Shown here piece by piece: positions 1-64,000 of a DNA stretch of 64,000 bases. The first letter of the stretch is position 1; the number at the start of each line of letters is the position of its first letter. The stretch comes from Vibrio gallaecicus (lineage in GTDB: Bacteria > Pseudomonadota > Gammaproteobacteria > Enterobacterales > Vibrionaceae), in the NCBI RefSeq assembly GCF_024347495.1, contig NZ_AP025490.1, positions 2,914,001 through 2,978,000 of the forward strand, given 5' to 3'. The notes below the pieces were generated by a model. The model did no database searches. It was not told where the DNA came from and saw only the letters and a program-made list of their open reading frames with translations. Both the position numbers and the translations under genes were made by a program.

Positions 1-159
1 ATAACCTATCAGATTGCGAAATATTGACCAATCATGAACTTATAATCTCACCTTTTGCATGAAATCATATTGAAATGGTGCGACCAAAGGTTATAGATGA
101 ATAAATTTGTATTGGCTGATACATGCCAAAACAACGAATCAAAGAGTAGAAAAGGATAA

Positions 160-798
160 ATGATGATTAACAAACAAGACATGGTAACTGCCAATGATGC
201 GCTTGCAGGAAATGAGCAAAAAATTGAAGTAACCGAGCCACATTTTGTCAATCAAACTGACTTAACTAAAGCACCAGAAGGCACTCAGCAGCAAGTGCTA
301 CTAGGCATGGGATGTTTTTGGGGAGCTGAACGACTTTTTTGGAACTTAGATGGCGTTGTTTCTACATCTGTTGGTTATGCCGGAGGTTTTACTAAACACC
401 CAACTTACGAGCAAGTATGTACAGCTCAAACCGGTCATACTGAAGTTGTAAGAGTGATTTTTGATAGTCAAAGATTACCACTAAGCCAACTACTACAAAC
501 ATTTTGGGAACGTCACGACCCTACTCAAGGCATGCAACAAGGCAATGACCGCGGTACTCAATATCGTTCAGCGATTTATACATTTAGCGAAGACCAGCAG
601 AGCATTGCATTACAATCTAAAGATCAATATCAAGCAGCGCTTTCTCAGTCTCTTGGTAATGCCGTGACAACAGAAATCTTACCCGCCGGTCAGTATTTTT
701 ATGCTGAAACTTACCACCAGCAATATCTAGCTAAAAATCCAGGCGGCTACTGCGGTCTAGGTGGTACAGGGGTTTGCTTTCCACCGAGCTTAGCGTAA
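160..798 (+). CDS. msrA: Peptide methionine-(S)-S-oxide reductase MsrA
   Basis: The enzyme reduces methionine-S-sulfoxide in oxidised proteins in the cytoplasm, using thioredoxin. The sequence shows the catalytic GCFWGAE motif at about residues 51-57 (Cys52), the conserved downstream YAGG, and resolving cysteines near the C-terminus (about 198 and 206). At 212 residues it matches the long enterobacterial MsrA form with an N-terminal extension. Tandem ATGs lie at 160 and 163; AAGGA ends at 156, so the second gives better spacing. It lies near ytfK and ytfJ, as in E. coli. A strong hairpin follows, so it is probably monocistronic. Confidence 0.97.
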   Translation: MMINKQDMVTANDALAGNEQKIEVTEPHFVNQTDLTKAPEGTQQQVLLGMGCFWGAERLFWNLDGVVSTSVGYAGGFTKHPTYEQVCTAQTGHTEVVRVIFDSQRLPLSQLLQTFWERHDPTQGMQQGNDRGTQYRSAIYTFSEDQQSIALQSKDQYQAALSQSLGNAVTTEILPAGQYFYAETYHQQYLAKNPGGYCGLGGTGVCFPPSLA

Positions 799-836
799 CC
801 AAGTAATTAGAAACGGTGACTTCATATCAGATATAA

Positions 837-868
837 AAATGGCTTCCTCACTGGAAGCCATTTCTTCA
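837..868 (+). terminator. Rho-independent terminator after msrA
   Basis: An 11-bp perfect stem (arms 837-847 and 853-863, AAATGGCTTCC and its complement) with a 5-nt loop is followed by a T-rich stretch. It lies between the converging msrA and ytfK genes and may serve both. Confidence 0.85.
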
Positions 869-929
869 TACCGAACTTTAAAACCAGATAGCTGAGTATC
901 CAGACAATTTAATGCCTATAGGTAAGAGC

Positions 930-1130
930 TTAAACAGGTAAGCCTGCAATCGTACCATTCACTTCTTTAAAAATAGTCAGCTTTTGTTTGTCTGAAATTT
1001 CAGGAAGCAGAACCTTGCCTTGATCGAATCGAAACTCACCGATACCTTCAATAGCAAACTGACCTTTAAACAAAACTTTAACGAAACGTGCCACTTGACG
1101 TGGACGGTATGTAGAAAATTCACGGAGCAT
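930..1130 (-). CDS. ytfK: YtfK (DUF1107) stringent-response modulator
   Basis: This small basic cytoplasmic protein (66 residues from the chosen start) resembles E. coli YtfK (68 residues): the pattern Y.P.QVA.FVK.LF.G.F, then FD.GK.L.P, is plain. In E. coli, YtfK promotes SpoT-dependent (p)ppGpp accumulation; the same role here is inferred from homology. An in-frame ATG exists at 1169, but the ATG at 1130 has GAGG six bases upstream and restores the family length. Its position between msrA and ytfJ matches the E. coli neighbourhood. Confidence 0.88.
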   Translation of the reverse strand: MLREFSTYRPRQVARFVKVLFKGQFAIEGIGEFRFDQGKVLLPEISDKQKLTIFKEVNGTIAGLPV

Positions 1131-1375
1131 ATACAACCTCAATTCCATTTGGGGTAAAACAGTATTCACTTAGGTGTTCAAATTTACCTTATTTTCAGCT
1201 AATTCCTTTAGCGACACCAACATGATCGTGCACCAAGCCAGTATAGCGTACATTATACTCATAGATAACATATCTGCAACACCTTTCTATAGCGCACGAT
1301 AAGAAAGTTAACAAAGCAATTTTCTAATTTCATATTATACTTCCAAGGCAAACCAACTAGCGGAATAAAAATATA

Positions 1376-1927
1376 ATGAAAAACAAAACTCTACTTACTC
1401 TACTACTATCAGCCTCTCCTCTATTCGCCAATGCTCATAACCTTTCTGTTGGCGGCTCAGTCCCAACAGTTGAGGTAAACAGCTACGGCGAAATAATCCT
1501 TAAAGAAGGCAATACGGACTACCAAACTTGGTCAACCAATGCTCTCTTAGGAAAAGTTCGAGTCATTCAAGCGATTGCTGGTCGAAGCAGCTCAAAAGAA
1601 ATGAATGCGCCTTTAATGGCTGCAATTACCGCAGCTAAATTCTCTGAAAATGATTACCAAACGACGACAGTCATCAACCAAGATGATTCCATTTGGGGTA
1701 CAGGATCGTTTGTGAAATCTTCTGCAGAAGACAGCAAAGAAGAATTTCCTTGGTCATCTATGATTTTGGATGAAGATGGGCAAGTAGCAAGTTCTTGGGC
1801 TCTACAAGAAGAAAGCTCTGCGATTATTGTCCAGGATAAACAAGGCAAAATATTATTTGTGAAAGAGGGATCATTGACTGAAACAGAAATTGCCAGCGTG
1901 ATTTCGCTAATTAAAACCAGTCTATAA
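1376..1927 (+). CDS. ytfJ: YtfJ family periplasmic protein
   Basis: The 183-residue protein has a clear signal peptide (cleavage after about residue 20, ...FANA-HN). The mature part matches the YtfJ family: GKVRVIQ.IAGR, YQTTTVIN.DD, PWS..I.D..G and a C-terminal DK.GKI.F.K.G segment. The fold is thioredoxin-like but no CXXC is present, so redox catalysis is doubtful and the function is not established. Family length is about 184 residues, so the gene is complete. It sits upstream of a zinc-regulated operon but is probably transcribed separately. Confidence 0.9.
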   Translation: MKNKTLLTLLLSASPLFANAHNLSVGGSVPTVEVNSYGEIILKEGNTDYQTWSTNALLGKVRVIQAIAGRSSSKEMNAPLMAAITAAKFSENDYQTTTVINQDDSIWGTGSFVKSSAEDSKEEFPWSSMILDEDGQVASSWALQEESSAIIVQDKQGKILFVKEGSLTETEIASVISLIKTSL

Positions 1928-1945
1928 CAACTTATTACCTTCTTT

Positions 1946-1992
1946 TTGAAGATCTATCTAAAGGATATTGTTATATTGTAACAATATCCTTT
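1946..1992 (+). promoter_or_regulatory. Zur-like operator over the zinc operon promoter
   Basis: A perfect inverted repeat lies at 1960-1992: 14-nt arms AAAGGATATTGTTA and its complement around TATTG. Its core TGTTATATTGTAACA differs at one position from the enterobacterial Zur consensus core TGTTATAWTATAACA. A plausible promoter, TTGAAG (1946-1951), 17 bp, TGTTAT (1969-1974), overlaps it. The downstream genes are zinc-uptake genes. The repeat ends in a short T-run, so it could also terminate ytfJ transcription. Confidence 0.7.
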
Positions 1993-2017
1993 TTGCATCT
2001 ATGGTACTCATCTCTAC

Positions 2018-2308
2018 ATGCGGCATAAACCTCTAGTGACATTACAGCGTGGGAGTTATTTAGCATTAGTACTCGTACTCATGCTGAATTTTGCTGCTAT
2101 TGCTCATGCTATCGATGATACGCCTCATCACCATTTACACCATCAATGCGAACTCTTTTCTGCTATCCAATGTGGGCTAGCACACACACCTGTTACACTG
2201 CCTCAAATAAAACAAAAATTTGAAAATTATCAATCACTTGCGATACAAAAGGTAAAGAGACTTTACTTCGCGTATTTGGCTCGTTCTCCACCAAGCATTA
2301 TCCGTTAA
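2018..2308 (+). CDS. DUF2607 family small exported protein
   Basis: First gene of the zinc operon, 96 residues. It has an N-terminal hydrophobic signal or anchor (about residues 12-32), then a histidine patch (HHHLHHQC, about residues 38-45) and a basic C-terminus. The His/Cys cluster suggests zinc binding in the periplasm or at the membrane, which is inference. It resembles the DUF2607 proteins that precede zrgA in vibrios. No good Shine-Dalgarno site precedes the ATG, so the start is tentative. It may be one of the V. cholerae zrgA-E set, but I cannot assign the letter. Confidence 0.7.
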   Translation: MRHKPLVTLQRGSYLALVLVLMLNFAAIAHAIDDTPHHHLHHQCELFSAIQCGLAHTPVTLPQIKQKFENYQSLAIQKVKRLYFAYLARSPPSIIR

Positions 2309-2346
2309 CTTATTACTTTAACTTTTAATTCTTTAGGAAAACTCAA

Positions 2347-3198
2347 ATGAAACGTACTTTAATCTCATTATGTATCGGTCTTGCTGCTTCTCACTCGGTT
2401 TTAGCAGAAGAACACTTTCGCTCACACGATGCACATGTTCACGGACATGTGGAAGTTAATATTGCACAAGATAACAATGAGTTATTAATCGAAGTCACGG
2501 CTCCTGGTTCTGATGTTGTTGGTTTTGAACACGCACCAAAAACACCAGAGCAAATAAAAGCACTTGAACATGCAACTGCAATGCTTAACCAACCAGAAAG
2601 CCTATTCGCTTTTAACAATGCGCAATGTGAGCTTAAATTTAAATCCGTTTCAAATTCATTAGAGCAAGAAGAGCATGAAGGTCATGATCACCATGATGAT
2701 AAACATGACCATGACGCTCATGAAGGTCACGACCACCATGATGACAAACATGACCACGACGCTCATGAAGGTCACGATCACCACGATGACAAACATGACC
2801 ACGACGATCATGAAGGTCACGACCACCATGATGACAAACATGACCACGACGATCATGAAGGTCACGACCACCACGATGACAAACATGACCACGACGATCA
2901 TGAAGGTCACGACCACCACGATGACAAACATGACCTCGACGCTCATGAAGGTCACGACCACCACGATGACAAACATGACCATGACGATCATGAAGGTCAC
3001 GACCATTCAGAAGGCGGTCACGGTGAATTCACTGTGGAATACCACTATGACTGCTCTGCTATCAACAAACTGGATTCGATCAGTACTCAATGGTTCTCAA
3101 CGTTCACTAACACAGAATCAATGACTGTTAACTTGCTGACAGATACAAAACAAGTTCAACAGAAACTGACACCAAAACAAGTTAGCTTTCGCTTTTAA
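2347..3198 (+). CDS. zrgA: Histidine-rich zinc uptake protein ZrgA (DUF2796)
   Basis: The 283-residue periplasmic protein has a signal peptide (cleavage ...SVLA-EEHF, about residue 20) and the DUF2796 start DAHVHGHVEVNIA. A His/Asp-rich insert covers about residues 111-220 and is built from seven tandem 15-residue units. A conserved C-terminal domain follows (YHYDC, then W...F). In V. cholerae ZrgA belongs to a Zur-regulated zinc import system beside ZnuABC. By analogy this protein captures zinc for the ABC transporter encoded next. GGAAA lies upstream of the ATG. Confidence 0.88.
   Translation: MKRTLISLCIGLAASHSVLAEEHFRSHDAHVHGHVEVNIAQDNNELLIEVTAPGSDVVGFEHAPKTPEQIKALEHATAMLNQPESLFAFNNAQCELKFKSVSNSLEQEEHEGHDHHDDKHDHDAHEGHDHHDDKHDHDAHEGHDHHDDKHDHDDHEGHDHHDDKHDHDDHEGHDHHDDKHDHDDHEGHDHHDDKHDLDAHEGHDHHDDKHDHDDHEGHDHSEGGHGEFTVEYHYDCSAINKLDSISTQWFSTFTNTESMTVNLLTDTKQVQQKLTPKQVSFRF
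2677..2991 (+). repeat. Seven tandem 45-bp repeats coding a His-rich domain
   Basis: Seven consecutive 45-bp units each encode EGHDHHDDKHDHDxH (x = A or D). Unit six has H to L (DLDAH). A degenerate partial eighth unit (EGHDHSEGGH) follows. The units are nearly identical in DNA and in frame, so copy-number change by slippage or recombination would keep the reading frame. Confidence 0.95.
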
Positions 3199-3232
3199 TC
3201 TGGCTATATAGTCTACATTGAAACCGTACAAT

Positions 3233-3266
3233 ACTAGCCAAGTAAGTAACCACTTACTTGGCTAGT
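3233..3266 (+). other. Perfect hairpin between zrgA and the ABC ATPase gene
   Basis: A 15-bp perfect stem (arms 3233-3247 and 3252-3266, starting ACTAGCCAAG) has a 4-nt loop AACC. An AT-rich stretch follows, without a continuous T-run. It could be a partial terminator or an mRNA-stabilising 3-prime end that sets the ratio of binding protein to transporter. Confidence 0.8.
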
Positions 3267-3303
3267 TATATTGTATTTATTACACCGTTATTTAGGAGCG
3301 ACT

Positions 3304-4011
3304 ATGTCAGATACAAGCTCACCACTTGTCGTTGAACTCCATGATGTACAATTTCGTTGGAAAGCGGACTTACCTGCCACTCTTGAAATCTCATCATTAC
3401 AGATCAAGCACCAAGAACACTTGTTCATCAAAGGACCAAGTGGCTGTGGCAAATCAACCCTGCTCGGGTTATTAACCGGTATAAACCAAGCTCAACAAGG
3501 ACAAGTGACGATTCTCGGGGAAGACCTCACTCAATTATCCCCACGTCAGTGTGATATGTTTCGCGCAGATAACATCGGTTACATTTTCCAACAGTTCAAC
3601 CTATTGCCATATCTATCAGTAATAGATAACGTCACTTTGCCTTGCCAGTTTTCGAAAGTGCGCAAGCAACAAGTGACAGGTGACCTAAAAAAAACAGCAC
3701 GAGAACTACTCGATAGATTGCACCTGCCAAAAGGGCTCATGGATAAGCCTGTTATAGAGTTAAGTATCGGACAACAACAAAGAGTTGCCGCAGCTCGAGC
3801 TTTGATTGGTCAGCCCAAAATTATTATTGCTGATGAACCAACCTCGGCATTGGATCACGACAATCGAGAGCTCTTTATAGAGTTACTCATGGAACAAGCA
3901 AACCAAGCAGGTTCAACGCTTATTTTTGTTAGTCACGACCCGACGTTAGAAAAGCTTTTCAAGCGTAGTATTGATTTAACGACGGTTAATGAAGCGAAGG
4001 TAACACTATGA
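3304..4011 (+). CDS. ABC transporter ATPase of the zinc operon
   Basis: This is a 235-residue LolD/MacB-type ATPase with Walker A GPSGCGKST, Q-loop FQQFN, signature LSIGQQQR, Walker B IIIADEPTSALD and the H-loop SHD. The start at 3304 has AGGAG five bases upstream; a longer in-frame ATG at 3271 lacks this. It overlaps the permease gene by four bases (ATGA). Context makes it the energising subunit of the Zrg zinc system. The family more often drives lipoprotein or macrolide export, so its mechanism in zinc import is unclear. Confidence 0.9.
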   Translation: MSDTSSPLVVELHDVQFRWKADLPATLEISSLQIKHQEHLFIKGPSGCGKSTLLGLLTGINQAQQGQVTILGEDLTQLSPRQCDMFRADNIGYIFQQFNLLPYLSVIDNVTLPCQFSKVRKQQVTGDLKKTARELLDRLHLPKGLMDKPVIELSIGQQQRVAAARALIGQPKIIIADEPTSALDHDNRELFIELLMEQANQAGSTLIFVSHDPTLEKLFKRSIDLTTVNEAKVTL

Positions 4012-5267
4012 AAGTAATTACTCACTTAGCGTTTAAAAGCGTACTTAACCGTAAAGCGACGGCTATTCTTACAATCTTAACGGTCGCCGTTTCAGTTATT
4101 TTACTCTTAGGTGTTGAGCGTGTTAGAACTCAAGCAAAAAGCAGTTTCGCTAATACGATTTCAGGTACTGACCTCATCGTAGGTGGCCGTTCTGGGCAAG
4201 TTAACCTTTTGCTGTATTCAGTATTCCGCATAGGTAATGCGACTAATAATATTGACTGGAAAAGCTATGAAGAGTTTAGCCAACATAGAGCAGTGAAATG
4301 GGCAGTACCTATCTCACTTGGTGACTCTCATAAAGGCTTCCGCGTCATGGGCACCAATCAGAGCTATTTTGAACACTACCGGTATGGAAGTAAGCAATTA
4401 CTAACCTTGCAACAAGGTTCTGAGTTCAATAGCCTTTTTGAAACAGTACTAGGGGCTGATGTCGCTAAACAATTAGGCTACAAAATTGGCGATAAAATCA
4501 CACTTGCTCATGGGCTTAGTGATGTTGCTTTCAGCCGTCATGATGACCTTCCCTTTACTGTTGTTGGCATTATTGCTCCTACAGGCACTCCTGTAGATAA
4601 AACCGTTCATGTTTCATTAGAAGCAATAGAAGCAATCCATGTTGGTTGGGAATCAGGGGCAAACTTAGGTTACAAGCCTGATGTAGAAAAACTCAAGGCA
4701 CATAAATTTGAACCACAGCAAATCACAGCAATGATGCTGGGATTAAATTCCAAAATTCAGACCTTTGCTTTGCAAAGAGAAATCAACACATATCGCCAAG
4801 AACCACTGAGTGCCATTATGCCTGGTATTGCCCTTTATGAGTTATGGGGAATGATGGCAGTTGCAGAGCAAGCCCTATTAGTTGTTTCCGGCTTTGTTGT
4901 CGTAGCTGGGTTACTTGGAATGTTGAGCAGCTTATTAACTAGCTTACAAGAGCGTCGTAGGGAAATGGCTATCTTAAGAGCTATGGGAGCAAGGCCAAGG
5001 CACGTGTTCAGCCTATTGATAAGTGAAGCAAGCGCGCTCACATTCCTAGGTATCATGCTTGGTGTCGCGACTTTATTTGCCTTAATAACAATGACAGCAC
5101 CAATAATTCAGCAGCATTATGGTATCAACATATCTATATCTGCGATTACATCACATGAATGGCAATTACTTATGCTTGTGCAACTTGCTGGCATTATTAT
5201 TGGTTTCATTCCAGCATTTCGTGCCTATCGCCAGTCGCTGGCAGATGGTATGACAATTAGAATTTAG
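4008..5267 (+). CDS. MacB/FtsX-type ABC permease of the zinc operon
   Basis: The 419-residue inner-membrane protein has one N-terminal membrane segment (about residues 15-35), a large periplasmic MacB-PCD-like domain, and three C-terminal segments (about 280-310, 335-365, 385-405). The loop after the second segment carries the family motif LQERRREMAILRAMGARP. It is translationally coupled to the ATPase through ATGA. This architecture belongs to mechanotransmission transporters, not to classic importers such as ZnuB, so the locus may move a zinc-binding partner or sense load. That is inference. Confidence 0.9.
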   Translation: MKVITHLAFKSVLNRKATAILTILTVAVSVILLLGVERVRTQAKSSFANTISGTDLIVGGRSGQVNLLLYSVFRIGNATNNIDWKSYEEFSQHRAVKWAVPISLGDSHKGFRVMGTNQSYFEHYRYGSKQLLTLQQGSEFNSLFETVLGADVAKQLGYKIGDKITLAHGLSDVAFSRHDDLPFTVVGIIAPTGTPVDKTVHVSLEAIEAIHVGWESGANLGYKPDVEKLKAHKFEPQQITAMMLGLNSKIQTFALQREINTYRQEPLSAIMPGIALYELWGMMAVAEQALLVVSGFVVVAGLLGMLSSLLTSLQERRREMAILRAMGARPRHVFSLLISEASALTFLGIMLGVATLFALITMTAPIIQQHYGINISISAITSHEWQLLMLVQLAGIIIGFIPAFRAYRQSLADGMTIRI

Positions 5268-5281
5268 TACAGGATTTAACA

Positions 5282-5830
5282 ATGAAGCATAAATTATTGC
5301 TACTTATAGGGTTAGTCTTCATCCCTTTTTATAGCGTAGCAAACTCAGGAAGCACATCTGACAGCCAGACGACACAAGAAAGTGATAGCACCATCAGTAA
5401 TGATGCTTTACTTAATCTTGATTGGATCGACCTGATCCCAGACTCTGAACAATCATTTTTAGACCCATTTGGAATGCCTACGGTTGATCACTCACAAGAA
5501 AAACCACAACAATCAAAGCTAGGGGCAATTAGACCAGAGCTTAACGGCAGTAAAGTTAAAATTCCTGGGTTTGTGATTCCATTAGAAGGTGATGCTGACA
5601 TGATCACTGAATTCTTACTGGTTCCATATTTCGGAGCATGCATCCATGTACCACCACCACCACCGAATCAAATTATTTACGTGAAATTCCCTAAAGGCGC
5701 TCCAATACAGGAGTTATGGGATGTGATTTATGTTGTGGGAACACTTAAAACAGAAAGTATCAGCCATGATTTAGCTGAAACAGGATATTTGATCGACGGG
5801 ATCGAAATTGAAGCTTACGATGACATGTAA
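5282..5830 (+). CDS. DUF3299 periplasmic protein, last gene of the zinc operon
   Basis: The 182-residue protein has a signal peptide (about residues 1-20), a low-complexity Ser/Thr linker, and a DUF3299 domain. The domain shows GFVIPLEGD, then YFGACIHVPPPPPNQIIYV (one conserved Cys and His) near residues 117-135. It starts 14 bases after the permease gene. The Cys/His pair and the proline run are family hallmarks of unknown function. A periplasmic zinc-handling accessory role is inferred from context only. Confidence 0.85.
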   Translation: MKHKLLLLIGLVFIPFYSVANSGSTSDSQTTQESDSTISNDALLNLDWIDLIPDSEQSFLDPFGMPTVDHSQEKPQQSKLGAIRPELNGSKVKIPGFVIPLEGDADMITEFLLVPYFGACIHVPPPPPNQIIYVKFPKGAPIQELWDVIYVVGTLKTESISHDLAETGYLIDGIEIEAYDDM

Positions 5831-5836
5831 TTTTTC

Positions 5837-5859
5837 ATAAAATGCTTTATTCATTTTAT
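5837..5859 (+). other. AT-rich hairpin just after the zinc operon
   Basis: ATAAAATG (5837-5844) and CATTTTAT (5852-5859) form an 8-bp stem with a 7-nt loop, seven bases after the last stop codon. No T-run follows, so it is only a weak terminator candidate. Confidence 0.4.
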
Positions 5860-5914
5860 CGGTATATAGCAAGTTAAACATAAGAAACCATACACATAAC
5901 AAAATGGTAACTAG

Positions 5915-5958
5915 CTAGCTTATCTATTTTAAACAATATAGTTAGATAGATAAGCTAG
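5915..5958. repeat. 13-bp inverted repeat at the end of the small ORF
   Basis: CTAGCTTATCTAT (5915-5927) and its exact complement (5946-5958) are separated by 18 bases. The repeat overlaps the last codons and stop of the 34-residue ORF. Neither side has a good T-run, so a terminator role is uncertain. Confidence 0.6.
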
Positions 5959-6033
5959 TAAAGCCACATAACTGACCAGGATTAAACCTAATGTGAGCTG
6001 CTTCTTCAGCTTATTGTCATTCACTTGACTCAT
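5929..6033 (-). CDS. Putative 34-residue single-pass membrane protein
   Basis: This short ORF has the start MSQVNDNKLKKQ, a hydrophobic helix over residues 13-33 (LTLGLILVSYVALLAYL) and a stop right after the helix. A strong Shine-Dalgarno GGAGGG lies four bases before the ATG, and a promoter-like pair lies about 40-70 bases upstream. The layout (charged cytoplasmic end, then one helix) is typical of bacterial small membrane proteins. I do not recognise a family. It runs opposite to the zinc operon and to the TIGR03899 gene. Confidence 0.6.
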   Translation of the reverse strand: MSQVNDNKLKKQLTLGLILVSYVALLAYLSNYIV

Positions 6034-6070
6034 GTTCCCTCCATAATTAACACAACAAATTTAACATTTT

Positions 6071-6100
6071 ATTATCATCACCTGAAGCTAAATTTTGTAA
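6071..6100 (-). promoter_or_regulatory. Candidate promoter for the 34-residue ORF
   Basis: Read on the minus strand: TTACAA (6100-6095), 18-bp spacer, GATAAT (6076-6071). It lies about 40 bases upstream of the small ORF start. Confidence 0.4.
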
Positions 6101-6189
6101 TGTCTCTTCCTTGTGACATCAACATCTAGCAACTACGAGAATAAAGAGTTACATTTTAATCAGTTATAGTTTTCCTTTACGGTATTCTT

Positions 6190-7110
6190 ATGTCTGAAAA
6201 CAAACAACCCGTTGTCATTGAGCACGACAATACAGCTCAAAACGCTTCTCATCATGAAAAAAAGACCTACATAAAAGACAGTGCAAGCCGAGTGCTTAGC
6301 ATTGCTCAAAGTTTTGGGCTAGATGCTCTGTTCAAGGATTCAGGCAATTCTGCAAAGTCAGAGAGTACCGATAAGTCTTTAATTGAAAGAGCGCTCTTAA
6401 GGGAAAAGAAACGTAAAGAACAACGACAAAAGAATTTAGAACAAATTCTTAAGCTCGCGCATTCATCATGCAAAGATGAAACCGCAGGCGATCCTGACCA
6501 AGATTGGCTTTACCGCTTCTTCGATATGGCACAAGACATCCATAACACATCAATGCAAAGACTCTGGGCTCAAGTTCTCAAGCGAGAAGTCACCAACCCC
6601 GGTTCAACGTCCATGAAAGCATTACAAGCTCTGCAAGACATGACTCCACGAGAAGCTCAGAACCTTCAAAGAGCCGCATCTTTAGCGTGCAGTTTTGGTA
6701 GTGATAGCAGCCGAAAATTATTACTTGGCTTTAAAGCTCATGGTGGGATTTTTAGTTTCGGTAAACGCGATACAACCAATACGATCAATCTTGGTGGGCA
6801 TCAATTGCCATACTCAAGCTTACTGCACTTGATTGAATTAGGGTTAATTCTGGGGACGGAGCTGGAGTCGGGTGAGATTGATTTTGATCCGGCTTTAAAC
6901 CTTGTTTATCAAGGTAAAACTATGAGTTTACAGCCTATATCAAAGGGCGTGAAACTGATTTATTACCGCTTCAGCCCTACTGGAAATGAGCTATGTAAAT
7001 TACTCGGTAATAAACCAAACATTCAATATTATGATCAGCTCATTGCTTTATTAAGTCAGAAGTTCACTGTACAAACTGAAGCGAAAAGCAGTGTTCACCA
7101 CACCGTTTAA
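6190..7110 (+). CDS. TIGR03899 family protein of unknown function
   Basis: The 306-residue soluble protein has no signal peptide. It has a charged, coiled-coil-prone segment at about residues 65-95 (LLREKKRKEQRQKNLEQIL), then a motif region DPDWLYRFFDMAQDIHN...M..LWA..LKREV, and a C-terminal half that ends in a YRFSPTGNELC segment. This matches the TIGR03899/DUF2806-like family found in vibrios. The D-WL..F...A..V....MQ.LWA..L pattern also occurs in DUF2806 proteins, some linked to mobile or defence loci. No function is known to me. Confidence 0.75.
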   Translation: MSENKQPVVIEHDNTAQNASHHEKKTYIKDSASRVLSIAQSFGLDALFKDSGNSAKSESTDKSLIERALLREKKRKEQRQKNLEQILKLAHSSCKDETAGDPDQDWLYRFFDMAQDIHNTSMQRLWAQVLKREVTNPGSTSMKALQALQDMTPREAQNLQRAASLACSFGSDSSRKLLLGFKAHGGIFSFGKRDTTNTINLGGHQLPYSSLLHLIELGLILGTELESGEIDFDPALNLVYQGKTMSLQPISKGVKLIYYRFSPTGNELCKLLGNKPNIQYYDQLIALLSQKFTVQTEAKSSVHHTV

Positions 7111-7185
7111 ACTGACGAAACGAATTGCTTGGATATTAATAAACCAACCGTAGAACTAGGCAAGCACGAAATAAATCAATAAATT

Positions 7186-7232
7186 GAAGAAGTTAGTTAA
7201 CTCACCTTTTATTAACTAACTTCGTCTTTTAT
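7186..7232 (+). terminator. Terminator after the TIGR03899 gene
   Basis: GAAGTTAGTTAA (7189-7200) pairs perfectly with 7212-7223, with an 11-nt loop, and GTCTTTTATTTTA follows. It lies between converging genes. Confidence 0.75.
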
Positions 7233-7283
7233 TTTACTTAGCCTCTTATTTACTCACTTGATAAAGACTCATTTCTCGTTATT

Positions 7284-7904
7284 TTATGAAGCTAAGACGC
7301 CGCGCTCTTTAAGGCTTGCCACACACTGATCGACCAACTCATCTAAGGACTTATCTCCTGCAAGTAAGTCAATTTCAGGGTTTTCAGGAGCTTCATACAC
7401 AGAGCTGATACCTGTAAAATTCGGGATCTCCCCTGCTCTCGCCTTTTTATACAGCCCTTTAGGGTCTCGCTGCTCGCAGATCTCTAAAGGAGTATTCACG
7501 AATACTTCTAGAAACTCACCCTCAGGCAATAAATCACGGACTAGTTTTCGCTCAGCTTGATGAGGGGAAATAAACGCAGATAGAACAATTAGCCCAGCAT
7601 CTGCCATCAATTTAGCAAGCTCACCAATACGGCGGATATTTTCACGTCGATCTTGTTCTGAAAAACCTAAATCACTGCATAAACCATGGCGAACATTATC
7701 ACCATCAAGCAAGTAAGTATGGTAACCAAGTTGAGCTAAACGGGTTTCAAGTGCCCCAGCAACAGTAGATTTCCCTGAACCAGATAACCCTGTAAACCAA
7801 AGTACAGCTGGTTTCTGTGACTTTATATTTGCTCTAAATTCTTTATCAACCGAGTGTTGGTGCCAAACAATATTCTCATCTTTTGGCTTAAGAGAAGTCG
7901 TCAT
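7284..7904 (-). CDS. cysC: Adenylylsulfate kinase CysC
   Basis: The enzyme phosphorylates APS to PAPS, the second activation step of sulfate assimilation. The 206-residue protein has the P-loop GLSGSGKST at about residues 39-47, [19 protein letters not shown] and the FISP substrate region. Length matches the family. It is the last gene of the minus-strand operon cysD-cysN-SLC13 permease-cysC and starts 24 bases after the permease gene. It is expected to be CysB-activated with the rest. Confidence 0.97.
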
Positions 7905-7928
7905 GGTTAGTCCTTTAAGTGAACAACA

Positions 7929-9653
7929 TTAGAATGGAAAAAAGTAAGGGATCAAACTCAATACTAATACCGAATATACAATCGAAATGGGAATGCCAAT
8001 ACGCAAGTAATCCGTTATATGGTAATTGCCAACACTGTATACAAGTAGGTTAGTTTGATAACCATAAGGAGAAATAAAACTGGCACTCGCACCAAATAAT
8101 ACCGCCATAATAAACGGCATAGGATCGACGCCATAACCAACAGCCATACTGTAGCCAATTGGAAATGAAAGGGCAGCAGCAGCATTGTTTGTTACTAACT
8201 CAGTCAGTACAAGTGTCATTAAGTAAGTCGCAACCAGAGCACCAAAGACGCCCCAGCCGTTAAATGCTTCCATAAACATCAGCCCCATCCTTTCAGATAA
8301 GCCTGATGAAATCATCAATTGTGCTATAGACAGCGCAGAGCCAACAATAACGACAATATCAACAGGAAAACGTCTACGTAACTCACTAAGCTGAACCACT
8401 CCGAAAACTACCAGCAGTAATAAGAATACAGCTAAACCTTTAATAATTGGTGCAATGCCAGCAAGTGAAAAACCAATGACAGCAGCAAACCCTAACAGTA
8501 CAAAAGCAGATTTATCGCCATCAAGCTTGGCACTAGAATCTAAGTCATTCATCAGCACAAATTCTTTGTTGTGTTGCTGACGTTGCTCTTCAAAACGCTT
8601 GCCAGGTACTAAAATTAAGGTATCGCCAGCGGCTAAGGTAATATTGCCTAACCCGCCTTCAAGCCTTTCATGTCCACGGCGTATAGCCACAACCACAGCA
8701 TCGAATTTATCTCTGAACTGACTGGTTTTTAAGGTCTTATTACAAAAGCTTGCAGATGAACTGACTACGACTTCCACAAAGTTTTGACCATTCAAATGGT
8801 GCTGCCCAAACAGAGTGAGACCTTGAATTTCTTGCAGTGTCGCAACACTTTCGACATCACCACAGAACAGAAGTCGATCTCTGGCTTGTAAAACAAAATC
8901 TGGGTCGATAGATGCGGTCGTTTGCCCATCACGAATCACTTCTGCGAGAAACAGTTTTCTTAATGCTCTTAAATTATTTTCACTCACGCTACGCCCGACC
9001 AAAGGAGAACCAGGTTCAACACGTGCCTCTAGAAAATAAGGAAGATCATCTTGCGATCCATCGTCATAGGCAGGCAGTAGATAGCTTAATGGGATAAGGA
9101 TCAGCACCCCACCCACCAGCACAGCTAAGCCGATCAATGTCGGAGTGAAAAAGTTTAAGCTAGGTAAACCCACATCTTCCACAAAGCTGTTGATGATCAA
9201 GTTTGTCGACGTTCCGATCAAAGTCAGCGTACCACCTAGAATAGCGGCGTAAGATAGAGGGATTAATAATTTTGATGGTGCGTGCTGCTGATTGCGTTTG
9301 ATCGCTCCGATCAATGAAACAACAACCGCAGTATTATTGGTAAAAGAAGAAAGTAACGCTGTGGAAATACCCAACTTTGCTACAACTGTACCTAGCCGAC
9401 CTTCTGAAATATTACGGCTAACCCAGCTAATTAAGCGAGTTTTCTCCAACGCACTAGACGCAAGAATAAGAAGAATAAGAGTCAGTAAAGATGAATTGGT
9501 AAAGTTGGTCGCTAAACTCGTAAGATCAATTAAACCAGCCATAAACGCAATAAATGCGGCACTGGCAAAAATGTAACTAGGCTTAATTCGAGTGACCAGT
9601 AGGCAAGTTATGATGCCAAGCAAAATCGCTAATACAAATCCTTGTTCCCACAT
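7929..9653 (-). CDS. SLC13-type anion permease with TrkA-C domains, likely sulfate
   Basis: The 574-residue inner-membrane protein shows CitMHS/ArsB-like membrane halves at about 1-195 and 385-574, each with a conserved N-rich loop (FTNNTAVVV, ELVTNNAAAA). Between them lie two RCK_C (TrkA-C) domains at about 210-370. This architecture is shared by SLC13/DASS-like bacterial permeases. Its position between cysN and cysC makes sulfate the likely substrate, which is inference; such genes sit in the cys operon of other vibrios. The longest frame start at 9653 is supported by AAGGA on the minus strand. Confidence 0.88.
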   Translation of the reverse strand: MWEQGFVLAILLGIITCLLVTRIKPSYIFASAAFIAFMAGLIDLTSLATNFTNSSLLTLILLILASSALEKTRLISWVSRNISEGRLGTVVAKLGISTALLSSFTNNTAVVVSLIGAIKRNQQHAPSKLLIPLSYAAILGGTLTLIGTSTNLIINSFVEDVGLPSLNFFTPTLIGLAVLVGGVLILIPLSYLLPAYDDGSQDDLPYFLEARVEPGSPLVGRSVSENNLRALRKLFLAEVIRDGQTTASIDPDFVLQARDRLLFCGDVESVATLQEIQGLTLFGQHHLNGQNFVEVVVSSSASFCNKTLKTSQFRDKFDAVVVAIRRGHERLEGGLGNITLAAGDTLILVPGKRFEEQRQQHNKEFVLMNDLDSSAKLDGDKSAFVLLGFAAVIGFSLAGIAPIIKGLAVFLLLLVVFGVVQLSELRRRFPVDIVVIVGSALSIAQLMISSGLSERMGLMFMEAFNGWGVFGALVATYLMTLVLTELVTNNAAAALSFPIGYSMAVGYGVDPMPFIMAVLFGASASFISPYGYQTNLLVYSVGNYHITDYLRIGIPISIVYSVLVLSLIPYFFPF

Positions 9654-9715
9654 AAACTTATCCTTAATGGCGGAAGCGAATGCCTCCGCCTATTAGTCTT
9701 TAATTCAGTTCTGAA

Positions 9716-11143
9716 TTATTTCAATAACTGACTTAAATCTTTCGCATCCCAATGTGGGAAATGCTTACGAACAAGTGCATTAAACTCAATCTCGAACGCA
9801 GAGAAGTTACCAACCTGCAGCTCAACTGAATCTAAACGGTCGCGAATCAAACCCGCACCAACCGTTACATTAGTGAGACGATCGATGATGATAAAACCAC
9901 CTGTATCAGCACTTTCTCGGTACTTATCAAGCGCAACAGTTTCATTAAGAGACCATTCACAAAGCCCGATACCATTCAGTGGCAATTCACTCGCTTCATG
10001 GCTTGATAAGTTATTGATATCGTATTGATGCTTAACTGACTTAACCTGTCCAACCGTTTTCTTGCCTGCAATTTTAATATCGTAATCACGACCAGCTTGT
10101 AACGGCTGTTCAGTCATCCATACAACATCTGCAAGAATATGGTTTGTAGATTCAACTTGAGCATTTTCCAGCACAATCAAATCACCACGGCTAATATCAA
10201 TTTCATCTTCTAGAGTCAGTGTTACGGCTAGCCCAGCTTGCGCCGATTCTAAATCACCATCAAAGGTAACAATTCGCGCTACTTTTGATTTCTTACCAGA
10301 AGGAAGAGCTTTGATTTCATCACCAACACTTACTCGACCAGAAGCAATCGTGCCAGCAAAACCACGGAAATCGAGGTTAGGTCGGTTGACATATTGCACA
10401 GGGAAGCGGAACTCACCTGACGATCGCTTTTGATCAATATCGACATTCTCAAGCACTTCAAGTAATGAAGGGCCTTCAAACCAAGCAAGCTCTTCGCTTT
10501 CAGAAGCGACATTAATCCCCTCAAGAGCTGAAACTGGAATGATTTGGATGTTAGTTTCACCTTCCAAGTTTTCAGCAAACTCTAAGTATTGATCGCGAAT
10601 TTCTTCAAAACGTTCTTGTGAATAATCCACAAGATCCATTTTGTTTACCGCAACAACGAAGTGTTTCAGACCCAATAGGTTGGAAATGAAAGAGTGACGA
10701 CGCGTTTGATCCAATACGCCCTTACGAGCATCAATTAAGATCACGGCGAGATCACACGTTGAAGCACCTGTTGCCATGTTACGCGTGTACTGCTCATGCC
10801 CTGGAGTATCAGAGATGATGAACTTACGTTTTTGCGTAGAAAAATAACGGTACGCTACATCAATGGTTATACCCTGCTCTCGCTCTGCTTGTAGACCATC
10901 TACTAACAAAGCTAAATCTGGTTTCTCACCAGTAGTGCCAACACGTTGGCTGTCAGAGTGAACCGCTGCTAGCTGATCTTCATAAATTTGTTTTGTATCG
11001 TGGAGCAAGCGTCCGATTAGAGTACTTTTTCCATCATCTACAGAGCCACAAGTCAAAAATCTAAGCATTGATTTATGTTGGTGTTGGCTTAGGTAGCCTT
11101 CAATTCCTAGCTCGGCTAGTTCGGCTTCTACTGCACTATTCAT
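9716..11143 (-). CDS. cysN: Sulfate adenylyltransferase subunit 1, GTPase CysN
   Basis: CysN is the GTPase subunit that drives APS synthesis by CysD. The 475-residue protein has the EF-Tu-like GTPase motifs GSVDDGKST (P-loop), [12 protein letters not shown] and NKMD, followed by domain 2 and 3 beta barrels. It is not fused to a CysC kinase domain, which fits the separate cysC. It follows cysD by 18 bases and precedes the SLC13 permease. Confidence 0.98.
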
Positions 11144-11161
11144 TCTTCTTTCCTTAGACTC

Positions 11162-12070
11162 TTAGAAATAACCTTGGCGCTTTTTCAGCTCCATAGAACC
11201 AGATTGGTCATGGTCGATCGCTCGTCCTTGACGCTCACTTGACGTCGCCACCAGCATTTCTTCAATAATGCCTGTTAACGTATTCGCTTCAGACTCCACA
11301 GCACCCGTCAGTGGGTAGCAGCCTAAAGTACGGAAACGAACGCTTTTCTCTTCAATCACTTCGCCTTCTTCAAGCTTCATACGGTCGTCATCAACCATAA
11401 TTAGCATGCCATCACGCTCAACTACTGGGCGCTTCTCAGAAAGGTAAAGTGGAACAATTTCGATATTTTCTAGATAGATGTACTGCCAGATATCCAGCTC
11501 AGTCCAATTTGATAAAGGGAATACACGAATACTTTCGCCTTTGTTTACTTGACCGTTATAAGTGCGCCATAGCTCTGGACGTTGATTTTTTGGATCCCAC
11601 GTGTGGTTTTTATCTCGGAACGAATACACACGCTCTTTTGCTCGTGACTTTTCTTCATCACGTCGAGCACCACCGAAAGCGGCATCAAAACCGTATTTGT
11701 TTAACGCCTGCTTCAACCCTTGAGTTTTCATGATGTCAGTATGCTTTGAAGAACCGTGTACAAACGGGTTACATCCCATTTCGATGCCTTCAGGGTTTTT
11801 ATGTACCAATAGGTCAAAACCGTATTTCTTGGCTGTGCGATCACGGAATTCAATCATTTCACGGAATTTCCAATCGGTATCTACATGCAGCAGAGGGAAA
11901 GGGATTTTTCCTGGGTAAAAAGCTTTACGAGCTAAATGAAGCATCACAGATGAATCTTTACCGATTGAGTACATCATTACCGGATTATCAAACTCAGCGG
12001 CAACTTCACGGATAATATGAATACTTTCCGCTTCTAGCTGTTTTAAGTGGGTTAAACGTTCTTGGTCCAT
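11162..12070 (-). CDS. cysD: Sulfate adenylyltransferase subunit 2 CysD
   Basis: CysD makes adenosine-5-prime-phosphosulfate from ATP and sulfate, coupled to CysN. At 302 residues it has the PP-loop [18 protein letters not shown] (about residues 35-52), [16 protein letters not shown] and the LGCYPLTGA motif. Length equals E. coli CysD. It is the first gene of the operon, preceded by AAGGAAGC and a long upstream region. Confidence 0.98.
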
Positions 12071-12522
12071 TTCAGTGCTTCCTTTAAGGCTCGCTTCACG
12101 AGCAATTCATTACTTGGCTAACCAAGCATGGGATTTGACTTATTCACCAATGACGGTGAGTCGGACTTCGGCACTAGCTAGGAGGATATTATTGTTGAGC
12201 GATCCGTTGCTAGTCATCTGCCGAGTGCATCCTTGATATAGGCATTATGACCAGCTCCTTATATTACTGGAAATTCTAAAATTTCATTTTTTATTCGAAA
12301 AGCTGATAAGGGAGAGTAAATTGATGAATTGTAGAGATTTAACAAAGCCAACATTTAGCGATGAAATGTGATGAACTTGTATACTTATTGAGGTAACAAA
12401 TTGCAGAACGGCATCAAGTAATAGAGACAAGTCACGTTTTAACCTTCACCGTAATCTGTGTTTCATTGAAATTTGTTACATTACGCAACGTATTTTCTTT
12501 ATATCCACTTTGGAGCTACATT
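12071..12522. other. Divergent control region between cysD and cpdB
   Basis: This 452-base stretch has no long gene. On the minus strand it holds a promoter-like TTCCAG-17-CATAAT (12272-12244) with AT-rich DNA beyond it that would suit CysB, and a hairpin-forming leader (12169-12223). A possible 25-codon leader ORF lies at 12217-12140. On the plus strand it supplies the cpdB promoter, which I could not fix with confidence. Confidence 0.55.
12244..12272 (-). promoter_or_regulatory. Candidate CysB-dependent cysD promoter
   Basis: On the minus strand TTCCAG (12272-12267) and CATAAT (12249-12244) are 17 bp apart. The weak -35 box is usual for CysB-activated promoters. The upstream block 12273-12300 is AT-rich. 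The CysB site itself is degenerate and not proven. Confidence 0.4.
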
Positions 12523-14499
12523 ATGAAAGTTGCTATGAAACCTTTATCTCTGGCAGTACTTGCTGGTTTAGGCCTGACACTTTCAGGTTGCACAACGACA
12601 CCTGATACTGATGAAGTGATTAATTTACGTGTTGTAGAAACCACAGACATCCATACCAACCTTATGGACTACGATTACTACAAAGATAAACCATCTAAAA
12701 AAATCGGTTTAGCACGTACTGCAACTCTCGTAAAAGAAGCTCAAAAAGAAGTAACCAACAGCGTCTTAGTGGATAACGGTGACTTGCTGCAAGGTAGCCC
12801 AATGGGTGACTACATGGCAGATAAAGGCATCGAAGCCGGTGAAGTTCATCCAGCTTACAAAGCAATGAACCAACTCAGTTACGATGCTGCGAACCTAGGG
12901 AACCACGAGTTCAACTATGGTCTAGAGTTCCTAGAAGAATCAATCAACGACGCTGATTTCCCATACATCAGCGCGAACGTTTACGACGCTGAAACCAAAG
13001 AACACTACTTCACGCCTTACATCATCAAAACACACACCTTTGCTGATACTGCAGGTGTGGAACACGAAGTGAAAGTCGGTTATATCGGCTTTGTTCCACC
13101 GCAAATCATGACGTGGGATAAGAAGAATCTTGAAGGCAAAGTCATTGCTCGCGATATCATTGAAACCGCTAACGAGTTAGTACCTCAAATGAAAGCTGAA
13201 GGGGCTGAAGTCATTGTTGCGATTCCTCACTCTGGTGTTTCAACCGATCCGTACAAACAAGGCGAAGAAAACTCGACGTTTTATCTATCTGAAGTAGAAG
13301 GCATTGATGCCATTGCCTTTGGTCACGCACATGCGGTTTTCCCAGGTAAAGGATTTGATGACATTCAAGGTATTGATAACGAAGCCGGAACAATGAATGG
13401 TGTTGCTGCTGTAATGCCAGGGCGTTGGGGTAGCCACGTCGGTGTTATGGATCTAACACTTGCACAAAAAGACGGTAAGTGGAGCGTGGTAAAAGGTCAA
13501 TCTGAAGCTCGCCCTATCTACGATAAAATTGAGAAGAAATCTTTAGCTGCTGCTGATGAAGGTATCGTCACTGCACTAGAAAAAGACCACGCGGGTACTC
13601 GTGAGTTTGTTAACCAACCAATTGGTAAAGCAGACGATGTGATGTACAGCTTCCTATCTCTAGTTCAAGACGATCCGACAGTACAGATTGTTAACCTTGC
13701 ACAGAAAGATTACGTTGAGCGCTTTATTCAAGGTGACCCAGACTTAGACGGCATTCCAGTACTTTCAGCCGCTGCACCATTTAAAGCGGGCGGTCGTAAG
13801 AATGACCCAGCTAATTTCACTGAAGTCGAGTCCGGTCAGCTCACCTTCCGAAACGCGGCAGATTTGTACCTTTACCCGAATACGTTAGTAGCGATGAAGG
13901 TTACAGGTCATGAAGTAAAAGAATGGCTTGAATGTTCTTCAGGTCAATTCAATCAAGTCGATGTGAATTCAACAGCACCGCAACAATTGATTGAGTGGGA
14001 TAATTTCCGCACTTACAACTTCGACGTTATTGATGGTGTGGATTACCAAATCGACGTAACTCAACCTGCGAAATACGATGCTAACTGTAAAGTGGTTAAC
14101 CCTGATTCACAGCGTATTGTGGGTCTTACTTACCAAGGTAAGCCTATTGATATGAAGCAAGACTTCCTTATCGCGACTAACAACTACCGCGCTTACAGCA
14201 ACAAATTCCCGGGAACGGGTGAAGACTTCATCGCATTTGATGCTCCAGATGAAAACCGCACCGTTCTTGCGAACTACATTTCTCGCGTAAGCAAAGAACA
14301 AGGTCAAGTAAGCCCAACGGCTGACAACAACTGGTCTTTTGCTCCTATTACTGCCGATAAGAAACTTGATATCCGTTTCGAAACGTCTCCAAGTGAGAAA
14401 GCCGCGCAGTTCATCAAAGATAAAGGTCAATACCCGATGAAACGTGTTGCGACTGACGATGTTGGATTTGCCGTTTACCAAATCGATTTATCGAAATAA
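12523..14499 (+). CDS. cpdB: 2-prime,3-prime-cyclic-nucleotide 2-prime-phosphodiesterase / 3-prime-nucleotidase CpdB
   Basis: This bifunctional secreted metallophosphoesterase scavenges cyclic and 3-prime nucleotides. From the chosen start it is 658 residues with a lipobox-like LSGC at about residues 20-23, so it is probably a lipoprotein and not the soluble enzyme of E. coli. Metallophosphatase motifs are seen in order: [32 protein letters not shown] and [10 protein letters not shown]. The 5-prime-nucleotidase C-terminal domain follows. GGAG seven bases before the ATG at 12523 decides the start; a longer in-frame ATG lies at 12466. It is monocistronic, with a terminator. Confidence 0.94.
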
Positions 14500-14527
14500 G
14501 CTAAACTAAATCGATACACTTAAACGA

Positions 14528-14562
14528 TAAAAGGCTGAGTATTTTTACTCAGCCTTTTTTGT
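14528..14562 (+). terminator. Rho-independent terminator after cpdB
   Basis: AAAAGGCTGAGT and ACTCAGCCTTTT pair around ATTTTT and are followed by a T-run. It ends the cpdB transcript. Confidence 0.93.
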
Positions 14563-14758
14563 TTCTAACTGTCTTTTCATCACTCTATTTAACCCCCTAA
14601 CCTATACATCTCCTTCAGCCTTAATGAGTTCCTCATTTACCTTTTAGCCTCTACGTTCGCAAATTTAAACCCTTAGGAAATAAACACCTTAGTAAAAAAA
14701 CAATTTCAACCTGTAAGTTTTTTGTATGAGTCCCTGTCTACTATTTAACTACAATTAA

Positions 14759-14780
14759 TTGGTAACAAATTGATTACCAA
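14759..14780 (+). promoter_or_regulatory. Operator-like inverted repeat before the DedA operon
   Basis: TTGGTAA-N8-TTACCAA is a perfect 7-bp inverted repeat spanning two helical turns, 45 bases before the dedA start. A TACAAT box lies just upstream at about 14750. This fits a repressor or activator site for the seven-gene operon. A poor match to a Pho box (CTGTAAG, four bases, TTGTATG) lies at about 14711-14728. Confidence 0.5.
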
Positions 14781-14824
14781 ATATCCGTTTACCAGTTAGA
14801 GATTAAAAAGCAAAGGCGATATTT

Positions 14825-15412
14825 ATGGGCATCACAGAGAGTATTCAAGTATTCCTAAATTCTGGCGAACAGTCAGTTGGATGGCTCATGCTCGCAATTA
14901 TTGCTTTGTCTTACTTACTTGAAGACTTAGCCATAGTCACGGCTGCTGGTCTGGCGGTGCAAAAGGTAATGCAACCTGAACTTGCTTTACTTGCGATTTT
15001 CATTGGTATTGCGACTGGTGATCTTGCTTTGTATTACTTAGGACATTCAGGTCGTTACTTCCGTGGCGTTCGCTATAAAGCGCTCACTAATCGTCACTTC
15101 CGAGCTTTGCATCAAAGGCTACATAAAAACGCCTTCATGAATTTATTCATCATTCGCTTCATTCCTGGGCTAAGAACCGTAGGTTTTACTCTTAGTGGTT
15201 TCTTCTCTGTATCCATTCCTGTCTTTCTTGCCGCAGTACTCAGTGCTACGGCAATTTGGACCTGTCTTGTTTTCTCAATCATTTATTACTTAGGTTCTTC
15301 AGCTTGGCTGCAAGCCACCCAGTACCAATGGGCTGTAATCCCTTGTGCAGTCTTACTATTGATTACTGCCAACCGTCTGCTTAATAGAACTTACTCAAGA
15401 GGGCTGTCATGA
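14825..15412 (+). CDS. DedA family inner-membrane protein
   Basis: At 195 residues with about five hydrophobic segments, it has the DedA core: LLEDLAIVTAAGL, the G...GD...Y..G segment and the conserved FIIRFIPGLRTVGFTLSGF. DedA/SNARE-assoc proteins include undecaprenyl-phosphate and phospholipid flippases and affect membrane potential. It opens the seven-gene operon and overlaps the ATP-grasp gene by four bases. Which lipid it moves is unknown; the OlsF-like enzyme at the end of the operon suggests an aminolipid, which is inference. Confidence 0.9.
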   Translation: MGITESIQVFLNSGEQSVGWLMLAIIALSYLLEDLAIVTAAGLAVQKVMQPELALLAIFIGIATGDLALYYLGHSGRYFRGVRYKALTNRHFRALHQRLHKNAFMNLFIIRFIPGLRTVGFTLSGFFSVSIPVFLAAVLSATAIWTCLVFSIIYYLGSSAWLQATQYQWAVIPCAVLLLITANRLLNRTYSRGLS

Positions 15413-16542
15413 GCTTACTAAATGCAATCCAGTGTATTCCACCTCATAAGATCAATGCGGGTATGCCACCATTAGAAGAAGATACCAAACGCAGTGTGTC
15501 GCCTTATGAGTTCCTGCCGAGTTGGTTTTTCTATACCCCTGTCTTCGTGCAAAGCTTACTCCAAGGGCTACAGCATCAAGACTTAGGGTTACCACTTATT
15601 GCTAACCCTAGTATCAAGCTCAGCGGTATGGTTGGTGAATCCAAGCACGACATTTTGAGCTTAGCTGGTAAGCAAAGCCAACCATGGATCTCCCCCTTTA
15701 TTACACTGACTAAAACGGATCTTAACTCCCAAAAGCAAGCAAAGGATGCCTATTCAGCTCTTCTACAAGCAAGCCTAGATTTTCCGATTGTCGCAAAACC
15801 GGATCTAGGCTGTCGCGGTGCTGGCGTGAAACTGATCAATAACCATGATCAACTTGAGCAATATATTGATTCATTTCCGAATCAAGCACGTTTTCTACTT
15901 CAACAAAAAGCCCCTTACCAAGCTGAAGCGGGTGTCTTTTATGTTCGCTATCCAGAGCAAAAGCAAGGGCAGATCATTTCGATCACTTTGAAGTATGCAC
16001 CAACCGTAACTGGGGATGGTGAACACACCCTTAAAGAACTGATTAAAAGTCACCCAAGAGCCGGTCAACTAAGCCACCTTTATCTACCAAGACACGTTGA
16101 TAAATTGGATTGGATTCCTCAAAACGGAGAAGAATTTCAACTCGCTTTTGCAGGAAGTCACAGCCGTGGCTCTATTTTCAGAAACGGTAACCAATTCATA
16201 TCTGAAGCACTCACCCAAAAGTTGGATGCGATTTTCAATGATTTTGGTGGCTTCTATTACGGTCGTTTAGATATCAAATTCAAAGACATCCAAACATTAA
16301 TGCAAGGCGAAGACTTTACGATTCTAGAAGTGAATGGAGCCAGTAGTGAAGCAGCGCATATCTGGGATCGAAACACACCTCTGAAAGAAATTTTTTCCAC
16401 ATTACTCCAGCAATATCGAATTTTATTTGAGATTGGTGCACAGCAAAAAAAACGTGGTCACCGCACTCCACCTCTCAAAGAGTTATTCAATGCTTGGCAA
16501 GATGAAAAACAGCTTGTACAGCAATACCCGAGCACCGATTAA
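15409..16542 (+). CDS. ATP-grasp ligase-like protein of the DedA-OlsF operon
   Basis: The 377-residue cytoplasmic protein has an ATP-grasp fold: FPIVAKPDLGCRGAGVKLI (nucleotide-binding lysine and loop, about residues 127-145), LLQQKAPYQAEAGVFYVRYP, and the C-terminal metal-binding YGRLDIKF...FTILEVNGASSEA, like the D-E-N set of D-Ala-D-Ala ligases. Such enzymes join a carboxylate to an amine or thiol with ATP. The substrate is unknown. It is translationally coupled to dedA. It could add an amino acid to a lipid made by the operon, which is speculation. Confidence 0.8.
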   Translation: MSLLNAIQCIPPHKINAGMPPLEEDTKRSVSPYEFLPSWFFYTPVFVQSLLQGLQHQDLGLPLIANPSIKLSGMVGESKHDILSLAGKQSQPWISPFITLTKTDLNSQKQAKDAYSALLQASLDFPIVAKPDLGCRGAGVKLINNHDQLEQYIDSFPNQARFLLQQKAPYQAEAGVFYVRYPEQKQGQIISITLKYAPTVTGDGEHTLKELIKSHPRAGQLSHLYLPRHVDKLDWIPQNGEEFQLAFAGSHSRGSIFRNGNQFISEALTQKLDAIFNDFGGFYYGRLDIKFKDIQTLMQGEDFTILEVNGASSEAAHIWDRNTPLKEIFSTLLQQYRILFEIGAQQKKRGHRTPPLKELFNAWQDEKQLVQQYPSTD

Positions 16543-16641
16543 GCCATTTCCCAAAGACTAATAATGCATAGATAAAGTAAAAGACGATTGATTGAACCCT
16601 TTATCTCATAAAGAAAATCAAACCAGTTTCGAGGATTTTTA

Positions 16642-17184
16642 ATGAACCAAATAAGACAGGCAACGCCGCAGATAACCATGCCTTCAAGTGTGACAGGAGC
16701 GATCGAAATTCTAAATCAAGGGTACGAATTTCTTTGCTCAATTTCAGATAGCGATTATCTATGCAGTGCTAAGCCACATATCACAAGCTCTATTGGTGAG
16801 CATACACGCCACACTCTCGATCTTTTTCATGCGCTCATCATTCAAGAAGATCTGACGGTGGATTACAACACTCGCCGAAGAGGGCATGCAGTAGAAAATG
16901 AGCGCACGATAGCTCTATCCGAGATCCAATATGTCATTAACTGGCTAAAACAGGTTGATCCAATATTACTCAGTACTGCGATTACTATTGAAACTGAAGT
17001 CTCTATGAATAACCAAGTTTTTCATTCTATTCCATCAAACATAGAACGAGAGATCACTTTTGCTGCTCTGCACGCGAATCACCACTACGCAATGATCAAA
17101 GTGATCGCGACTTTTTTAGAAATACAAACTTGCCACGCTTTTGGTTACGCCCCAACAACCGCTAGCTACCTGAGGGAGCAATAA
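16642..17184 (+). CDS. DinB/YfiT-like metal-dependent protein
   Basis: This 180-residue helical protein has the histidine arrangement of the DinB superfamily: SIGEHTRHTLDLF (His54 and His57) and ALHANHHYAMIK near residue 145. These residues would form a metal triad. Relatives include bacillithiol and mycothiol S-transferases, so thiol conjugation is possible but unproven; vibrios use glutathione. It begins 99 bases after the ATP-grasp gene with GAGG before the ATG, and the next gene follows after one base. Confidence 0.75.
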   Translation: MNQIRQATPQITMPSSVTGAIEILNQGYEFLCSISDSDYLCSAKPHITSSIGEHTRHTLDLFHALIIQEDLTVDYNTRRRGHAVENERTIALSEIQYVINWLKQVDPILLSTAITIETEVSMNNQVFHSIPSNIEREITFAALHANHHYAMIKVIATFLEIQTCHAFGYAPTTASYLREQ

Positions 17185-17185
17185 A

Positions 17186-18019
17186 ATGTGCTCAGTATCT
17201 TGGCTACTAGAAAAGAAAGGCTACCAAGTCTTTTTTAACCGTGACGAACAAAAATCACGAGAATTAGCGTTACCACCTAAAAAATACACCTTAGATGGTG
17301 TGGATGTTTTGATGCCTTTAGATCCTGTGGGTGGCGGAAGTTGGATTAGCATGAATCAATTCGGTTTGTCCTTATGTTTACTCAATAACTATCAAGGGAG
17401 GCTTGCTGCTGGTTCACTCTTAAGCCGTGGTCTTTTGCTAAAGCAACTTTCTAGCAGTTCAACTACAGAACAAGTCTCGCAACAATTTCAGCAACTTGAA
17501 ATTGAGCGATTTGCTCCATTTACGCTATTAGTTTTCTCTCCGAATCTAAGCCTATTGAACCCAAAGGTTATGGCTTACACATGGAATGGTGAGCAAATCT
17601 CAATATATGAAACTGACTCGCCTTTATTTTCATCTGGCTTTGATTTATCTAACGTCGTGCATTACCGCCAGACCATTTACCGAAAGCTGACTCAAACTGG
17701 TAAATCACAAGAAACGCTGCTTGCCTTTCATTCTCATCATCACCCTGATTTCAGCCACATGTCGACATGTATGCATAGAGAAGACGCACACACTGTTAGC
17801 TTTACGCATTTGCATTCAAATAATGGTGATTTCTCAATGTTCTACCGCCCTGGCTCACCATGTTCTTCATTAAAAGAAACATCGCAGGAACAGAGAGCAT
17901 CCAAAACAATCAAGACGTATCAAATAGCGAATCATCAAGTAATTAGTCATCAAATAACGGCTAACGAAATTAGCCAAAACCGATCCACATTTGCTCTTTC
18001 AGAAGCATTAAACACATAG
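17186..18019 (+). CDS. NRDE family protein (TANGO2-like)
   Basis: The 277-residue protein begins MCSVSWLL and contains the FFNRDEQ motif at about residues 17-23, the hallmark of the NRDE/TANGO2 family. A GGSWISMNQFGLSLCLLN segment follows, also typical. Cys2 could be an N-terminal nucleophile as in Ntn hydrolases, but activity has not been settled. Eukaryotic TANGO2 is tied to lipid and heme handling. The gene follows the DinB-like gene by a single base, so co-translation is likely. Confidence 0.8.
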   Translation: MCSVSWLLEKKGYQVFFNRDEQKSRELALPPKKYTLDGVDVLMPLDPVGGGSWISMNQFGLSLCLLNNYQGRLAAGSLLSRGLLLKQLSSSSTTEQVSQQFQQLEIERFAPFTLLVFSPNLSLLNPKVMAYTWNGEQISIYETDSPLFSSGFDLSNVVHYRQTIYRKLTQTGKSQETLLAFHSHHHPDFSHMSTCMHREDAHTVSFTHLHSNNGDFSMFYRPGSPCSSLKETSQEQRASKTIKTYQIANHQVISHQITANEISQNRSTFALSEALNT

Positions 18020-18033
18020 AACTGGAGAATATT

Positions 18034-18471
18034 ATGAGAAAACTACTGACAGCATTCTTATTACTGCTCAGCCCTTTATCTTTCGCCGATGATGAAATTT
18101 ATACCGGTATTTTCAGCAGTAAAGCCCTTGATGGCTATGACACCGTTGCCTATTTTTCACAAAACAAGCCAGTGAAAGGAAGCAAGCAATTCACAACAGA
18201 GTACAAAGGCGCAGATTGGTATTTTTCTACTGAAACCAATTTGACTTTATTTGTTAATAATCCTGAAAAATATGCTCCTCAATATGGTGGCTATTGTGCA
18301 TGGGCAGTTTCAGCTAAAAATGACTTTGCACCAGGAGATCCATTGCAGTGGAGCATAGTGAACAACAAGTTGTATCTCAATTATGACCAGGACATTAAAA
18401 ACCTTTGGGAAACAAAAAGAGACGCACACATTCAGCAAGCCGATAAAAATTGGCCACAGCTAATCAATTAA
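18034..18471 (+). CDS. Exported YHS-domain protein
   Basis: The 145-residue protein has a signal peptide (MRKLLTAFLLLLSPLSFA, cleavage near residue 18). The YHS-type domain shows GYDTVAYF....PVKG...F...Y.GA.W.FS...N...F..NPEKYAP.YGGYCAWAVS, then a C-terminal W......I..ADKNWP segment. YHS domains are thought to bind metals, but the residues needed are not defined here. Periplasmic location is predicted. It lies 14 bases after the NRDE gene. Confidence 0.85.
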   Translation: MRKLLTAFLLLLSPLSFADDEIYTGIFSSKALDGYDTVAYFSQNKPVKGSKQFTTEYKGADWYFSTETNLTLFVNNPEKYAPQYGGYCAWAVSAKNDFAPGDPLQWSIVNNKLYLNYDQDIKNLWETKRDAHIQQADKNWPQLIN

Positions 18472-18481
18472 GGAATTCACT

Positions 18482-18934
18482 ATGACATTCGCTCCACTTA
18501 AACATATTCCTTCAGCATTTATTGCGTTTGTTTTTATTCAGTCGCTATTTTTTAAGTTCACAGGCTCATATGAGACTGACCATATATTTGGAACTCTAGG
18601 TGAATGGTCTGGGCTTGATTGGTTTGGATCAATCGGTGGGTATGTGATTGGAATTGCTGAGCTAATTGCCGCCTTTCTACTTTTCAGCAGGTTTCATGGC
18701 ATGGGAGCACTCATGAGTGTTGGCATCATGAGTGGCGCTATTTTCTTCCACCTATTTACGCCTCTCGGTATCCAAATGCCTGAATTTAATGCGACAGGTG
18801 AAATTATCGGATACGACGGTGGCTTGTTATTTGGAATGGCATGTCTGGTTTGGCTATGCGGTGCATTTCTTACAGTAAAAGATCTAAAAAATCAAAATGG
18901 TTTTCTTTATAACTTCATTAATAAGGCAGAATAA
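18482..18934 (+). CDS. DoxX-like small membrane protein
   Basis: The 150-residue protein has four hydrophobic segments (about residues 10-28, 52-70, 73-92, 112-132), with a FKFTG motif after the first and IGIAELIAAFLLF in the second, as in DoxX/DoxD-like proteins. These proteins often accompany redox enzymes at the inner membrane, but the reaction is unknown. It lies ten bases after the YHS gene and two before the lipid synthase gene. Confidence 0.75.
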   Translation: MTFAPLKHIPSAFIAFVFIQSLFFKFTGSYETDHIFGTLGEWSGLDWFGSIGGYVIGIAELIAAFLLFSRFHGMGALMSVGIMSGAIFFHLFTPLGIQMPEFNATGEIIGYDGGLLFGMACLVWLCGAFLTVKDLKNQNGFLYNFINKAE

Positions 18935-18936
18935 TT

Positions 18937-20691
18937 ATGATTGATAGTCCTTTTCGTTTACCTCGTTATACACCTTTCGGTTTAGGTGAATCTGTTGTCG
19001 AGTGGGCAACAGGGCTATCTAAGCTTGATCAAATATATCAACAGCGCCCAGCCGAGCTATCGAGCTTTGAATTCATGCATCATACTTTGTCTGCGTTAAA
19101 TATTGACTACAGTATTGCAGCGGGATCAACGACTAATATCCCAACAGAAGGTCCTGTCGTTATTGTGGCTAACCATCCTTTAGGGGCAATTGAAGGAGTA
19201 ATCCTCGCCGATCTAGTTGGATCAATACGCCAAGATGTTAAGGTGCTTGCTAATGAATTATTGAAGCGCTTACCTGAACTCGATGAGCTATTTATCGGTG
19301 TTGATGTCTTTAATAACAAGCAAGCTAAGCAAACCAATGCAAAAGCTATCCGAGATGCCAATCATCACTTAGCTGATGGTGGTGTGCTTATTGTCTTTCC
19401 TGCTGGTGAGGTATCAAGTTATTCAAAGGAAGATAGAACTCTGACCGATATCAAGTGGAGTAAGTCTGTTGCTAAGTTTGTTAAACGCCATCAAGCAGCA
19501 ACAGTGCCAATCTTCATCAACGGAAAAAATAGCGAACTATTTTACCAAGCCGGTCGTGTGCACCCTTTGCTTAGAACAGCGCTCCTCGGTCGAGAGTTAC
19601 TGAATAAGCGGGCTTCTACAATTTCCATCTCTATTGGTTCTTCGATTCCTTATTCTGAAATTAAATCTTTCGAACAAGATATGGATATCGTTAATTACCT
19701 TCGTTTAAATACCTATTTAATGAGCCAAGAAGATGACCAATTTTCAGAAAGCACCTCAAACCCATTATTTGATACTTCAATAATTTCTGCCATCGACCCT
19801 GTACTACTCAGTAAAGAGATCGCATCGATTCCAAGCGAAATGAAGCTTTTAGAGCAAGGCGTCTTTGAAGTGTATTGTACACCGAGCCAAGTCATACCTA
19901 ACCTAATGCAAGAGATTGGCAGAGTAAGAGAAGAGAGTTTTAGAGAAGTGGGAGAAGGCAGCGGTCTCGCCTGTGATTTGGATGAATATGATCTGTATTA
20001 CAATCAACTCTTTGTTTGGAATACCGAAAAATCAGAACTAGTAGGCGCGTATCGATTAGGTTTAGTAGACGAGCTTATCTCACAGCAAGGTTTAAACCAC
20101 CTCTACTCGCGTAGCTTATTCAACTACAATCAAGAGTTTATCGATACTTTAGATCACAGCATTGAGTTAGGTAGATCGGTTGTCAGTAAAGCCTATCAGA
20201 AGAACCTCAACTCACTACTATTGCTATGGAAAGGCATTGCGACATTTGTTGCTCGTAACCCGAAATACACGCACTTATTTGGTCCTGTTAGCATCAGTAA
20301 TGATTACAGCCACACAGCCCGCTTACTCATTGCGACTACTTTATCTATACATCATTACGATGAAGAAAAGGCAAATTTAGTCAGCCCACTCTCTCCATTG
20401 AGTACTAACAAGAAAGTTTTTTGGCAAAACCACTTATTGTCATCACTTGCCAGCGTGCCTTTATTATCGAAAGTACTTTCTCGTATGGAACAAGGAAAAG
20501 GCTTACCTGTCTTACTGAGGCAGTATTTAGGCATGAATGGAAAGCTGGTTTGTTTTAACGTCGACCCCGCATTTAACGATGCTTTAGACGGTTTAATTGT
20601 CGTGAACCTCCCCAAAGTACCACTTAAAACCTTAGGCAAGTATATGGGAAGAGGCAAAGCAGAAGCCTACATCAACAATCACTTAACCTAA
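18937..20691 (+). CDS. olsF: OlsF-like bifunctional ornithine lipid synthase
   Basis: The 584-residue protein joins two acyltransferase domains. The N-terminal half is PlsC-like: VANHPLGAIEGVIL (about residues 70-83) and FPAGEVSSY (about 154-162). The C-terminal half is GNAT-like (Acetyltransf_5, once called hemolysin): FREVGEG...D.DEYD..Y.QLFVWN, LVGAYRLG and ELGRSVVSKAYQ. OlsF of Serratia has this layout; the GNAT part N-acylates ornithine and the PlsC part adds the second acyl chain. A V. cholerae homologue makes ornithine lipid, as I recall. It is the last gene of the operon. Confidence 0.8.
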   Translation: MIDSPFRLPRYTPFGLGESVVEWATGLSKLDQIYQQRPAELSSFEFMHHTLSALNIDYSIAAGSTTNIPTEGPVVIVANHPLGAIEGVILADLVGSIRQDVKVLANELLKRLPELDELFIGVDVFNNKQAKQTNAKAIRDANHHLADGGVLIVFPAGEVSSYSKEDRTLTDIKWSKSVAKFVKRHQAATVPIFINGKNSELFYQAGRVHPLLRTALLGRELLNKRASTISISIGSSIPYSEIKSFEQDMDIVNYLRLNTYLMSQEDDQFSESTSNPLFDTSIISAIDPVLLSKEIASIPSEMKLLEQGVFEVYCTPSQVIPNLMQEIGRVREESFREVGEGSGLACDLDEYDLYYNQLFVWNTEKSELVGAYRLGLVDELISQQGLNHLYSRSLFNYNQEFIDTLDHSIELGRSVVSKAYQKNLNSLLLLWKGIATFVARNPKYTHLFGPVSISNDYSHTARLLIATTLSIHHYDEEKANLVSPLSPLSTNKKVFWQNHLLSSLASVPLLSKVLSRMEQGKGLPVLLRQYLGMNGKLVCFNVDPAFNDALDGLIVVNLPKVPLKTLGKYMGRGKAEAYINNHLT

Positions 20692-20748
20692 CTTCAGAGC
20701 TTTAAAGCCCAACAAGTCAGACATAAAGATCATTAGACGGTGTCTATA

Positions 20749-20795
20749 CCTAAGCCTAAATAAGTGCGATGATTTCTGCAGTTATTTGGCTTAGG
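20749..20795 (+). promoter_or_regulatory. Hairpin that overlaps the Shine-Dalgarno of the Crp/Fnr-like gene
   Basis: CCTAAGCC-TAAATAA (20749-20763) pairs with TTATTTGGCTTAGG (20782-20795), 14 pairs with one bulge, around an 18-nt loop. The right arm contains AGG of the Shine-Dalgarno AGGTGAT (20793-20799) for the gene starting at 20804. If transcribed, the stem would hide the ribosome-binding site. Confidence 0.6.
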
Positions 20796-20803
20796 TGATA
20801 CAC

Positions 20804-21373
20804 ATGCATTCAGCGTTTATTGAACAACTAAAAAACTATAACTTTAGTGATCAAGAGATAGAGTCTCTTATCTCTGTCGCTAAATCTATAGAGCTTCCTA
20901 CACGACATATTTTAGTGAACCAAGGAGAAATGGCAGACTCCATTTACTTTATACTTGAAGGGTTGTGCCATGCTTGTTACCTAACCGAGGAAGGAAAACA
21001 GTATAGTAAAGAGTTCTACTGGGAGCATGATTGGGTGATAGGCTTCGAAAGCTTAATCAAACCTCAGCCTTCTCCGTACTTACTTGAAACCCTCACTCCT
21101 ATTGCTTTGCTAGAAATCCCAATGAAATGGCTTGTCGAATGGCGAGAGCAAAATAATCCTCTTTACCTTAAGTTGCTTGAGACACAATTAATGTATAAAG
21201 AGAACAAAGAGCGCTTCATGCTGCTTTATACACCAGAACAACGCTACCAATTATTTTGTGAACATTATCCTGACCTTTTGATGCGACTTAATGACAACCA
21301 AGTTGCGGCATATTTAGGGATCACAGCAATCAGCCTAAGCAGAATTAAAACGAGAATAGCGGATAACTCATAA
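20804..21373 (+). CDS. Crp/Fnr-like transcription regulator
   Basis: From the chosen ATG (189 residues) the protein has a cyclic-nucleotide-binding-type beta barrel (about residues 15-115: ILVNQGEMADSIYFILEGLC...YWEHDWVIG) and a C-terminal helix-turn-helix (NDNQVAAYLGITAISLSRIKTRI). The barrel lacks the R-T-S cAMP set of Crp and the cysteines of Fnr, so the ligand is unknown. An in-frame GTG lies at 20795, but AGGTGAT before 20804 decides. It follows the olsF operon by 112 bases and might regulate it. Confidence 0.85.
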   Translation: MHSAFIEQLKNYNFSDQEIESLISVAKSIELPTRHILVNQGEMADSIYFILEGLCHACYLTEEGKQYSKEFYWEHDWVIGFESLIKPQPSPYLLETLTPIALLEIPMKWLVEWREQNNPLYLKLLETQLMYKENKERFMLLYTPEQRYQLFCEHYPDLLMRLNDNQVAAYLGITAISLSRIKTRIADNS

Positions 21374-21503
21374 CCGTCTTTAAAGAGGCGATCTAAATAC
21401 CGATCGCTCTAGTAAATGAAAACTGCATTAATTAACAATTGTTAATGATTAACCACAGCGCTATTGATACATTCACTGCCATAATTTAATTCAGGATGAA
21501 AAT

Positions 21504-21959
21504 ATGATTACGTGGCAGTGTATTCCTTTCTCACAACTCACCACTCAGCAGTTGTACGAACTCTTACGATTAAGAACTGATGTTTTCGTCGTTGAGCAAA
21601 CATGTCCATATCCAGAGCTTGACGGTAAAGATACCGTAAACGGCGTTCATCACTTACTTGGTTATAAAGACGCAAAACTTGTAGCATGTGCGCGATTACT
21701 TCCACAAGGCGTCACATACGATAATGTCAGTATTGGTAGAGTCGCCACACGCTTATCTGCACGTGGCTATGGTTTAGGTCATCAATTACTAACTCAAGCT
21801 CTACTCCAAACTGAAAAATTATTCCCTAGTCAAACCATTGATATCGGTGCACAAGAGCACTTAGAAAAATACTACGAGCAGCATGGATTTAAAAAAATTT
21901 CTGAGATGTATCTAGAAGATGATATTCCGCACATTGATATGCGTTTAGAAAAGCAGTAG
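21504..21959 (+). CDS. elaA: GNAT acetyltransferase ElaA
   Basis: At 151 residues it matches ElaA in length and motifs: LY.LLRLRTDVFVVEQTCPYPELDGKD near the start, then HHLLGY, and the acetyl-CoA-binding RVATRLSARGYGLGHQLL. The substrate of ElaA is not known. GGATG lies before the ATG, and the EamA permease gene starts 13 bases after the stop, so the two are likely co-transcribed. A perfect 14-bp palindrome TTAACAATTGTTAA is at 21432-21445, upstream of the gene. Confidence 0.9.
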   Translation: MITWQCIPFSQLTTQQLYELLRLRTDVFVVEQTCPYPELDGKDTVNGVHHLLGYKDAKLVACARLLPQGVTYDNVSIGRVATRLSARGYGLGHQLLTQALLQTEKLFPSQTIDIGAQEHLEKYYEQHGFKKISEMYLEDDIPHIDMRLEKQ

Positions 21960-21972
21960 AGCAGAGGCAACC

Positions 21973-22812
21973 ATGAGTAATATTACAATTGGAATCCTAC
22001 TTTTGGTTGCAGGGAATTTTTTTGCTTCATTATCAGATGTGGCAGTGAAAGCACTACAAGGTGATGTTCAACCTTTCCAGTACATGTTCATTCGCCAGTT
22101 GTTTTCCTTAGTCTTAATCACTCCTCTGTGGTTAAAACAAACTAGAACACAAAAGAAACTTCAACAAAAAAGCATTACTTTAATTAGAGCCCACCTCATT
22201 CTTATTGGGAGCGGCTGTATGGTAATGGCTATCACTTATTTACCACTAGCGACCGCCAATGCTGTTTTCTATACTGCTCCTCTCTTAATGCTGCCCCTTT
22301 CTTTTGTTTTGCTTAATGAGAAGCCAGCTGCAGGGAAAGTTTTAGCCACGATAATCGGTTTTTTTGGGGTTTTAATTGTTCTTCGACCATCTCAATTTCA
22401 TTGGGCGGCGCTATTTGCATTGGGGACAGCATGCACTCTTGCTCTTTTCAATATACTGGTTAGAAAGTTACCCAAAGAGCAAACTGTAATAACCACCTTA
22501 TGGTGGACAACCATATTATCCTTACCTACCTCGTTTTTATTAACCGCTGGGTATTGGCAGCCAATCAGTCATACCAATATTGCCTATGTAGCTTTGAGTG
22601 CAGCACTGATTTTAGGCTACAACGGGCTGGCGGTATTAGCTTATAAAAAGGCGCATTCAAGCGAAATTGCCCTAGCGGAATATTCAGGACTTATCTTTGT
22701 TGCATTATTCGGGGTGCTTTGGTTTGATGAAATACCAGACTGGATAACATTGATTGGCATTCTTTTGATTGTGCTTCCACTCATTCCATTTAAAAAACGA
22801 AAAAAGAGCTAA
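21973..22812 (+). CDS. EamA/DMT family transporter
   Basis: The 279-residue inner-membrane protein has about ten hydrophobic segments in two EamA repeats, with the typical FIRQL in the first, ATANAVFYTAPLL...LLNEKP near residues 92-116, and a matching AEYSGLIFVALFGVLWFDEIP in the second. DMT permeases export metabolites or amino acids; nothing here fixes the substrate. The stop codon lies inside the left arm of the following terminator. Confidence 0.88.
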   Translation: MSNITIGILLLVAGNFFASLSDVAVKALQGDVQPFQYMFIRQLFSLVLITPLWLKQTRTQKKLQQKSITLIRAHLILIGSGCMVMAITYLPLATANAVFYTAPLLMLPLSFVLLNEKPAAGKVLATIIGFFGVLIVLRPSQFHWAALFALGTACTLALFNILVRKLPKEQTVITTLWWTTILSLPTSFLLTAGYWQPISHTNIAYVALSAALILGYNGLAVLAYKKAHSSEIALAEYSGLIFVALFGVLWFDEIPDWITLIGILLIVLPLIPFKKRKKS

Positions 22813-22830
22813 CAATTAGCTCTTCTTTAA
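22804..22830 (+). terminator. Terminator overlapping the EamA gene stop
   Basis: AAGAGCTAA (22804-22812) pairs perfectly with TTAGCTCTT (22816-22824) and is followed by CTTTAAATTC. The left arm includes the TAA stop codon. Confidence 0.75.
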
Positions 22831-22856
22831 ATTCAATGCGGCAGTCAATAATAATT

Positions 22857-23414
22857 TTATTTACTACGACCAAAACCCCCATCAGATAAACGGAAAAACA
22901 TCACTGACGATGTCCCCTTCTCTAACTGAAGTATATCTAATTGACCAGATTCCTGTAGTTTGAATCGAACCAACTGACCTTTTCTGATTTGACTAAGCGG
23001 CTTATCTTGACCTTCAATTTTGACGAGAGCGTTGAGATCAGCTTGAGACAACTTATTATTTCTAAATACTTGGGCAAGCGTATCACCTTGCTGTACTAAA
23101 TATTCACGCCAGTCATTGGATTGAGGAGGTTGCTGCTTAGCTCCAGCTTGTTCACTCAAACCTACAGTACTAATCTCTAATTCAACTCGACTGGTAGCTT
23201 CTTGCGGATCTTTTGAAGCTTCTGGAACCGGAATGAAGAACAAAATAATAACAATGGGAGCAAGAACTAAGAGTAGCTTTCGATGCAATGACGGCAATAA
23301 TGCCCAAAAAGCGGCAATTCGATTTCGCACTTGAGAGACGTCAACTGCACTTAGCTTATCTTTAATGGAAGCTAAATGATCAACTTTCTGCTTTTTTTTC
23401 TGACGACGATTCAT
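22857..23414 (-). CDS. OapA/LysM-domain envelope protein
   Basis: The 185-residue protein from the ATG at 23414 starts with a very basic stretch (MNRRQKKKQK), then has a membrane anchor at about residues 42-58 (LLLVLAPIVIILFFIPVP). The OapA-type LysM-like domain follows: YLVQQGDTLAQVFRNNKLSQADLN and LVRFKL. It is probably anchored in the inner membrane with its C-terminus in the periplasm. The longer frame to 23555 has no better start, and GGCGGA precedes 23414. It is divergent from fklB, an arrangement I recall in other vibrios. Confidence 0.82.
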   Translation of the reverse strand: MNRRQKKKQKVDHLASIKDKLSAVDVSQVRNRIAAFWALLPSLHRKLLLVLAPIVIILFFIPVPEASKDPQEATSRVELEISTVGLSEQAGAKQQPPQSNDWREYLVQQGDTLAQVFRNNKLSQADLNALVKIEGQDKPLSQIRKGQLVRFKLQESGQLDILQLEKGTSSVMFFRLSDGGFGRSK

Positions 23415-23625
23415 ACTATTCCGCCTTTTAAATGAATAACTACAGTATAAAAAGCAATTCGCACTGAGTATAGTTCTTTCCACCATAACAAGAACCAGGT
23501 ACATAAATTTACAGTCAATGTGATTCGGTAGCCAAACGTAACCGGAATTGACCAAGCCAACCGTTTCTTCATGCTCTCAATACTGGTATTCTTACCTTTT
23601 TAGTAATGATAAAAGAGTGACATTC

Positions 23626-24246
23626 ATGTCTGAAGTAAAATTTGAAACTGTAGAGCAAAAAGCAAGCTACGGCATCGGCCTACAAATGGGTCAACAACTA
23701 GCAGGTTCTGGTCTTGAAGGCCTAAACGTTGACGCTATCGCAGCTGGTATCGCAACTGCTCTTACTGGCGACATGCCAGCTATTGAGATTGACGAGATCA
23801 ACAATGCACTACAAGAACTTCACACTCGTGGTGAAGCAGCTCGTCAAGAACTAGCTAAAGTTGCAGCAGCCGACGGTGAAGCTTTCCTTACTGATAACGC
23901 TCTACGTTCAGAAGTAACAGTTCTTGAGTCTGGTCTTCAATACGAAGTACTAACTGAAGGTACTGGTGAAGTTCCAACGTCTGACAAACAAGTACGTGTT
24001 CACTACCACGGCGAGCTAACAGACGGTACTGTTTTTGATAGTTCAGTATCTCGCGGTCAACCAGCAGAATTCCCAGTAACTGGCGTAATTCAAGGTTGGG
24101 TTGAAGCTCTACAACTAATGCCTGTAGGTTCTAAGTGGAAACTATACATTCCACAAGACCTAGCATACGGTGAGCGCGGAGCAGGTGCTGCAATCCCACC
24201 ATTTGCGGCTCTAGTATTTGAAGTTGAGCTTCTAGCAATTCTGTAG
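23626..24246 (+). CDS. fklB: FKBP-type peptidyl-prolyl isomerase FklB (FKBP22)
   Basis: At 206 residues from the ATG at 23626 the protein equals E. coli FklB in length. An N-terminal dimerisation domain ([14 protein letters not shown]) and a C-terminal FKBP domain are present: [45 protein letters not shown] and [14 protein letters not shown]. No signal peptide is seen, so it acts in the cytoplasm. The in-frame extension to 23548 is probably not translated. Confidence 0.95.
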
Positions 24247-24286
24247 TTAAAACAGACTGCTACAAGTAATAAAGTTAAAATAATGC

Positions 24287-24315
24287 ACGGTGATGTGACA
24301 ACATCGCCGTTTTTC
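24287..24315 (+). terminator. Terminator after fklB
   Basis: ACGGTGATGT pairs with ACATCGCCGT (one G-U) and TTTTTCG follows. Confidence 0.85.
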
Positions 24316-24361
24316 GTTTATAGTGGTGATGTTTAATTACTTTATTACTTAAGGACGAATA

Positions 24362-24856
24362 ATGAAGAAAGTACTTATTACTGCACTATGCAGCTTAACA
24401 GTTACCTCATGTGCAAGCACTTCTGATTCATCGACCCCATCAATTACATCTGGTATTGATTATTCTCAACTAAGCCAAACCGCATTAATGGCTGCCGTGG
24501 ACATGTGGGCTCAGCAGAATGAAAGTTCATCACTCGCAGACACATTAGCAAAAGAAACTTCAGTTACTGGAGACCAAGCACTAGGTGGTGTAGGTTCTCT
24601 TCTTGCATTAGCTCAAAATTCACTAAGCACATCTGATTCTCAAGAGTTATCTTCATTGATTCCAGGTGCCTCAACACTAGAAAGCTCAGGTTTAACATCT
24701 TTGCTTCAATCAAAAGGGGCAGTTGAAAGTGCGTTTAGCAGCTTAGGTATGGATCCATCTCTTGTTACTACTTTCGCACCAATCATCCTTCAAGTTTTAC
24801 AAACACAAGGTGCAAGTAGCTCACTATTAAGCTCTTTAGGTTCGATCTGGCAATAA
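24362..24856 (+). CDS. DUF2780 (VcgC/VcgE) lipoprotein
   Basis: The 164-residue protein has a short signal peptide and a lipobox-like SLTVTSC ending at Cys17. It then has a Ser-rich helical region with LGGVGSLLALAQNSL and a C-terminal SFAPIILQVLQTQGASSSLLSSLGSIW, as in the DUF2780 family known in vibrios as VcgC/VcgE. The function is unknown. AAGGACGAAT precedes the ATG. Terminators on both sides make it a single-gene unit. Confidence 0.8.
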   Translation: MKKVLITALCSLTVTSCASTSDSSTPSITSGIDYSQLSQTALMAAVDMWAQQNESSSLADTLAKETSVTGDQALGGVGSLLALAQNSLSTSDSQELSSLIPGASTLESSGLTSLLQSKGAVESAFSSLGMDPSLVTTFAPIILQVLQTQGASSSLLSSLGSIWQ

Positions 24857-24877
24857 GTCGTTAAAGAAAGAACAAGA

Positions 24878-24908
24878 AATCAAAGGGCACTATAGGTGCT
24901 CTTTTTTA
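24878..24908 (+). terminator. Terminator after the DUF2780 gene
   Basis: AGGGCAC and GTGCTCT pair (one G-U) with a short loop and are followed by TTTTTT. Confidence 0.85.
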
Positions 24909-25033
24909 TAGCGATATGTAGCTAACCTGAATTCATAGAGTTAATTGATAAGCTAGTTAGAACGAAAAGATAAGCTTGGTAATTAGTATCCTAAATACTG
25001 TTTTCGAATAATAAACTCAGTTATTACAGACGC

Positions 25034-25066
25034 AAAAAAGCCGAGCTAATGCTCGGCTTTTTGTAT
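25034..25066 (-). terminator. Terminator of the alpha operon
   Basis: AAAAAGCCGAGC and GCTCGGCTTTTT pair around TAAT just after rplQ. T-runs flank it on both strands, so it can stop transcription from either side. Confidence 0.93.
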
Positions 25067-25083
25067 TAAGAATCTAGTATAGA

Positions 25084-25464
25084 TTACTCAGCAGCTTCTT
25101 CAGCAGCTGGGCGGTCTACAAGCTCAATGTAAGCCATTGGAGCTTTATCACCAGTACGGAAACCACATTTAAGAATGCGAGTGTAACCACCTTGGCGAGC
25201 CGCGAAACGCGGACCTAGTTCATTAAATAGTTTTGCAACAACTTCGTTATCACGAGTGCGTGCAAATGCAAGACGACGGTTAGCAACACTGTCTGTCTTA
25301 GCTAGGGTAATCAATGGCTCAATTACGCGACGTAGTTCTTTTGCTTTAGGCACGGTAGTTTTAATAACTTCGTGACGAACAAGAGAGCTAGCCATGTTGC
25401 TGAACATCGCTTTGCGATGACTGCTGTTGCGGTTGAGTTGACGACCACTTTTACGATGGCGCAT
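25084..25464 (-). CDS. rplQ: 50S ribosomal protein L17
   Basis: The protein is 126 residues, with the L17 start [32 protein letters not shown] and a core of [24 protein letters not shown]. It binds 23S rRNA near the exit tunnel. It is the last gene of the alpha operon, 24 bases after rpoA, and is followed by a strong terminator. Confidence 0.99.
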
Positions 25465-25488
25465 GACCTAATCCTTCTAACTTTTCGA

Positions 25489-26481
25489 TTAATCTTCAGC
25501 GATTGACGCTGGTGGCCAGTTTTCTAGACGCATGCCTAGAGAAAGACCACGTGAAGCAAGCACATCTTTAATCTCTGTAAGAGATTTCTTACCAAGGTTT
25601 GGCGTTTTAAGTAGCTCAACCTCAGTGCGCTGTACAAGATCACCGATGTAGTGAATCGCTTCTGCTTTCAAACAGTTAGCAGAGCGAACTGTTAGTTCAA
25701 GATCGTCTACAGGACGCAGTAGGATAGGATCGAATTCTGGCTTCTCTTCCTTCTCCTCAGGTACACGTACATCACGAAGATCTACGAACGCATCCAATTG
25801 TTCAGCTAAAATTGTAGCTGCACGACGGATTGCTTCCTCAGGTTCAAGAGTACCGTTCGTTTCCATATCGATAACAAGCTTATCCAAATCTGTACGCTGT
25901 TCTACACGTGCAGCTTCTACAGCATAGGCGATTTTATCAACCGGGCTGTAAGTAGCGTCAACGAGTAGACGACCGATTGGACGCTCATCTTCTTCAGTAT
26001 GGATACGAGCTGAAGCTGGAACGTAACCACGACCACGTTCAACTTTGATACGCATAGCGATCTCAGCGTTGTCATCCGTTAGGTGACAAATAACGTGCTC
26101 AGGGTTAGCGATCTCTACATCACCATCGTGGGTGATGTCACCTGCAACAACAGGGCCTGAGCCTGATTTATTCAGTGTAATAAACACTTCATCTTTGCCT
26201 TCAGCAACGCGTACAGCCAAACCTTTAAGGTTTAAAAGGATTTCTAGGATATCTTCCTGAACGCCTTCTTTAGTACTGTATTCGTGTAGCACACCTTCAA
26301 TTTCAACTTCTGTTACGGCACAACCCGGCATAGAAGATAGAAGAATGCGGCGAAGAGCATTACCTAGAGTGTGGCCGAAACCGCGCTCTAATGGCTCAAG
26401 AGTTACTTTCGCGTGTGTCGTATTGATCTGTTCAATGTCAACAAGACGCGGCTTAAGAAATTCTGTTACAGAACCCTGCAT
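25489..26481 (-). CDS. rpoA: RNA polymerase alpha subunit
   Basis: At 330 residues it holds the assembly domain ([20 protein letters not shown] at about residues 34-53), a linker rich in E/K, and the C-terminal domain with [35 protein letters not shown]. The DNA-contact region [14 protein letters not shown] is also present. It lies between rpsD and rplQ as in E. coli and shares the S4-regulated alpha transcript. Confidence 0.99.
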
Positions 26482-26503
26482 TGTGTCCTCTCTTTTTTTA
26501 ACC

Positions 26504-27124
26504 TTACTTAGAGTAAAGTTCGACGATCAAGTGTTCATTGATGTCAGCTGATAGATCAGAACGTTCAGGCATACGCTTGAATGTACCTTCCATTTTGCCA
26601 GCATCTACTTCAATCCAAGTTGGCTTTTCACGTTGTTCAGCAACTTCTAGAGCAGCTTTAATACGAGATTGCTGTTTAGCTTTCTCGCGAATAGATACAA
26701 CGTCATTTGCCGCTACTTTGAAAGAAGGAACGTTTACAACTTTACCGTTAACTAGGATAGACTTGTGGCTAACTAGTTGACGAGATTCAGCGCGAGTAGC
26801 ACCAAAACCCATACGGTAAACTACGTTATCAAGACGACCTTCAAGAAGCTGAAGTAGGTTTGCACCTGTGTTGCCTTTAAGACGTGCAGCTTCTTTGTAG
26901 TAGTTACGGAATTGCTTTTCTAGAACGCCGTAGATACGACGAACTTTTTGCTTCTCACGAAGCTGAACGCCATACTCAGATAGACGACCGCGACGAGCGC
27001 CGTGTACACCTGGTGCGTTATCAATTTTACACTTGGTCTCGATCGCACGGACACCAGACTTAAGAAATAAGTCAGTACCTTCGCGACGGCTAAGCTTAAG
27101 CTTAGGGCCCAAATATCTTGCCAT
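26504..27124 (-). CDS. rpsD: 30S ribosomal protein S4
   Basis: The 206-residue primary 16S-binding protein is also the usual translational repressor of the alpha operon. It begins [23 protein letters not shown] and holds the S4 domain [30 protein letters not shown]. It lacks the zinc-type CXXC set and so belongs to the zinc-free form, like E. coli S4. The likely operator is the rpsM leader. Confidence 0.99.
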
Positions 27125-27155
27125 GATCTTTCTCCAATATTCCTAGAAACGAAAC

Positions 27156-27551
<396 letters not shown>

Positions 27552-27564
27552 CTACCTTATCCGA

Positions 27565-27921
27565 CTATTTCTTGATCGGCTTGCGCGGACCCTTACGGGT
27601 GCGAGCGTTGGTTTTAGTACGCTGTCCACGTAGTGGTAGACTGCGACGATGACGAAGACCGCGGTAACAGCCAAGGTCCATAAGACGCTTGATGTTCATC
27701 GATACTTCACGACGTAGATCACCTTCTACAGTGTATTTAGCTACACCATCACGCAGTTGATCGATCTGCTCTTCAGTTAGTTCACTGATCTTAGCATCTT
27801 CAGCAATACCCACTTCAGCTAGAATAGCTTGAGAGCGAGTTTTACCAATACCGTAGATTGCAGTTAATGCAATTACAGAATGCTTATGATCAGGAATGTT
27901 AATGCCGGCTATACGGGCCAT
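27565..27921 (-). CDS. rpsM: 30S ribosomal protein S13
   Basis: The 118-residue head protein begins [20 protein letters not shown] and ends in the basic tail [20 protein letters not shown] that contacts P-site tRNA. It is the first gene of the alpha operon here. A structured leader with its own promoter precedes it, and AGGAGTG lies before the ATG. Confidence 0.99.
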
Positions 27922-28017
27922 TATTCACTCCTAAGGGGTTCATAAAAGAATTATCCGCAGCAAAGCCCGTTATGGATACGCTGCGGCATACTACTTCTTT
28001 TGCACGCAAAAGGTAGG
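27922..28017 (-). ncRNA. Alpha operon leader, probable S4-binding element
   Basis: The transcript from the promoter at 28024-28052 would begin near 28017 and run to rpsM. It can fold: CTTTTGC/GCAAAAG near 27994-28010 and CCGCAGC/GCTGCGG over 27956-27986, next to the rpsM ribosome-binding site. In E. coli S4 represses through a pseudoknot at this place. The element is called by position and pairing only. Confidence 0.6.
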
Positions 28018-28023
28018 CCGAGA

Positions 28024-28052
28024 AATATACTCGACTCTACCTTGTATTTCAA
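28024..28052 (-). promoter_or_regulatory. Promoter of the alpha operon
   Basis: On the minus strand TTGAAA (28052-28047), 17-bp spacer, TATATT (28029-28024), with a GC-containing discriminator. It lies just after rpmJ and gives rpsM-rplQ their own start. Confidence 0.7.
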
Positions 28053-28069
28053 GTAAAAATTTCTGCTAA

Positions 28070-28183
28070 TTAGCCTTGGCGTTGCTTATGCTTTGGCTCA
28101 CTGCAAATCACGCGAACGACACCGTTACGCTTGATAACTTTACAGTTACGGCAGATTTTTTTAACGGAAGCACGAACTTTCAT
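28070..28183 (-). CDS. rpmJ: 50S ribosomal protein L36 (zinc-binding form)
   Basis: This is a 37-residue protein starting [19 protein letters not shown]. Cys11, Cys14, a third Cys (VICSEPKH) and His make the zinc site, so this is the zinc-containing C+ paralogue. A zinc-free copy would be expected elsewhere under Zur control. It lies between secY and rpsM, as usual. Confidence 0.98.
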
Positions 28184-28222
28184 TGCTAAACTCCGTAAAT
28201 GGAATTGAAATGTTACTGTCGA

Positions 28223-29557
28223 TTAACGACCGTAGCCTTTCAAATTCGCTTTCTTTAACACAGAATCATACTGTTGTGACATCAGATGAGTCTGTACCTG
28301 TGCCATGAAATCCATGATAACTACCACTACGATTAGTAGTGAAGTGCCGCCAAAGTAGAAACGAACGTTCCACGCGACCATCATGAACTCAGGAATCAGA
28401 CATATAAAGGTAATGTATAGAGCACCTGCAAGGGTTAATCTAGTCATCACTTTATCGATATATTTCGCTGTCTGCTCACCTGGGCGGATACCGGGTACGA
28501 ATGCACCAGACTTCTTCAAGTTATCTGCTGTTTCGCGAGGGTTAAATACCAACGCTGTATAAAAGAAACAGAAGAAAATAATCGCTGCTGCATAAAGCAT
28601 TACATACAAAGGCTGACCAGGGCTAAGAGCCAAAGACACATCAGTTAACCAACCGAATGCGCTGCTCTCACCATTTTGACCAAACCACTGCGCTAATGTT
28701 CCTGGGAACAAAATAATACTAGATGCAAAAATTGCGGGTATTACGCCTGCCATATTAATTTTAAGAGGCAAGTGTGAACTTTGTGCTGCAAAAACCTTAC
28801 GACCTTGTTGACGCTTTGCATAGTTAACGACGATACGACGTTGACCACGCTCCATGAAAACTACGAAGTAGATTACAGCAAAAGATAATACCGCAATAAA
28901 CAGTAGAAGAAGTACGTGCAATTCACCTTGACGCGCTTGCTCGATTGTTTGACCGATTGCTGAAGGCAATCCAGCAACAATACCTGCAAAAATCAGAATG
29001 GAAATACCATTACCGATTCCTCGCTCAGTGATTTGTTCACCTAACCACATTAAGAACATGGTACCAGTTACTAAACTCACGGTAGCAATTAGCGTAAACA
29101 TGGTTTGGTTGATAACAACCAGATTATCGACCATGTTTGGTAAGCCAGTTGCAATACCAATAGCTTGGAATGTTGCAAGTACAAGCGTGCCGTAGCGTGT
29201 ATATTGGCTTATCTTACGACGGCCTGCTTCACCCTCTTTCTTGAGTTCCGCTAACGCTGGATGAACTACAGTTAGCAATTGGACAACAATAGATGCCGAA
29301 ATATACGGCATAATGCCCAATGCTAATATAGATGCACGCTCAAGAGCACCACCGGAGAACATGTTAAACATTTCTACGATGGTACCTTTTTGCTGTTCGA
29401 ACAAATCGGCAAGTACAGCCGCGTCAATACCAGGGATCGGCACAAAAGAGCCGGCTCGGAATACTAAAAGTGCACCAATTACGAATAATAAGCGCGACTT
29501 TAGTTCACTTAAGCCGCTCTGAGCACTACGAAAATCTTGTCCTGGTTTCTTAGCCAT
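28223..29557 (-). CDS. secY: Protein translocase subunit SecY
   Basis: SecY is the channel subunit of SecYEG. The 444-residue protein has about ten membrane helices, the plug-side start [21 protein letters not shown]-type first loop ([31 protein letters not shown]), [12 protein letters not shown] and the conserved loop [19 protein letters not shown]. It is the second-last gene of the spc operon, 20 bases after rplO and 39 before rpmJ. Confidence 0.99.
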
Positions 29558-29577
29558 CTGTACCTCGTTCCTCGAGA

Positions 29578-30012
29578 TTATTCCTCGATTTTGCCGCCTG
29601 CAGCTTCGATTGCAGCTTTAGCGCCTTTAGACACGCGTAGACCTTTAACAGTCACAGCTTTACTAAGGTCACCAGAAAGAACGATTTTTACAAATTCAAT
29701 GTTCTTAGTGATAACGTTAGCAGCTTTAAGGCTGTTAAGATCAACTACGTCACCTGTTACTTTCGCTAGCTCAGCTAGACGAACTTCAGCAGACACTAGG
29801 CTCTTACGAGAAGTGAAACCGAATTTAGGTAAACGTTGTTTTAGAGGCATTTGACCGCCTTCAAAACCTGGACGAACAGAGCCGCCAGAACGTGACTTTT
29901 GGCCTTTATGACCACGGCCAGCAGTTTTGCCAAGGCCAGAACCGATACCACGACCTACACGCTTCTTAGAAGGTTTAGAGCCAGCAGCCGGTGATAGAGT
30001 ATTCAAACGCAT
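29578..30012 (-). CDS. rplO: 50S ribosomal protein L15
   Basis: The 144-residue protein has the Gly/Lys-rich N-terminus [20 protein letters not shown] that penetrates 23S rRNA, then the globular part [11 protein letters not shown]. It lies between rpmD and secY. Confidence 0.99.
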
Positions 30013-30018
30013 TTCTGA

Positions 30019-30195
30019 TTACTCCTCAATCTTAACCATGTAGTAAACCTTGTTGATCATACCGCGTACGCACGGAGTATCTTCAAGTTCTACTGTATGG
30101 TTGATGCGACGAAGACCTAAACCTTTAAGACACGCTTTGTGCTTAGGTAGGCGACCAATTGAGCTTTTAGTTTGAGTTACTTTAATAGTTGCCAT
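30019..30195 (-). CDS. rpmD: 50S ribosomal protein L30
   Basis: From the ATG at 30195 the protein is 58 residues, the normal L30 length: [20 protein letters not shown] and [16 protein letters not shown] longer frame to 30222 overlaps rpsE and is rejected. It sits seven bases from rpsE and six from rplO. Confidence 0.98.
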
Positions 30196-30202
30196 CGTGT
30201 TC

Positions 30203-30703
30203 TTACTCCGAAATAGATTCAACAGTTAGACCACGTTTAGCAGCAACCATTTCTGGTGACTTAACGTCTGCTAGAGCACCAATCGTTGCGCGAACAACGT
30301 TGATAGGGTTCGTTGAACCGTATGCTTTAGAAAGTACGTTATGTACGCCTGCAACTTCAAGTACAGCACGCATTGCGCCACCGGCGATTACACCTGTACC
30401 TTCTGCAGCTGGCTGCATGTAAACTTTAGAGCCCGAATGACGACCTTTCACCGGGTGGTGAAGTGTGCCTTCGTTAAGTGCAACTGTAACCATGTTACGG
30501 CGCGCTTTTTCCATTGCTTTTTGAATCGCAGCAGGTACTTCACGAGCTTTGCCGTAACCGAAACCTACGCGACCATTACCGTCACCAACTACAGTTAGTG
30601 CAGTAAAGCTCATGATTCGACCACCTTTAACCGTCTTAGATACACGGTTAACTGCGATTAGCTTTTCTTGCAAATCATTAGCTTGTTGTTGTTCTTTAGC
30701 CAT
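30203..30703 (-). CDS. rpsE: 30S ribosomal protein S5
   Basis: At 166 residues it has the double-stranded-RNA-binding domain ([19 protein letters not shown]) and the C-terminal domain [22 protein letters not shown]. The loop sites known for spectinomycin and ram mutations look ordinary. It is part of the spc operon. Confidence 0.99.
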
Positions 30704-30717
30704 CTTCCAACCCTACC

Positions 30718-31071
30718 TTAGAATTTCAGACCAGCTTCGCGAGCAGAATCTGCTAGCGCCGCTACTCGACCGTGGTATTGGAAACCAGAACGATCAAATG
30801 CAACTGAAGCTACGCCTTTTTCAAGAGCGCGCTCAGCAACAGCTTTACCAACTGCTGCAGCTGCATCGATGTTACCAGTACTCTTCACTTGCTCACGGAT
30901 CGCTTTTTCTACAGTAGAAGCTGCGGCGATAACCTCAGAGCCATTAGATGCGATAACTTGAGCGTACACATGGCGTGGAGTACGATGTACTACCAAGCGA
31001 GTTGCACCAAGTTCTGCAATCTTACGACGTGCGCGTGTAGCACGACGGATGCGAGATGCTTTCTTATCCAT
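30718..31071 (-). CDS. rplR: 50S ribosomal protein L18
   Basis: At 117 residues the protein has [16 protein letters not shown] and [28 protein letters not shown]. It binds 5S rRNA together with L5. It is ten bases from rplF. Confidence 0.99.
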
Positions 31072-31080
31072 AGTGTTACC

Positions 31081-31614
31081 TTACTTCTTCTTAGCTTCTT
31101 TAGTACGCACATTTTCATCTGCGTAACGAACACCTTTACCTTTATAAGGCTCAGGTTCACGGTAAGAACGAATGTCAGCCGCAACTTGACCAACTAATTG
31201 CTTATCGCAACCAGTAATAACGATCTCAGTTTGGCTAGGGCACTCTGCTTTAATACCTTCAGGTAGAGCGTGCTCTACTGGATGTGAGAAGCCAAGAGTA
31301 AGGCCTACAGCGTTGCCTTTCATAGCAGCACGGTAACCTACACCTTTAAGAGTTAGCTTCTTAGTAAAGCCCTGAGTAACACCAACAACCATGTTGTTAA
31401 CAAGTGCACGAGCAGTACCTGCTTGTGCCCAAGCGTTAGCAACACCTTCGCGTGGACCGAAAGTTAGGTTGTTTTCTTCCTGTGCAATCACTACTGCGTT
31501 GTTTAGAACGCGAGTTAGCTCACCTTTGTCACCTTTTACAGTGATTTCTTGGCCGTTTAGTTTCACCTCTACGCCAGCTGGAATAGCGACAGGTGCTTTA
31601 GCAACACGAGACAT
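31081..31614 (-). CDS. rplF: 50S ribosomal protein L6
   Basis: The 177-residue protein begins [17 protein letters not shown] and ends with [23 protein letters not shown]. The conserved GYRAAMKGN and LGFSHPVEH sites are present. It lies near the sarcin-ricin loop. Confidence 0.99.
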
Positions 31615-31627
31615 AATCTACTCCTTA

Positions 31628-32020
31628 TTAAGCTACGTAACAGATGATTTCACCGCCAAGACCTGCCTTGCGAGCAGCACGGTCAGACATCAGACCCTTG
31701 GAAGTTGAAACAACAGCAATACCAAGACCACCCATCACAGTCGGTAGCGAGTCTTTATTTTTATAAACTCGAAGACCTGGACGTGATACACGTTTGATTT
31801 GCTCGATTACAGGTTTAGCTTGGAAGTACTTAAGAGTAACTTCTAGCTCAGGTTTTGCTTCGCTGTTAACAGCGAAGTCTACGATGTAACCTTCAGCTTT
31901 AAGTAATGCAGCAATTGCAACTTTAAGCTTTGAAGAAGGCATTTTTACAGCAACTTTGTTTGCTGCCTGACCGTTACGAACGCGGGTCAGCATATCCGAA
32001 ATCGGATCTTGCATGCTCAT
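31628..32020 (-). CDS. rpsH: 30S ribosomal protein S8
   Basis: At 130 residues it begins [18 protein letters not shown] and ends [11 protein letters not shown], as in the family. S8 is the usual translational repressor of the spc operon, binding near the start of rplE in E. coli; I did not try to fold that site here. Confidence 0.99.
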
Positions 32021-32049
32021 AAGATATACTCCAAATGATTAAGTGGCAA

Positions 32050-32355
32050 TTACCAGCTAGCCTTACGAAGACCCGGAATCTCGCCTTTCATGCAAGCTTC
32101 GCGAACCTTAATACGGCTTAGACCGAATTTACGTAGGTAACCGTGTGGACGACCAGTTTGGTTGCAACGGTTGCGCTGACGTGATGCACTTGAATCACGT
32201 GGAAGGGATTGCAGTTTAAGAACCGCATTCCAACGATCTTCTTCAGATGCGTTAACATCGCTAATGATAACTTTTAGCGCAGAACGCTTTTCAGCGAATT
32301 TTGCTACTAGTTTCGCACGTTTAGCTTCACGTGCTTTCATTGATTGTTTAGCCAT
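32050..32355 (-). CDS. rpsN: 30S ribosomal protein S14 (zinc-free form)
   Basis: The 101-residue form lacks the paired CXXC zinc motif of short S14 and has [28 protein letters not shown]. It is the long, zinc-independent form found in most gammaproteobacteria. It lies between rplE and rpsH. Confidence 0.99.
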
Positions 32356-32372
32356 AACAGTAACCCTACACC

Positions 32373-32912
32373 CTATTTACGGAATGGGAAGTTAAAGGCA
32401 GCCAGCAGAGCTCGGCCTTCCTCATCGGAACCAGCGGTTGTCGTGATAGTGATATCAAGACCGCGGATACGATCGACTTTATCGTAGTCGATTTCCGGAA
32501 AGATGATTTGCTCGCGAACGCCCATGCTGTAGTTACCGCGTCCGTCAAAAGACTTAGCGCTAACACCACGGAAATCTCGTACACGTGGAAGAGCAATAGA
32601 GATTAAACGCTCTAAAAATTCCCACATGCGCTCACCACGCAAGGTTACTTTACAACCAATTGGGTAGCCTTCACGAATTTTGAAACCAGCTACAGATTTA
32701 CGAGCTTTCGTGATAAGTGGCTTTTGACCAGAGATCGTTGCCATATCAGATGCTGCGTTTTCTAGCAGTTTCTTATCGTTGATTGCTTCACCAACGCCCA
32801 TGTTTAGGGTGATTTTATCAATCCTAGGGACTTGCATGACGCTTGTGTAGCTGAACTCTTTGGTAAGCTCAGCGACTACAGACGACTTGTAGTAATCATG
32901 CAGTTTCGCCAT
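32373..32912 (-). CDS. rplE: 50S ribosomal protein L5
   Basis: The 179-residue 5S rRNA-binding protein has [20 protein letters not shown] and [28 protein letters not shown]. It follows rplX by 24 bases. Confidence 0.99.
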
Positions 32913-32936
32913 AGTAGAACTCCAAATTACTTCTAA

Positions 32937-33254
32937 TTAGTTAGAAACGATTTCGCCGTTAGATTTAAAGAAACGAACTTTCTTACCATCTTCAATACGG
33001 AAACCGATGCGGTCTGCTTTACCAGTAGCCGCGTTGAAAACTGCAACGTTAGAAGCATCAATTGCTGCTTCTTGTTCAACGATGCCGCCTTGTTGACCTA
33101 GAGCCGGTACAGGCTTTTGGTGTTTTTTAACAAGGTTGATGCCTTCAACGATAACTTTACCAGTTGTCAGAACCTTAGTTACTTTACCTTTCTTGCCTTT
33201 ATCTTTACCAGCAAGAATGATTACTTCGTCGTTACGACGGATTTTAGCTGCCAT
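32937..33254 (-). CDS. rplX: 50S ribosomal protein L24
   Basis: The 105-residue assembly initiator has the KOW motif [17 protein letters not shown] near the start. It is 11 bases after rplN. Confidence 0.99.
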
Positions 33255-33265
33255 GTTGCCGCTCC

Positions 33266-33637
33266 TTACAGAACTTCAGGTGCTAGTGACACAATCTTCA
33301 TGAATTTCGCATTACGAAGTTCACGAGTCACAGGACCAAAGATACGTGTGCCGACTGGTTGCTCAGTAGTGTCATTTAACAATACACAAGCATTACTGTC
33401 GAAGCGAATGACAGAACCGTCTGGGCGACGAACGCCTTTACGGGTGCGCACTACTACCGCCTTCAGAACATCACCTTTTTTTACTTTACCGCGAGGAATT
33501 GCTTCTTTCACTGTAACCTTGATGATGTCACCGATATGTGCATAACGGCGGTGAGAGCCACCCAGGACCTTAATACACATTACCTTGCGCGCACCAGAGT
33601 TATCTGCAGCGTCAAGTGTACTTTGCATTTGGATCAT
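33266..33637 (-). CDS. rplN: 50S ribosomal protein L14
   Basis: At 123 residues it begins [28 protein letters not shown] and ends with [12 protein letters not shown]. It is the first gene of the spc operon, with its own promoter and a terminator of the previous operon immediately upstream. Confidence 0.99.
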
Positions 33638-33707
33638 TGTTAGTGCTCCGCTATATGTTTAAAACTAGACCCTCTCGGGTCGGGCTGCCTCTTTAAAAGG
33701 GACGCGA

Positions 33708-33736
33708 ATTGTACCACCCTTTTTTTCAATTGGGTA
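33708..33736 (-). promoter_or_regulatory. Promoter of the spc operon (extended -10)
   Basis: On the minus strand TGG-TACAAT (33716-33708) is an extended -10 box; the -35 position (33736-33731, TACCCA) is poor. A GC-rich CGCGTCCC discriminator follows, as in stringently controlled ribosomal promoters. Confidence 0.6.
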
Positions 33737-33738
33737 GA

Positions 33739-33777
33739 CAAAAAACAAGCGGCTCCAAAAAAACTTTGGAGCCGCTT
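33739..33777 (-). terminator. Terminator between the S10 and spc operons
   Basis: AAGCGGCTCCAAA (33747-33759) and TTTGGAGCCGCTT (33765-33777) form a 13-bp stem. On the minus strand it is followed by GTTTTTTG. It lies just after rpsQ and 140 bases before rplN. Confidence 0.93.
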
Positions 33778-33799
33778 ATAAGTCATAGCTTTACGATGA

Positions 33800-34054
33800 T
33801 TAAATCTTCGCTTTTGCTATAACTTTAACCAATGTCCAAGACTTAGTCTTAGACAGAGGACGACACTCAGCGATTTCAACTTTGTCGCCTAGGCCACAAA
33901 TGTTGTCTTCGTCGTGTGCGTGTACTTTGGTCGTGCGTTTGATGAACTTACCGTAAATTGGGTGTTTTACAGTGCGCTCAATAGCAACTACGATAGACTT
34001 GTCCATCTTGTCACTTACTACACGGCCTTGCTGGATGCGGTTAGTCTCGCTCAT
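33800..34054 (-). CDS. rpsQ: 30S ribosomal protein S17
   Basis: The 84-residue OB-fold protein has [19 protein letters not shown] and [13 protein letters not shown]. Its ATG overlaps the rpmC stop by one base (TAATG), so translation is coupled. It is the last gene of the S10 operon before a strong terminator. Confidence 0.99.
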
Positions 34055-34245
34055 TATGCGCCTGCCTTTTCAGTCAAAACAGTTTTCACACGTGCGATAT
34101 CACGGCGTACAGCTTTTAGAGTATGAGTTTGCTGAAGTTGACCAGTAGCAGCTTGCATGCGCAAGTTGAACTGTTCACGTAGCAAATTCAATAGCTCAGC
34201 ATTAAGCTCTTCAACGTTTTTCTCGCGTAGATCTTGTGCTTTCAT
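34054..34245 (-). CDS. rpmC: 50S ribosomal protein L29
   Basis: From the ATG at 34245 the protein has 63 residues: [19 protein letters not shown] and [14 protein letters not shown]. The ATG overlaps the rplP stop (TGATG). A GTG one codon earlier is possible, but AGGTG spacing favours the ATG. It lies near the exit tunnel, where trigger factor and SRP bind through L23/L29. Confidence 0.98.
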
Positions 34246-34655
34246 CACATCACCTGCTTAGTTACAAAAGTAGTTTTAACAGGCAGTTTACGCGCCGCTA
34301 GGCGGAACGCTTCACGTGCCAACTCTTCAGGTACGCCATTCATCTCGTACATAACCTTGCCAGGTTGGATTTGAGCAACCCAGTACGCAACTGAACCTTT
34401 ACCTTTACCTTGACGAACTTCAAGAGGCTTTTCAGTAATAGGCTTGTCTGGGAACACACGGATCCAGATTTGACCTTGACGTTTAATGTGACGTGTCATA
34501 GCACGACGTGCCGCTTCGATTTGACGTGCAGTCAGGCGACCACGGCCAACAGCTTTAAGACCGAATTCGCCGAAGCTTACTTCAGTACCTTTAGCTAGAC
34601 CACGGTTACGACCAGTCATAACCTTGCGGAACTTAGTACGTTTTGGTTGTAGCAT
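34245..34655 (-). CDS. rplP: 50S ribosomal protein L16
   Basis: The 136-residue protein begins [21 protein letters not shown] and contains the R-rich [24 protein letters not shown] loop with the arginine hydroxylation site region of YcfD. It is near the A-site tRNA elbow. Confidence 0.99.
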
Positions 34656-34666
34656 CGTTCGACTCC

Positions 34667-35365
34667 TTACTTACGGCCTTTACGCTGCTTCTTAGGCTTA
34701 TCGCCTTTAGGCTCTACTGCGTTAGCAGCTGGCATACCGCCTAGAATCTCACCTTTGAAGATCCAAACTTTAATGCCGATCACACCGTATTGAGTGTGAG
34801 CCGAAGAAGTTGCGTAATCAATGTCTGCACGTAGAGTGTGTAGAGGCACACGGCCTTCACGGTACCACTCTGAACGTGCGATTTCAGCGCCGCCTAGACG
34901 ACCACCTACTTGTACTTTGATGCCTTTAGCGCCTAGACGCATAGCATTTTGTACCGCACGCTTCATTGCACGACGGAACATAACACGACGCTCTAGTTGA
35001 GACGCGATGCTATCAGCTACAAGCTGACCATCTAGCTCAGGCTTACGTACTTCAGCGATGTTAATTTGCGCTGGTACACCTGCGATTTTAGCTACAGCTG
35101 CGCGTAGCTTCTCTACGTCTTCACCTTTCTTACCGATAACAACGCCAGGACGAGCAGTGTGAATAGTCACACGGATGCTCTTAGCTGGACGCTCGATAAC
35201 GATACGAGATAATGATGCTTTTTGTAGTTCCTTTGTAAGGAACTGACGTACCTTGAAGTCGCCGTCTAGGTTGTCAGCGAATTCGTTGGTATTAGCAAAC
35301 CATGTAGCATTCCAAGGCTTGACGATGCCAAGACGAATACCATTAGGATGTACTTTCTGACCCAT
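34667..35365 (-). CDS. rpsC: 30S ribosomal protein S3
   Basis: The 232-residue protein begins [22 protein letters not shown] and contains the KH domain [15 protein letters not shown]. It is one of the mRNA-entry helicase proteins. It lies between rplV and rplP. Confidence 0.99.
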
Positions 35366-35383
35366 TGCTTACTCTCCTAGTCT

Positions 35384-35716
35384 TTAGCGATCTGCTACAA
35401 CAATAGTGATGTGGCTTGAACGCTTCAAGATACGATCCGCACGACCTTTAGCACGAGGCATAATACGCTTCATGATAGGGCCCTCATCTACGAAGATTTT
35501 AGCGACATTTAGATCGTCGATATCTGCACCTTCGTTATGTTCCGCGTTAGCGATAGCTGACTCAAGAACTTTCTTAACTAAAACAGCAGCTTTTTTGTTG
35601 CTGAAAGTTAGAATTTCTAGAGCTTGGTCTACCGACTTACCGCGAATTTGGTCTGCAACTAAGCGAGCTTTCTGTGGAGAAATACGAGCAAAGTTATGTT
35701 TAGCTAAAGCTTCCAT
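35384..35716 (-). CDS. rplV: 50S ribosomal protein L22
   Basis: From the second ATG (35716) the protein has the family length of 110 residues: [31 protein letters not shown] spacing (six bases) also favours this ATG over the one at 35719. Its loop ([16 protein letters not shown]) lines the exit tunnel; no macrolide-type deletion is seen. Confidence 0.98.
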
Positions 35717-35726
35717 CATCTACTCC

Positions 35727-36017
<291 letters not shown>

Positions 36018-36024
36018 TTATAAA

Positions 36025-36849
36025 TTATTTAGTGCGACGACGTACGATGTACTTGTCAGTGCGCTTGTTCTTACGAGTCTTGAAGCCCTTAGTAGGAACG
36101 CCCCAAGGAGAAACTGGGTGACGACCACCAGATGTGCGGCCTTCACCACCACCATGTGGGTGATCCACCGGGTTCATTACTACACCACGTACGGTTGGAC
36201 GTACGCCGCGCCAGCGTGAAGCACCAGCTTTACCAAGTTCACGTAGCATATGCTCAGAGTTACCAACTTCACCGATCGTTGCACGACCTTCAGAAAGTAC
36301 TTTGCGCATTTCACCAGAACGTAGACGGATAGTTACGTATGCACCATCGCGAGCGATGATTTGAGCATAAGCACCAGCCGAACGAGCTAGTTGAGCACCT
36401 TTACCAGGCTTAAGTTCAACACAGTGTACAGTAGAACCTACTGGGATGTTGCGCATCGGCAGAGTGTTACCTGCTTTGATTGCAGCATCTACACCAGATT
36501 GGATCTGATCACCTGCTTGAACACCTTTTGGTGCAATGATGTAACGACGCTCACCGTCTGCGTACAGAACTAGAGCGATGTTAGCACTACGGTTTGGATC
36601 GTATTCTAGACGCTCAACTTTCGCTGGGATACCGTCTTTAGTACGCTTAAAGTCAACAACACGGTAATGGTGCTTGTGACCACCACCAATGTGACGTACT
36701 GTAATACGACCGTTGTTGTTACGACCGCCATTCTTAGAGTTTTTCTCTAAAAGTGGAGCGTATGGCTTACCCTTGTGTAGGTCAGCGTTAACAACTTTAA
36801 CGACGTGACGACGACCAGGGGAAGTCGGCTTACATTTAACAATAGCCAT
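36025..36849 (-). CDS. rplB: 50S ribosomal protein L2
   Basis: The 274-residue peptidyl-transferase-associated protein has [21 protein letters not shown] and the C-terminal [23 protein letters not shown] with the conserved histidine. It lies between rplW and rpsS. Confidence 0.99.
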
Positions 36850-36864
36850 TTTTAACTACTCCTG

Positions 36865-37167
36865 TTATTCCGCACCGCCAGCGAAGTCAAGATCTTGACC
36901 TTCTTTCAAAGTAACGTAGGCTTTCTTAACGTCTGAACGACGGCCTTCACGCATACCTTGACGCTTAGTCTTACCCTTAAGAACAAGAGTATTTACAGAT
37001 TTAACTTCAACTTCGAATAGCTTTTCTACAGCTGCTTTGATCTCTTTCTTAGTTGCATCTTTAGCTACTTTGAAAACGATAGTGTTCGCTTTCTCAGCCG
37101 CCATAGTTGCTTTTTCAGAGATGTGTGGAGCACGTAGAACTTTTAGTAGACGCTCTTCAGTGATCAT
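36865..37167 (-). CDS. rplW: 50S ribosomal protein L23
   Basis: At 100 residues it begins [21 protein letters not shown] and has [30 protein letters not shown]. The exit-site protein docks trigger factor and SRP. It overlaps the end of rplD by four bases. Confidence 0.99.
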
Positions 37168-37766
37168 GCCAGCATCTCCTCAACTTGCTTAACTGCGTCA
37201 GCAGTCATTAGAACCTTGTTGAATGCAATTAGAGATACTGGATCAATACCAGCAACATCACGTGCATCAACTTTATATAGGTTACGAGCAGCTAAGAATA
37301 GATTCTCATCTACTTCGCCAGTTACAATCAGAACGTCGCTTAACTCAAGTTCATTAAGTTTAGCTACTAATTCTTTTGTTTTTGGTGCTTCTACAGAGAA
37401 GTTATCAACAACGATTAAACGCTCTTGACGAACTAGCTCAGACAGAATGCTCTTCATAGCACCGCGGTACATTTTTTTGTTTACTTTTTGGCTGTGATCT
37501 TGTGGTTTCGCAGCAAAAGTAACACCACCTGTACGCCAGATTGGGCTACGAATTGTACCAGCACGTGCACGGCCAGTACCTTTTTGGCGCCATGGCTTAG
37601 CACCGCCGCCTGATACTTCAGAACGAGTCTTTTGAGCACGAGTACCTTGACGAGCACCTGCTGCGTATGCAACAACTACTTGGTGTACTAGAGCTTCGTT
37701 AAAGTCACGTCCGAAAGTAGTCTCGGAAACAGTTAGTGCATCAGCACCTTTAACTATCAATTCCAT
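37164..37766 (-). CDS. rplD: 50S ribosomal protein L4
   Basis: At 200 residues it has the tunnel loop [34 protein letters not shown]. In E. coli L4 also represses its own S10 operon by attenuation and translation block in the rpsJ leader; the leader here could serve that role. Confidence 0.99.
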
Positions 37767-37782
37767 TACTTACTCCTAGACG

Positions 37783-38412
37783 TTATGCTTTAACAGCAGG
37801 TTTTACGATCACGTTACCGCCTGTTGAGCCTGGTACTGCACCTTTAATAAGAAGCAGATTGCGCTCAGCGTCAACACGTACGATCTCTAGGTTTTGAGTC
37901 GTAACACGCTCAGCACCCATGTGACCTGCCATTTTCTTGCCTTTAAACACGCGACCTGGAGTTTGACATTGGCCAATTGAACCCGGTGCACGGTGAGACA
38001 AAGAGTTACCGTGAGTCATATCTTGAGTAGAGAAGTTCCAACGCTTGATAGCGCCTTGGAAGCCTTTACCTTTAGATGTACCAGTAACGTCTACTTTTTT
38101 AATTTCATTGAAAAGTTCTACGTTTAGCTCAGCGCCAACTTCAAACTCTTCACCGTTTTCTAAACGGAATTCCCAAAGACCGCGGCCTGCTTCAACACCA
38201 GCTTTCGCAAAGTGACCAGCTTCAGGCTTAGTTACACGGTTAGCTTTCTTAGCACCAGTAGTTACTTGGATTGCTGCGTAGCCGTCTGTCTCAAGAGTTT
38301 TAACTTGAGAAATACGGTTCGCTTCAACCTCAACAACAGTTACTGGGATAGAAACGCCTTCTTCAGTAAATACGCGGGTCATACCCACTTTACGTCCGAC
38401 TAGACCAATCAT
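37783..38412 (-). CDS. rplC: 50S ribosomal protein L3
   Basis: At 209 residues it begins [19 protein letters not shown] and has the [17 protein letters not shown] and [34 protein letters not shown] loop near the peptidyl transferase centre, including the PrmB-methylated glutamine region. Confidence 0.99.
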
Positions 38413-38426
38413 TATTCTTATCTCCC

Positions 38427-38988
<562 letters not shown>

Positions 38989-38994
38989 CGATGC

Positions 38995-39022
38995 ATTATA
39001 CAGATCACATAATAGGTTGCAA
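38995..39022 (-). promoter_or_regulatory. Promoter of the S10 operon
   Basis: On the minus strand TTGCAA (39022-39017), 16-bp spacer with TG before the -10, TATAAT (39000-38995), then GCATCGC. It is the best sigma-70 match between bfr and rpsJ. Confidence 0.75.
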
Positions 39023-39083
39023 GTAGTGTTTGAAAATTAATCGAGAGGTTTTCAGCAGAGTATTTTTTTAGGAAGAAATGAAT

Positions 39084-39109
39084 CGGTTCTTAGTTTTAAC
39101 TAAGAACCG
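39084..39109 (-). terminator. Hairpin terminator after bfr
   Basis: A 12-bp perfect stem CGGTTCTTAGTT and its complement with TT at the turn. T-rich DNA lies on both sides but there is no long T-run. It separates bfr from the S10 promoter. Confidence 0.7.
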
Positions 39110-39120
39110 CTGTTTTGCTT

Positions 39121-39603
39121 TTATGCATCGTCTTCATCAACATATTGCGCTTGTAGATAATTTTCTATACCTGTTAATTTTATTAGACCAAGCTGTGTTT
39201 CCAGCCAATCGACATGTTCTTCTTCATCTTCGAGAATATCTTGGAATAGATCACGAGAAACATAGTCATGCGTGTCTTCAGCGTATGCAATTGCATTCTT
39301 TAAATCTGGAATTGCTTTCATCTCAACATCTAGATCACTTTCTAACATTTCCTTGGTATCTTCACCAATATTTAATTTCCCTAAGTCTTGTAAGTTTGGA
39401 AGACCTTCAAGAAAGAGTATACGTTCTATTAAGTGGTCAGCATGTTTCATTTCATCGATAGACTCATGATACTCTTTATCTGCGAGATGTTTTAATCCCC
39501 AGTCTTTGTACATTCTTGCATGTAGGAAATATTGATTGATGGCAACAAGCTCATTACCTAGGATTTTGTTGAGATGTTGAATAATGATTGGATCACCTTT
39601 CAT
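39121..39603 (-). CDS. bfr: Bacterioferritin
   Basis: The 160-residue cytoplasmic iron-storage protein has the ferroxidase ligands in [39 protein letters not shown] and [14 protein letters not shown]. The methionine that binds heme between subunits lies in the E-M-KHAD segment. Length fits the family (about 158). It is downstream of bfd on the same strand, separated by about 80 bases, so the two may be co-transcribed. Confidence 0.97.
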
Positions 39604-39683
39604 AGCACAGCCCTCCTCTTTGGCTCTTCTAACTGTAGAACCAATTCGAGAACTGTCAAAAAGTTAGTATTAAGCTTTAGCGA

Positions 39684-39872
39684 CTAACTTGCCTGTTTGA
39701 ACAGGTCTTTTGCGAATTCATTGATAATCTCTTTTGCTGGTCGTACACACTTACCACATTGGCTACCTAGTGCCGTACATTTTTTTAGCCCTCTAATATC
39801 AGTAATGCCTTCTTCGACAACGAGCTTACGAATTGTTTTATCCGACACGCCATGACACAAACAAACGAACAT
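39684..39872 (-). CDS. bfd: Bacterioferritin-associated ferredoxin
   Basis: The 62-residue protein carries a [2Fe-2S] cluster on Cys4, Cys6, Cys39 and Cys42 (VCLCHG and GSQCGKCVR). Bfd reduces heme in bacterioferritin to release iron. The Fur-like site upstream fits induction under iron limitation. Confidence 0.96.
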   Translation of the reverse strand: MFVCLCHGVSDKTIRKLVVEEGITDIRGLKKCTALGSQCGKCVRPAKEIINEFAKDLFKQAS

Positions 39873-40104
39873 ATAATTTTCCAGAAACTTGCTTAATTAC
39901 AAATATAAAAAGTAATCATTCTTATTACCAGTTCTATTTAAGGTAATTCTAGAACGTTTTGTTATAGGAGAATGACAAAGCACTAGATTGGAAGTAATGC
40001 GCTAAGGGATGAGCATAAAGGGAAATTTTTAAGCAACTGTATTTATTGGCAGTATTTACTAGACAGCAAAAAAAAGTGTTCTGTTTTACTTATAACTAAA
40101 ATAC
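39873..40104. other. Spacer between bfd and the tuf terminator
   Basis: This AT-rich stretch contains the Fur-like site next to bfd and no ORF with convincing signals. I see nothing else in it. Confidence 0.6.
39911..39929 (-). promoter_or_regulatory. Candidate Fur box before bfd
   Basis: On the minus strand GGTAATAAGAATGATTACT matches the 19-bp Fur consensus GATAATGATAATCATTATC at 13 positions by eye. It lies 39 bases upstream of the bfd start. Confidence 0.5.
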
Positions 40105-40132
40105 AAAAAGGGAAGCCGAAGCTCCCCTTTTT
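40105..40132 (-). terminator. Terminator of the str operon after tuf
   Basis: AAAAAGGGAAGC and GCTCCCCTTTTT pair (with one G-U) around CGAA. It lies 48 bases after the EF-Tu stop codon on the minus strand. Confidence 0.85.
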
Positions 40133-40179
40133 CAGATGCGTGCTCTTCTAATGAAGAGTGTACAAAAATCTAAATGCTA

Positions 40180-41364
40180 TTAAGCGAAGATTTTAGCTAC
40201 AACACCAGCACCAACTGTACGGCCACCTTCGCGGATTGCGAAACGTAGACCTTCGTCCATTGCGATTGGAGCGATTAGCTCAACAGTCATTTGAACGTTG
40301 TCACCTGGCATTACCATTTCTACGCCTTCAGGTAGAGTGATATCGCCTGTTACGTCAGTTGTACGGAAGTAGAACTGTGGACGGTAACCCTTGAAGAAAG
40401 GAGTGTGACGGCCGCCTTCGTCTTTAGAAAGTACGTATACTTCAGACTCAAACTTAGTGTGTGGGTTGATTGAACCTTTCGCAGAAAGTACTTGACCACG
40501 TTCAACGTCATCACGCTTAGTACCACGTAGAAGTGCGCCAACGTTCTCACCTGCACGACCTTCGTCAAGCAGCTTACGGAACATTTCAACACCAGTACAA
40601 GTAGTAAGAGTAGTCTCTTTGATACCAACGATTTCTACTTCGTCACCTACACGTAGGATACCGCGCTCGATACGACCAGTAACAACAGTACCACGACCTT
40701 GAATTGAGAATACATCTTCAATAGGAAGTAGGAATGGTAGGTCAACAGCACGCTCTGGAAGTGGAATGTAAGAATCTAGTGCTTCTGCAAGCTCAACGAT
40801 CTTGTCTTCCCACTGCTTTTCGCCGTTTAGAGCGCCAAGTGCAGAACCTTGAATTACTGGAAGGTCGTCTCCTGGGTACTCGTACTCAGAAAGAAGTTCA
40901 CGAACTTCCATTTCTACTAGCTCAAGTAGCTCTTCGTCATCAACCATGTCACATTTGTTCATGAATACGATGATGTAAGGGATACCAACTTGACGACCAA
41001 GTAGGATGTGCTCACGAGTTTGTGGCATAGGGCCATCTGTAGCAGCAACAACTAGGATACCGCCGTCCATTTGAGCAGCACCAGTGATCATGTTTTTAAC
41101 ATAATCGGCGTGTCCAGGACAGTCTACGTGTGCGTAGTGACGTTCAGGAGTATCGTACTCAACGTGAGAAGTTGCGATTGTGATACCGCGCTCACGCTCT
41201 TCTGGAGCGTTATCGATAGATGCGAAGTCTTTTGCTTCACCACCGTACACTTTAGAAAGTGTAGTACAGATAGCAGCTGTTAGAGTTGTTTTACCGTGGT
41301 CAACGTGGCCGATAGTACCAACGTTTACGTGCGGTTTCGTACGTTCAAATTTTTCTTTAGACAC
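40180..41364 (-). CDS. tuf: Elongation factor Tu
   Basis: The 394-residue GTPase delivers aminoacyl-tRNA. It has [35 protein letters not shown] and [15 protein letters not shown], and ends GVVAKIFA. Kirromycin-site residues look ordinary. It closes the str operon (rpsL-rpsG-fusA-tuf) and has its own likely promoter. Vibrios usually carry a second tuf copy, not in this window. Confidence 0.99.
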
Positions 41365-41430
41365 AATCGTGTTCCTTCCTAGTTATGATTCGCCACGTTC
41401 ATTATTGAGCGAGACGCGCCAGAAATTGCT

Positions 41431-41459
41431 ATTTTATGCGCCAACTCTCGCTAGCGCAA
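41431..41459 (-). promoter_or_regulatory. Candidate promoter before tuf
   Basis: On the minus strand TTGCGC (41459-41454), 17 bp, TAAAAT (41436-41431). It lies in the fusA-tuf spacer and would give extra EF-Tu. Confidence 0.55.
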
Positions 41460-41510
41460 TATTTGGACGCATTGATCTTTCAAAAAATGAAAAAAATGCA
41501 TCCCTTTTGT

Positions 41511-43607
41511 TTAACCACGCTCTGCAATGATTGCATTAGCAACATTTTTTGGCACTTCAGCGTACTCACTAAACTCCATAGAGTAAGAAGCACGACCTTG
41601 TGTCGCAGAACGTAAATCAGTTGCGTAACCGAACATGACAGACAACGGAACTTGTGCACGAATTATCTTCAGGCCAGCTGTCCCCTCGTCCATACCTTCG
41701 ATGAGGCCACGGCGACGGTTAATATCGCCAACAACATCACCCATCCAGTCTTCTGGAGTAGTTACTTCAACTTTCATCATAGGCTCAAGCAGTACAGGTT
41801 GCGCTTCAAGTGCTCCTGTTCTGAAAGCCATAGAGGCAGCGATTGTAAACGCCATCTCACTTGAATCTGTTTCATGGTATGAACCATCATATAGTGTAGC
41901 TTTGATATCCAAAACTGGATAGCCAGCAAGTACACCATTATTCATCTGCTCTTCTACGCCTTTAGCGACTGAGCTAATAAATTCTTTTGGAACTATACCG
42001 TTATCAATTTCATTCACAAAGACAAAACCTTCACCAACTTCAGCTGGTTCTAGTTTCAACCATACGTGACCGTATTGCCCTTTGCCGCCGTGCTCACGGA
42101 TAAATTTACCTTCAGCTTTCGCAGTACCACGAATCGTTTCACGATAAGCTACTTGCGGGTTACCTACGTTGCAATTTACGCTAAACTCACGCTTCATACG
42201 ATCAACGATGATATCTAAATGTAATTCACCCATACCTGAAATCAGAGTCTGACCTGTCTCATCGTCCGTTTCTACACGGAAAGATGGATCTTCTGCTGCT
42301 AGTTTACCTAGTGCGATGGTCATTTTATCTTGATCGGCTTGAGAGCGAGGCTCTACAACGATCTGAATTACTGGGTCAGGGAACTCCATACGCTCTAGAA
42401 CAATTTTATGGTTCTGGTCACATAAAGTTTCACCTGTAGTCACATCTTTAAGGCCAATAATAGCGGCGATGTCACCTGCTCGTACTTCTTTCACTTCTTC
42501 ACGCTTGTTTGAGTGCATTTGTACAATGCGCCCTAAACGTTCACGTTGCTTTTTAACTGAGTTATAAGCAGTTTTACCGCTTTCAACAACACCAGAATAA
42601 ACACGGACGAAAGTTAAAGTACCAACAAACGGGTCTGTTGCAATTTTAAAGGCTAGTGCTGAGAACGGTTCTTTGTCGTCAGCATGACGCTCTGCTTCAT
42701 TCTCGTCTTCATCGATACCTTTAATTGCAGGAACATCGACTGGAGAAGGAAGGAAATCAACAACTGCATCTAGAACAGCTTGTACACCTTTGTTTTTGAA
42801 TGCACTACCACAAGTAGCCAGTACAATTTCATTATTAAGAGTACGAGTACGAAGACCTTGTTTGATTTCTGCTTCTGTTAACTCACCTTCTTCAAGGTAC
42901 TTATCCATCAGCTCTTCATTTGCTTCTGCAGCCGCTTCCACAAGTTCAGTACGGTATTCTTCAGCCATTTCCTGCATATCTGCTGGAATGTCTTCATACG
43001 TAAAGGTCATGCCTTGGTCAGCTTCGTTCCAGTTGATTGCCTTCATTTTGATAAGATCGACAACGCCTTGGAAGTTTTCTTCAACACCAATGTTAAGTTG
43101 AATCGGAACAGGAGTCGCACCTAGGCGATCCTTGATCTGTTCAACTACGCGCAAGAAGTCTGCGCCAGTACGGTCCATTTTGTTAACGAAAACCATACGT
43201 GGAACTTGGTATTTATCAGCTTGACGCCATACTGTCTCTGACTGAGGTTCAACACCAGATGAGCCACAGAACACAACAACAGCACCATCAAGTACACGCA
43301 AAGAACGTTCTACTTCGATAGTGAAGTCAACGTGTCCAGGAGTGTCGATGATATTGATACGGTGATCTGGGTACTGAGCTTCCATACCACGCCAAAACGT
43401 AGTAGTCGCTGCTGAAGTGATCGTAATACCGCGCTCTTGCTCTTGCTCCATCCAGTCCATGGTTGCTGCACCATCGTGAACTTCGCCGATTTTGTGAGAA
43501 AGACCGGTATAGAACAGAATACGTTCACTAGTGGTTGTTTTACCTGCATCTACGTGAGCAACGATACCAATATTACGGTATTGCTCTATAGGAGTTTTAC
43601 GAGCCAC
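41511..43607 (-). CDS. fusA: Elongation factor G
   Basis: The 698-residue translocase has [22 protein letters not shown] (P-loop), the switch [21 protein letters not shown] and [10 protein letters not shown], followed by domains II-V (ending [11 protein letters not shown]). Length and the [23 protein letters not shown] switch I identify the housekeeping FusA. It follows rpsG by 145 bases, with a structured spacer. Confidence 0.99.
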
Positions 43608-43635
43608 GGTTGAATCCTCTTAACTTAGAGACTTA

Positions 43636-43744
43636 GGGACTATTGCTTATGCCTAGGGATTAAATTTGCTTGCCCTAGAAATAGCAATAGTTCCTAGCAT
43701 ACGCATAGGAACTAAAGAAGTGCAGCAAGGAACCTTGCTGCACT
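43636..43744 (-). promoter_or_regulatory. Structured rpsG-fusA spacer with alternative hairpins
   Basis: Three inverted repeats are seen: A, arms 43636-43647 and 43683-43694 (11 of 12 pairs) with inner arms 43652-43658 and 43673-43678; B, GTTCCTA 43690-43696 and TAGGAAC 43706-43712; C, a 26-base near-perfect palindrome 43719-43744 (10-bp stem, loop GGAACC). A and B share bases 43690-43694, so they exclude each other. Confidence 0.7.
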
Positions 43745-43752
43745 GAAAGGTA

Positions 43753-44223
43753 TTACCAGCGGTAATGTGCGAACGCTTTGTTTGCGTCAGCCATACGGTG
43801 AACGTCTTCACGTTTCTTAACCGAAGTACCTTTGTTCTCAGACGCATCTAGCATTTCAGCAGCTAGGCGTTGAGCCATAGATTTTTCACCACGCTTACGC
43901 GCAGCTTCAACTACCCAACGCATAGCAAGAGCGTTACGGCGAACCGGACGAACTTCTACAGGTACTTGGTAAGTTGAACCACCCACACGGCGAGATTTAA
44001 CTTCTACCGCTGGGCGAACATTTTCAAGAGCTTCTTCAAATACAGCTAAGTGATCTTTACCAGATTTCTCAGCCATAACTTCTAGTGCAGTGTAAACAAT
44101 CTTCTCTGCAGTAGATTTTTTTCCGTCAACCATAAGGATGTTAACGAATTTTGCCAGCAGTTCAGATTTGAACTTAGGATCTGGAAGGATCTTACGCTGG
44201 CCTATAACGCGACGACGTGGCAT
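43753..44223 (-). CDS. rpsG: 30S ribosomal protein S7
   Basis: The 156-residue protein begins [28 protein letters not shown] and has [26 protein letters not shown]. In E. coli S7 represses the str operon by binding the rpsL-rpsG spacer; here that spacer (44224-44326) has no hairpin as strong as those in the rpsG-fusA spacer. Confidence 0.99.
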
Positions 44224-44326
44224 GGAATTTCTCCGTTGTCTTCTTCAGGTTTTTTCCAAAACTTTTCAGAATAATAAATAAATAGTGTTTGGCCTTACTT
44301 AACGCTTTCTTTTTAAAAAAGACGCA

Positions 44327-44704
<378 letters not shown>

Positions 44705-44781
44705 CTAGCTCCTGATTTACTTAAAAGTAAGCTTGATGAAAAATCTAGACCCTATACACAGAGTGTAAATAGGGACGCAAA

Positions 44782-44810
44782 ATTCTATTCAGCAGTGGGA
44801 TGTGTGTCAA
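44782..44810 (-). promoter_or_regulatory. Promoter of the str operon
   Basis: On the minus strand TTGACA (44810-44805), 17-bp spacer, TAGAAT (44787-44782), then TTTGCGTCCC, a discriminator seen in stringently controlled ribosomal promoters. It lies about 80 bases upstream of rpsL. Confidence 0.85.
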
Positions 44811-44882
44811 GAAATATACAGATCTTTTTTAGCCATCTAGAGCTCAGGAAAATTTACACATCCATAGCCCCTTTAGATATCA

Positions 44883-45158
44883 CTACCAAGTTATTGATTT
44901 TAAATACAATATCGTCAAATCAACAAATCCTTCAAAATCTACTTGTTCAAAGGTTTCACTGACTAAATTTTGTAGACCTCGACTTTGTAGATCAGCTTCT
45001 AGGACTGATACCTTATTTAAGTCGTGTAATTGTGCGTGGTATTCATGATTTGGGAGGGAAGCATAAACCGATTCTTCAGTCAAAATAAGCTGATCACCTT
45101 CAGAAAAAAGCTGAAAAACTAAAGGAAGTTTGCTTAAAGATTTTACGATATGAAGCAT
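44883..45158 (-). CDS. tusB: Sulfurtransferase complex subunit TusB
   Basis: The 91-residue subunit of the TusBCD sulfur relay hands sulfur to TusE for 2-thiouridine formation by MnmA. It has MLHIVKSLSKLPLVFQLFSEGDQLILTEESVYA and no catalytic cysteine, as expected. It is the last of tusDCB, eight bases after tusC and upstream of rpsL. Confidence 0.94.
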   Translation of the reverse strand: MLHIVKSLSKLPLVFQLFSEGDQLILTEESVYASLPNHEYHAQLHDLNKVSVLEADLQSRGLQNLVSETFEQVDFEGFVDLTILYLKSITW

Positions 45159-45166
45159 ATTCGACC

Positions 45167-45523
45167 TTAAAAGGTTAATAGTTGGTCACAAAGTGATAAC
45201 TTATTTATGATGTCGTCTCCCGAAAGGCATTCAACCTCGATAAGAAGCTTATCCTTACTCAGACCGAATTTTTTTAGGCTAGATTGGCAAACATATACAT
45301 TCTCAATATCATATAGATCCATCAGTTTAAAAGCTGATATATAATCTCGGCTAAGCACCTTGTCTGGACTTTGATCTTTGAGTAATTGAGTGACTCCATC
45401 ACCTAAAAAGAATACGGAAATATCTTCTGTATATGCTGAAGCTGCAAGTAGTGCGTCGAGTCCTTCTCGCCCTGAAGAGGTGCTATGAGGAAAGTGGTGA
45501 AAAACGAATGCTAACTTCTTCAA
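45167..45523 (-). CDS. tusC: Sulfurtransferase complex subunit TusC
   Basis: The 118-residue DsrF-like subunit has [27 protein letters not shown] and [17 protein letters not shown]. It overlaps tusD by four bases. It is structural in the hexamer. Confidence 0.95.
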
Positions 45524-45918
45524 AACTGTACAACCCTATCTTGGCTTAATAACGCTTCAGCCAAGCTTCCCAAACCACTTTGGGAGAATCCCTCAGCTAG
45601 GTTTGATGCACTTAACTTATGCTGACTAGCCTCATCCTCACCTATGATTCCTCTTCTTAATGCAGCCGCCACACAAGTTTCTAAACTGACGTTATGCTCA
45701 GACGAGAGAGCTTGCCATGCCGCGACTAGATCAAACTCATCATTGGCGGGCACCGTTAAACGCGAGCCATTGGTGACTCCATCTTGATAGAAAAAGACGC
45801 TTTTAAGCTGATGCCCTTTCTCTATTAACGCCTTTGCAAACAAATACGCATTACGTGCAGACTGGGAGCCATACACGGGTCCATTCACTACAAGTGTGTA
45901 TGTAAGGAGAGAACTCAA
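45520..45918 (-). CDS. tusD: Sulfurtransferase complex subunit TusD
   Basis: The 132-residue DsrE-like catalytic subunit has [25 protein letters not shown] and VFFYQDGV, and the persulfide cysteine in [15 protein letters not shown] (about Cys82). Its start overlaps the end of the yheO gene by four bases, so the four genes form one unit yheO-tusD-tusC-tusB. Confidence 0.96.
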
Positions 45919-46637
45919 CTTTCTTCATCCTCTGTCTTACGTTGACGAATGTAGAGGTAAACCGTATGTTTTGAAATATTAAGACGATCAGCAACCCGGT
46001 TAATCGCATCTTTAATATCAAAGATACCTTTATCATAAAGCTCCATCACTATTTGACGGTTTTTAGTATTATTCGAAACGGCTTTGTCCGCATTAATTTC
46101 TTCAATTGTGCGTTCTACTGTTTGGTCAACGAGCTCTTCTACATCACTCGCAAAGTTCACAGAGGATGCAGCCTCTTCAGCTTCTTGAGTAGGCATAAAT
46201 GAATGTAATACTTGAGAAAAAGGAGCATCAAGGTTGACGTTGATACACAGTAAACCAATCACTCGGTGATCACCGTTTCGGATCGCAACTGTGATTGATT
46301 TCATTAATACTCCGCCTTTTGCGCGAGTAAAATATGAACGTGAGAAATTCCTTTCTGACCCTTCTATATCTTTTAGCATTTTCAGTGCTAGATCAGTAAT
46401 AGGCGAGCCGACTTGGCGCCCGGTGTTCTCGCCGTTAGCAATCTTAATCGCTGACGTATTAAGATCTTCTAATGAGTGCAAAACGATTTCACAAAACGGA
46501 CCGATAAGGCTAGCGATACCATCGACAACCGCTTCATAAGATCGAAGAATTATTTTATCGTGTTCGCTGAATGGCATTACATGGACCGATTCCATTTCAA
46601 GCAACATATCAGCATTGAGAGTTTCTGTAGTTGTCAC
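45915..46637 (-). CDS. yheO: YheO family PAS-HTH transcription regulator
   Basis: From a GTG at 46637 (AAGG five bases upstream) the protein has 240 residues, the YheO length. It has a PAS-like sensor domain (about residues 20-135: [31 protein letters not shown]... [14 protein letters not shown]) and a C-terminal HTH_22 (about 185-235: [29 protein letters not shown]). A longer ATG start at 46706 is possible but unsupported. The ligand and targets are unknown, and it is coupled to tusD. Confidence 0.88.
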
Positions 46638-46769
46638 TAATCCCTTACCTTCGTCTGAAAAATCAACAAATTTATGTAAGTTTATCAGAAAATTTGAAAT
46701 GAACACCTAGCTAACATTAGAACTAGTGATTTAGAACAACTTCTATTTTCAAATATTATCCTTAATACA

Positions 46770-46800
46770 AAAAGAAAAGGCCTAACCTAAATTAGACCTT
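46770..46800 (-). terminator. Terminator after fkpA
   Basis: On the minus strand AAGGTCTAA pairs with TTAGGCCTT (one G-U), followed by TTCTTTTT. Confidence 0.75.
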
Positions 46801-46822
46801 TACGTATTGCTTAAAGCGCTAA

Positions 46823-47608
46823 TTATTGAACGGCAGTCTCTTCGCCGTTATCAATTTTTAGAAGCTCAACTTCAAATACTAGTGTTGAATTTGCTGGAAT
46901 TGTCGGTGTATCTTGCTCACCGTAAGCCAATTCTGGCGGGATAACAAACTTGTACTTAGAACCCACTTGCATGAGTTGAACACCTTCAGTCCAACCAGGG
47001 ATCACTCGATTTAGAGGGAAAGTCGCTGGTTCACCACGATCGTAAGAACTATCGAATTGAGTGCCATCAATCAAAGTACCTTTGTAATGTACTTGAACAG
47101 TATCTGAATCTTTTGGCGACTCACCTTCAGCTGAAGACAGTACTTGGTAAAGTAGACCTGATTCAGTTTGACTTACGCCTTCCTCTTTCGCGAATTCGCT
47201 GCGGAAGTCATTGCCAACTTTCATCGCTGCTGCTGCTTTTTCAACAGCTTGAGCTTGCATCGTTTCAGCAACACGCTTGTCTAGTGATTCTAGCGCAGCG
47301 CGAGTTTCTTCTTCATTCAGCTCAGAATTTCCAGCGAATACATCTTCGATACCCTTAAGTACGATGTCTTTGTCTAGATTAATACCTAGCTCGCTTGGCT
47401 TATCAATACTTGTGCTTAGGTAGTTTGCGAACGAAACGCCAATTGCGTATGCCGCTTTATCATCGTCTGATTTAAAACTAGTAACTTGGCTTGCTTCTGC
47501 TTGCACTTGCTCAGTTTGTGGCGCTTCTGCTTGTGGCTCTTCTTTCTGACAACCAACTGCTAACATAACCGTTGCAGCAAGAAGCGATACTTTTAAAACT
47601 GATTTCAT
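46823..47608 (-). CDS. fkpA: FKBP-type peptidyl-prolyl isomerase FkpA, envelope lipoprotein
   Basis: From the ATG at 47608 (GGAG upstream) it has 261 residues. It has a signal peptide with a Cys at about residue 20 (VMLAVGC), suggesting a lipoprotein, unlike soluble E. coli FkpA. The Glu/Ala-rich linker leads to the dimerisation domain DKAAYAIGVSFANYL, and then the FKBP domain VQVHYKGTLIDGTQFDSSYDRG and VIPGWTEGVQLM. It acts in the envelope as folding helper. Confidence 0.93.
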   Translation of the reverse strand: MKSVLKVSLLAATVMLAVGCQKEEPQAEAPQTEQVQAEASQVTSFKSDDDKAAYAIGVSFANYLSTSIDKPSELGINLDKDIVLKGIEDVFAGNSELNEEETRAALESLDKRVAETMQAQAVEKAAAAMKVGNDFRSEFAKEEGVSQTESGLLYQVLSSAEGESPKDSDTVQVHYKGTLIDGTQFDSSYDRGEPATFPLNRVIPGWTEGVQLMQVGSKYKFVIPPELAYGEQDTPTIPANSTLVFEVELLKIDNGEETAVQ

Positions 47609-47739
47609 TAAAATCTCCAATTAATGGCCAAGCCATTGGTTATTGTGCACAAATCTTATGATTAGATTGGTGTGAATAGGTTAGTTATACCAATATACTA
47701 GTTATATGTCTGTCGACACAAACCGGATTATTAGAAGTG

Positions 47740-48720
47740 ATGCGAATAATTTCTCACTCATTGCTATATGCAATTGTCATCACCCTGTTAAATGGATGTC
47801 TGTTCTCTGCTAAAGAAGAACAACGCTGGGAAATAGAGCCGAGCGGTACCACCAGCTTCGCACTTAGCCGTGATGGTCGCTTTGCTTTACTTTACTCCAA
47901 GCAAAAACACCTTCTGCTTTGGGACCTAAAAGAAGACCAAGAATTGGCGCAACTCGGTCAACAAGACCCTGCTGCCAATTCAGTATCCAAGATACGTATA
48001 TCAGACAATGGTCGCTATGCCATTACTGCAAGCCAACTCAATTTTGCCGTTTGGGATTTATCTTGGACTCAAGCTGAAGGGCTTTGGTCGATATCTGACG
48101 GTCTCATTCGCGATGTGGATATATCAAGCAACGGTGAAAAAGTATTGCTTGGGCTATCCAACGGTAAAGCTATCTATGTGGACTTAGTCACCGGTCGGCG
48201 CCTAGAGTTCCTTGCTCACAGAGAAAAAGTCAATTCTGTTGCGCTTTCATCCAATGGTCGCTTTGCACTCTCTGGTGGTAATGACTATAAAGCTTACCTT
48301 TGGGATACCGAAACTGGCTTGGTGATACGACAGTTTGAGCATGAACAACGTGTGAATAGAGTCGCTTTACAGCGTGATGGTGAGCTCGCTTTTACTTCTG
48401 ATGGCGGTAATCAAGCCATTGTTTGGGACTTGAATGATGCTGAGAACCAGACTCCACTCAAAAGTTGGTCTCGCCAGCTTATATTCTCAAGTGCACGATT
48501 TTCAGATGACGGCTCCAAACTGGTAACAGGCACTCCAGCAGGGCAAGTCAATGTGTGGGATACTCAGAGTGGTGAGCGAATGTCAAAGTACCAAGTGGAA
48601 CCACTAAAAGATACTCGCCCTCCACGTGCGGTAGTGTATGATGCAGCCTTTGATTCACAGCAGCGAGTGATTACCGCTACTTCAGCTGGTATTGCACAAG
48701 CTTGGAAACTCGACGACTAA
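47740..48720 (+). CDS. WD40-repeat lipoprotein
   Basis: The protein has about 326 residues, a signal peptide with lipobox LLNGC (near residue 20), and about six to seven WD40-type units, for instance LAHREKVNSVALSSNGRFALSGG.DYKAYLWDTETG (near residues 155-190) and DDGSKLVTGTPAGQVNVWD (near 260-280). It is predicted to sit on the inner face of the outer membrane or the periplasmic face of the inner membrane. No function is known. GTG at 47737 is an alternative start. It is 2 bases from slyX. Confidence 0.85.
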   Translation: MRIISHSLLYAIVITLLNGCLFSAKEEQRWEIEPSGTTSFALSRDGRFALLYSKQKHLLLWDLKEDQELAQLGQQDPAANSVSKIRISDNGRYAITASQLNFAVWDLSWTQAEGLWSISDGLIRDVDISSNGEKVLLGLSNGKAIYVDLVTGRRLEFLAHREKVNSVALSSNGRFALSGGNDYKAYLWDTETGLVIRQFEHEQRVNRVALQRDGELAFTSDGGNQAIVWDLNDAENQTPLKSWSRQLIFSSARFSDDGSKLVTGTPAGQVNVWDTQSGERMSKYQVEPLKDTRPPRAVVYDAAFDSQQRVITATSAGIAQAWKLDD

Positions 48721-48722
48721 TT

Positions 48723-48950
48723 ATGACGGATAAAAACCTTCAGCCATTGCAAGATCGCATTGAAGATCTTGAGTGTAAGCTAGCCTTTCAAGAACAGACC
48801 ATTGAAGAGTTAAACGATGCTTTGTCTCAGCAGCAATTATTGATAACTAGAATGCAAGACCAGATGAAGTTTGTCGTTGGCAAAGTAAAAAACATGGATA
48901 ACTCCAACTTAGCTGATGTATCAGAAGAGACACCACCACCGCATTATTAA
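48723..48950 (+). CDS. slyX: SlyX protein
   Basis: The 75-residue coiled-coil protein matches SlyX: RIEDLECKLAFQEQTIEELNDALSQQQ and the C-terminal tail ending PPPHY. Function unknown. The ATG at 48723 follows the WD40 stop after two bases; a longer frame from 48702 overlaps that gene and is rejected. Confidence 0.95.
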   Translation: MTDKNLQPLQDRIEDLECKLAFQEQTIEELNDALSQQQLLITRMQDQMKFVVGKVKNMDNSNLADVSEETPPPHY

Positions 48951-48994
48951 GAATGGTGTGATAACTACTATCGCTGATGAAAAGTATACAAAAT

Positions 48995-49026
48995 AAAAGG
49001 TAACCATGTATATTGGTTACCTTTTT
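48995..49026 (+). terminator. Terminator after slyX
   Basis: AAAAGGTAACCA and TGGTTACCTTTTT pair around TGTATAT and are followed by T/A-rich DNA. It lies between converging slyX and the isoaspartyl peptidase gene. Confidence 0.9.
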
Positions 49027-49071
49027 ATTTTATAGGATTCTTACTTTCTACAAGTTCATTCTTACGGCTAT

Positions 49072-50052
49072 CTATTCATCCGCGTAAATTTTCACTTCGA
49101 CCTTACCGTGAATATCAACACTTGCTCGGTACATCCCAGAGCTATTCATTCCAAAATGAATATCCCCTTTGCTATCGACAGCAATTAAGCCACCTTCGCC
49201 ACCCATTGCTTTTAAGTCTCCTTGAATAATATGCTCACAAGCCGTATGCACATCTTCCTTCAAATATCTCATTCGAGCAGCAACATCACCGGCAACCATT
49301 TTTCTTAAAAAGAACTCGCCCATTCCAGTAGTAGACACAGCAACATTGCCATTTTCAGCCATGGTACCCGCACCTACAATTGGTGAATCTCCTACTCGTC
49401 CGTACTTTTTATTCGTCACCCCACCAGTACTTGTGGCAGCGGCAAGGTTTCCTTGCATATCTAAAGCCACAGCTCCAACAGTTCCGTATTTTTTATCATC
49501 TGGATATTGAGTTTTTGCTGATGGTGGCTCGGATGGATCTGGATCTTTTGACTCAGAAAGGGCAAATAAGCCTTTTTCCTTCATCGACAATAATTGCTCA
49601 TAGCGACGTTCAGTAAAGAAGTAATCTTGTTCTGTATATTCATAATCATGCTCAAACGCGAATTTTTCAGCACCTTCACCAATCAATAAAACATGGTTAC
49701 TTTTATGCATCACATCACGAGCCAGCTCAACAGGGTTCTTAATATGACGAACCCCAGCAATCGCTCCAGCATCCATTTCCAAACCATGCATAACAGAAGC
49801 ATCCATTTCAACAAACTCATCATGAGTCAGTACAGAACCTTTACCCGCATTAAAATGTGGGCAATCTTCCATAACTTTTACCGCTTCTACTACCGCATCT
49901 ACAGCGTCACTACCATTCTGTAGTACATGGTATCCAGCCAGGACTGACTTTTTGAGTGCAGAAATAATCTCTTGATGAAGTTCATCACTCATTTGAGAGC
50001 GTAAAATCGTACCTGCACCGCCATGAATTGCTATTGAAAAAGGTTGAATCAT
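49072..50052 (-). CDS. Isoaspartyl peptidase / L-asparaginase (Ntn hydrolase)
   Basis: The 326-residue precursor begins FSIAIHGGAGTI and contains the self-cleavage site KYGTVGAVALD (nucleophile Thr, near residue 190), then STGGVTNKKYGRVGDSPIVGAGT and TGMGEFFLR. This is the plant-type asparaginase IaaA family, which removes isoaspartyl dipeptides. GGAG seven bases before the ATG supports the start. A hexanucleotide tandem repeat lies directly upstream of that site. It sits between slyX and slyD, where E. coli has none. Confidence 0.92.
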   Translation of the reverse strand: MIQPFSIAIHGGAGTILRSQMSDELHQEIISALKKSVLAGYHVLQNGSDAVDAVVEAVKVMEDCPHFNAGKGSVLTHDEFVEMDASVMHGLEMDAGAIAGVRHIKNPVELARDVMHKSNHVLLIGEGAEKFAFEHDYEYTEQDYFFTERRYEQLLSMKEKGLFALSESKDPDPSEPPSAKTQYPDDKKYGTVGAVALDMQGNLAAATSTGGVTNKKYGRVGDSPIVGAGTMAENGNVAVSTTGMGEFFLRKMVAGDVAARMRYLKEDVHTACEHIIQGDLKAMGGEGGLIAVDSKGDIHFGMNSSGMYRASVDIHGKVEVKIYADE

Positions 50053-50064
50053 TACAGTTCTCCG

Positions 50065-50102
50065 TTGAACTTGAACTTGAACTTGAACTTGAACTTGAAC
50101 TT
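50065..50102 (-). repeat. Hexanucleotide microsatellite (GTTCAA)n in the 5-prime UTR
   Basis: Six perfect units of TTGAAC (50065-50100, plus-strand reading) plus TT lie 5-prime to the Shine-Dalgarno of the isoaspartyl peptidase gene, starting about 12 bases upstream of its start codon. Slippage would change spacing between promoter and ribosome-binding site without touching the code. Confidence 0.95.
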
Positions 50103-50152
50103 CTCAGTATCAATATAACCGAAAGATGTTCAATGTAATTTTCTTTGAGGCA

Positions 50153-50182
50153 TAAAAAAGCCCCCATTTAAGGAGGCTCTTA
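50153..50182 (-). terminator. Terminator after slyD
   Basis: On the minus strand AGCCTCC pairs with GGGGGCT (one G-U), followed by TTTTTTA. Confidence 0.85.
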
Positions 50183-50214
50183 TTCAATGCGTTAATACAC
50201 TGAAAGCTCGATTC

Positions 50215-50802
50215 TTAGTGAGAACCGCAGCTACCGCCGCCGCAACAGCCGTCTTTTTTCTCTTCACCGTGGTCGTGATCTTCACCACCACAACAACCGC
50301 CTTCGTGATCATGCTCATGATCGTGACCACAGCCGCCTTCTTGGTGTACGTGACCGTGTTGAACTTCTTCTTCAGTCGCTTCACGAACTGCTACCACTTC
50401 AACGTCAAACGTTAGAGTTTGGCCAGCTAGCATGTGGTTGCCATCAACAACAACTTCGTCGCCGTCTACTTCAGTCACTTCTACAGGAATAGGACCTTGA
50501 TCAGTGTCTGCTAAGAAACGCATGCCAACTTCGATTTGCTCAACACCTTGGAATACATCAGCAGGAACACGCTGAACTAGAGCATCGTTGTGCTCGCCGT
50601 AAGCGTCTTCAGGAGTAACAGTTGCAGAGAATTTATCACCAGCAACTTTACCTTCTAGCTCAGTTTCAAGACCAGTAATTAGGTTGTTGTGACCGTGAAG
50701 GTAATCTAACGGAGCTTCGATTGTCGATTGGTCAACAACTACGCCGTCTTCAAGTTTTACTTGATACGCGACACTAACTACTACGTTCTTTTCAATTTTC
50801 AT
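50215..50802 (-). CDS. slyD: FKBP-type isomerase and metallochaperone SlyD
   Basis: The 195-residue cytoplasmic protein has an FKBP domain with the IF insert (YLHGHNNLITGLETELEGK) and a metal-binding tail. From about residue 150 the tail has many His, Cys and acidic residues (GGCGHDHEHDHEGGCCGGEDHD, CCGGGSCGSH). SlyD folds proline-limited proteins and stores nickel for hydrogenase; the tail binds nickel, zinc or copper. Family length is about 196. It is monocistronic with a terminator. Confidence 0.96.
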   Translation of the reverse strand: MKIEKNVVVSVAYQVKLEDGVVVDQSTIEAPLDYLHGHNNLITGLETELEGKVAGDKFSATVTPEDAYGEHNDALVQRVPADVFQGVEQIEVGMRFLADTDQGPIPVEVTEVDGDEVVVDGNHMLAGQTLTFDVEVVAVREATEEEVQHGHVHQEGGCGHDHEHDHEGGCCGGEDHDHGEEKKDGCCGGGSCGSH

Positions 50803-50899
50803 GGGAGCTCCAAGGAGGTTGAACTAGGCTCTTTTACGCATCGAGCCTAAGAATAAAATTTATACATCGACATTATGGGGATGAATTGCTGAAACTCAA

Positions 50900-51100
50900 T
50901 CATTCTGGCTTAAAAATACCAATCATTTCCTGCTTAGCATGTTCATTTTTTTCTACAGCTTTCGGTTTTCTTTGTTCCGAGAAGTCACATTCCACACATT
51001 CTACGAGCTCTATATTATTCTCAATCCACCAGCGTAGGGTGTCTTGAGTACTACAACTAGGGCAGCTAGCACCCGCTATAAAGCGTTTTTTCTGTTTCAC
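50900..51100 (-). CDS. yheV: YheV family zinc-ribbon protein
   Basis: The 66-residue protein has a zinc ribbon of two CXXC pairs, GASCPSCSTQDT and LVECVECDFSEQR, as in YheV. Function unknown. It is the gene downstream of kefB, as in E. coli. Note the basic start MKQKKRFIAGA. Confidence 0.9.
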   Translation of the reverse strand: MKQKKRFIAGASCPSCSTQDTLRWWIENNIELVECVECDFSEQRKPKAVEKNEHAKQEMIGIFKPE

Positions 51101-51166
51101 GTTATCTATCCTTTACGGCTTTGGTTTTTAGTAGTTAAGCCACTTAGGCAACAAATGCCGATACAA

Positions 51167-52969
51167 TTATTGCCAGTAATTTCGAGATTGACGATCATTT
51201 TCCATCTCATGACCAAAAATCTCTTCAAGCTCTTTACGGGCTTCTTTAGCTCTTGAGGCTAATTCTTTATCTTCAGTATGCTGAGGCAGCAATTCTTTTA
51301 ACATAGCATTATCTAACTTTCTAAAATGTGCTTCGGCTCTTTTTGCTTTATATGGATGCATACCTAATTCGGTCAGTGTCTGTCGACCTAGATCTAGTGC
51401 ACCTAAGAAAGTTTCCCGAGAGTAATTATCCACGCCATGATTCATCAATTGATACGCTTCTACCCGGCTTCTTGCTCGTGCAAGTAACTTCAAACGTGGA
51501 AAGTGATGGCGACACAAATCAACAATTTTCATGATTTCATCAGGTGAATCCGTACAAATCACCATAGCTTCGGCTTTATCCGCCCCTGCAGCTCTCAATA
51601 GATCAAGTTGAGTAGCATCACCATAAAATACTTTATAACCAAACTTTCTTAAAAGGTGAATCTGGCTTGCGTCGCTTTCAAGTACTGTAATTCGAATTTT
51701 ATTGGCATACATAAGACGCCCGATAATCTGACCAAAACGACCAAAGCCCGCAATAATGACCCTTGGGCTACGATCAATCACATCCGAAGACATACCACCA
51801 TCTTCTTCACTAATTTGATTTAATTGCTTAGCAAAAAACTTATCCTGCAACTTCAGCATCAATGGTGTTGTCACCATAGATAAGCTCACTACCACTAATA
51901 GAAAAGAAGCTTGCTCTGCAGTTAGAATGCCTTGGGTACTTGCGGCGGTAAAAATAACAAAAGCGAATTCACCACCTTGGCTTAGAATCATTGCCATTCG
52001 GCTTCTGGCTTTAGGTCCAATTGAAAATGCTCGTGCCAAGTAATACAGAATCAAGCCTTTAGCTATTACTAACCCAGCAACAGCGATCAGTACTTCAAAT
52101 GGTGCTAAAGCTAATAAGCCTAAATTAACGGCCATGCCCACCGAAATAAAAAACAAGCCAAGCAATAATCCCTTAAATGGCTCTATTGCAATTTCTAGCT
52201 CATGGCGATATTCACTTTCGGCAAGCAGCACACCCGCTAAAAAGGTGCCAAGAGCCATCGAAAGCCCAATTTTCTGCATTAAAACGGCAATACCAATGAC
52301 CAGTAATAGTGCTGCAACAGTAAATAGTTCTCGTACGCCACTCATTACAACATAGCGAAACAGTGGTCTTACTAAATAGTGACCACCGATAAATAAACCA
52401 GTAACCCCAGCAATCATCCACGCGGCATCATGCCAGCCGCCACCAGAACTACCGGCAAGTAGTGGCAAGATAGCAAGCATAGGAATAACGGCAATATCTT
52501 GGAATAGCAAAACCGCGAAGCCAGAATCACCAGCTTCTTTACCCGCTAGCCCTCTCTCTTCGATGACTTTTAACGCTATTGCGGTTGAAGAAAGGGCAAG
52601 CCCCATACCTATCACAAGGCTGACTTGCCAGCTATCAACAAACAAACTAGCAATTGCCATAATAAATAATGTGCTTAAGATAACCTGAGCGCCACCTAAC
52701 CCTAAGATTGGTCCACGCATTTGCCACAGTTTTTTAGGGTTAAGCTCTAATCCGATGAGGAACAGGAGTAAGACAACACCAAATTCAGAGAAATGTAATA
52801 TTGCTTCCACGTCACTTATTAGCCCAAAACCCCATGGACCAATCGCAACGCCAGCTAATAGGTAACCGAGAACAGAGCCAAGCCCAGCTCGCTGCGCAAT
52901 AGGAACTGCGATAACTGCAGCTGATAGAAAAATCACACTACCTTGAAGAAAGTCATTAGTCAGAGCCAT
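51167..52969 (-). CDS. kefB: Glutathione-regulated potassium/proton antiporter KefB
   Basis: The 600-residue inner-membrane CPA2 antiporter has about twelve membrane segments (FLQGSVIFLSAAVIAVPIAQRAGLGSVLGYLLAGVAIG) and a C-terminal RCK domain from about residue 400 (VIIAGFGRFGQIIGRLMYANKIRITVLESD, GDATQLDLLRAAGA). Glutathione adducts open it to acidify the cell under electrophile stress. It overlaps kefG by 14 bases and so is co-translated. Confidence 0.95.
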   Translation of the reverse strand: MALTNDFLQGSVIFLSAAVIAVPIAQRAGLGSVLGYLLAGVAIGPWGFGLISDVEAILHFSEFGVVLLLFLIGLELNPKKLWQMRGPILGLGGAQVILSTLFIMAIASLFVDSWQVSLVIGMGLALSSTAIALKVIEERGLAGKEAGDSGFAVLLFQDIAVIPMLAILPLLAGSSGGGWHDAAWMIAGVTGLFIGGHYLVRPLFRYVVMSGVRELFTVAALLLVIGIAVLMQKIGLSMALGTFLAGVLLAESEYRHELEIAIEPFKGLLLGLFFISVGMAVNLGLLALAPFEVLIAVAGLVIAKGLILYYLARAFSIGPKARSRMAMILSQGGEFAFVIFTAASTQGILTAEQASFLLVVVSLSMVTTPLMLKLQDKFFAKQLNQISEEDGGMSSDVIDRSPRVIIAGFGRFGQIIGRLMYANKIRITVLESDASQIHLLRKFGYKVFYGDATQLDLLRAAGADKAEAMVICTDSPDEIMKIVDLCRHHFPRLKLLARARSRVEAYQLMNHGVDNYSRETFLGALDLGRQTLTELGMHPYKAKRAEAHFRKLDNAMLKELLPQHTEDKELASRAKEARKELEEIFGHEMENDRQSRNYWQ

Positions 52970-53564
52970 CTTGCGCTCCCGAGTGTTGAGTTAAATCTTC
53001 CGGTAAAATAACTAAAGGGTTACGTAACCAGTCTCGATATTGATCAGCATGTTGATAACGCTCTGCATCCGAAACATTTCTCGCCCAGTGCAAAACTAAA
53101 GGCTCCATCCAGTTCATTTTACAAAGTAAAGCCGTCAACTCGAACGGTTGTAAAATTTCTTGAAGAGGATATTTATTATAGCCGCTCTCACCGAATGCTT
53201 CTTCTTTACCACCTGTAGTTATCACACTGCGCCAATATTTACCCTGCAACGCTGTTTCGTCACCGAATGCAAAACCTTTACATAACACGCGATCAAACCA
53301 CTCCTTTAAGAGTGATGGACATGAATACATAAACAAGGGATGTTGGAAAACAATCACATCATGCTGATTTAACAATTCATGCTCAAAAGGAACATCAATA
53401 AAGAAATCCGGATACGCAGCATAAATATCATGCACTTTAACGTGATGCAACGACTCGATTTTTTTGATCATCACCTGATTGGCAATTGAGCTTTTCGGCT
53501 CAGGGTGAGCGTAAATAATCAGCACTTTAGGCACTGAATCGTTAGCTAATGGTGTATTACTCAT
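52956..53564 (-). CDS. kefG: KefB ancillary oxidoreductase KefG
   Basis: From the ATG at 53564 it has 202 residues and the flavodoxin-fold quinone reductase motifs: VLIIYAHPEPKSSIANQVM, VFQHPLFMYSCPSLLKEWFDRVL and VITTGGKEEAFGESGYN. It activates KefB. AAGGA abuts the ATG directly, which is poor spacing, so the start is uncertain and an upstream codon (frame open to 53618) is possible. Confidence 0.9.
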   Translation of the reverse strand: MSNTPLANDSVPKVLIIYAHPEPKSSIANQVMIKKIESLHHVKVHDIYAAYPDFFIDVPFEHELLNQHDVIVFQHPLFMYSCPSLLKEWFDRVLCKGFAFGDETALQGKYWRSVITTGGKEEAFGESGYNKYPLQEILQPFELTALLCKMNWMEPLVLHWARNVSDAERYQHADQYRDWLRNPLVILPEDLTQHSGAQDGSD

Positions 53565-53759
53565 TCCTTCGAAACATTCCTTACAAAGCAAAGCGTTGAA
53601 ACAACGTTGGTTTATCAAAAATAAAACCGTACGTATTCAAGTAAAGGTTATCAATATGTTATCTGCATCATAACCCAAATTGCATTGTGATCGACTTTTA
53701 TCTGGTTTACGCCTACTATGCCTGTCGTCTGCCCACCTCTAATTTCAATTGCTACTTCT

Positions 53760-55682
53760 ATGATTACTTTTTCTGATATTCAACTGCTTCGCGGCGGTAA
53801 ACCATTACTTGAACAAGCTTCAGCAACAATCCAACCTGGCGATAAAGTCGGTTTAGTCGGAAAAAATGGCTGTGGTAAATCTACATTATTTGCACTTATT
53901 AAAGATGAGCTTTCTATTGATGCCGGTACCTTTAGCCAACCCGCTCACTGGGAATTAGCGTGGGTTGCTCAAGAGACGCCTGCATTAGAGCGAACGGCCA
54001 TTGAGTACGTGATTGATGGAGATAGAGAATATCGAGGATTAGAAGAGCAACTGGCTAAAGCTGAACAAGATGATAACGGCACTTTAGTGGCTGAGATTCA
54101 CGGTAAAATAGAAACGATTGGCGGCTACACCATTAAATCACGCGCGGCCGAACTGTTAGATGGTTTAGGTTTTAGCCAAGAGCAAATGTCATGGAACTTG
54201 CCACAGTTTTCTGGTGGTTGGCGAATGCGTTTAAACCTAGCGCAAGCACTGCTATGCCGAAGTGATTTACTGTTACTCGATGAACCAACCAACCACTTAG
54301 ACTTAGATGCTGTGATGTGGTTAGAGCGCTGGTTGCAAAACTACCCTGGTACACTTGTACTGATTTCTCACGATAGAGACTTCTTAGATCCGATTGTGAA
54401 CCGTATTATTCATGTTGAAAACCAACTCCTGAATGAATACACGGGTAACTACTCGTCTTTTGAAACACAGCGTGCTCAGAAGCTAATCCTTCAACAAGCT
54501 ATGTACCAAAAGCAGCAGAAACAAATGTCGCATATGCAAAGCTACATTGACCGTTTTCGTTACAAAGCATCAAAAGCTCGCCAAGCTCAAAGCCGTATTA
54601 AAGCATTAGAAAAAATGGAACAAGTGCTACCGGCTCAATTTGATAATCCATTTAGCTTCCAATTCAAAGAACCCGACGCCTTACCCAATCCGATCATGAT
54701 GATGGACGAGGTATCAGCTGGCTATGGTGACCACCTCATCCTAGAAAAAATTCGTTTAAACTTAGTACCAGGCAGCCGCATTGGTTTACTTGGTCGTAAT
54801 GGCGCAGGTAAGTCGACACTGATTAAACTGCTCTCGGGTGAACTAAAGCAGCAAGGTGGTGAGTTAAGTTATTCACAAGGCGTTAAGATCGGATACTTTG
54901 CTCAGCACCAATTGGAAACTCTGCACCCTGAAGAAACACCATTGCAGCACATGATGCAAATTGCGCCAAAGCACACAGAACAGCAGTTGCGTGATTACTT
55001 GGGTAGTTTTGGCTTCCAAGGTGAAAAAGCCATGGATAAGGTCGCACCTTTCTCTGGTGGCGAAAAAGCACGCCTCGTGTTGGCATTAGTCGTTTGGCAA
55101 AAGCCGAACTTACTTCTACTTGATGAACCAACCAACCACCTTGATTTGGATATGCGTCAGGCTCTGACTTTTGCCTTACAAACATTTGAAGGCGCAATGG
55201 TTATTGTCAGCCACGATAGGTACTTACTCCGCGCGACAACTGATGATCTATATTTAGTACATGACAAGCAAGTTGCTCCTTTTGATGGTGACCTAACTGA
55301 CTATTACAAATGGTTATCAGAGCAACAAAAAGTCGAGCGTAAAGAAGCGCAAGCACTTGCTCCTGCAAAAGAAAGCACCAATAGTGCTGCCGCTAAAAAA
55401 GATCAAAAGCGTCGTGAGGCAGAATTCAGAAAACTGACTGCACCAATTCGTAAAAAGCTGACTCAATTTGAAAAGAAAATGGACTCGCTGACACTTTCTT
55501 TAGAAGAAGCCGAGCAAGAATTGTCAGATACTTCTCTTTATGAAGCTGAAAATAAAGCTAGACTTAATAAAGTATTGGCACAGCAAGCAACCAGCAAATC
55601 TCAATTAGAAGAAGTTGAAATGGACTGGATGGCAGCTCAAGAAGAACTAGAGCAAATGGAACAGGATATAGATAGCCTATGA
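53760..55682 (+). CDS. yheS: ABC-F family ATPase YheS
   Basis: From the ATG at 53760 it has 640 residues, with two ATPase domains: Walker A GLVGKNGCGKST, signature FSGGWRMRLNLA, Walker B LLLLDEPTNHLD; and GLLGRNGAGKST, FSGGEKARLVLA, LLLLDEPTNHLD. Between them is the P-site tRNA-interaction linker, and at the end a charged coiled-coil (about residues 540-640). ABC-F proteins act on the ribosome; YheS eases some stalls. There is no strong Shine-Dalgarno, and the family start was used over 53718. Confidence 0.93.
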   Translation: MITFSDIQLLRGGKPLLEQASATIQPGDKVGLVGKNGCGKSTLFALIKDELSIDAGTFSQPAHWELAWVAQETPALERTAIEYVIDGDREYRGLEEQLAKAEQDDNGTLVAEIHGKIETIGGYTIKSRAAELLDGLGFSQEQMSWNLPQFSGGWRMRLNLAQALLCRSDLLLLDEPTNHLDLDAVMWLERWLQNYPGTLVLISHDRDFLDPIVNRIIHVENQLLNEYTGNYSSFETQRAQKLILQQAMYQKQQKQMSHMQSYIDRFRYKASKARQAQSRIKALEKMEQVLPAQFDNPFSFQFKEPDALPNPIMMMDEVSAGYGDHLILEKIRLNLVPGSRIGLLGRNGAGKSTLIKLLSGELKQQGGELSYSQGVKIGYFAQHQLETLHPEETPLQHMMQIAPKHTEQQLRDYLGSFGFQGEKAMDKVAPFSGGEKARLVLALVVWQKPNLLLLDEPTNHLDLDMRQALTFALQTFEGAMVIVSHDRYLLRATTDDLYLVHDKQVAPFDGDLTDYYKWLSEQQKVERKEAQALAPAKESTNSAAAKKDQKRREAEFRKLTAPIRKKLTQFEKKMDSLTLSLEEAEQELSDTSLYEAENKARLNKVLAQQATSKSQLEEVEMDWMAAQEELEQMEQDIDSL

Positions 55683-56158
55683 GCCTAGAGCACGTAACGA
55701 TATCACTAACACTTGAACGACTCTGGCAGTTCAGCCTTCAGTATTACAGTGTGCGTGAAGTAAAAGATGCGTGCTTATCTCTCCAAAATAATTTCCATGG
55801 TAACGTTAATTTGCTGCTGCTACTTAAATGGCTAGATGAGCAGCAAGTTAGCTTTCACGAAGAGGACTGGCACAAAGTCCAGCAATGTTTAAGTCGCTCA
55901 GAGGCTTTACTGCACAGTTATCGCGAGCTCAGAAAGCACCTAAAGCATCATGTATCTGATTCTTTATACAGAGAAGCCCTTCAGTTTGAACTCCAGCTTG
56001 AGAAACAACAGCAGTCGGATCTAGTAGATTGCATTAATACCCTCCCCCTCGATACCAACTATCACGAGCCTCTGGTTTTACGCTACTGCCGTCTACTGGG
56101 TGGAGAATCCCTATACTCGGCTTTTGCAGAACCAGCTCCGAACATCGCTAATCAATAG
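55679..56158 (+). CDS. TIGR02444 family protein
   Basis: The 159-residue protein overlaps the yheS end by four bases (ATGA). It begins LERLWQFSLQYYSVREVKDACLSLQNNFHGNVNLLLLLKWLD, the TIGR02444 pattern. It is mostly helical, soluble and of unknown function. Coupling to yheS suggests a ribosome-related role, which is inference. Confidence 0.85.
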   Translation: MSLEHVTISLTLERLWQFSLQYYSVREVKDACLSLQNNFHGNVNLLLLLKWLDEQQVSFHEEDWHKVQQCLSRSEALLHSYRELRKHLKHHVSDSLYREALQFELQLEKQQQSDLVDCINTLPLDTNYHEPLVLRYCRLLGGESLYSAFAEPAPNIANQ

Positions 56159-56409
56159 CTTTTAATCTCAGAAAATTTTCTATAATCAAAACCGTTTATC
56201 TTGTCTATTTTAATATTAAGTCCCTAATTGCATTTACTTATTACGGCTTACTATATCCAGAAAGTTGAGTTGTTCTTTACTCGTTCAATAAGCCAGCATT
56301 GCTTCCATTCAGATAAACCCAACACTTGCACTCAACGCCCTGATAGACCAAGCTCAAAGAATGAAATACAAAAGATAATTACTCATTAACGGATGGACTG
56401 AGTTTTTCT

Positions 56410-57387
56410 ATGACCATATTTACCGCAGCTGCGGGCTTATCAAACCCTCACCTACAGACTCTGGTGCCACGGTTTATTCGTAAACAGACTCTGTTTAAAC
56501 CCACTTGGCAAACCTTAGATACACCAGATGGTGATTTTCTCGATCTTGCTTGGAGTGAAGAGCCAACAGGTGAACAGCTAAAGAAAAAACCTATCTTCGT
56601 GTTATTTCACGGGCTAGAAGGCAGTTTCGAAAGCCCTTATGCTAACGGCTTAATGAATGCTTTCGCAAAAGACGGGTGGTTATCCGTCATGATGCACTTT
56701 CGAGGATGCAGCGGAAAACCGAACCGATTAGCCAGAGCCTATCATTCAGGCGAAGTAGAAGATGCGCGCTTCTTTCTTGAGTTTTTAAACAAACAATTTC
56801 CAGACAACCCTAAAGTAGCCGTAGGTATTTCTTTAGGTGGTAACATGCTTGCTAATTATCTAGCCGATTACGCTGACGATCCTTTACTATCAGCAGCAAC
56901 TATAGTTTCAGCCCCTTTTGATCTTGCCAGTTGTTCAAGCCGAATTGAGCAAGGCTTCTCTAAAATCTATAAAAAGTACTTATTAAATTCACTAAAAGAT
57001 AATGCATTGAAAAAAGGGCAGATCCTGCTTGATGAACTGGGGATCAGCGCTGAATCCATCAAGAACATTCGTCACTTATACGAATTTGATGAAAGGATTA
57101 CCGCGCCACTGCATGGTTTCAAAAACGCTCAAGATTACTATGTAAAATGTTCAGCTCTTTCAAAATTACAAAAAATCAAACTGCCAACTCAGATCATTCA
57201 TGCTAAAGATGACCCATTCATGACAGATGCCGTGATCCCTAAATTTGTACTTCCAGAAAATATCGATTATCGCCTATTCCAGCATGGTGGCCATGTTGGA
57301 TTTATCACTGGGAACACCTTAAAACCTCGCTTCTGGCTAGAAGAAGCACTGCCTGCCTACTATGAAAGTATTCAAGATTCGGCATAA
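56410..57387 (+). CDS. yheT: Alpha/beta hydrolase YheT
   Basis: The 325-residue hydrolase has GLSNPHLQTLVPRFIRK at the N-terminus, FHGLEGSFESPYANGL, the nucleophile elbow GISLGGNMLANYL and the catalytic-histidine segment QHGGHVGF, with an acid in HAKDDPFM. It belongs to the YheT/ABHD1-like family; substrate unknown. A 251-base spacer separates it from the previous gene, without clear features. Confidence 0.93.
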   Translation: MTIFTAAAGLSNPHLQTLVPRFIRKQTLFKPTWQTLDTPDGDFLDLAWSEEPTGEQLKKKPIFVLFHGLEGSFESPYANGLMNAFAKDGWLSVMMHFRGCSGKPNRLARAYHSGEVEDARFFLEFLNKQFPDNPKVAVGISLGGNMLANYLADYADDPLLSAATIVSAPFDLASCSSRIEQGFSKIYKKYLLNSLKDNALKKGQILLDELGISAESIKNIRHLYEFDERITAPLHGFKNAQDYYVKCSALSKLQKIKLPTQIIHAKDDPFMTDAVIPKFVLPENIDYRLFQHGGHVGFITGNTLKPRFWLEEALPAYYESIQDSA

Positions 57388-57468
57388 TGGTTGCCTTATT
57401 TTCTTTCGTCATTTCCATGAACCAATAAGGTTCTAACCAAAAGCTGACCGTAAAATAGAGATGTATTT

Positions 57469-57681
57469 ATGATCATTCCATGGCAAGACATTGCACCTGA
57501 AACATTAGAAAACCTCGTTAAGGAGTTTGTGCTTCGTGAAGGTACTGATTACGGGGATGTTGAAATTTCTCTACAAAATAAAATTGACCAAGTAAAAAAC
57601 CAACTGAAGACAGGCGATGCCAATATCGTCTTTTCTGAGTTGCACGAAACTGTTGATATTCAGCTACGTCATACAATGTGA
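57469..57681 (+). CDS. yheU: YheU family protein
   Basis: The 70-residue protein matches YheU (UPF0270): [46 protein letters not shown]. Function unknown. It lies between yheT and prkB as in E. coli. Confidence 0.95.
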
Positions 57682-57827
57682 AGTTGAGTTTAAGCAATGA
57701 ATGGAATCAAAGAACAACAATAAGTAGAGTAACCGTATGGCAGGGAGCTATGCTGCGCTAGCCAGTGAGCCATGTTATAGTGAAAGCGATTGCTAACAAG
57801 TAAGTTACTACAAAGACAAGGGTTGTC

Positions 57828-58697
57828 ATGTCCGCTAAACATCCAATTATCGCAGTAACGGGTTCATCAGGAGCCGGTACAACTACAACTTCCGAAGCCT
57901 TTAGAAAAATGTTCAATATGATGGACGTAAAGGCAGCATGGGTAGAAGGCGATAGCTTTCACCGCTTCACTCGCCCAGAAATGGATGTAGAGATCCGTAA
58001 AGCACGCGAACAAGGAAAGCACATCAGTTACTTTGGCCCACAAGCCAACGACTTTGGAGCACTGGCTGAGTTTTTCCGTAAATATGGTAATGAAGGTACA
58101 GGGCAAGTACGCCGCTACCTTCATACTTTTGATGAAGCCGTTCCATATAATCAAATGCCAGGCACTTTCACGCCTTGGCAGGATATTCCTGAAAACTCGG
58201 ATGTGATGTTCTATGAAGGACTACACGGTGGTGTTGTGGATGGCGACATTAATGCCTCACAACATGTCGATTTATTGATTGGCATGGTACCCATCGTAAA
58301 CTTAGAGTGGATTCAAAAGTTCGTCCGAGATACTCGCGACCGAGGGCATTCTCGTGAAGCGGTAATGGACTCCATTGTTCGTTCAATGGACGACTATTTG
58401 AATTACATTACACCACAATTTTCACGTACTCATATCAACTTCCAACGTGTTCCGACAGTCGATACATCAAACCCTCTGAACGCAAAAGGAATCCCTAGTT
58501 TAGATGAAAGCTTCGTAGTCATTCGATTGCGTGGCATTAAAAATGTCGATTTCCCATACCTTTTAGCAATGATTGATGGCTCATTTATGTCGCGACATAA
58601 TACGCTAGTCGTGCCAGGCGGGAAGATGAGCTTTGCTATGGAGCTCATTGTTAGACCTATCCTTCAACAGCTGATTGAAACTGGAAAAATAGGTTAA
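57828..58697 (+). CDS. prkB: Phosphoribulokinase-like PrkB
   Basis: At 289 residues it has the P-loop AVTGSSGAGTTTT, VEGDSFHRFTR and the DVMFYEGLHGGVV Walker B-like motif of PRK class I. There are no other Calvin-cycle genes in view, so the true substrate in vibrios is unclear. AAGG lies well before the ATG. It is the gene before crp. Confidence 0.94.
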   Translation: MSAKHPIIAVTGSSGAGTTTTSEAFRKMFNMMDVKAAWVEGDSFHRFTRPEMDVEIRKAREQGKHISYFGPQANDFGALAEFFRKYGNEGTGQVRRYLHTFDEAVPYNQMPGTFTPWQDIPENSDVMFYEGLHGGVVDGDINASQHVDLLIGMVPIVNLEWIQKFVRDTRDRGHSREAVMDSIVRSMDDYLNYITPQFSRTHINFQRVPTVDTSNPLNAKGIPSLDESFVVIRLRGIKNVDFPYLLAMIDGSFMSRHNTLVVPGGKMSFAMELIVRPILQQLIETGKIG

Positions 58698-58730
58698 CAG
58701 AACGTCATTTTATCAGGTTACTTTTCATAC

Positions 58731-58746
58731 CGTGATCATGTGCACA
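58731..58746 (+). promoter_or_regulatory. Candidate CRP site in the crp promoter
   Basis: CGTGA-TCATGT-GCACA matches TGTGA-N6-TCACA at 8 of 10 positions, 193 bases upstream of the crp start. CRP autoregulation is known in E. coli. The 5-prime UTR also has a palindromic hairpin, AAGCCTAA-T-TTAGGCTT, at 58869-58885. Confidence 0.6.
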
Positions 58747-58938
58747 ATTTTGCGTAAAAAATCGCAGCTTGGTCACGATTAAAATCAAGAAATAGTGACT
58801 GAAAAAGGATACTATTTTAGTCCGAAACAAAAGATAGCTTGCAGCACTGAAAAAGTGCTCTTACCCTAAAGCCTAATTTAGGCTTAGCTAATTAATACGG
58901 AAAGCAGCAAGCATACCCTGCAGAGGAAGTGAGATATT

Positions 58939-59571
58939 ATGGTTCTAGGTAAACCTCAAACCGATCCAACATTAGAATGGTTTCTGTCACATTGTCATAT
59001 TCATAAGTACCCTTCTAAAAGCACGCTAATTCACGCTGGTGAAAAAGCGGAAACCTTGTACTACATCGTAAAAGGTTCTGTTGCGGTTCTAATCAAAGAT
59101 GAAGAAGGTAAGGAGATGATTCTTTCTTACCTAAACCAAGGTGACTTTATTGGTGAGCTTGGTCTATTTGAAGAAGACCAAGAGCGTACTGCTTGGGTTC
59201 GTGCTAAATCTCCTTGTGAAGTGGCTGAAATTTCATTTAAGAAATTCCGTCAACTTATCCAAGTGAACCCAGACATCTTAATGCGTCTATCATCTCAAAT
59301 GGCTAATCGTCTACAAGTGACTAGCCAAAAAGTAGGTGACTTAGCTTTCCTTGACGTGACTGGTCGTATCGCTCAAACGCTACTAAACCTAGCTAAACAG
59401 CCAGATGCAATGACTCACCCAGACGGCATGCAAATCAAGATCACTCGTCAAGAGATCGGTCAGATTGTTGGCTGTTCACGTGAGACTGTTGGTCGTATCT
59501 TGAAGATGCTAGAAGAGCAGAACTTAATTTCAGCTCACGGTAAGACTATCGTTGTTTACGGTACTCGCTAA
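58939..59571 (+). CDS. crp: cAMP receptor protein CRP
   Basis: At 210 residues (E. coli CRP length) it has the cAMP barrel with [20 protein letters not shown] (the R and T-type contact residues) and the [30 protein letters not shown]. The sequence is nearly that of E. coli. GAGGAAG precedes the ATG. Confidence 0.99.
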
Positions 59572-59615
59572 TTTTTAATCGCTCTAGCTAGCAATTAAAA
59601 GCCGAGACAAATATT

Positions 59616-59650
59616 AAAGCCACCAGCTGCAAAGTTGGTGGCTTTTTCTT
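59616..59650 (+). terminator. Terminator after crp
   Basis: AAAGCCACCA and TGGTGGCTTT pair around GCTGCAAAGT and are followed by TTCTTTTC. The heptamer array starts right after it. Confidence 0.9.
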
Positions 59651-59762
59651 TTCTAGGCTCTAGGTTCTAGGTTCTAGGTTCTAGGTTCTAGGTTCTAGGT
59701 TCTAGGTTCTAGGTTCTAGGTTCTAGGTTCTAGGTTCTAGGTTCTAGGTTCTAGGTTCTAGG
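59651..59762. repeat. Heptanucleotide tandem array (TTCTAGG)16
   Basis: Sixteen consecutive 7-bp units span 112 bases, starting where the crp terminator ends. Only unit two differs (CTCTAGG). Seven is not a multiple of three and every frame would meet TAG, so it is not coding. It ends 38 bases before the stop of the DUF1338 gene. Confidence 0.97.
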
Positions 59763-59799
59763 GCTTAGTAATGAAAGCCTCTAGAGAACACAAGTTAGA

Positions 59800-60591
59800 T
59801 TAGCTATCTGTACTTTCAAAAATCTTATCGGCAGAAGCCGCAACAAAACCAGTATAGATTTCCCCATTTGCCATCACGTAGCGCTTAGCAAATTCGTAAA
59901 AGCCACCCGGGATCATTTCGACACCTTCGGTGAAAGTAACCGCGACTTTATCCGCCATCGTTGAAGATTGTTCAAGAAGCACTTCAGGTGATCCTTTTAC
60001 TTCTCCACCAGCACTATTGATAGTAAAACCTTCATCTCTCAAGTAGTCATTCACAGACTGAACTTCATCAAACTTATTCAGTTGATTCACACTTACTGTG
60101 AAATGGTTTGCCCCATAACCATGTGCCGCAAGCCAAGAAGCGTACTCACTTTCTTTTGCCAACACTTGGAAATCCACAAAGCTTAAATCCCATAGTCGCC
60201 CACCAAATAGGAACTCATGACCTTTTAGCTTATTGGTGTCCAATTGCTTCACAAGCTTAGCAACGATTGTTTGTAACTCCGCTGAACACTCTTCAACTTT
60301 AAGTTCACTAATGAACACTTTTGGTTGATTTGGATCTGGGTGTTCAAAATGCTTCGCGACTAATTTTTTACTTTCGAAAAGATAATCACCACAAGCTTGA
60401 TAGCCTAGATCTATAAATGGTTTGGCTAGAGTATCAATGCCAAGCGGGGCTACGTTGAAAGTTCGCAGTGCAATATGGTCGTTGATCAACGCTTCGTCTT
60501 CTTTCAACAGCTGCTGAACTTGAGCTGCTGAAGGGCATAAACGTTGAATATAATCGTTCCATAATGAGCTGAATAATAGATCGGGCGTCAT
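59800..60591 (-). CDS. DUF1338 family protein, 2-oxoadipate dioxygenase/decarboxylase-like
   Basis: The 263-residue protein resembles the short form of the DUF1338 fold: NDHIALRTFNV near residue 38, ANHFTVSVN near 160 and IPGGFYEFAKRY near 235, giving His-His-Glu metal ligands as in HglS. HglS turns 2-oxoadipate into 2-hydroxyglutarate in lysine catabolism. Its place beside astD hints at amino-acid catabolism, but the substrate is not shown. A 200-base spacer with a terminator separates it from astD. Confidence 0.85.
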   Translation of the reverse strand: MTPDLLFSSLWNDYIQRLCPSAAQVQQLLKEDEALINDHIALRTFNVAPLGIDTLAKPFIDLGYQACGDYLFESKKLVAKHFEHPDPNQPKVFISELKVEECSAELQTIVAKLVKQLDTNKLKGHEFLFGGRLWDLSFVDFQVLAKESEYASWLAAHGYGANHFTVSVNQLNKFDEVQSVNDYLRDEGFTINSAGGEVKGSPEVLLEQSSTMADKVAVTFTEGVEMIPGGFYEFAKRYVMANGEIYTGFVAASADKIFESTDS

Positions 60592-60736
60592 GGTGACTCC
60601 TTGTCGAGGGTACTAGCAAGCTAGAGATATTGGATTAAGAAGATAAGCTACCGCTTATGCCGCAGCCATTTTGCAATCATTGTCACTGGCAGAAGCTTTC
60701 CATGAATAAGCAATCACCAGAGTTTTTATTATTATG

Positions 60737-60764
60737 ACTAGCCTTACATCGAGATAAGGCTAGT
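60737..60764 (-). terminator. Terminator after astD
   Basis: ACTAGCCTTA and TAAGGCTAGT form a 10-bp stem around CATCGAGA. On the minus strand CATAATAATAAAAAC follows, with no T-run, so it is a weak terminator. Confidence 0.55.
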
Positions 60765-60791
60765 ATTTAAGCTTTATATTCAGTGATTTAT

Positions 60792-62249
60792 TTAAAGTTC
60801 AATACCTGGGCTAAATGTCGCGGGCAGCAATGTCTCTCCACCTTCCATTGAAGCCATTGGATAAGCACAGTAATCCGCAGCGTAGTAAGCACTTGGTCGT
60901 AAGTTACCCGACGCACCAGGTCCACCAAATGGTGCATCACCACTTGCCCCTGTCAGTTGTCGGTTACGGTTTACAATACCTGCACGGATATGATCCACGA
61001 AATATTCCCATTCAGAGTCATCCGTTGAAACAAGACCTGCAGATAAGCCAAAACGAGTATCGTTAGCTAGGTTTACGGCCTCTTCCAATGATTGGTAACG
61101 CACAACTTGTAGAAGTGGTCCAAAATATTCCTCATCAGGCAACTCAGCAATGTTTGTTGCATCGATAATACCAGGAGTCACAAATGCAGCTTCAAGCCCT
61201 TTAGCTTCTACTAGGCTAACGCCTCCAAGAGACTGAAGGTTTGCTTGAGCATCAAGAATAAACTTCGCAGCCGCTTCTGAAATTTGTGGTCCCATGAAAG
61301 GTGCTGGTTCTGCAAAAGGTTGATCGACACGAATCTTCTGAGTCGCGGCTACCAATTTATTAATGAGTAAGTCGCCCTTCTCTCCCACTGGTACATATAA
61401 GCGACGAGCACAAGTACAGCGTTGACCCGCACTAATAAACGCAGATTGAATAATGGTATAAACCGTCGCGTCGACATCTCCATATTGGTCAGAGATAACC
61501 ATAGGGTTGTTGCCGCCCATTTCAAGCGCCAGCATTTTACCCGGCTGACCTGCAAATTGACGATGTAGGATATGACCGGTATTTGCACTACCCGTAAATA
61601 GCACCCCATCTAAGCCTTTTGAGTCAGCTAATGCGATACCTGTTTCTTTAGCGCCTTGCACAAGGTTAATGACACCTGCAGGTAAGCCCGCCTCTTGCCA
61701 TAACTTCATAGCAAACTCACCCGTCCAAGGCGTCTGCTCTGAAGGTTTGAATACCACGGTATTACCCGATAGCAATGCTGGAACAATATGACCGTTAGGC
61801 AAGTGACCAGGGAAGTTATAAGGACCGAAGACAGCCATTACACCCAATGGGCGGTGACGAAGTACAATTTGGTTGCCAGCAGCTTCACGAGAAGCTTCAC
61901 CTGTACGTTCATGATATGCACGAATTGAAATGGCAATCTTACCTGCCATTGCACCTGCTTCAGTACGAGTCTCCCAAATTGGTTTGCCCGTTTCTTTTGC
62001 AATAATCTGTGCAATTTCTTCACTGTTTTCTTTCACTTTTTCAGCGAAAGCCAAAACAATAGCTTCACGCTCAGCAAAACTTAATTTCTTCCAACCTACA
62101 AATGCGTTACGCGCCGCGCTAACTGCTGATTCCACTTGAGCTGGAGTTGCACTGTCGCCTTGCCAAACAACCTCATTATTAAATGGGCTGACTGATGTCA
62201 TCGCTTCGCCTTGTCCGGCTACCCATTGCCCTGCAATCCACTGAGTCAT
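60792..62249 (-). CDS. astD: N-succinylglutamate 5-semialdehyde dehydrogenase AstD
   Basis: The fourth step of the arginine succinyltransferase pathway. The 485-residue aldehyde dehydrogenase has [28 protein letters not shown] (general base Glu) and the nucleophile in [15 protein letters not shown]. The whole family signature is present. It is downstream of astA. Confidence 0.97.
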
Positions 62250-62296
62250 ACTACTGTCCTTACTTACAATTTTTCAAAAAGTACTTAATGCACTTT

Positions 62297-62360
62297 CTTT
62301 GGTCATTTCTAACCTTGAGCATTTCTAGCTTTGGTCATTTATCGCTTCAGTCATTTCACG
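62297..62360 (-). repeat. Four 16-bp degenerate direct repeats between astA and astD
   Basis: In plus-strand reading four units have cores GGTCATTTC (62301), GAGCATTTC (62317), GGTCATTTA (62333) and AGTCATTTC (62349), exactly 16 bases apart. The consensus of a unit is about CTTTGGTCATTTCTAG. They fill about half of the 136-base astA-astD spacer. Confidence 0.8.
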
Positions 62361-62385
62361 ACTCCACAAAGAAGCCGAAACAGAC

Positions 62386-63405
62386 TTACTGAACGAGCAT
62401 GCGAACAAAGTCGCCTTCTTTAACTTCTAAAGCTTTAGCAACTTCTGGTGATAGGATCACCTTATCACTCGCTTGATCGTATGCACCTTTCGCTGCAACC
62501 GCTCGGAAATTTTCAAACGAGGTATTACCAATTAGGTAATCTTGAGAGCTTGAATGCTCCGAGATCTTCACCTGTGCTCTGATCGAATGGCGAACAGATT
62601 CAATATTTCGTAAATCACATTCAACAGTTGGACCAGCGTCAAAAATGTCGACATAACCTCGGTTCGTAAAACCTTCTCGCTCTAACAGCTTTAATGCTGG
62701 GCGAGTATTATCGTGAACCTGTCCGATTACCGCTTGAGCTTCTTGGCTCAGTAAATTCACGTATATCGGTAACTTAGGCATAAGATCAGCAATAAAGCCT
62801 TTTTTTCCGATACCGGTTAAATAATCTGCCAGCGTGAAATCAATAGAGAAGAAATGCTCTTGCAGCCACTGCCAGAAAGGTGAATTACCATCAGCGTCAG
62901 ATACGCCACGCATCTCAGCAAAAATCGTTTCGGAGAAACGCTCTGGGTGCTCAGACATGATCAAGAAACGGCACTTTGACATCAAACGACCATTCAATCC
63001 CCCACGGAAAGATGGACGTAAAAACAAAGTACAAATTTCACTGCAGCCTGTGTAGTTATTACCAAAAGTCAGAAGCTTAACAACATTGTTCACGCCCAAC
63101 TTTTGTGATGAGTGAACAACCTTGCTGATATGGTAAGAGTAAAATGGGACGTCCCAACCGATAGAAGCTTCGATACCTGTGGTACCGGCCACTTCTCCTG
63201 TTTCGCTATCAACGCCAACCATTAGGTAGCCTTCATCACCAGGTTCGGTGACATCCGCTTTGGAAAAGCTGTATTCAGAATGCGTAATGCGGTTAGTTAG
63301 GAGCTCTTCATTTACAGGAAGAGATGTGAATCCATGTCCTGATTCAACGGCGCAAGCATGCAGCGCGTCATAATCAGATAATTTAATAGGGCGAACAACT
63401 AGCAT
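62386..63405 (-). CDS. astA: Arginine N-succinyltransferase AstA
   Basis: The enzyme transfers succinyl from succinyl-CoA to arginine, the first step of the AST pathway. From the ATG at 63405 (GGAGGG upstream) it has 339 residues: MLVVRPIKLSDYDALHACAVESGHGFTSLP, IEASIGWDVPFYSYHISKVVHSS and CTLFLRPSFRGGLNGRLMSKCRFL. Family length is about 340, so the upstream ATG (63426) is rejected. Confidence 0.96.
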   Translation of the reverse strand: MLVVRPIKLSDYDALHACAVESGHGFTSLPVNEELLTNRITHSEYSFSKADVTEPGDEGYLMVGVDSETGEVAGTTGIEASIGWDVPFYSYHISKVVHSSQKLGVNNVVKLLTFGNNYTGCSEICTLFLRPSFRGGLNGRLMSKCRFLIMSEHPERFSETIFAEMRGVSDADGNSPFWQWLQEHFFSIDFTLADYLTGIGKKGFIADLMPKLPIYVNLLSQEAQAVIGQVHDNTRPALKLLEREGFTNRGYVDIFDAGPTVECDLRNIESVRHSIRAQVKISEHSSSQDYLIGNTSFENFRAVAAKGAYDQASDKVILSPEVAKALEVKEGDFVRMLVQ

Positions 63406-63429
63406 CAATATTCCCTCCAGATGCAAAAC

Positions 63430-63456
63430 AGGCCCAAAACTAGACAGTCTGGGCCT
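63430..63456 (-). other. Hairpin between argD/astC and astA
   Basis: AGGCCCA (63430-63436) and TGGGCCT (63450-63456) form a 7-bp stem in the 110-base spacer. It could be an attenuator, or a stabiliser of the upstream message. Confidence 0.5.
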
Positions 63457-63515
63457 TTAGCAAGTCATCATAGAATCGCTCTATGGCGAATATTCTTATG
63501 ACGCGAGCTTTGAGG

Positions 63516-64000
63516 CTAAACTAACGTCGCGATTGCTTTGTCTAGTTTTGCTAAGCCTTCTTCAATTTCTTGTTTAGTGATGACAAGTGACGGTGTGAAA
63601 CGGACTACATTCGCTCCCGCAACCAATACCATCAAGCCTTCTTTACCCGCAGCAACTAATACATCACGAGCTCGACCCTGCCATTTCTCATTAAGTGCAG
63701 CACCTAGCAGTAAACCTTTACCACGTACTTCACTAAAAATTTGGTACTTATCATTTATTCTAGTCAAACCTTCACGGAATAGCGCTTCACGCTCTTTAAC
63801 ACCCGCTAAAGTTTCAGGTTGGCTCACCACATCAACTACCGCTTCTGCTACTGCACAAGCCAACGGGTTACCACCGTAAGTTGAACCATGAGTACCCACT
63901 TTAAGGTGAGGAGCTAAAGCGTCAGTAGTCAGCATTGCACCAATAGGGAAGCCGCCACCAAGAGATTTTGCTGTACTAAGAATATCTGGCGTTACACCTA
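63516..64000 (-). CDS. argD: Acetylornithine/succinylornithine aminotransferase, partial
   Basis: Only the C-terminal part is in the window; the gene runs past position 64000. The first visible codons give [22 protein letters not shown], which holds the lysine that binds pyridoxal phosphate, followed by [17 protein letters not shown] and ending [11 protein letters not shown]. This is the class III aminotransferase ArgD/AstC. Beside astA and astD it probably serves arginine breakdown (AstC) as well as synthesis. An internal ATG at 63935 is not the start. Confidence 0.93.

What the first reader, a model, noticed from the sequence alone, without database searches (positions are those of the whole stretch)
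14825..20691. Seven-gene DedA / ATP-grasp / DinB / NRDE / YHS / DoxX / OlsF operon: possible aminolipid-making system
Seven genes run on one strand. Except for a 99-base gap before the DinB-like gene, spacings are from -4 to 14 bases. They join a flippase-type membrane protein, a peptide-bond-type ATP-grasp ligase, a metal or thiol DinB fold, an NRDE (TANGO2-like) protein, an exported YHS protein, a DoxX-like membrane protein and an OlsF-like ornithine lipid synthase. OlsF alone is enough to make ornithine lipid, so six partner genes suggest a further modified, transported or redox-linked lipid. My guess is that the ATP-grasp enzyme adds to the aminolipid and DedA flips it.
Basis: partly seen in the sequence, partly recalled or inferred. 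Interest (0 to 1): 0.85.

Follow-up and report, generated by a model that had tools for sequence, protein, structure and literature searches.

The report
Ornithine-lipid synthase, ligase and flippase operon
A marine Vibrio carries a conserved run of seven genes (a likely operon) that sets the close relative of a proven synthase of the phosphorus-free membrane lipid ornithine lipid beside a ligase-fold protein and a DedA membrane protein, which are predicted to modify that lipid and move it across the inner membrane, a step for which my literature searches showed no candidate.

Summary
In detail: seven same-strand genes at the stated coordinates and spacings. The set is conserved: 79 of 80 named Vibrionaceae/Marinomonas loci carry DedA, ATP-grasp, DinB, NRDE and YHS in order, and 78 of 80 end in OlsF. 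The window's OlsF is orthologous to V. cholerae VCA0646, which others showed makes ornithine lipid (OL) alone in E. coli and at low salinity in its host. A second paper, in which the word lipid does not occur, found vca0646-0649 to be a HapR-activated cell-death operon of unknown function. Neither names VCA0650/0651, the ATP-grasp and DedA genes.

New here: the ATP-grasp family keeps company with OL synthesis when gene order or chemistry changes: beside OlsF in other orders, beside split OlsB+OlsA in three loci, beside OlsB+LplT in Variovorax, and fused to DedA next to OlsF in Mariprofundus. DedA::ATP-grasp fusions and DedA-ATP-grasp pairs are widespread, also without OL genes nearby. DinB, NRDE, YHS and DoxX also accompany other ATP-grasp ligases, so their part is less certain.

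The parts
14712..14740 (+). Conserved upstream block TGTAAGTTTT-N13-TGTCTA (promoter-like, function unknown)
   Evidence: Aligned in the window and nine relatives upstream of the DedA gene; single copy in the window. A scan of three genomes with up to 2 mismatches gave 13 hits in all against 15 for the reversed control, so no regulon is claimed.
14825..15412 (+). DedA/VTT membrane protein, 195 aa: predicted lipid translocator
   Evidence: PF09335 49.6 bits over cut-off; R[FY]xPGxR present in 99 of 99 DedA proteins of these loci, some genomes counted twice; fused to the ATP-grasp in Mariprofundus and in all 120 listed relatives of that protein.
15409..16542 (+). ATP-grasp protein, 377 aa: predicted membrane-surface carboxylate-amine ligase
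16642..17184 (+). DinB-fold protein, 180 aa, likely metal site
   Evidence: Model pLDDT 95.3; Foldseek neighbours YfiT, DinB, BstA, mycothiol S-transferase, ClbS, best E 2e-3, probability 1.00; H54, H57, H144, H147, H148 invariant in 44 rows.
17186..18019 (+). NRDE/TANGO2-family protein, 277 aa, likely N-terminal-cysteine hydrolase fold
   Evidence: PF05742 39.1 bits over cut-off; profile matches solved TANGO2 chains at 1e-5; C2, N18, R19, D20, E21 invariant in 10 of 10; the first four correspond to Cys2, Asn25, Arg26, Asp27 named for TANGO2 in PMC13044924. Counterparts of its Asn157 and Lys166 were not located.
18034..18471 (+). YHS-domain protein, 145 aa, probably exported (signal peptide judged by eye)
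   Evidence: NF041384 160.1 bits over cut-off 70; PF04945 over cut-off; YGGxCA in 100 of 101. Ortholog of VCA0647 by position and 61% identity.
18482..18934 (+). DoxX/MauE-like membrane protein, 150 aa
   Evidence: MauE 19.1 and DoxX_2 16.7 bits, both under cut-off; detected in 50 of 80 named operons, the least conserved member.
18937..20691 (+). OlsF-family bifunctional ornithine-lipid synthase, 584 aa
   Evidence: PF19576 + PF13444 over cut-off; 67% identity to the V. cholerae VCA0646 ortholog over 579 residues; one PF13444 match in this genome.

Best explanation
The seven genes form a conserved same-strand run (a likely operon) whose last gene encodes the ortholog of a proven ornithine-lipid synthase and whose ATP-grasp protein is predicted to join an amino-acid-like group to that lipid, which the DedA protein would then move across the inner membrane. 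Step 1: OlsF N-acylates ornithine with a 3-hydroxy acyl chain and O-acylates it (OL formation shown by others for the ortholog VCA0646; inferred for the window protein). Step 2: the ATP-grasp, probably docked on the membrane by its hydrophobic N-terminal helix, activates a carboxylate with ATP and forms an amide bond, either on the free carboxylate of OL or on its side-chain amine (inferred; the added group is unknown). Step 3: DedA translocates OL or the modified OL (inferred). DinB, NRDE (a likely cysteine Ntn amidase), YHS and DoxX are inferred accessories for thiol, metal or redox chemistry or for turnover of the ligase product. It works like MprF (modify a lipid head group, then flip it) but is built from other parts and is not an MprF.
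For: Orthology to a proven OL synthase: window vs VCA0646 ortholog 67%; L043 carries the published VCA0646 primer site without its engineered start codon and L057 that of VC0489; PMC12186959 reports OL by TLC and LC-MS/MS in E. coli with VCA0646 alone. ATP-grasp beside OL synthase genes in six arrangements: A-B-C-D-E-(F)-G; B-G-C-D(-E) (L051, L052; L141 up to its contig end; L053 B-G-C only); C-D-B-OlsB-OlsA-E (L142, L143); C-B-OlsB-OlsA (L191); OlsF next to a DedA::ATP-grasp fusion (L150); ATP-grasp-OlsB-LplT (L199). OlsF/OlsB-type match in every ATP-grasp genome searched for it: 25 of 25 against 21 of 36 without ATP-grasp among 61 relatives (p 8e-5); 14 of 14 against 245 of 398 overall in the phylum sample (p 1e-3); 9 of 9 distant genomes, four of them also among the 14. 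Kinship is not corrected. Fusion: 120 of 120 listed relatives of the L150 protein match both the DedA and the ATP-grasp profile (117 of 120 list PF09335). DedA directly before the ATP-grasp also in L147, L148, L149, L190 and L200. Ligase fold. Co-expression of all six V. cholerae genes: VCA0650-1, 0648-9 and 0646-7 fall together (log2 -2.9, -2.1, -2.0) in an iurV mutant (PMC7600106 table).
Confidence: 0.45

Rival explanations
1. The operon makes plain OL only; the ATP-grasp, DedA and accessories serve other envelope tasks (for example DedA recycles undecaprenyl phosphate and the ATP-grasp builds a small peptide) and are merely co-regulated with OlsF under low salinity and quorum sensing.
For: VCA0646 alone makes OL and has its own salt-responsive promoter. 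DedA keeps the R-x-x-P-G-x-R tip, spaced as in UndP flippases. ATP-grasp+DedA pairs or fusions occur without OL genes nearby. G031 keeps only OlsF.
Against: Repeated linkage of the ATP-grasp with OlsF, with split OlsB/OlsA and with OlsB, and an OL-type acyltransferase in every ATP-grasp genome searched for it, are hard to explain by co-regulation alone.
Confidence: 0.28
2. Head-group-first: the ATP-grasp makes an ornithine-containing dipeptide or other amide, and OlsF acylates that product, so the lipid is a lipo-dipeptide; OL appears only when OlsF acts alone on ornithine.
For: The nearest folds join amino acids (CphA1, LysX/ArgX, RimK; functions recalled). A sister cluster carries two ATP-grasps and a transporter-like protein with the same DinB/NRDE/YHS/DoxX set and no acyltransferase, as expected for a soluble peptide.
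Against: The hydrophobic N-terminal helix and the fusion to DedA suggest a membrane-bound lipid substrate.
Confidence: 0.15
3. A quorum-sensing-controlled self-killing module: OlsF plus the exported YHS protein damage the envelope when made together.
For: [quoted passage not shown]
Against: Deleting the four genes changes nothing there; vca0648/0649 are dispensable; no PADLOC model matches any of the seven proteins at 1e-3; an OL synthase over-made beside an exported protein could be toxic for trivial reasons.
Confidence: 0.07

Closest known systems
V. cholerae VCA0646 (second OlsF) and its putative operon VCA0649-0646 (PMC12186959; PMC11573629)
   Same: Orthologous locus: DedA, ATP-grasp, DinB, NRDE, YHS and OlsF-like in the same order (L043).
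   Different: No DoxX gene detected there; both papers treat four genes, and neither contains the tags VCA0650 or VCA0651.
Stand-alone Vibrio OlsF (VC0489, PhoB-dependent)
   Same: Same two-domain protein; the four rows aligned are 53-56% identical to the window.
   Different: No partner genes in the four loci read; induced by phosphate limitation. In the tree it falls among operon-type OlsFs (SH-aLRT 81-85, not strong), so it may have left such an operon.
MprF / LpiA-AcvB (lipid aminoacylation, flipping and hydrolysis; PMC11980842 and PMC13135905, passages read)
   Same: Same predicted logic: modify the head group in the inner leaflet, then translocate, in one protein (as in the DedA::ATP-grasp fusion); in Agrobacterium the hydrolase gene acvB lies next to lpiA, as the NRDE gene lies near the ligase here.
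   Different: MprF/LpiA use aminoacyl-tRNA and their own flippase fold; here an ATP-grasp ligase and a DedA protein, with OL as the proposed substrate; AcvB and NRDE are not claimed as relatives.
Cyanophycin synthetase, RimK, LysX/ArgX, Ddl (ATP-grasp ligases)
   Same: Predicted fold and ATP-grasp residues.
   Different: Sequence far below every family cut-off; single-module protein with its own hydrophobic N-terminal helix; many database records name it D-alanine--D-alanine ligase, which these scores do not support.

Membership tests
OlsF bifunctional ornithine-lipid synthase | N-terminal Acyltransf_2 and C-terminal Acetyltransf_5 domains in one protein | tested here: met
   75.2 vs 27 and 71 vs 22.4 bits.
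OlsF bifunctional ornithine-lipid synthase | NCBIfam equivalog cut-off (620 bits) | tested here: inconclusive
   Window 427, under the cut-off; the V. cholerae-type VCA0646 and VC0489 proteins, proven synthases in PMC12186959, score 434 and 419, so the cut-off excludes real members; L060 scores 836.
OlsF bifunctional ornithine-lipid synthase | OL synthesis activity | not testable with these tools
   Shown by others for the ortholog VCA0646, not for the window protein.
D-alanine--D-alanine ligase | Family score over curated cut-off | tested here: not met
   Pfam Dala_Dala_lig_C 15.7 vs 24; NCBIfam Ddl models 12-14 vs 489-505.
Cyanophycin synthetase | Full-length protein over the curated cut-off (model of 862 positions) | tested here: not met
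DedA superfamily | VTT domain; two arginines at the second re-entrant tip | tested here: met
   VTT 49.6 vs 33.9; R[FY]xPGxR in 99 of 99; matched by spacing to Arg130/Arg136 of PMC10127716.
UptA undecaprenyl-phosphate transporter | NCBIfam UptA equivalog cut-off | tested here: not met
   17.3 vs 250 bits; so DedA superfamily, not filed as UptA. Substrate not testable here.
MprF | tRNA-dependent aminoacyl-lipid synthase domain fused to the MprF flippase | tested here: not met
   No MprF-related Pfam or NCBIfam hit in any of the seven proteins at E 1. Functional analogy only.
DinB/YfiT superfamily | Four-helix fold with histidine metal site | tested here: met
   Foldseek probability 1.00, best E 2.1e-3 (none under 1e-3), TM up to 0.71 to DinB/YfiT structures; invariant His residues. 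No DinB Pfam hit for this protein, but its L193 relative passes PF05163.
TANGO2/NRDE, cysteine Ntn-hydrolase fold | N-terminal Cys2 plus N-R-D-E motif | tested here: met
   Invariant in 10 of 10; strict pattern 97 of 100, the other three also begin MC and hold NRDE. Oxyanion Asn not located; activity untested.
DoxX/MauE | Pfam gathering score | tested here: not met
   19.1 vs 27 and 16.7 vs 26.3; called DoxX/MauE-like only.
Anti-phage defence systems (PADLOC) | Match to a PADLOC model at 1e-3 | tested here: not met
   0 of 7 proteins.

The most novel reading that the evidence does not exclude
Bacteria carry a tRNA-independent counterpart of MprF: an ATP-grasp lipid ligase that extends the head group of ornithine lipids and hands the product to a DedA flippase, often as one fused DedA::ATP-grasp protein found from Mariprofundus to Azospirillum and Bacteroidota. 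In Vibrio it sits under quorum-sensing and salinity control, so the 'unknown function' cell-death operon of V. cholerae is an aminolipid-remodelling operon.
Probability: 0.35. Interest if true: 0.88.

Novelty: new variant of a known kind. Interest (0 to 1): 0.7.

Why it matters
About half of sequenced bacterial species can form OLs (PMC12186959). How they are moved across the inner membrane seems open: a 2024 aminolipid review holds the words flippase and transport zero times (PMC11631085), no paper in the searched library holds both 'ornithine lipid' and 'DedA', and the six that hold both 'ornithine lipid' and 'flippase' name no OL flippase in the passages shown. A conserved ligase+DedA pair beside OL synthases gives a concrete, testable candidate. 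It also joins two unconnected findings on one locus: an OL synthase induced at low salinity, and a quorum-sensing cell-death operon whose authors did not know the proteins' functions.

Tried and rejected
ECF-sigma regulon: the conserved block 14712-14740 looks like an ECF promoter (recalled), and an ECF sigma gene is co-listed with the operon in PMC7600106. A scan of three genomes with up to 2 mismatches gave 5, 0 and 8 hits against 6, 3 and 6 for the reversed control; the V. cholerae-type genome had none. Dropped.

Palindrome TTGGTAA-N8-TTACCAA at 14759-14780: its core pattern was found in the window only, of 100 upstream regions, with a near form in the closest relative L075. Dropped as an operator candidate.

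The small membrane proteins at L051 13550-13951 and L144 10503-10919 looked alike by eye but BLASTP gives E 0.57. Not claimed as homologs.

Reading the low NCBIfam OlsF score as evidence for another substrate: rejected, because the proven V. cholerae synthases score the same.

Limits: Salinivibrio, Azospirillum, Paracoccus and Komagataeibacter were seen only as plasmid records, so OL genes elsewhere in those genomes were not tested. In the Mariprofundus family the fusion was found in 1 of 61 genomes, the query's own. L146 is a partial ATP-grasp match; L148 is GC-rich, so its frames were read only by profile.

Full report
Observation. The window holds seven + strand genes at 14825-20691 exactly as reported. 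Call them A (DedA), B (ATP-grasp), C (DinB), D (NRDE), E (YHS), F (DoxX/MauE-like), G (OlsF-like). Family scores are: A, D, E and G pass curated cut-offs; B and F do not, and C has no DinB Pfam hit. C was placed by structure: an AlphaFold model with pLDDT 95.3 matches YfiT, DinB, bacillithiol and mycothiol transferases and ClbS with probability 0.99-1.00 but E no better than 2e-3. The window lies at 2,914,001-2,978,000 of contig C1 of a Vibrio-like genome.

Conservation. Of 61 relatives, 46 have an OlsF-type match at E 1e-3. Within the genus most fall in two classes, 63-85% identical (operon type) and 52-56% (mostly stand-alone; G014 at 53% has the operon); matches in other families are more distant. 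Of 20 fetched Vibrio loci (L031-L050), 19 keep the gene set: F is missing in 7 of the 19, C and D in one (L049). L038 (G031) has lost A-F but keeps G in the same place. A scan of GTDB genomes with the ATP-grasp profile found 202 relatives and returned the best 80. By local BLAST, 79 of 80 have A-B-C-D-E in order, 78 of 80 end in G, and F is detected in 50 of 80. They span Vibrio, Aliivibrio, Photobacterium, Grimontia, Enterovibrio and Marinomonas. Among L031-L050 the flanking genes (cysD, 5'-nucleotidase, CRP-like, GNAT, EamA) are found only in L031-L038, so the block has moved as a unit.

Link to published work. L043 carries the VCA0646 primer site of PMC12186959 (minus its engineered start codon) and L057 the VC0489 site, so G034 is V. 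cholerae or nearly so, and the window's OlsF is orthologous to VCA0646 (67% over 579 residues). PMC12186959 (abstract, passages and sections 5, 7 and 9 read) shows that VCA0646 alone makes OL in E. coli, that it makes OL at low salinity in V. cholerae, and that it has its own salt-responsive promoter at the end of a putative four-gene operon. PMC11573629 (abstract and passages) shows that HapR activates vca0646-0649, that over-expressing vca0646+0647 raises cell death without the T6SS, that deletion has no effect, and states that the functions are unknown. Term searches found no mention of quorum sensing, HapR or cell death in the first paper nor of lipid or ornithine in the second. A table in PMC7600106 (passages) shows VCA0650-1, 0648-9 and 0646-7 falling together in an iurV mutant, which supports one unit that includes the ATP-grasp (there called D-alanine-D-alanine ligase) and the DedA gene. 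Four papers in the library hold any of the six locus tags; the fourth, PMC13157583 (passages), credits vca0646 with residual OL in vesicles.

Linkage beyond Vibrio. The ATP-grasp profile matches 7 of 369 class-level genomes at 1e-20 and 14 of 398 phylum-level genomes at 1e-15, the window's own included in both. Reading the neighbourhoods gave these arrangements with OL synthase genes: B-G-C-D-E in L051 and L052, B-G-C-D up to the contig end in L141, B-G-C in L053; C-D-B-OlsB-OlsA-E in L142 and L143; C-B-OlsB-OlsA in L191; G next to a DedA::ATP-grasp fusion in L150; B-OlsB-LplT in L199 (Variovorax). The split genes match the NCBIfam OlsB models at 141-179 bits and OlsA models at 160-172 bits, under their cut-offs but as best hits; those of L142, L143 and L191 pass Pfam cut-offs (the L199 OlsB was not run on Pfam). 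The L199 transporter passes the LplT cut-off (448 vs 297). Replacement of a one-protein synthase by a two-protein one beside the same ATP-grasp is the strongest sign that the ATP-grasp follows the lipid, not merely the gene.

Loci without an OL gene next door: L144, L145, L146, L147, L148, L149, L190 and the plasmid-borne L195 (Azospirillum), L196/L197 (Komagataeibacter), L198/L201 (Paracoccus) and L200 (Salinivibrio). Counting one locus per genus for the plasmid groups, that is 11 without against 9 with; the two M. spartinae loci lack G locally too. In the genomes that could be searched (G172, G085, G202, G703, G744, G717, G022) an OlsB- or OlsF-type acyltransferase lies elsewhere; five of these were checked on NCBIfam and match OlsB best, one over its cut-off. 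M. spartinae has an OlsF elsewhere. Presence of such an acyltransferase: 25 of 25 ATP-grasp genomes against 21 of 36 others among relatives, and 14 of 14 against 245 of 398 overall in the phylum sample (p values, not corrected for kinship).

DedA. In L150 one 574-aa protein has an N-terminal VTT domain (43.4 vs 33.9 bits) and the ATP-grasp. A database search with it gives 1,145 relatives at 1e-20 (candidates capped at 7,998). Of the 120 listed, 117 carry the VTT domain by Pfam and all 120 match both the DedA and the ATP-grasp profile; names include Mariprofundus, Prolixibacter, Bacteroidales and a Burkholderiales MAG. Azospirillum plasmids carry it too. DedA stands directly before the ATP-grasp in L147, L148, L149, L190 and L200, and in Paracoccus a VTT gene lies next but one. 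On the other side, the B-G-C-D, split-OlsB/OlsA and Variovorax loci show no DedA nearby. So ATP-grasp with DedA and ATP-grasp with OL synthesis are two recurring ties that meet in the Vibrio operon and in Mariprofundus. The operon DedAs keep R[FY]xPGxR (99 of 99), spaced as the arginine pair that PMC10127716 (passages) ascribes to undecaprenyl-phosphate flippases, which leaves rival 1 open.

Accessories. C, D, E and F recur in L192 and L193 around two other ATP-grasps (one cyanophycin-synthetase-like at 139-165 bits, one weakly Ddl-like) with a membrane protein (MFS over cut-off in L193, no Pfam hit in L192), without an OL gene. So they seem to serve ATP-grasp products more generally. The NRDE protein keeps four of the residues that PMC13044924 (passages) names for TANGO2, so an amidase-like role is plausible.

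OlsF history. In a 41-row tree, stand-alone Vibrio OlsF (VC0489 class, four rows) falls among operon-type sequences, next to Grimontia/Enterovibrio, with SH-aLRT 81-85; long branches are present and the root is only a midpoint, so this is a lead that the PhoB-type enzyme left such an operon.

Verdict. A real, conserved, partly published gene set. The OL synthase assignment is strong; ligase action on OL and flipping by DedA are the best-supported inference but unproven; the role of C-F is open.

Noticed in passing
L192 9128-13043 (with C and D at 7673-9093) and L193 3441-8891: A related cluster: YHS, DoxX, two ATP-grasp genes (weakly Ddl-like and cyanophycin-synthetase-like), a membrane protein (MFS over the Pfam cut-off in L193 only), DinB and NRDE, without an OL gene. 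Looks like a peptide-making cousin; relatives of its second ATP-grasp occur in Endozoicomonas, Psychromonas and Neptunomonas.
   Followed up: partly
L199 6098-11086: Variovorax cluster: haem-oxygenase-like iron protein (PF14518), methyltransferase, ATP-grasp, OlsB-like, LplT. Komagataeibacter plasmids show an iron-containing redox enzyme, a methyltransferase and the ATP-grasp side by side by annotation, near arsenic-resistance genes (L196; L197 similar).
   Followed up: partly
L038 7832-8315: G031, a close relative of the window, has lost genes A-F at this place and has no ATP-grasp or DinB match anywhere, but keeps OlsF: a natural test strain for what the partners do.
   Followed up: yes
L032 4508-6263: The ATP-grasp gene is split into two open frames about 630 bases apart (G011); left as found, cause not examined.
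   Followed up: no
window 14759-14780: Inverted repeat TTGGTAA-N8-TTACCAA upstream of the operon; the core pattern occurs in the window only, of 100 upstream regions scanned, with a near form in L075.
   Followed up: yes
window 20801-21373: CRP-like regulator gene right after OlsF, found in that place only in L031-L038 among the fetched Vibrio loci; a possible local regulator.
   Followed up: no
L059 8935-12130: An OlsF-like gene facing a convergent NRDE-DinB pair in another family of the order (G042).
   Followed up: no
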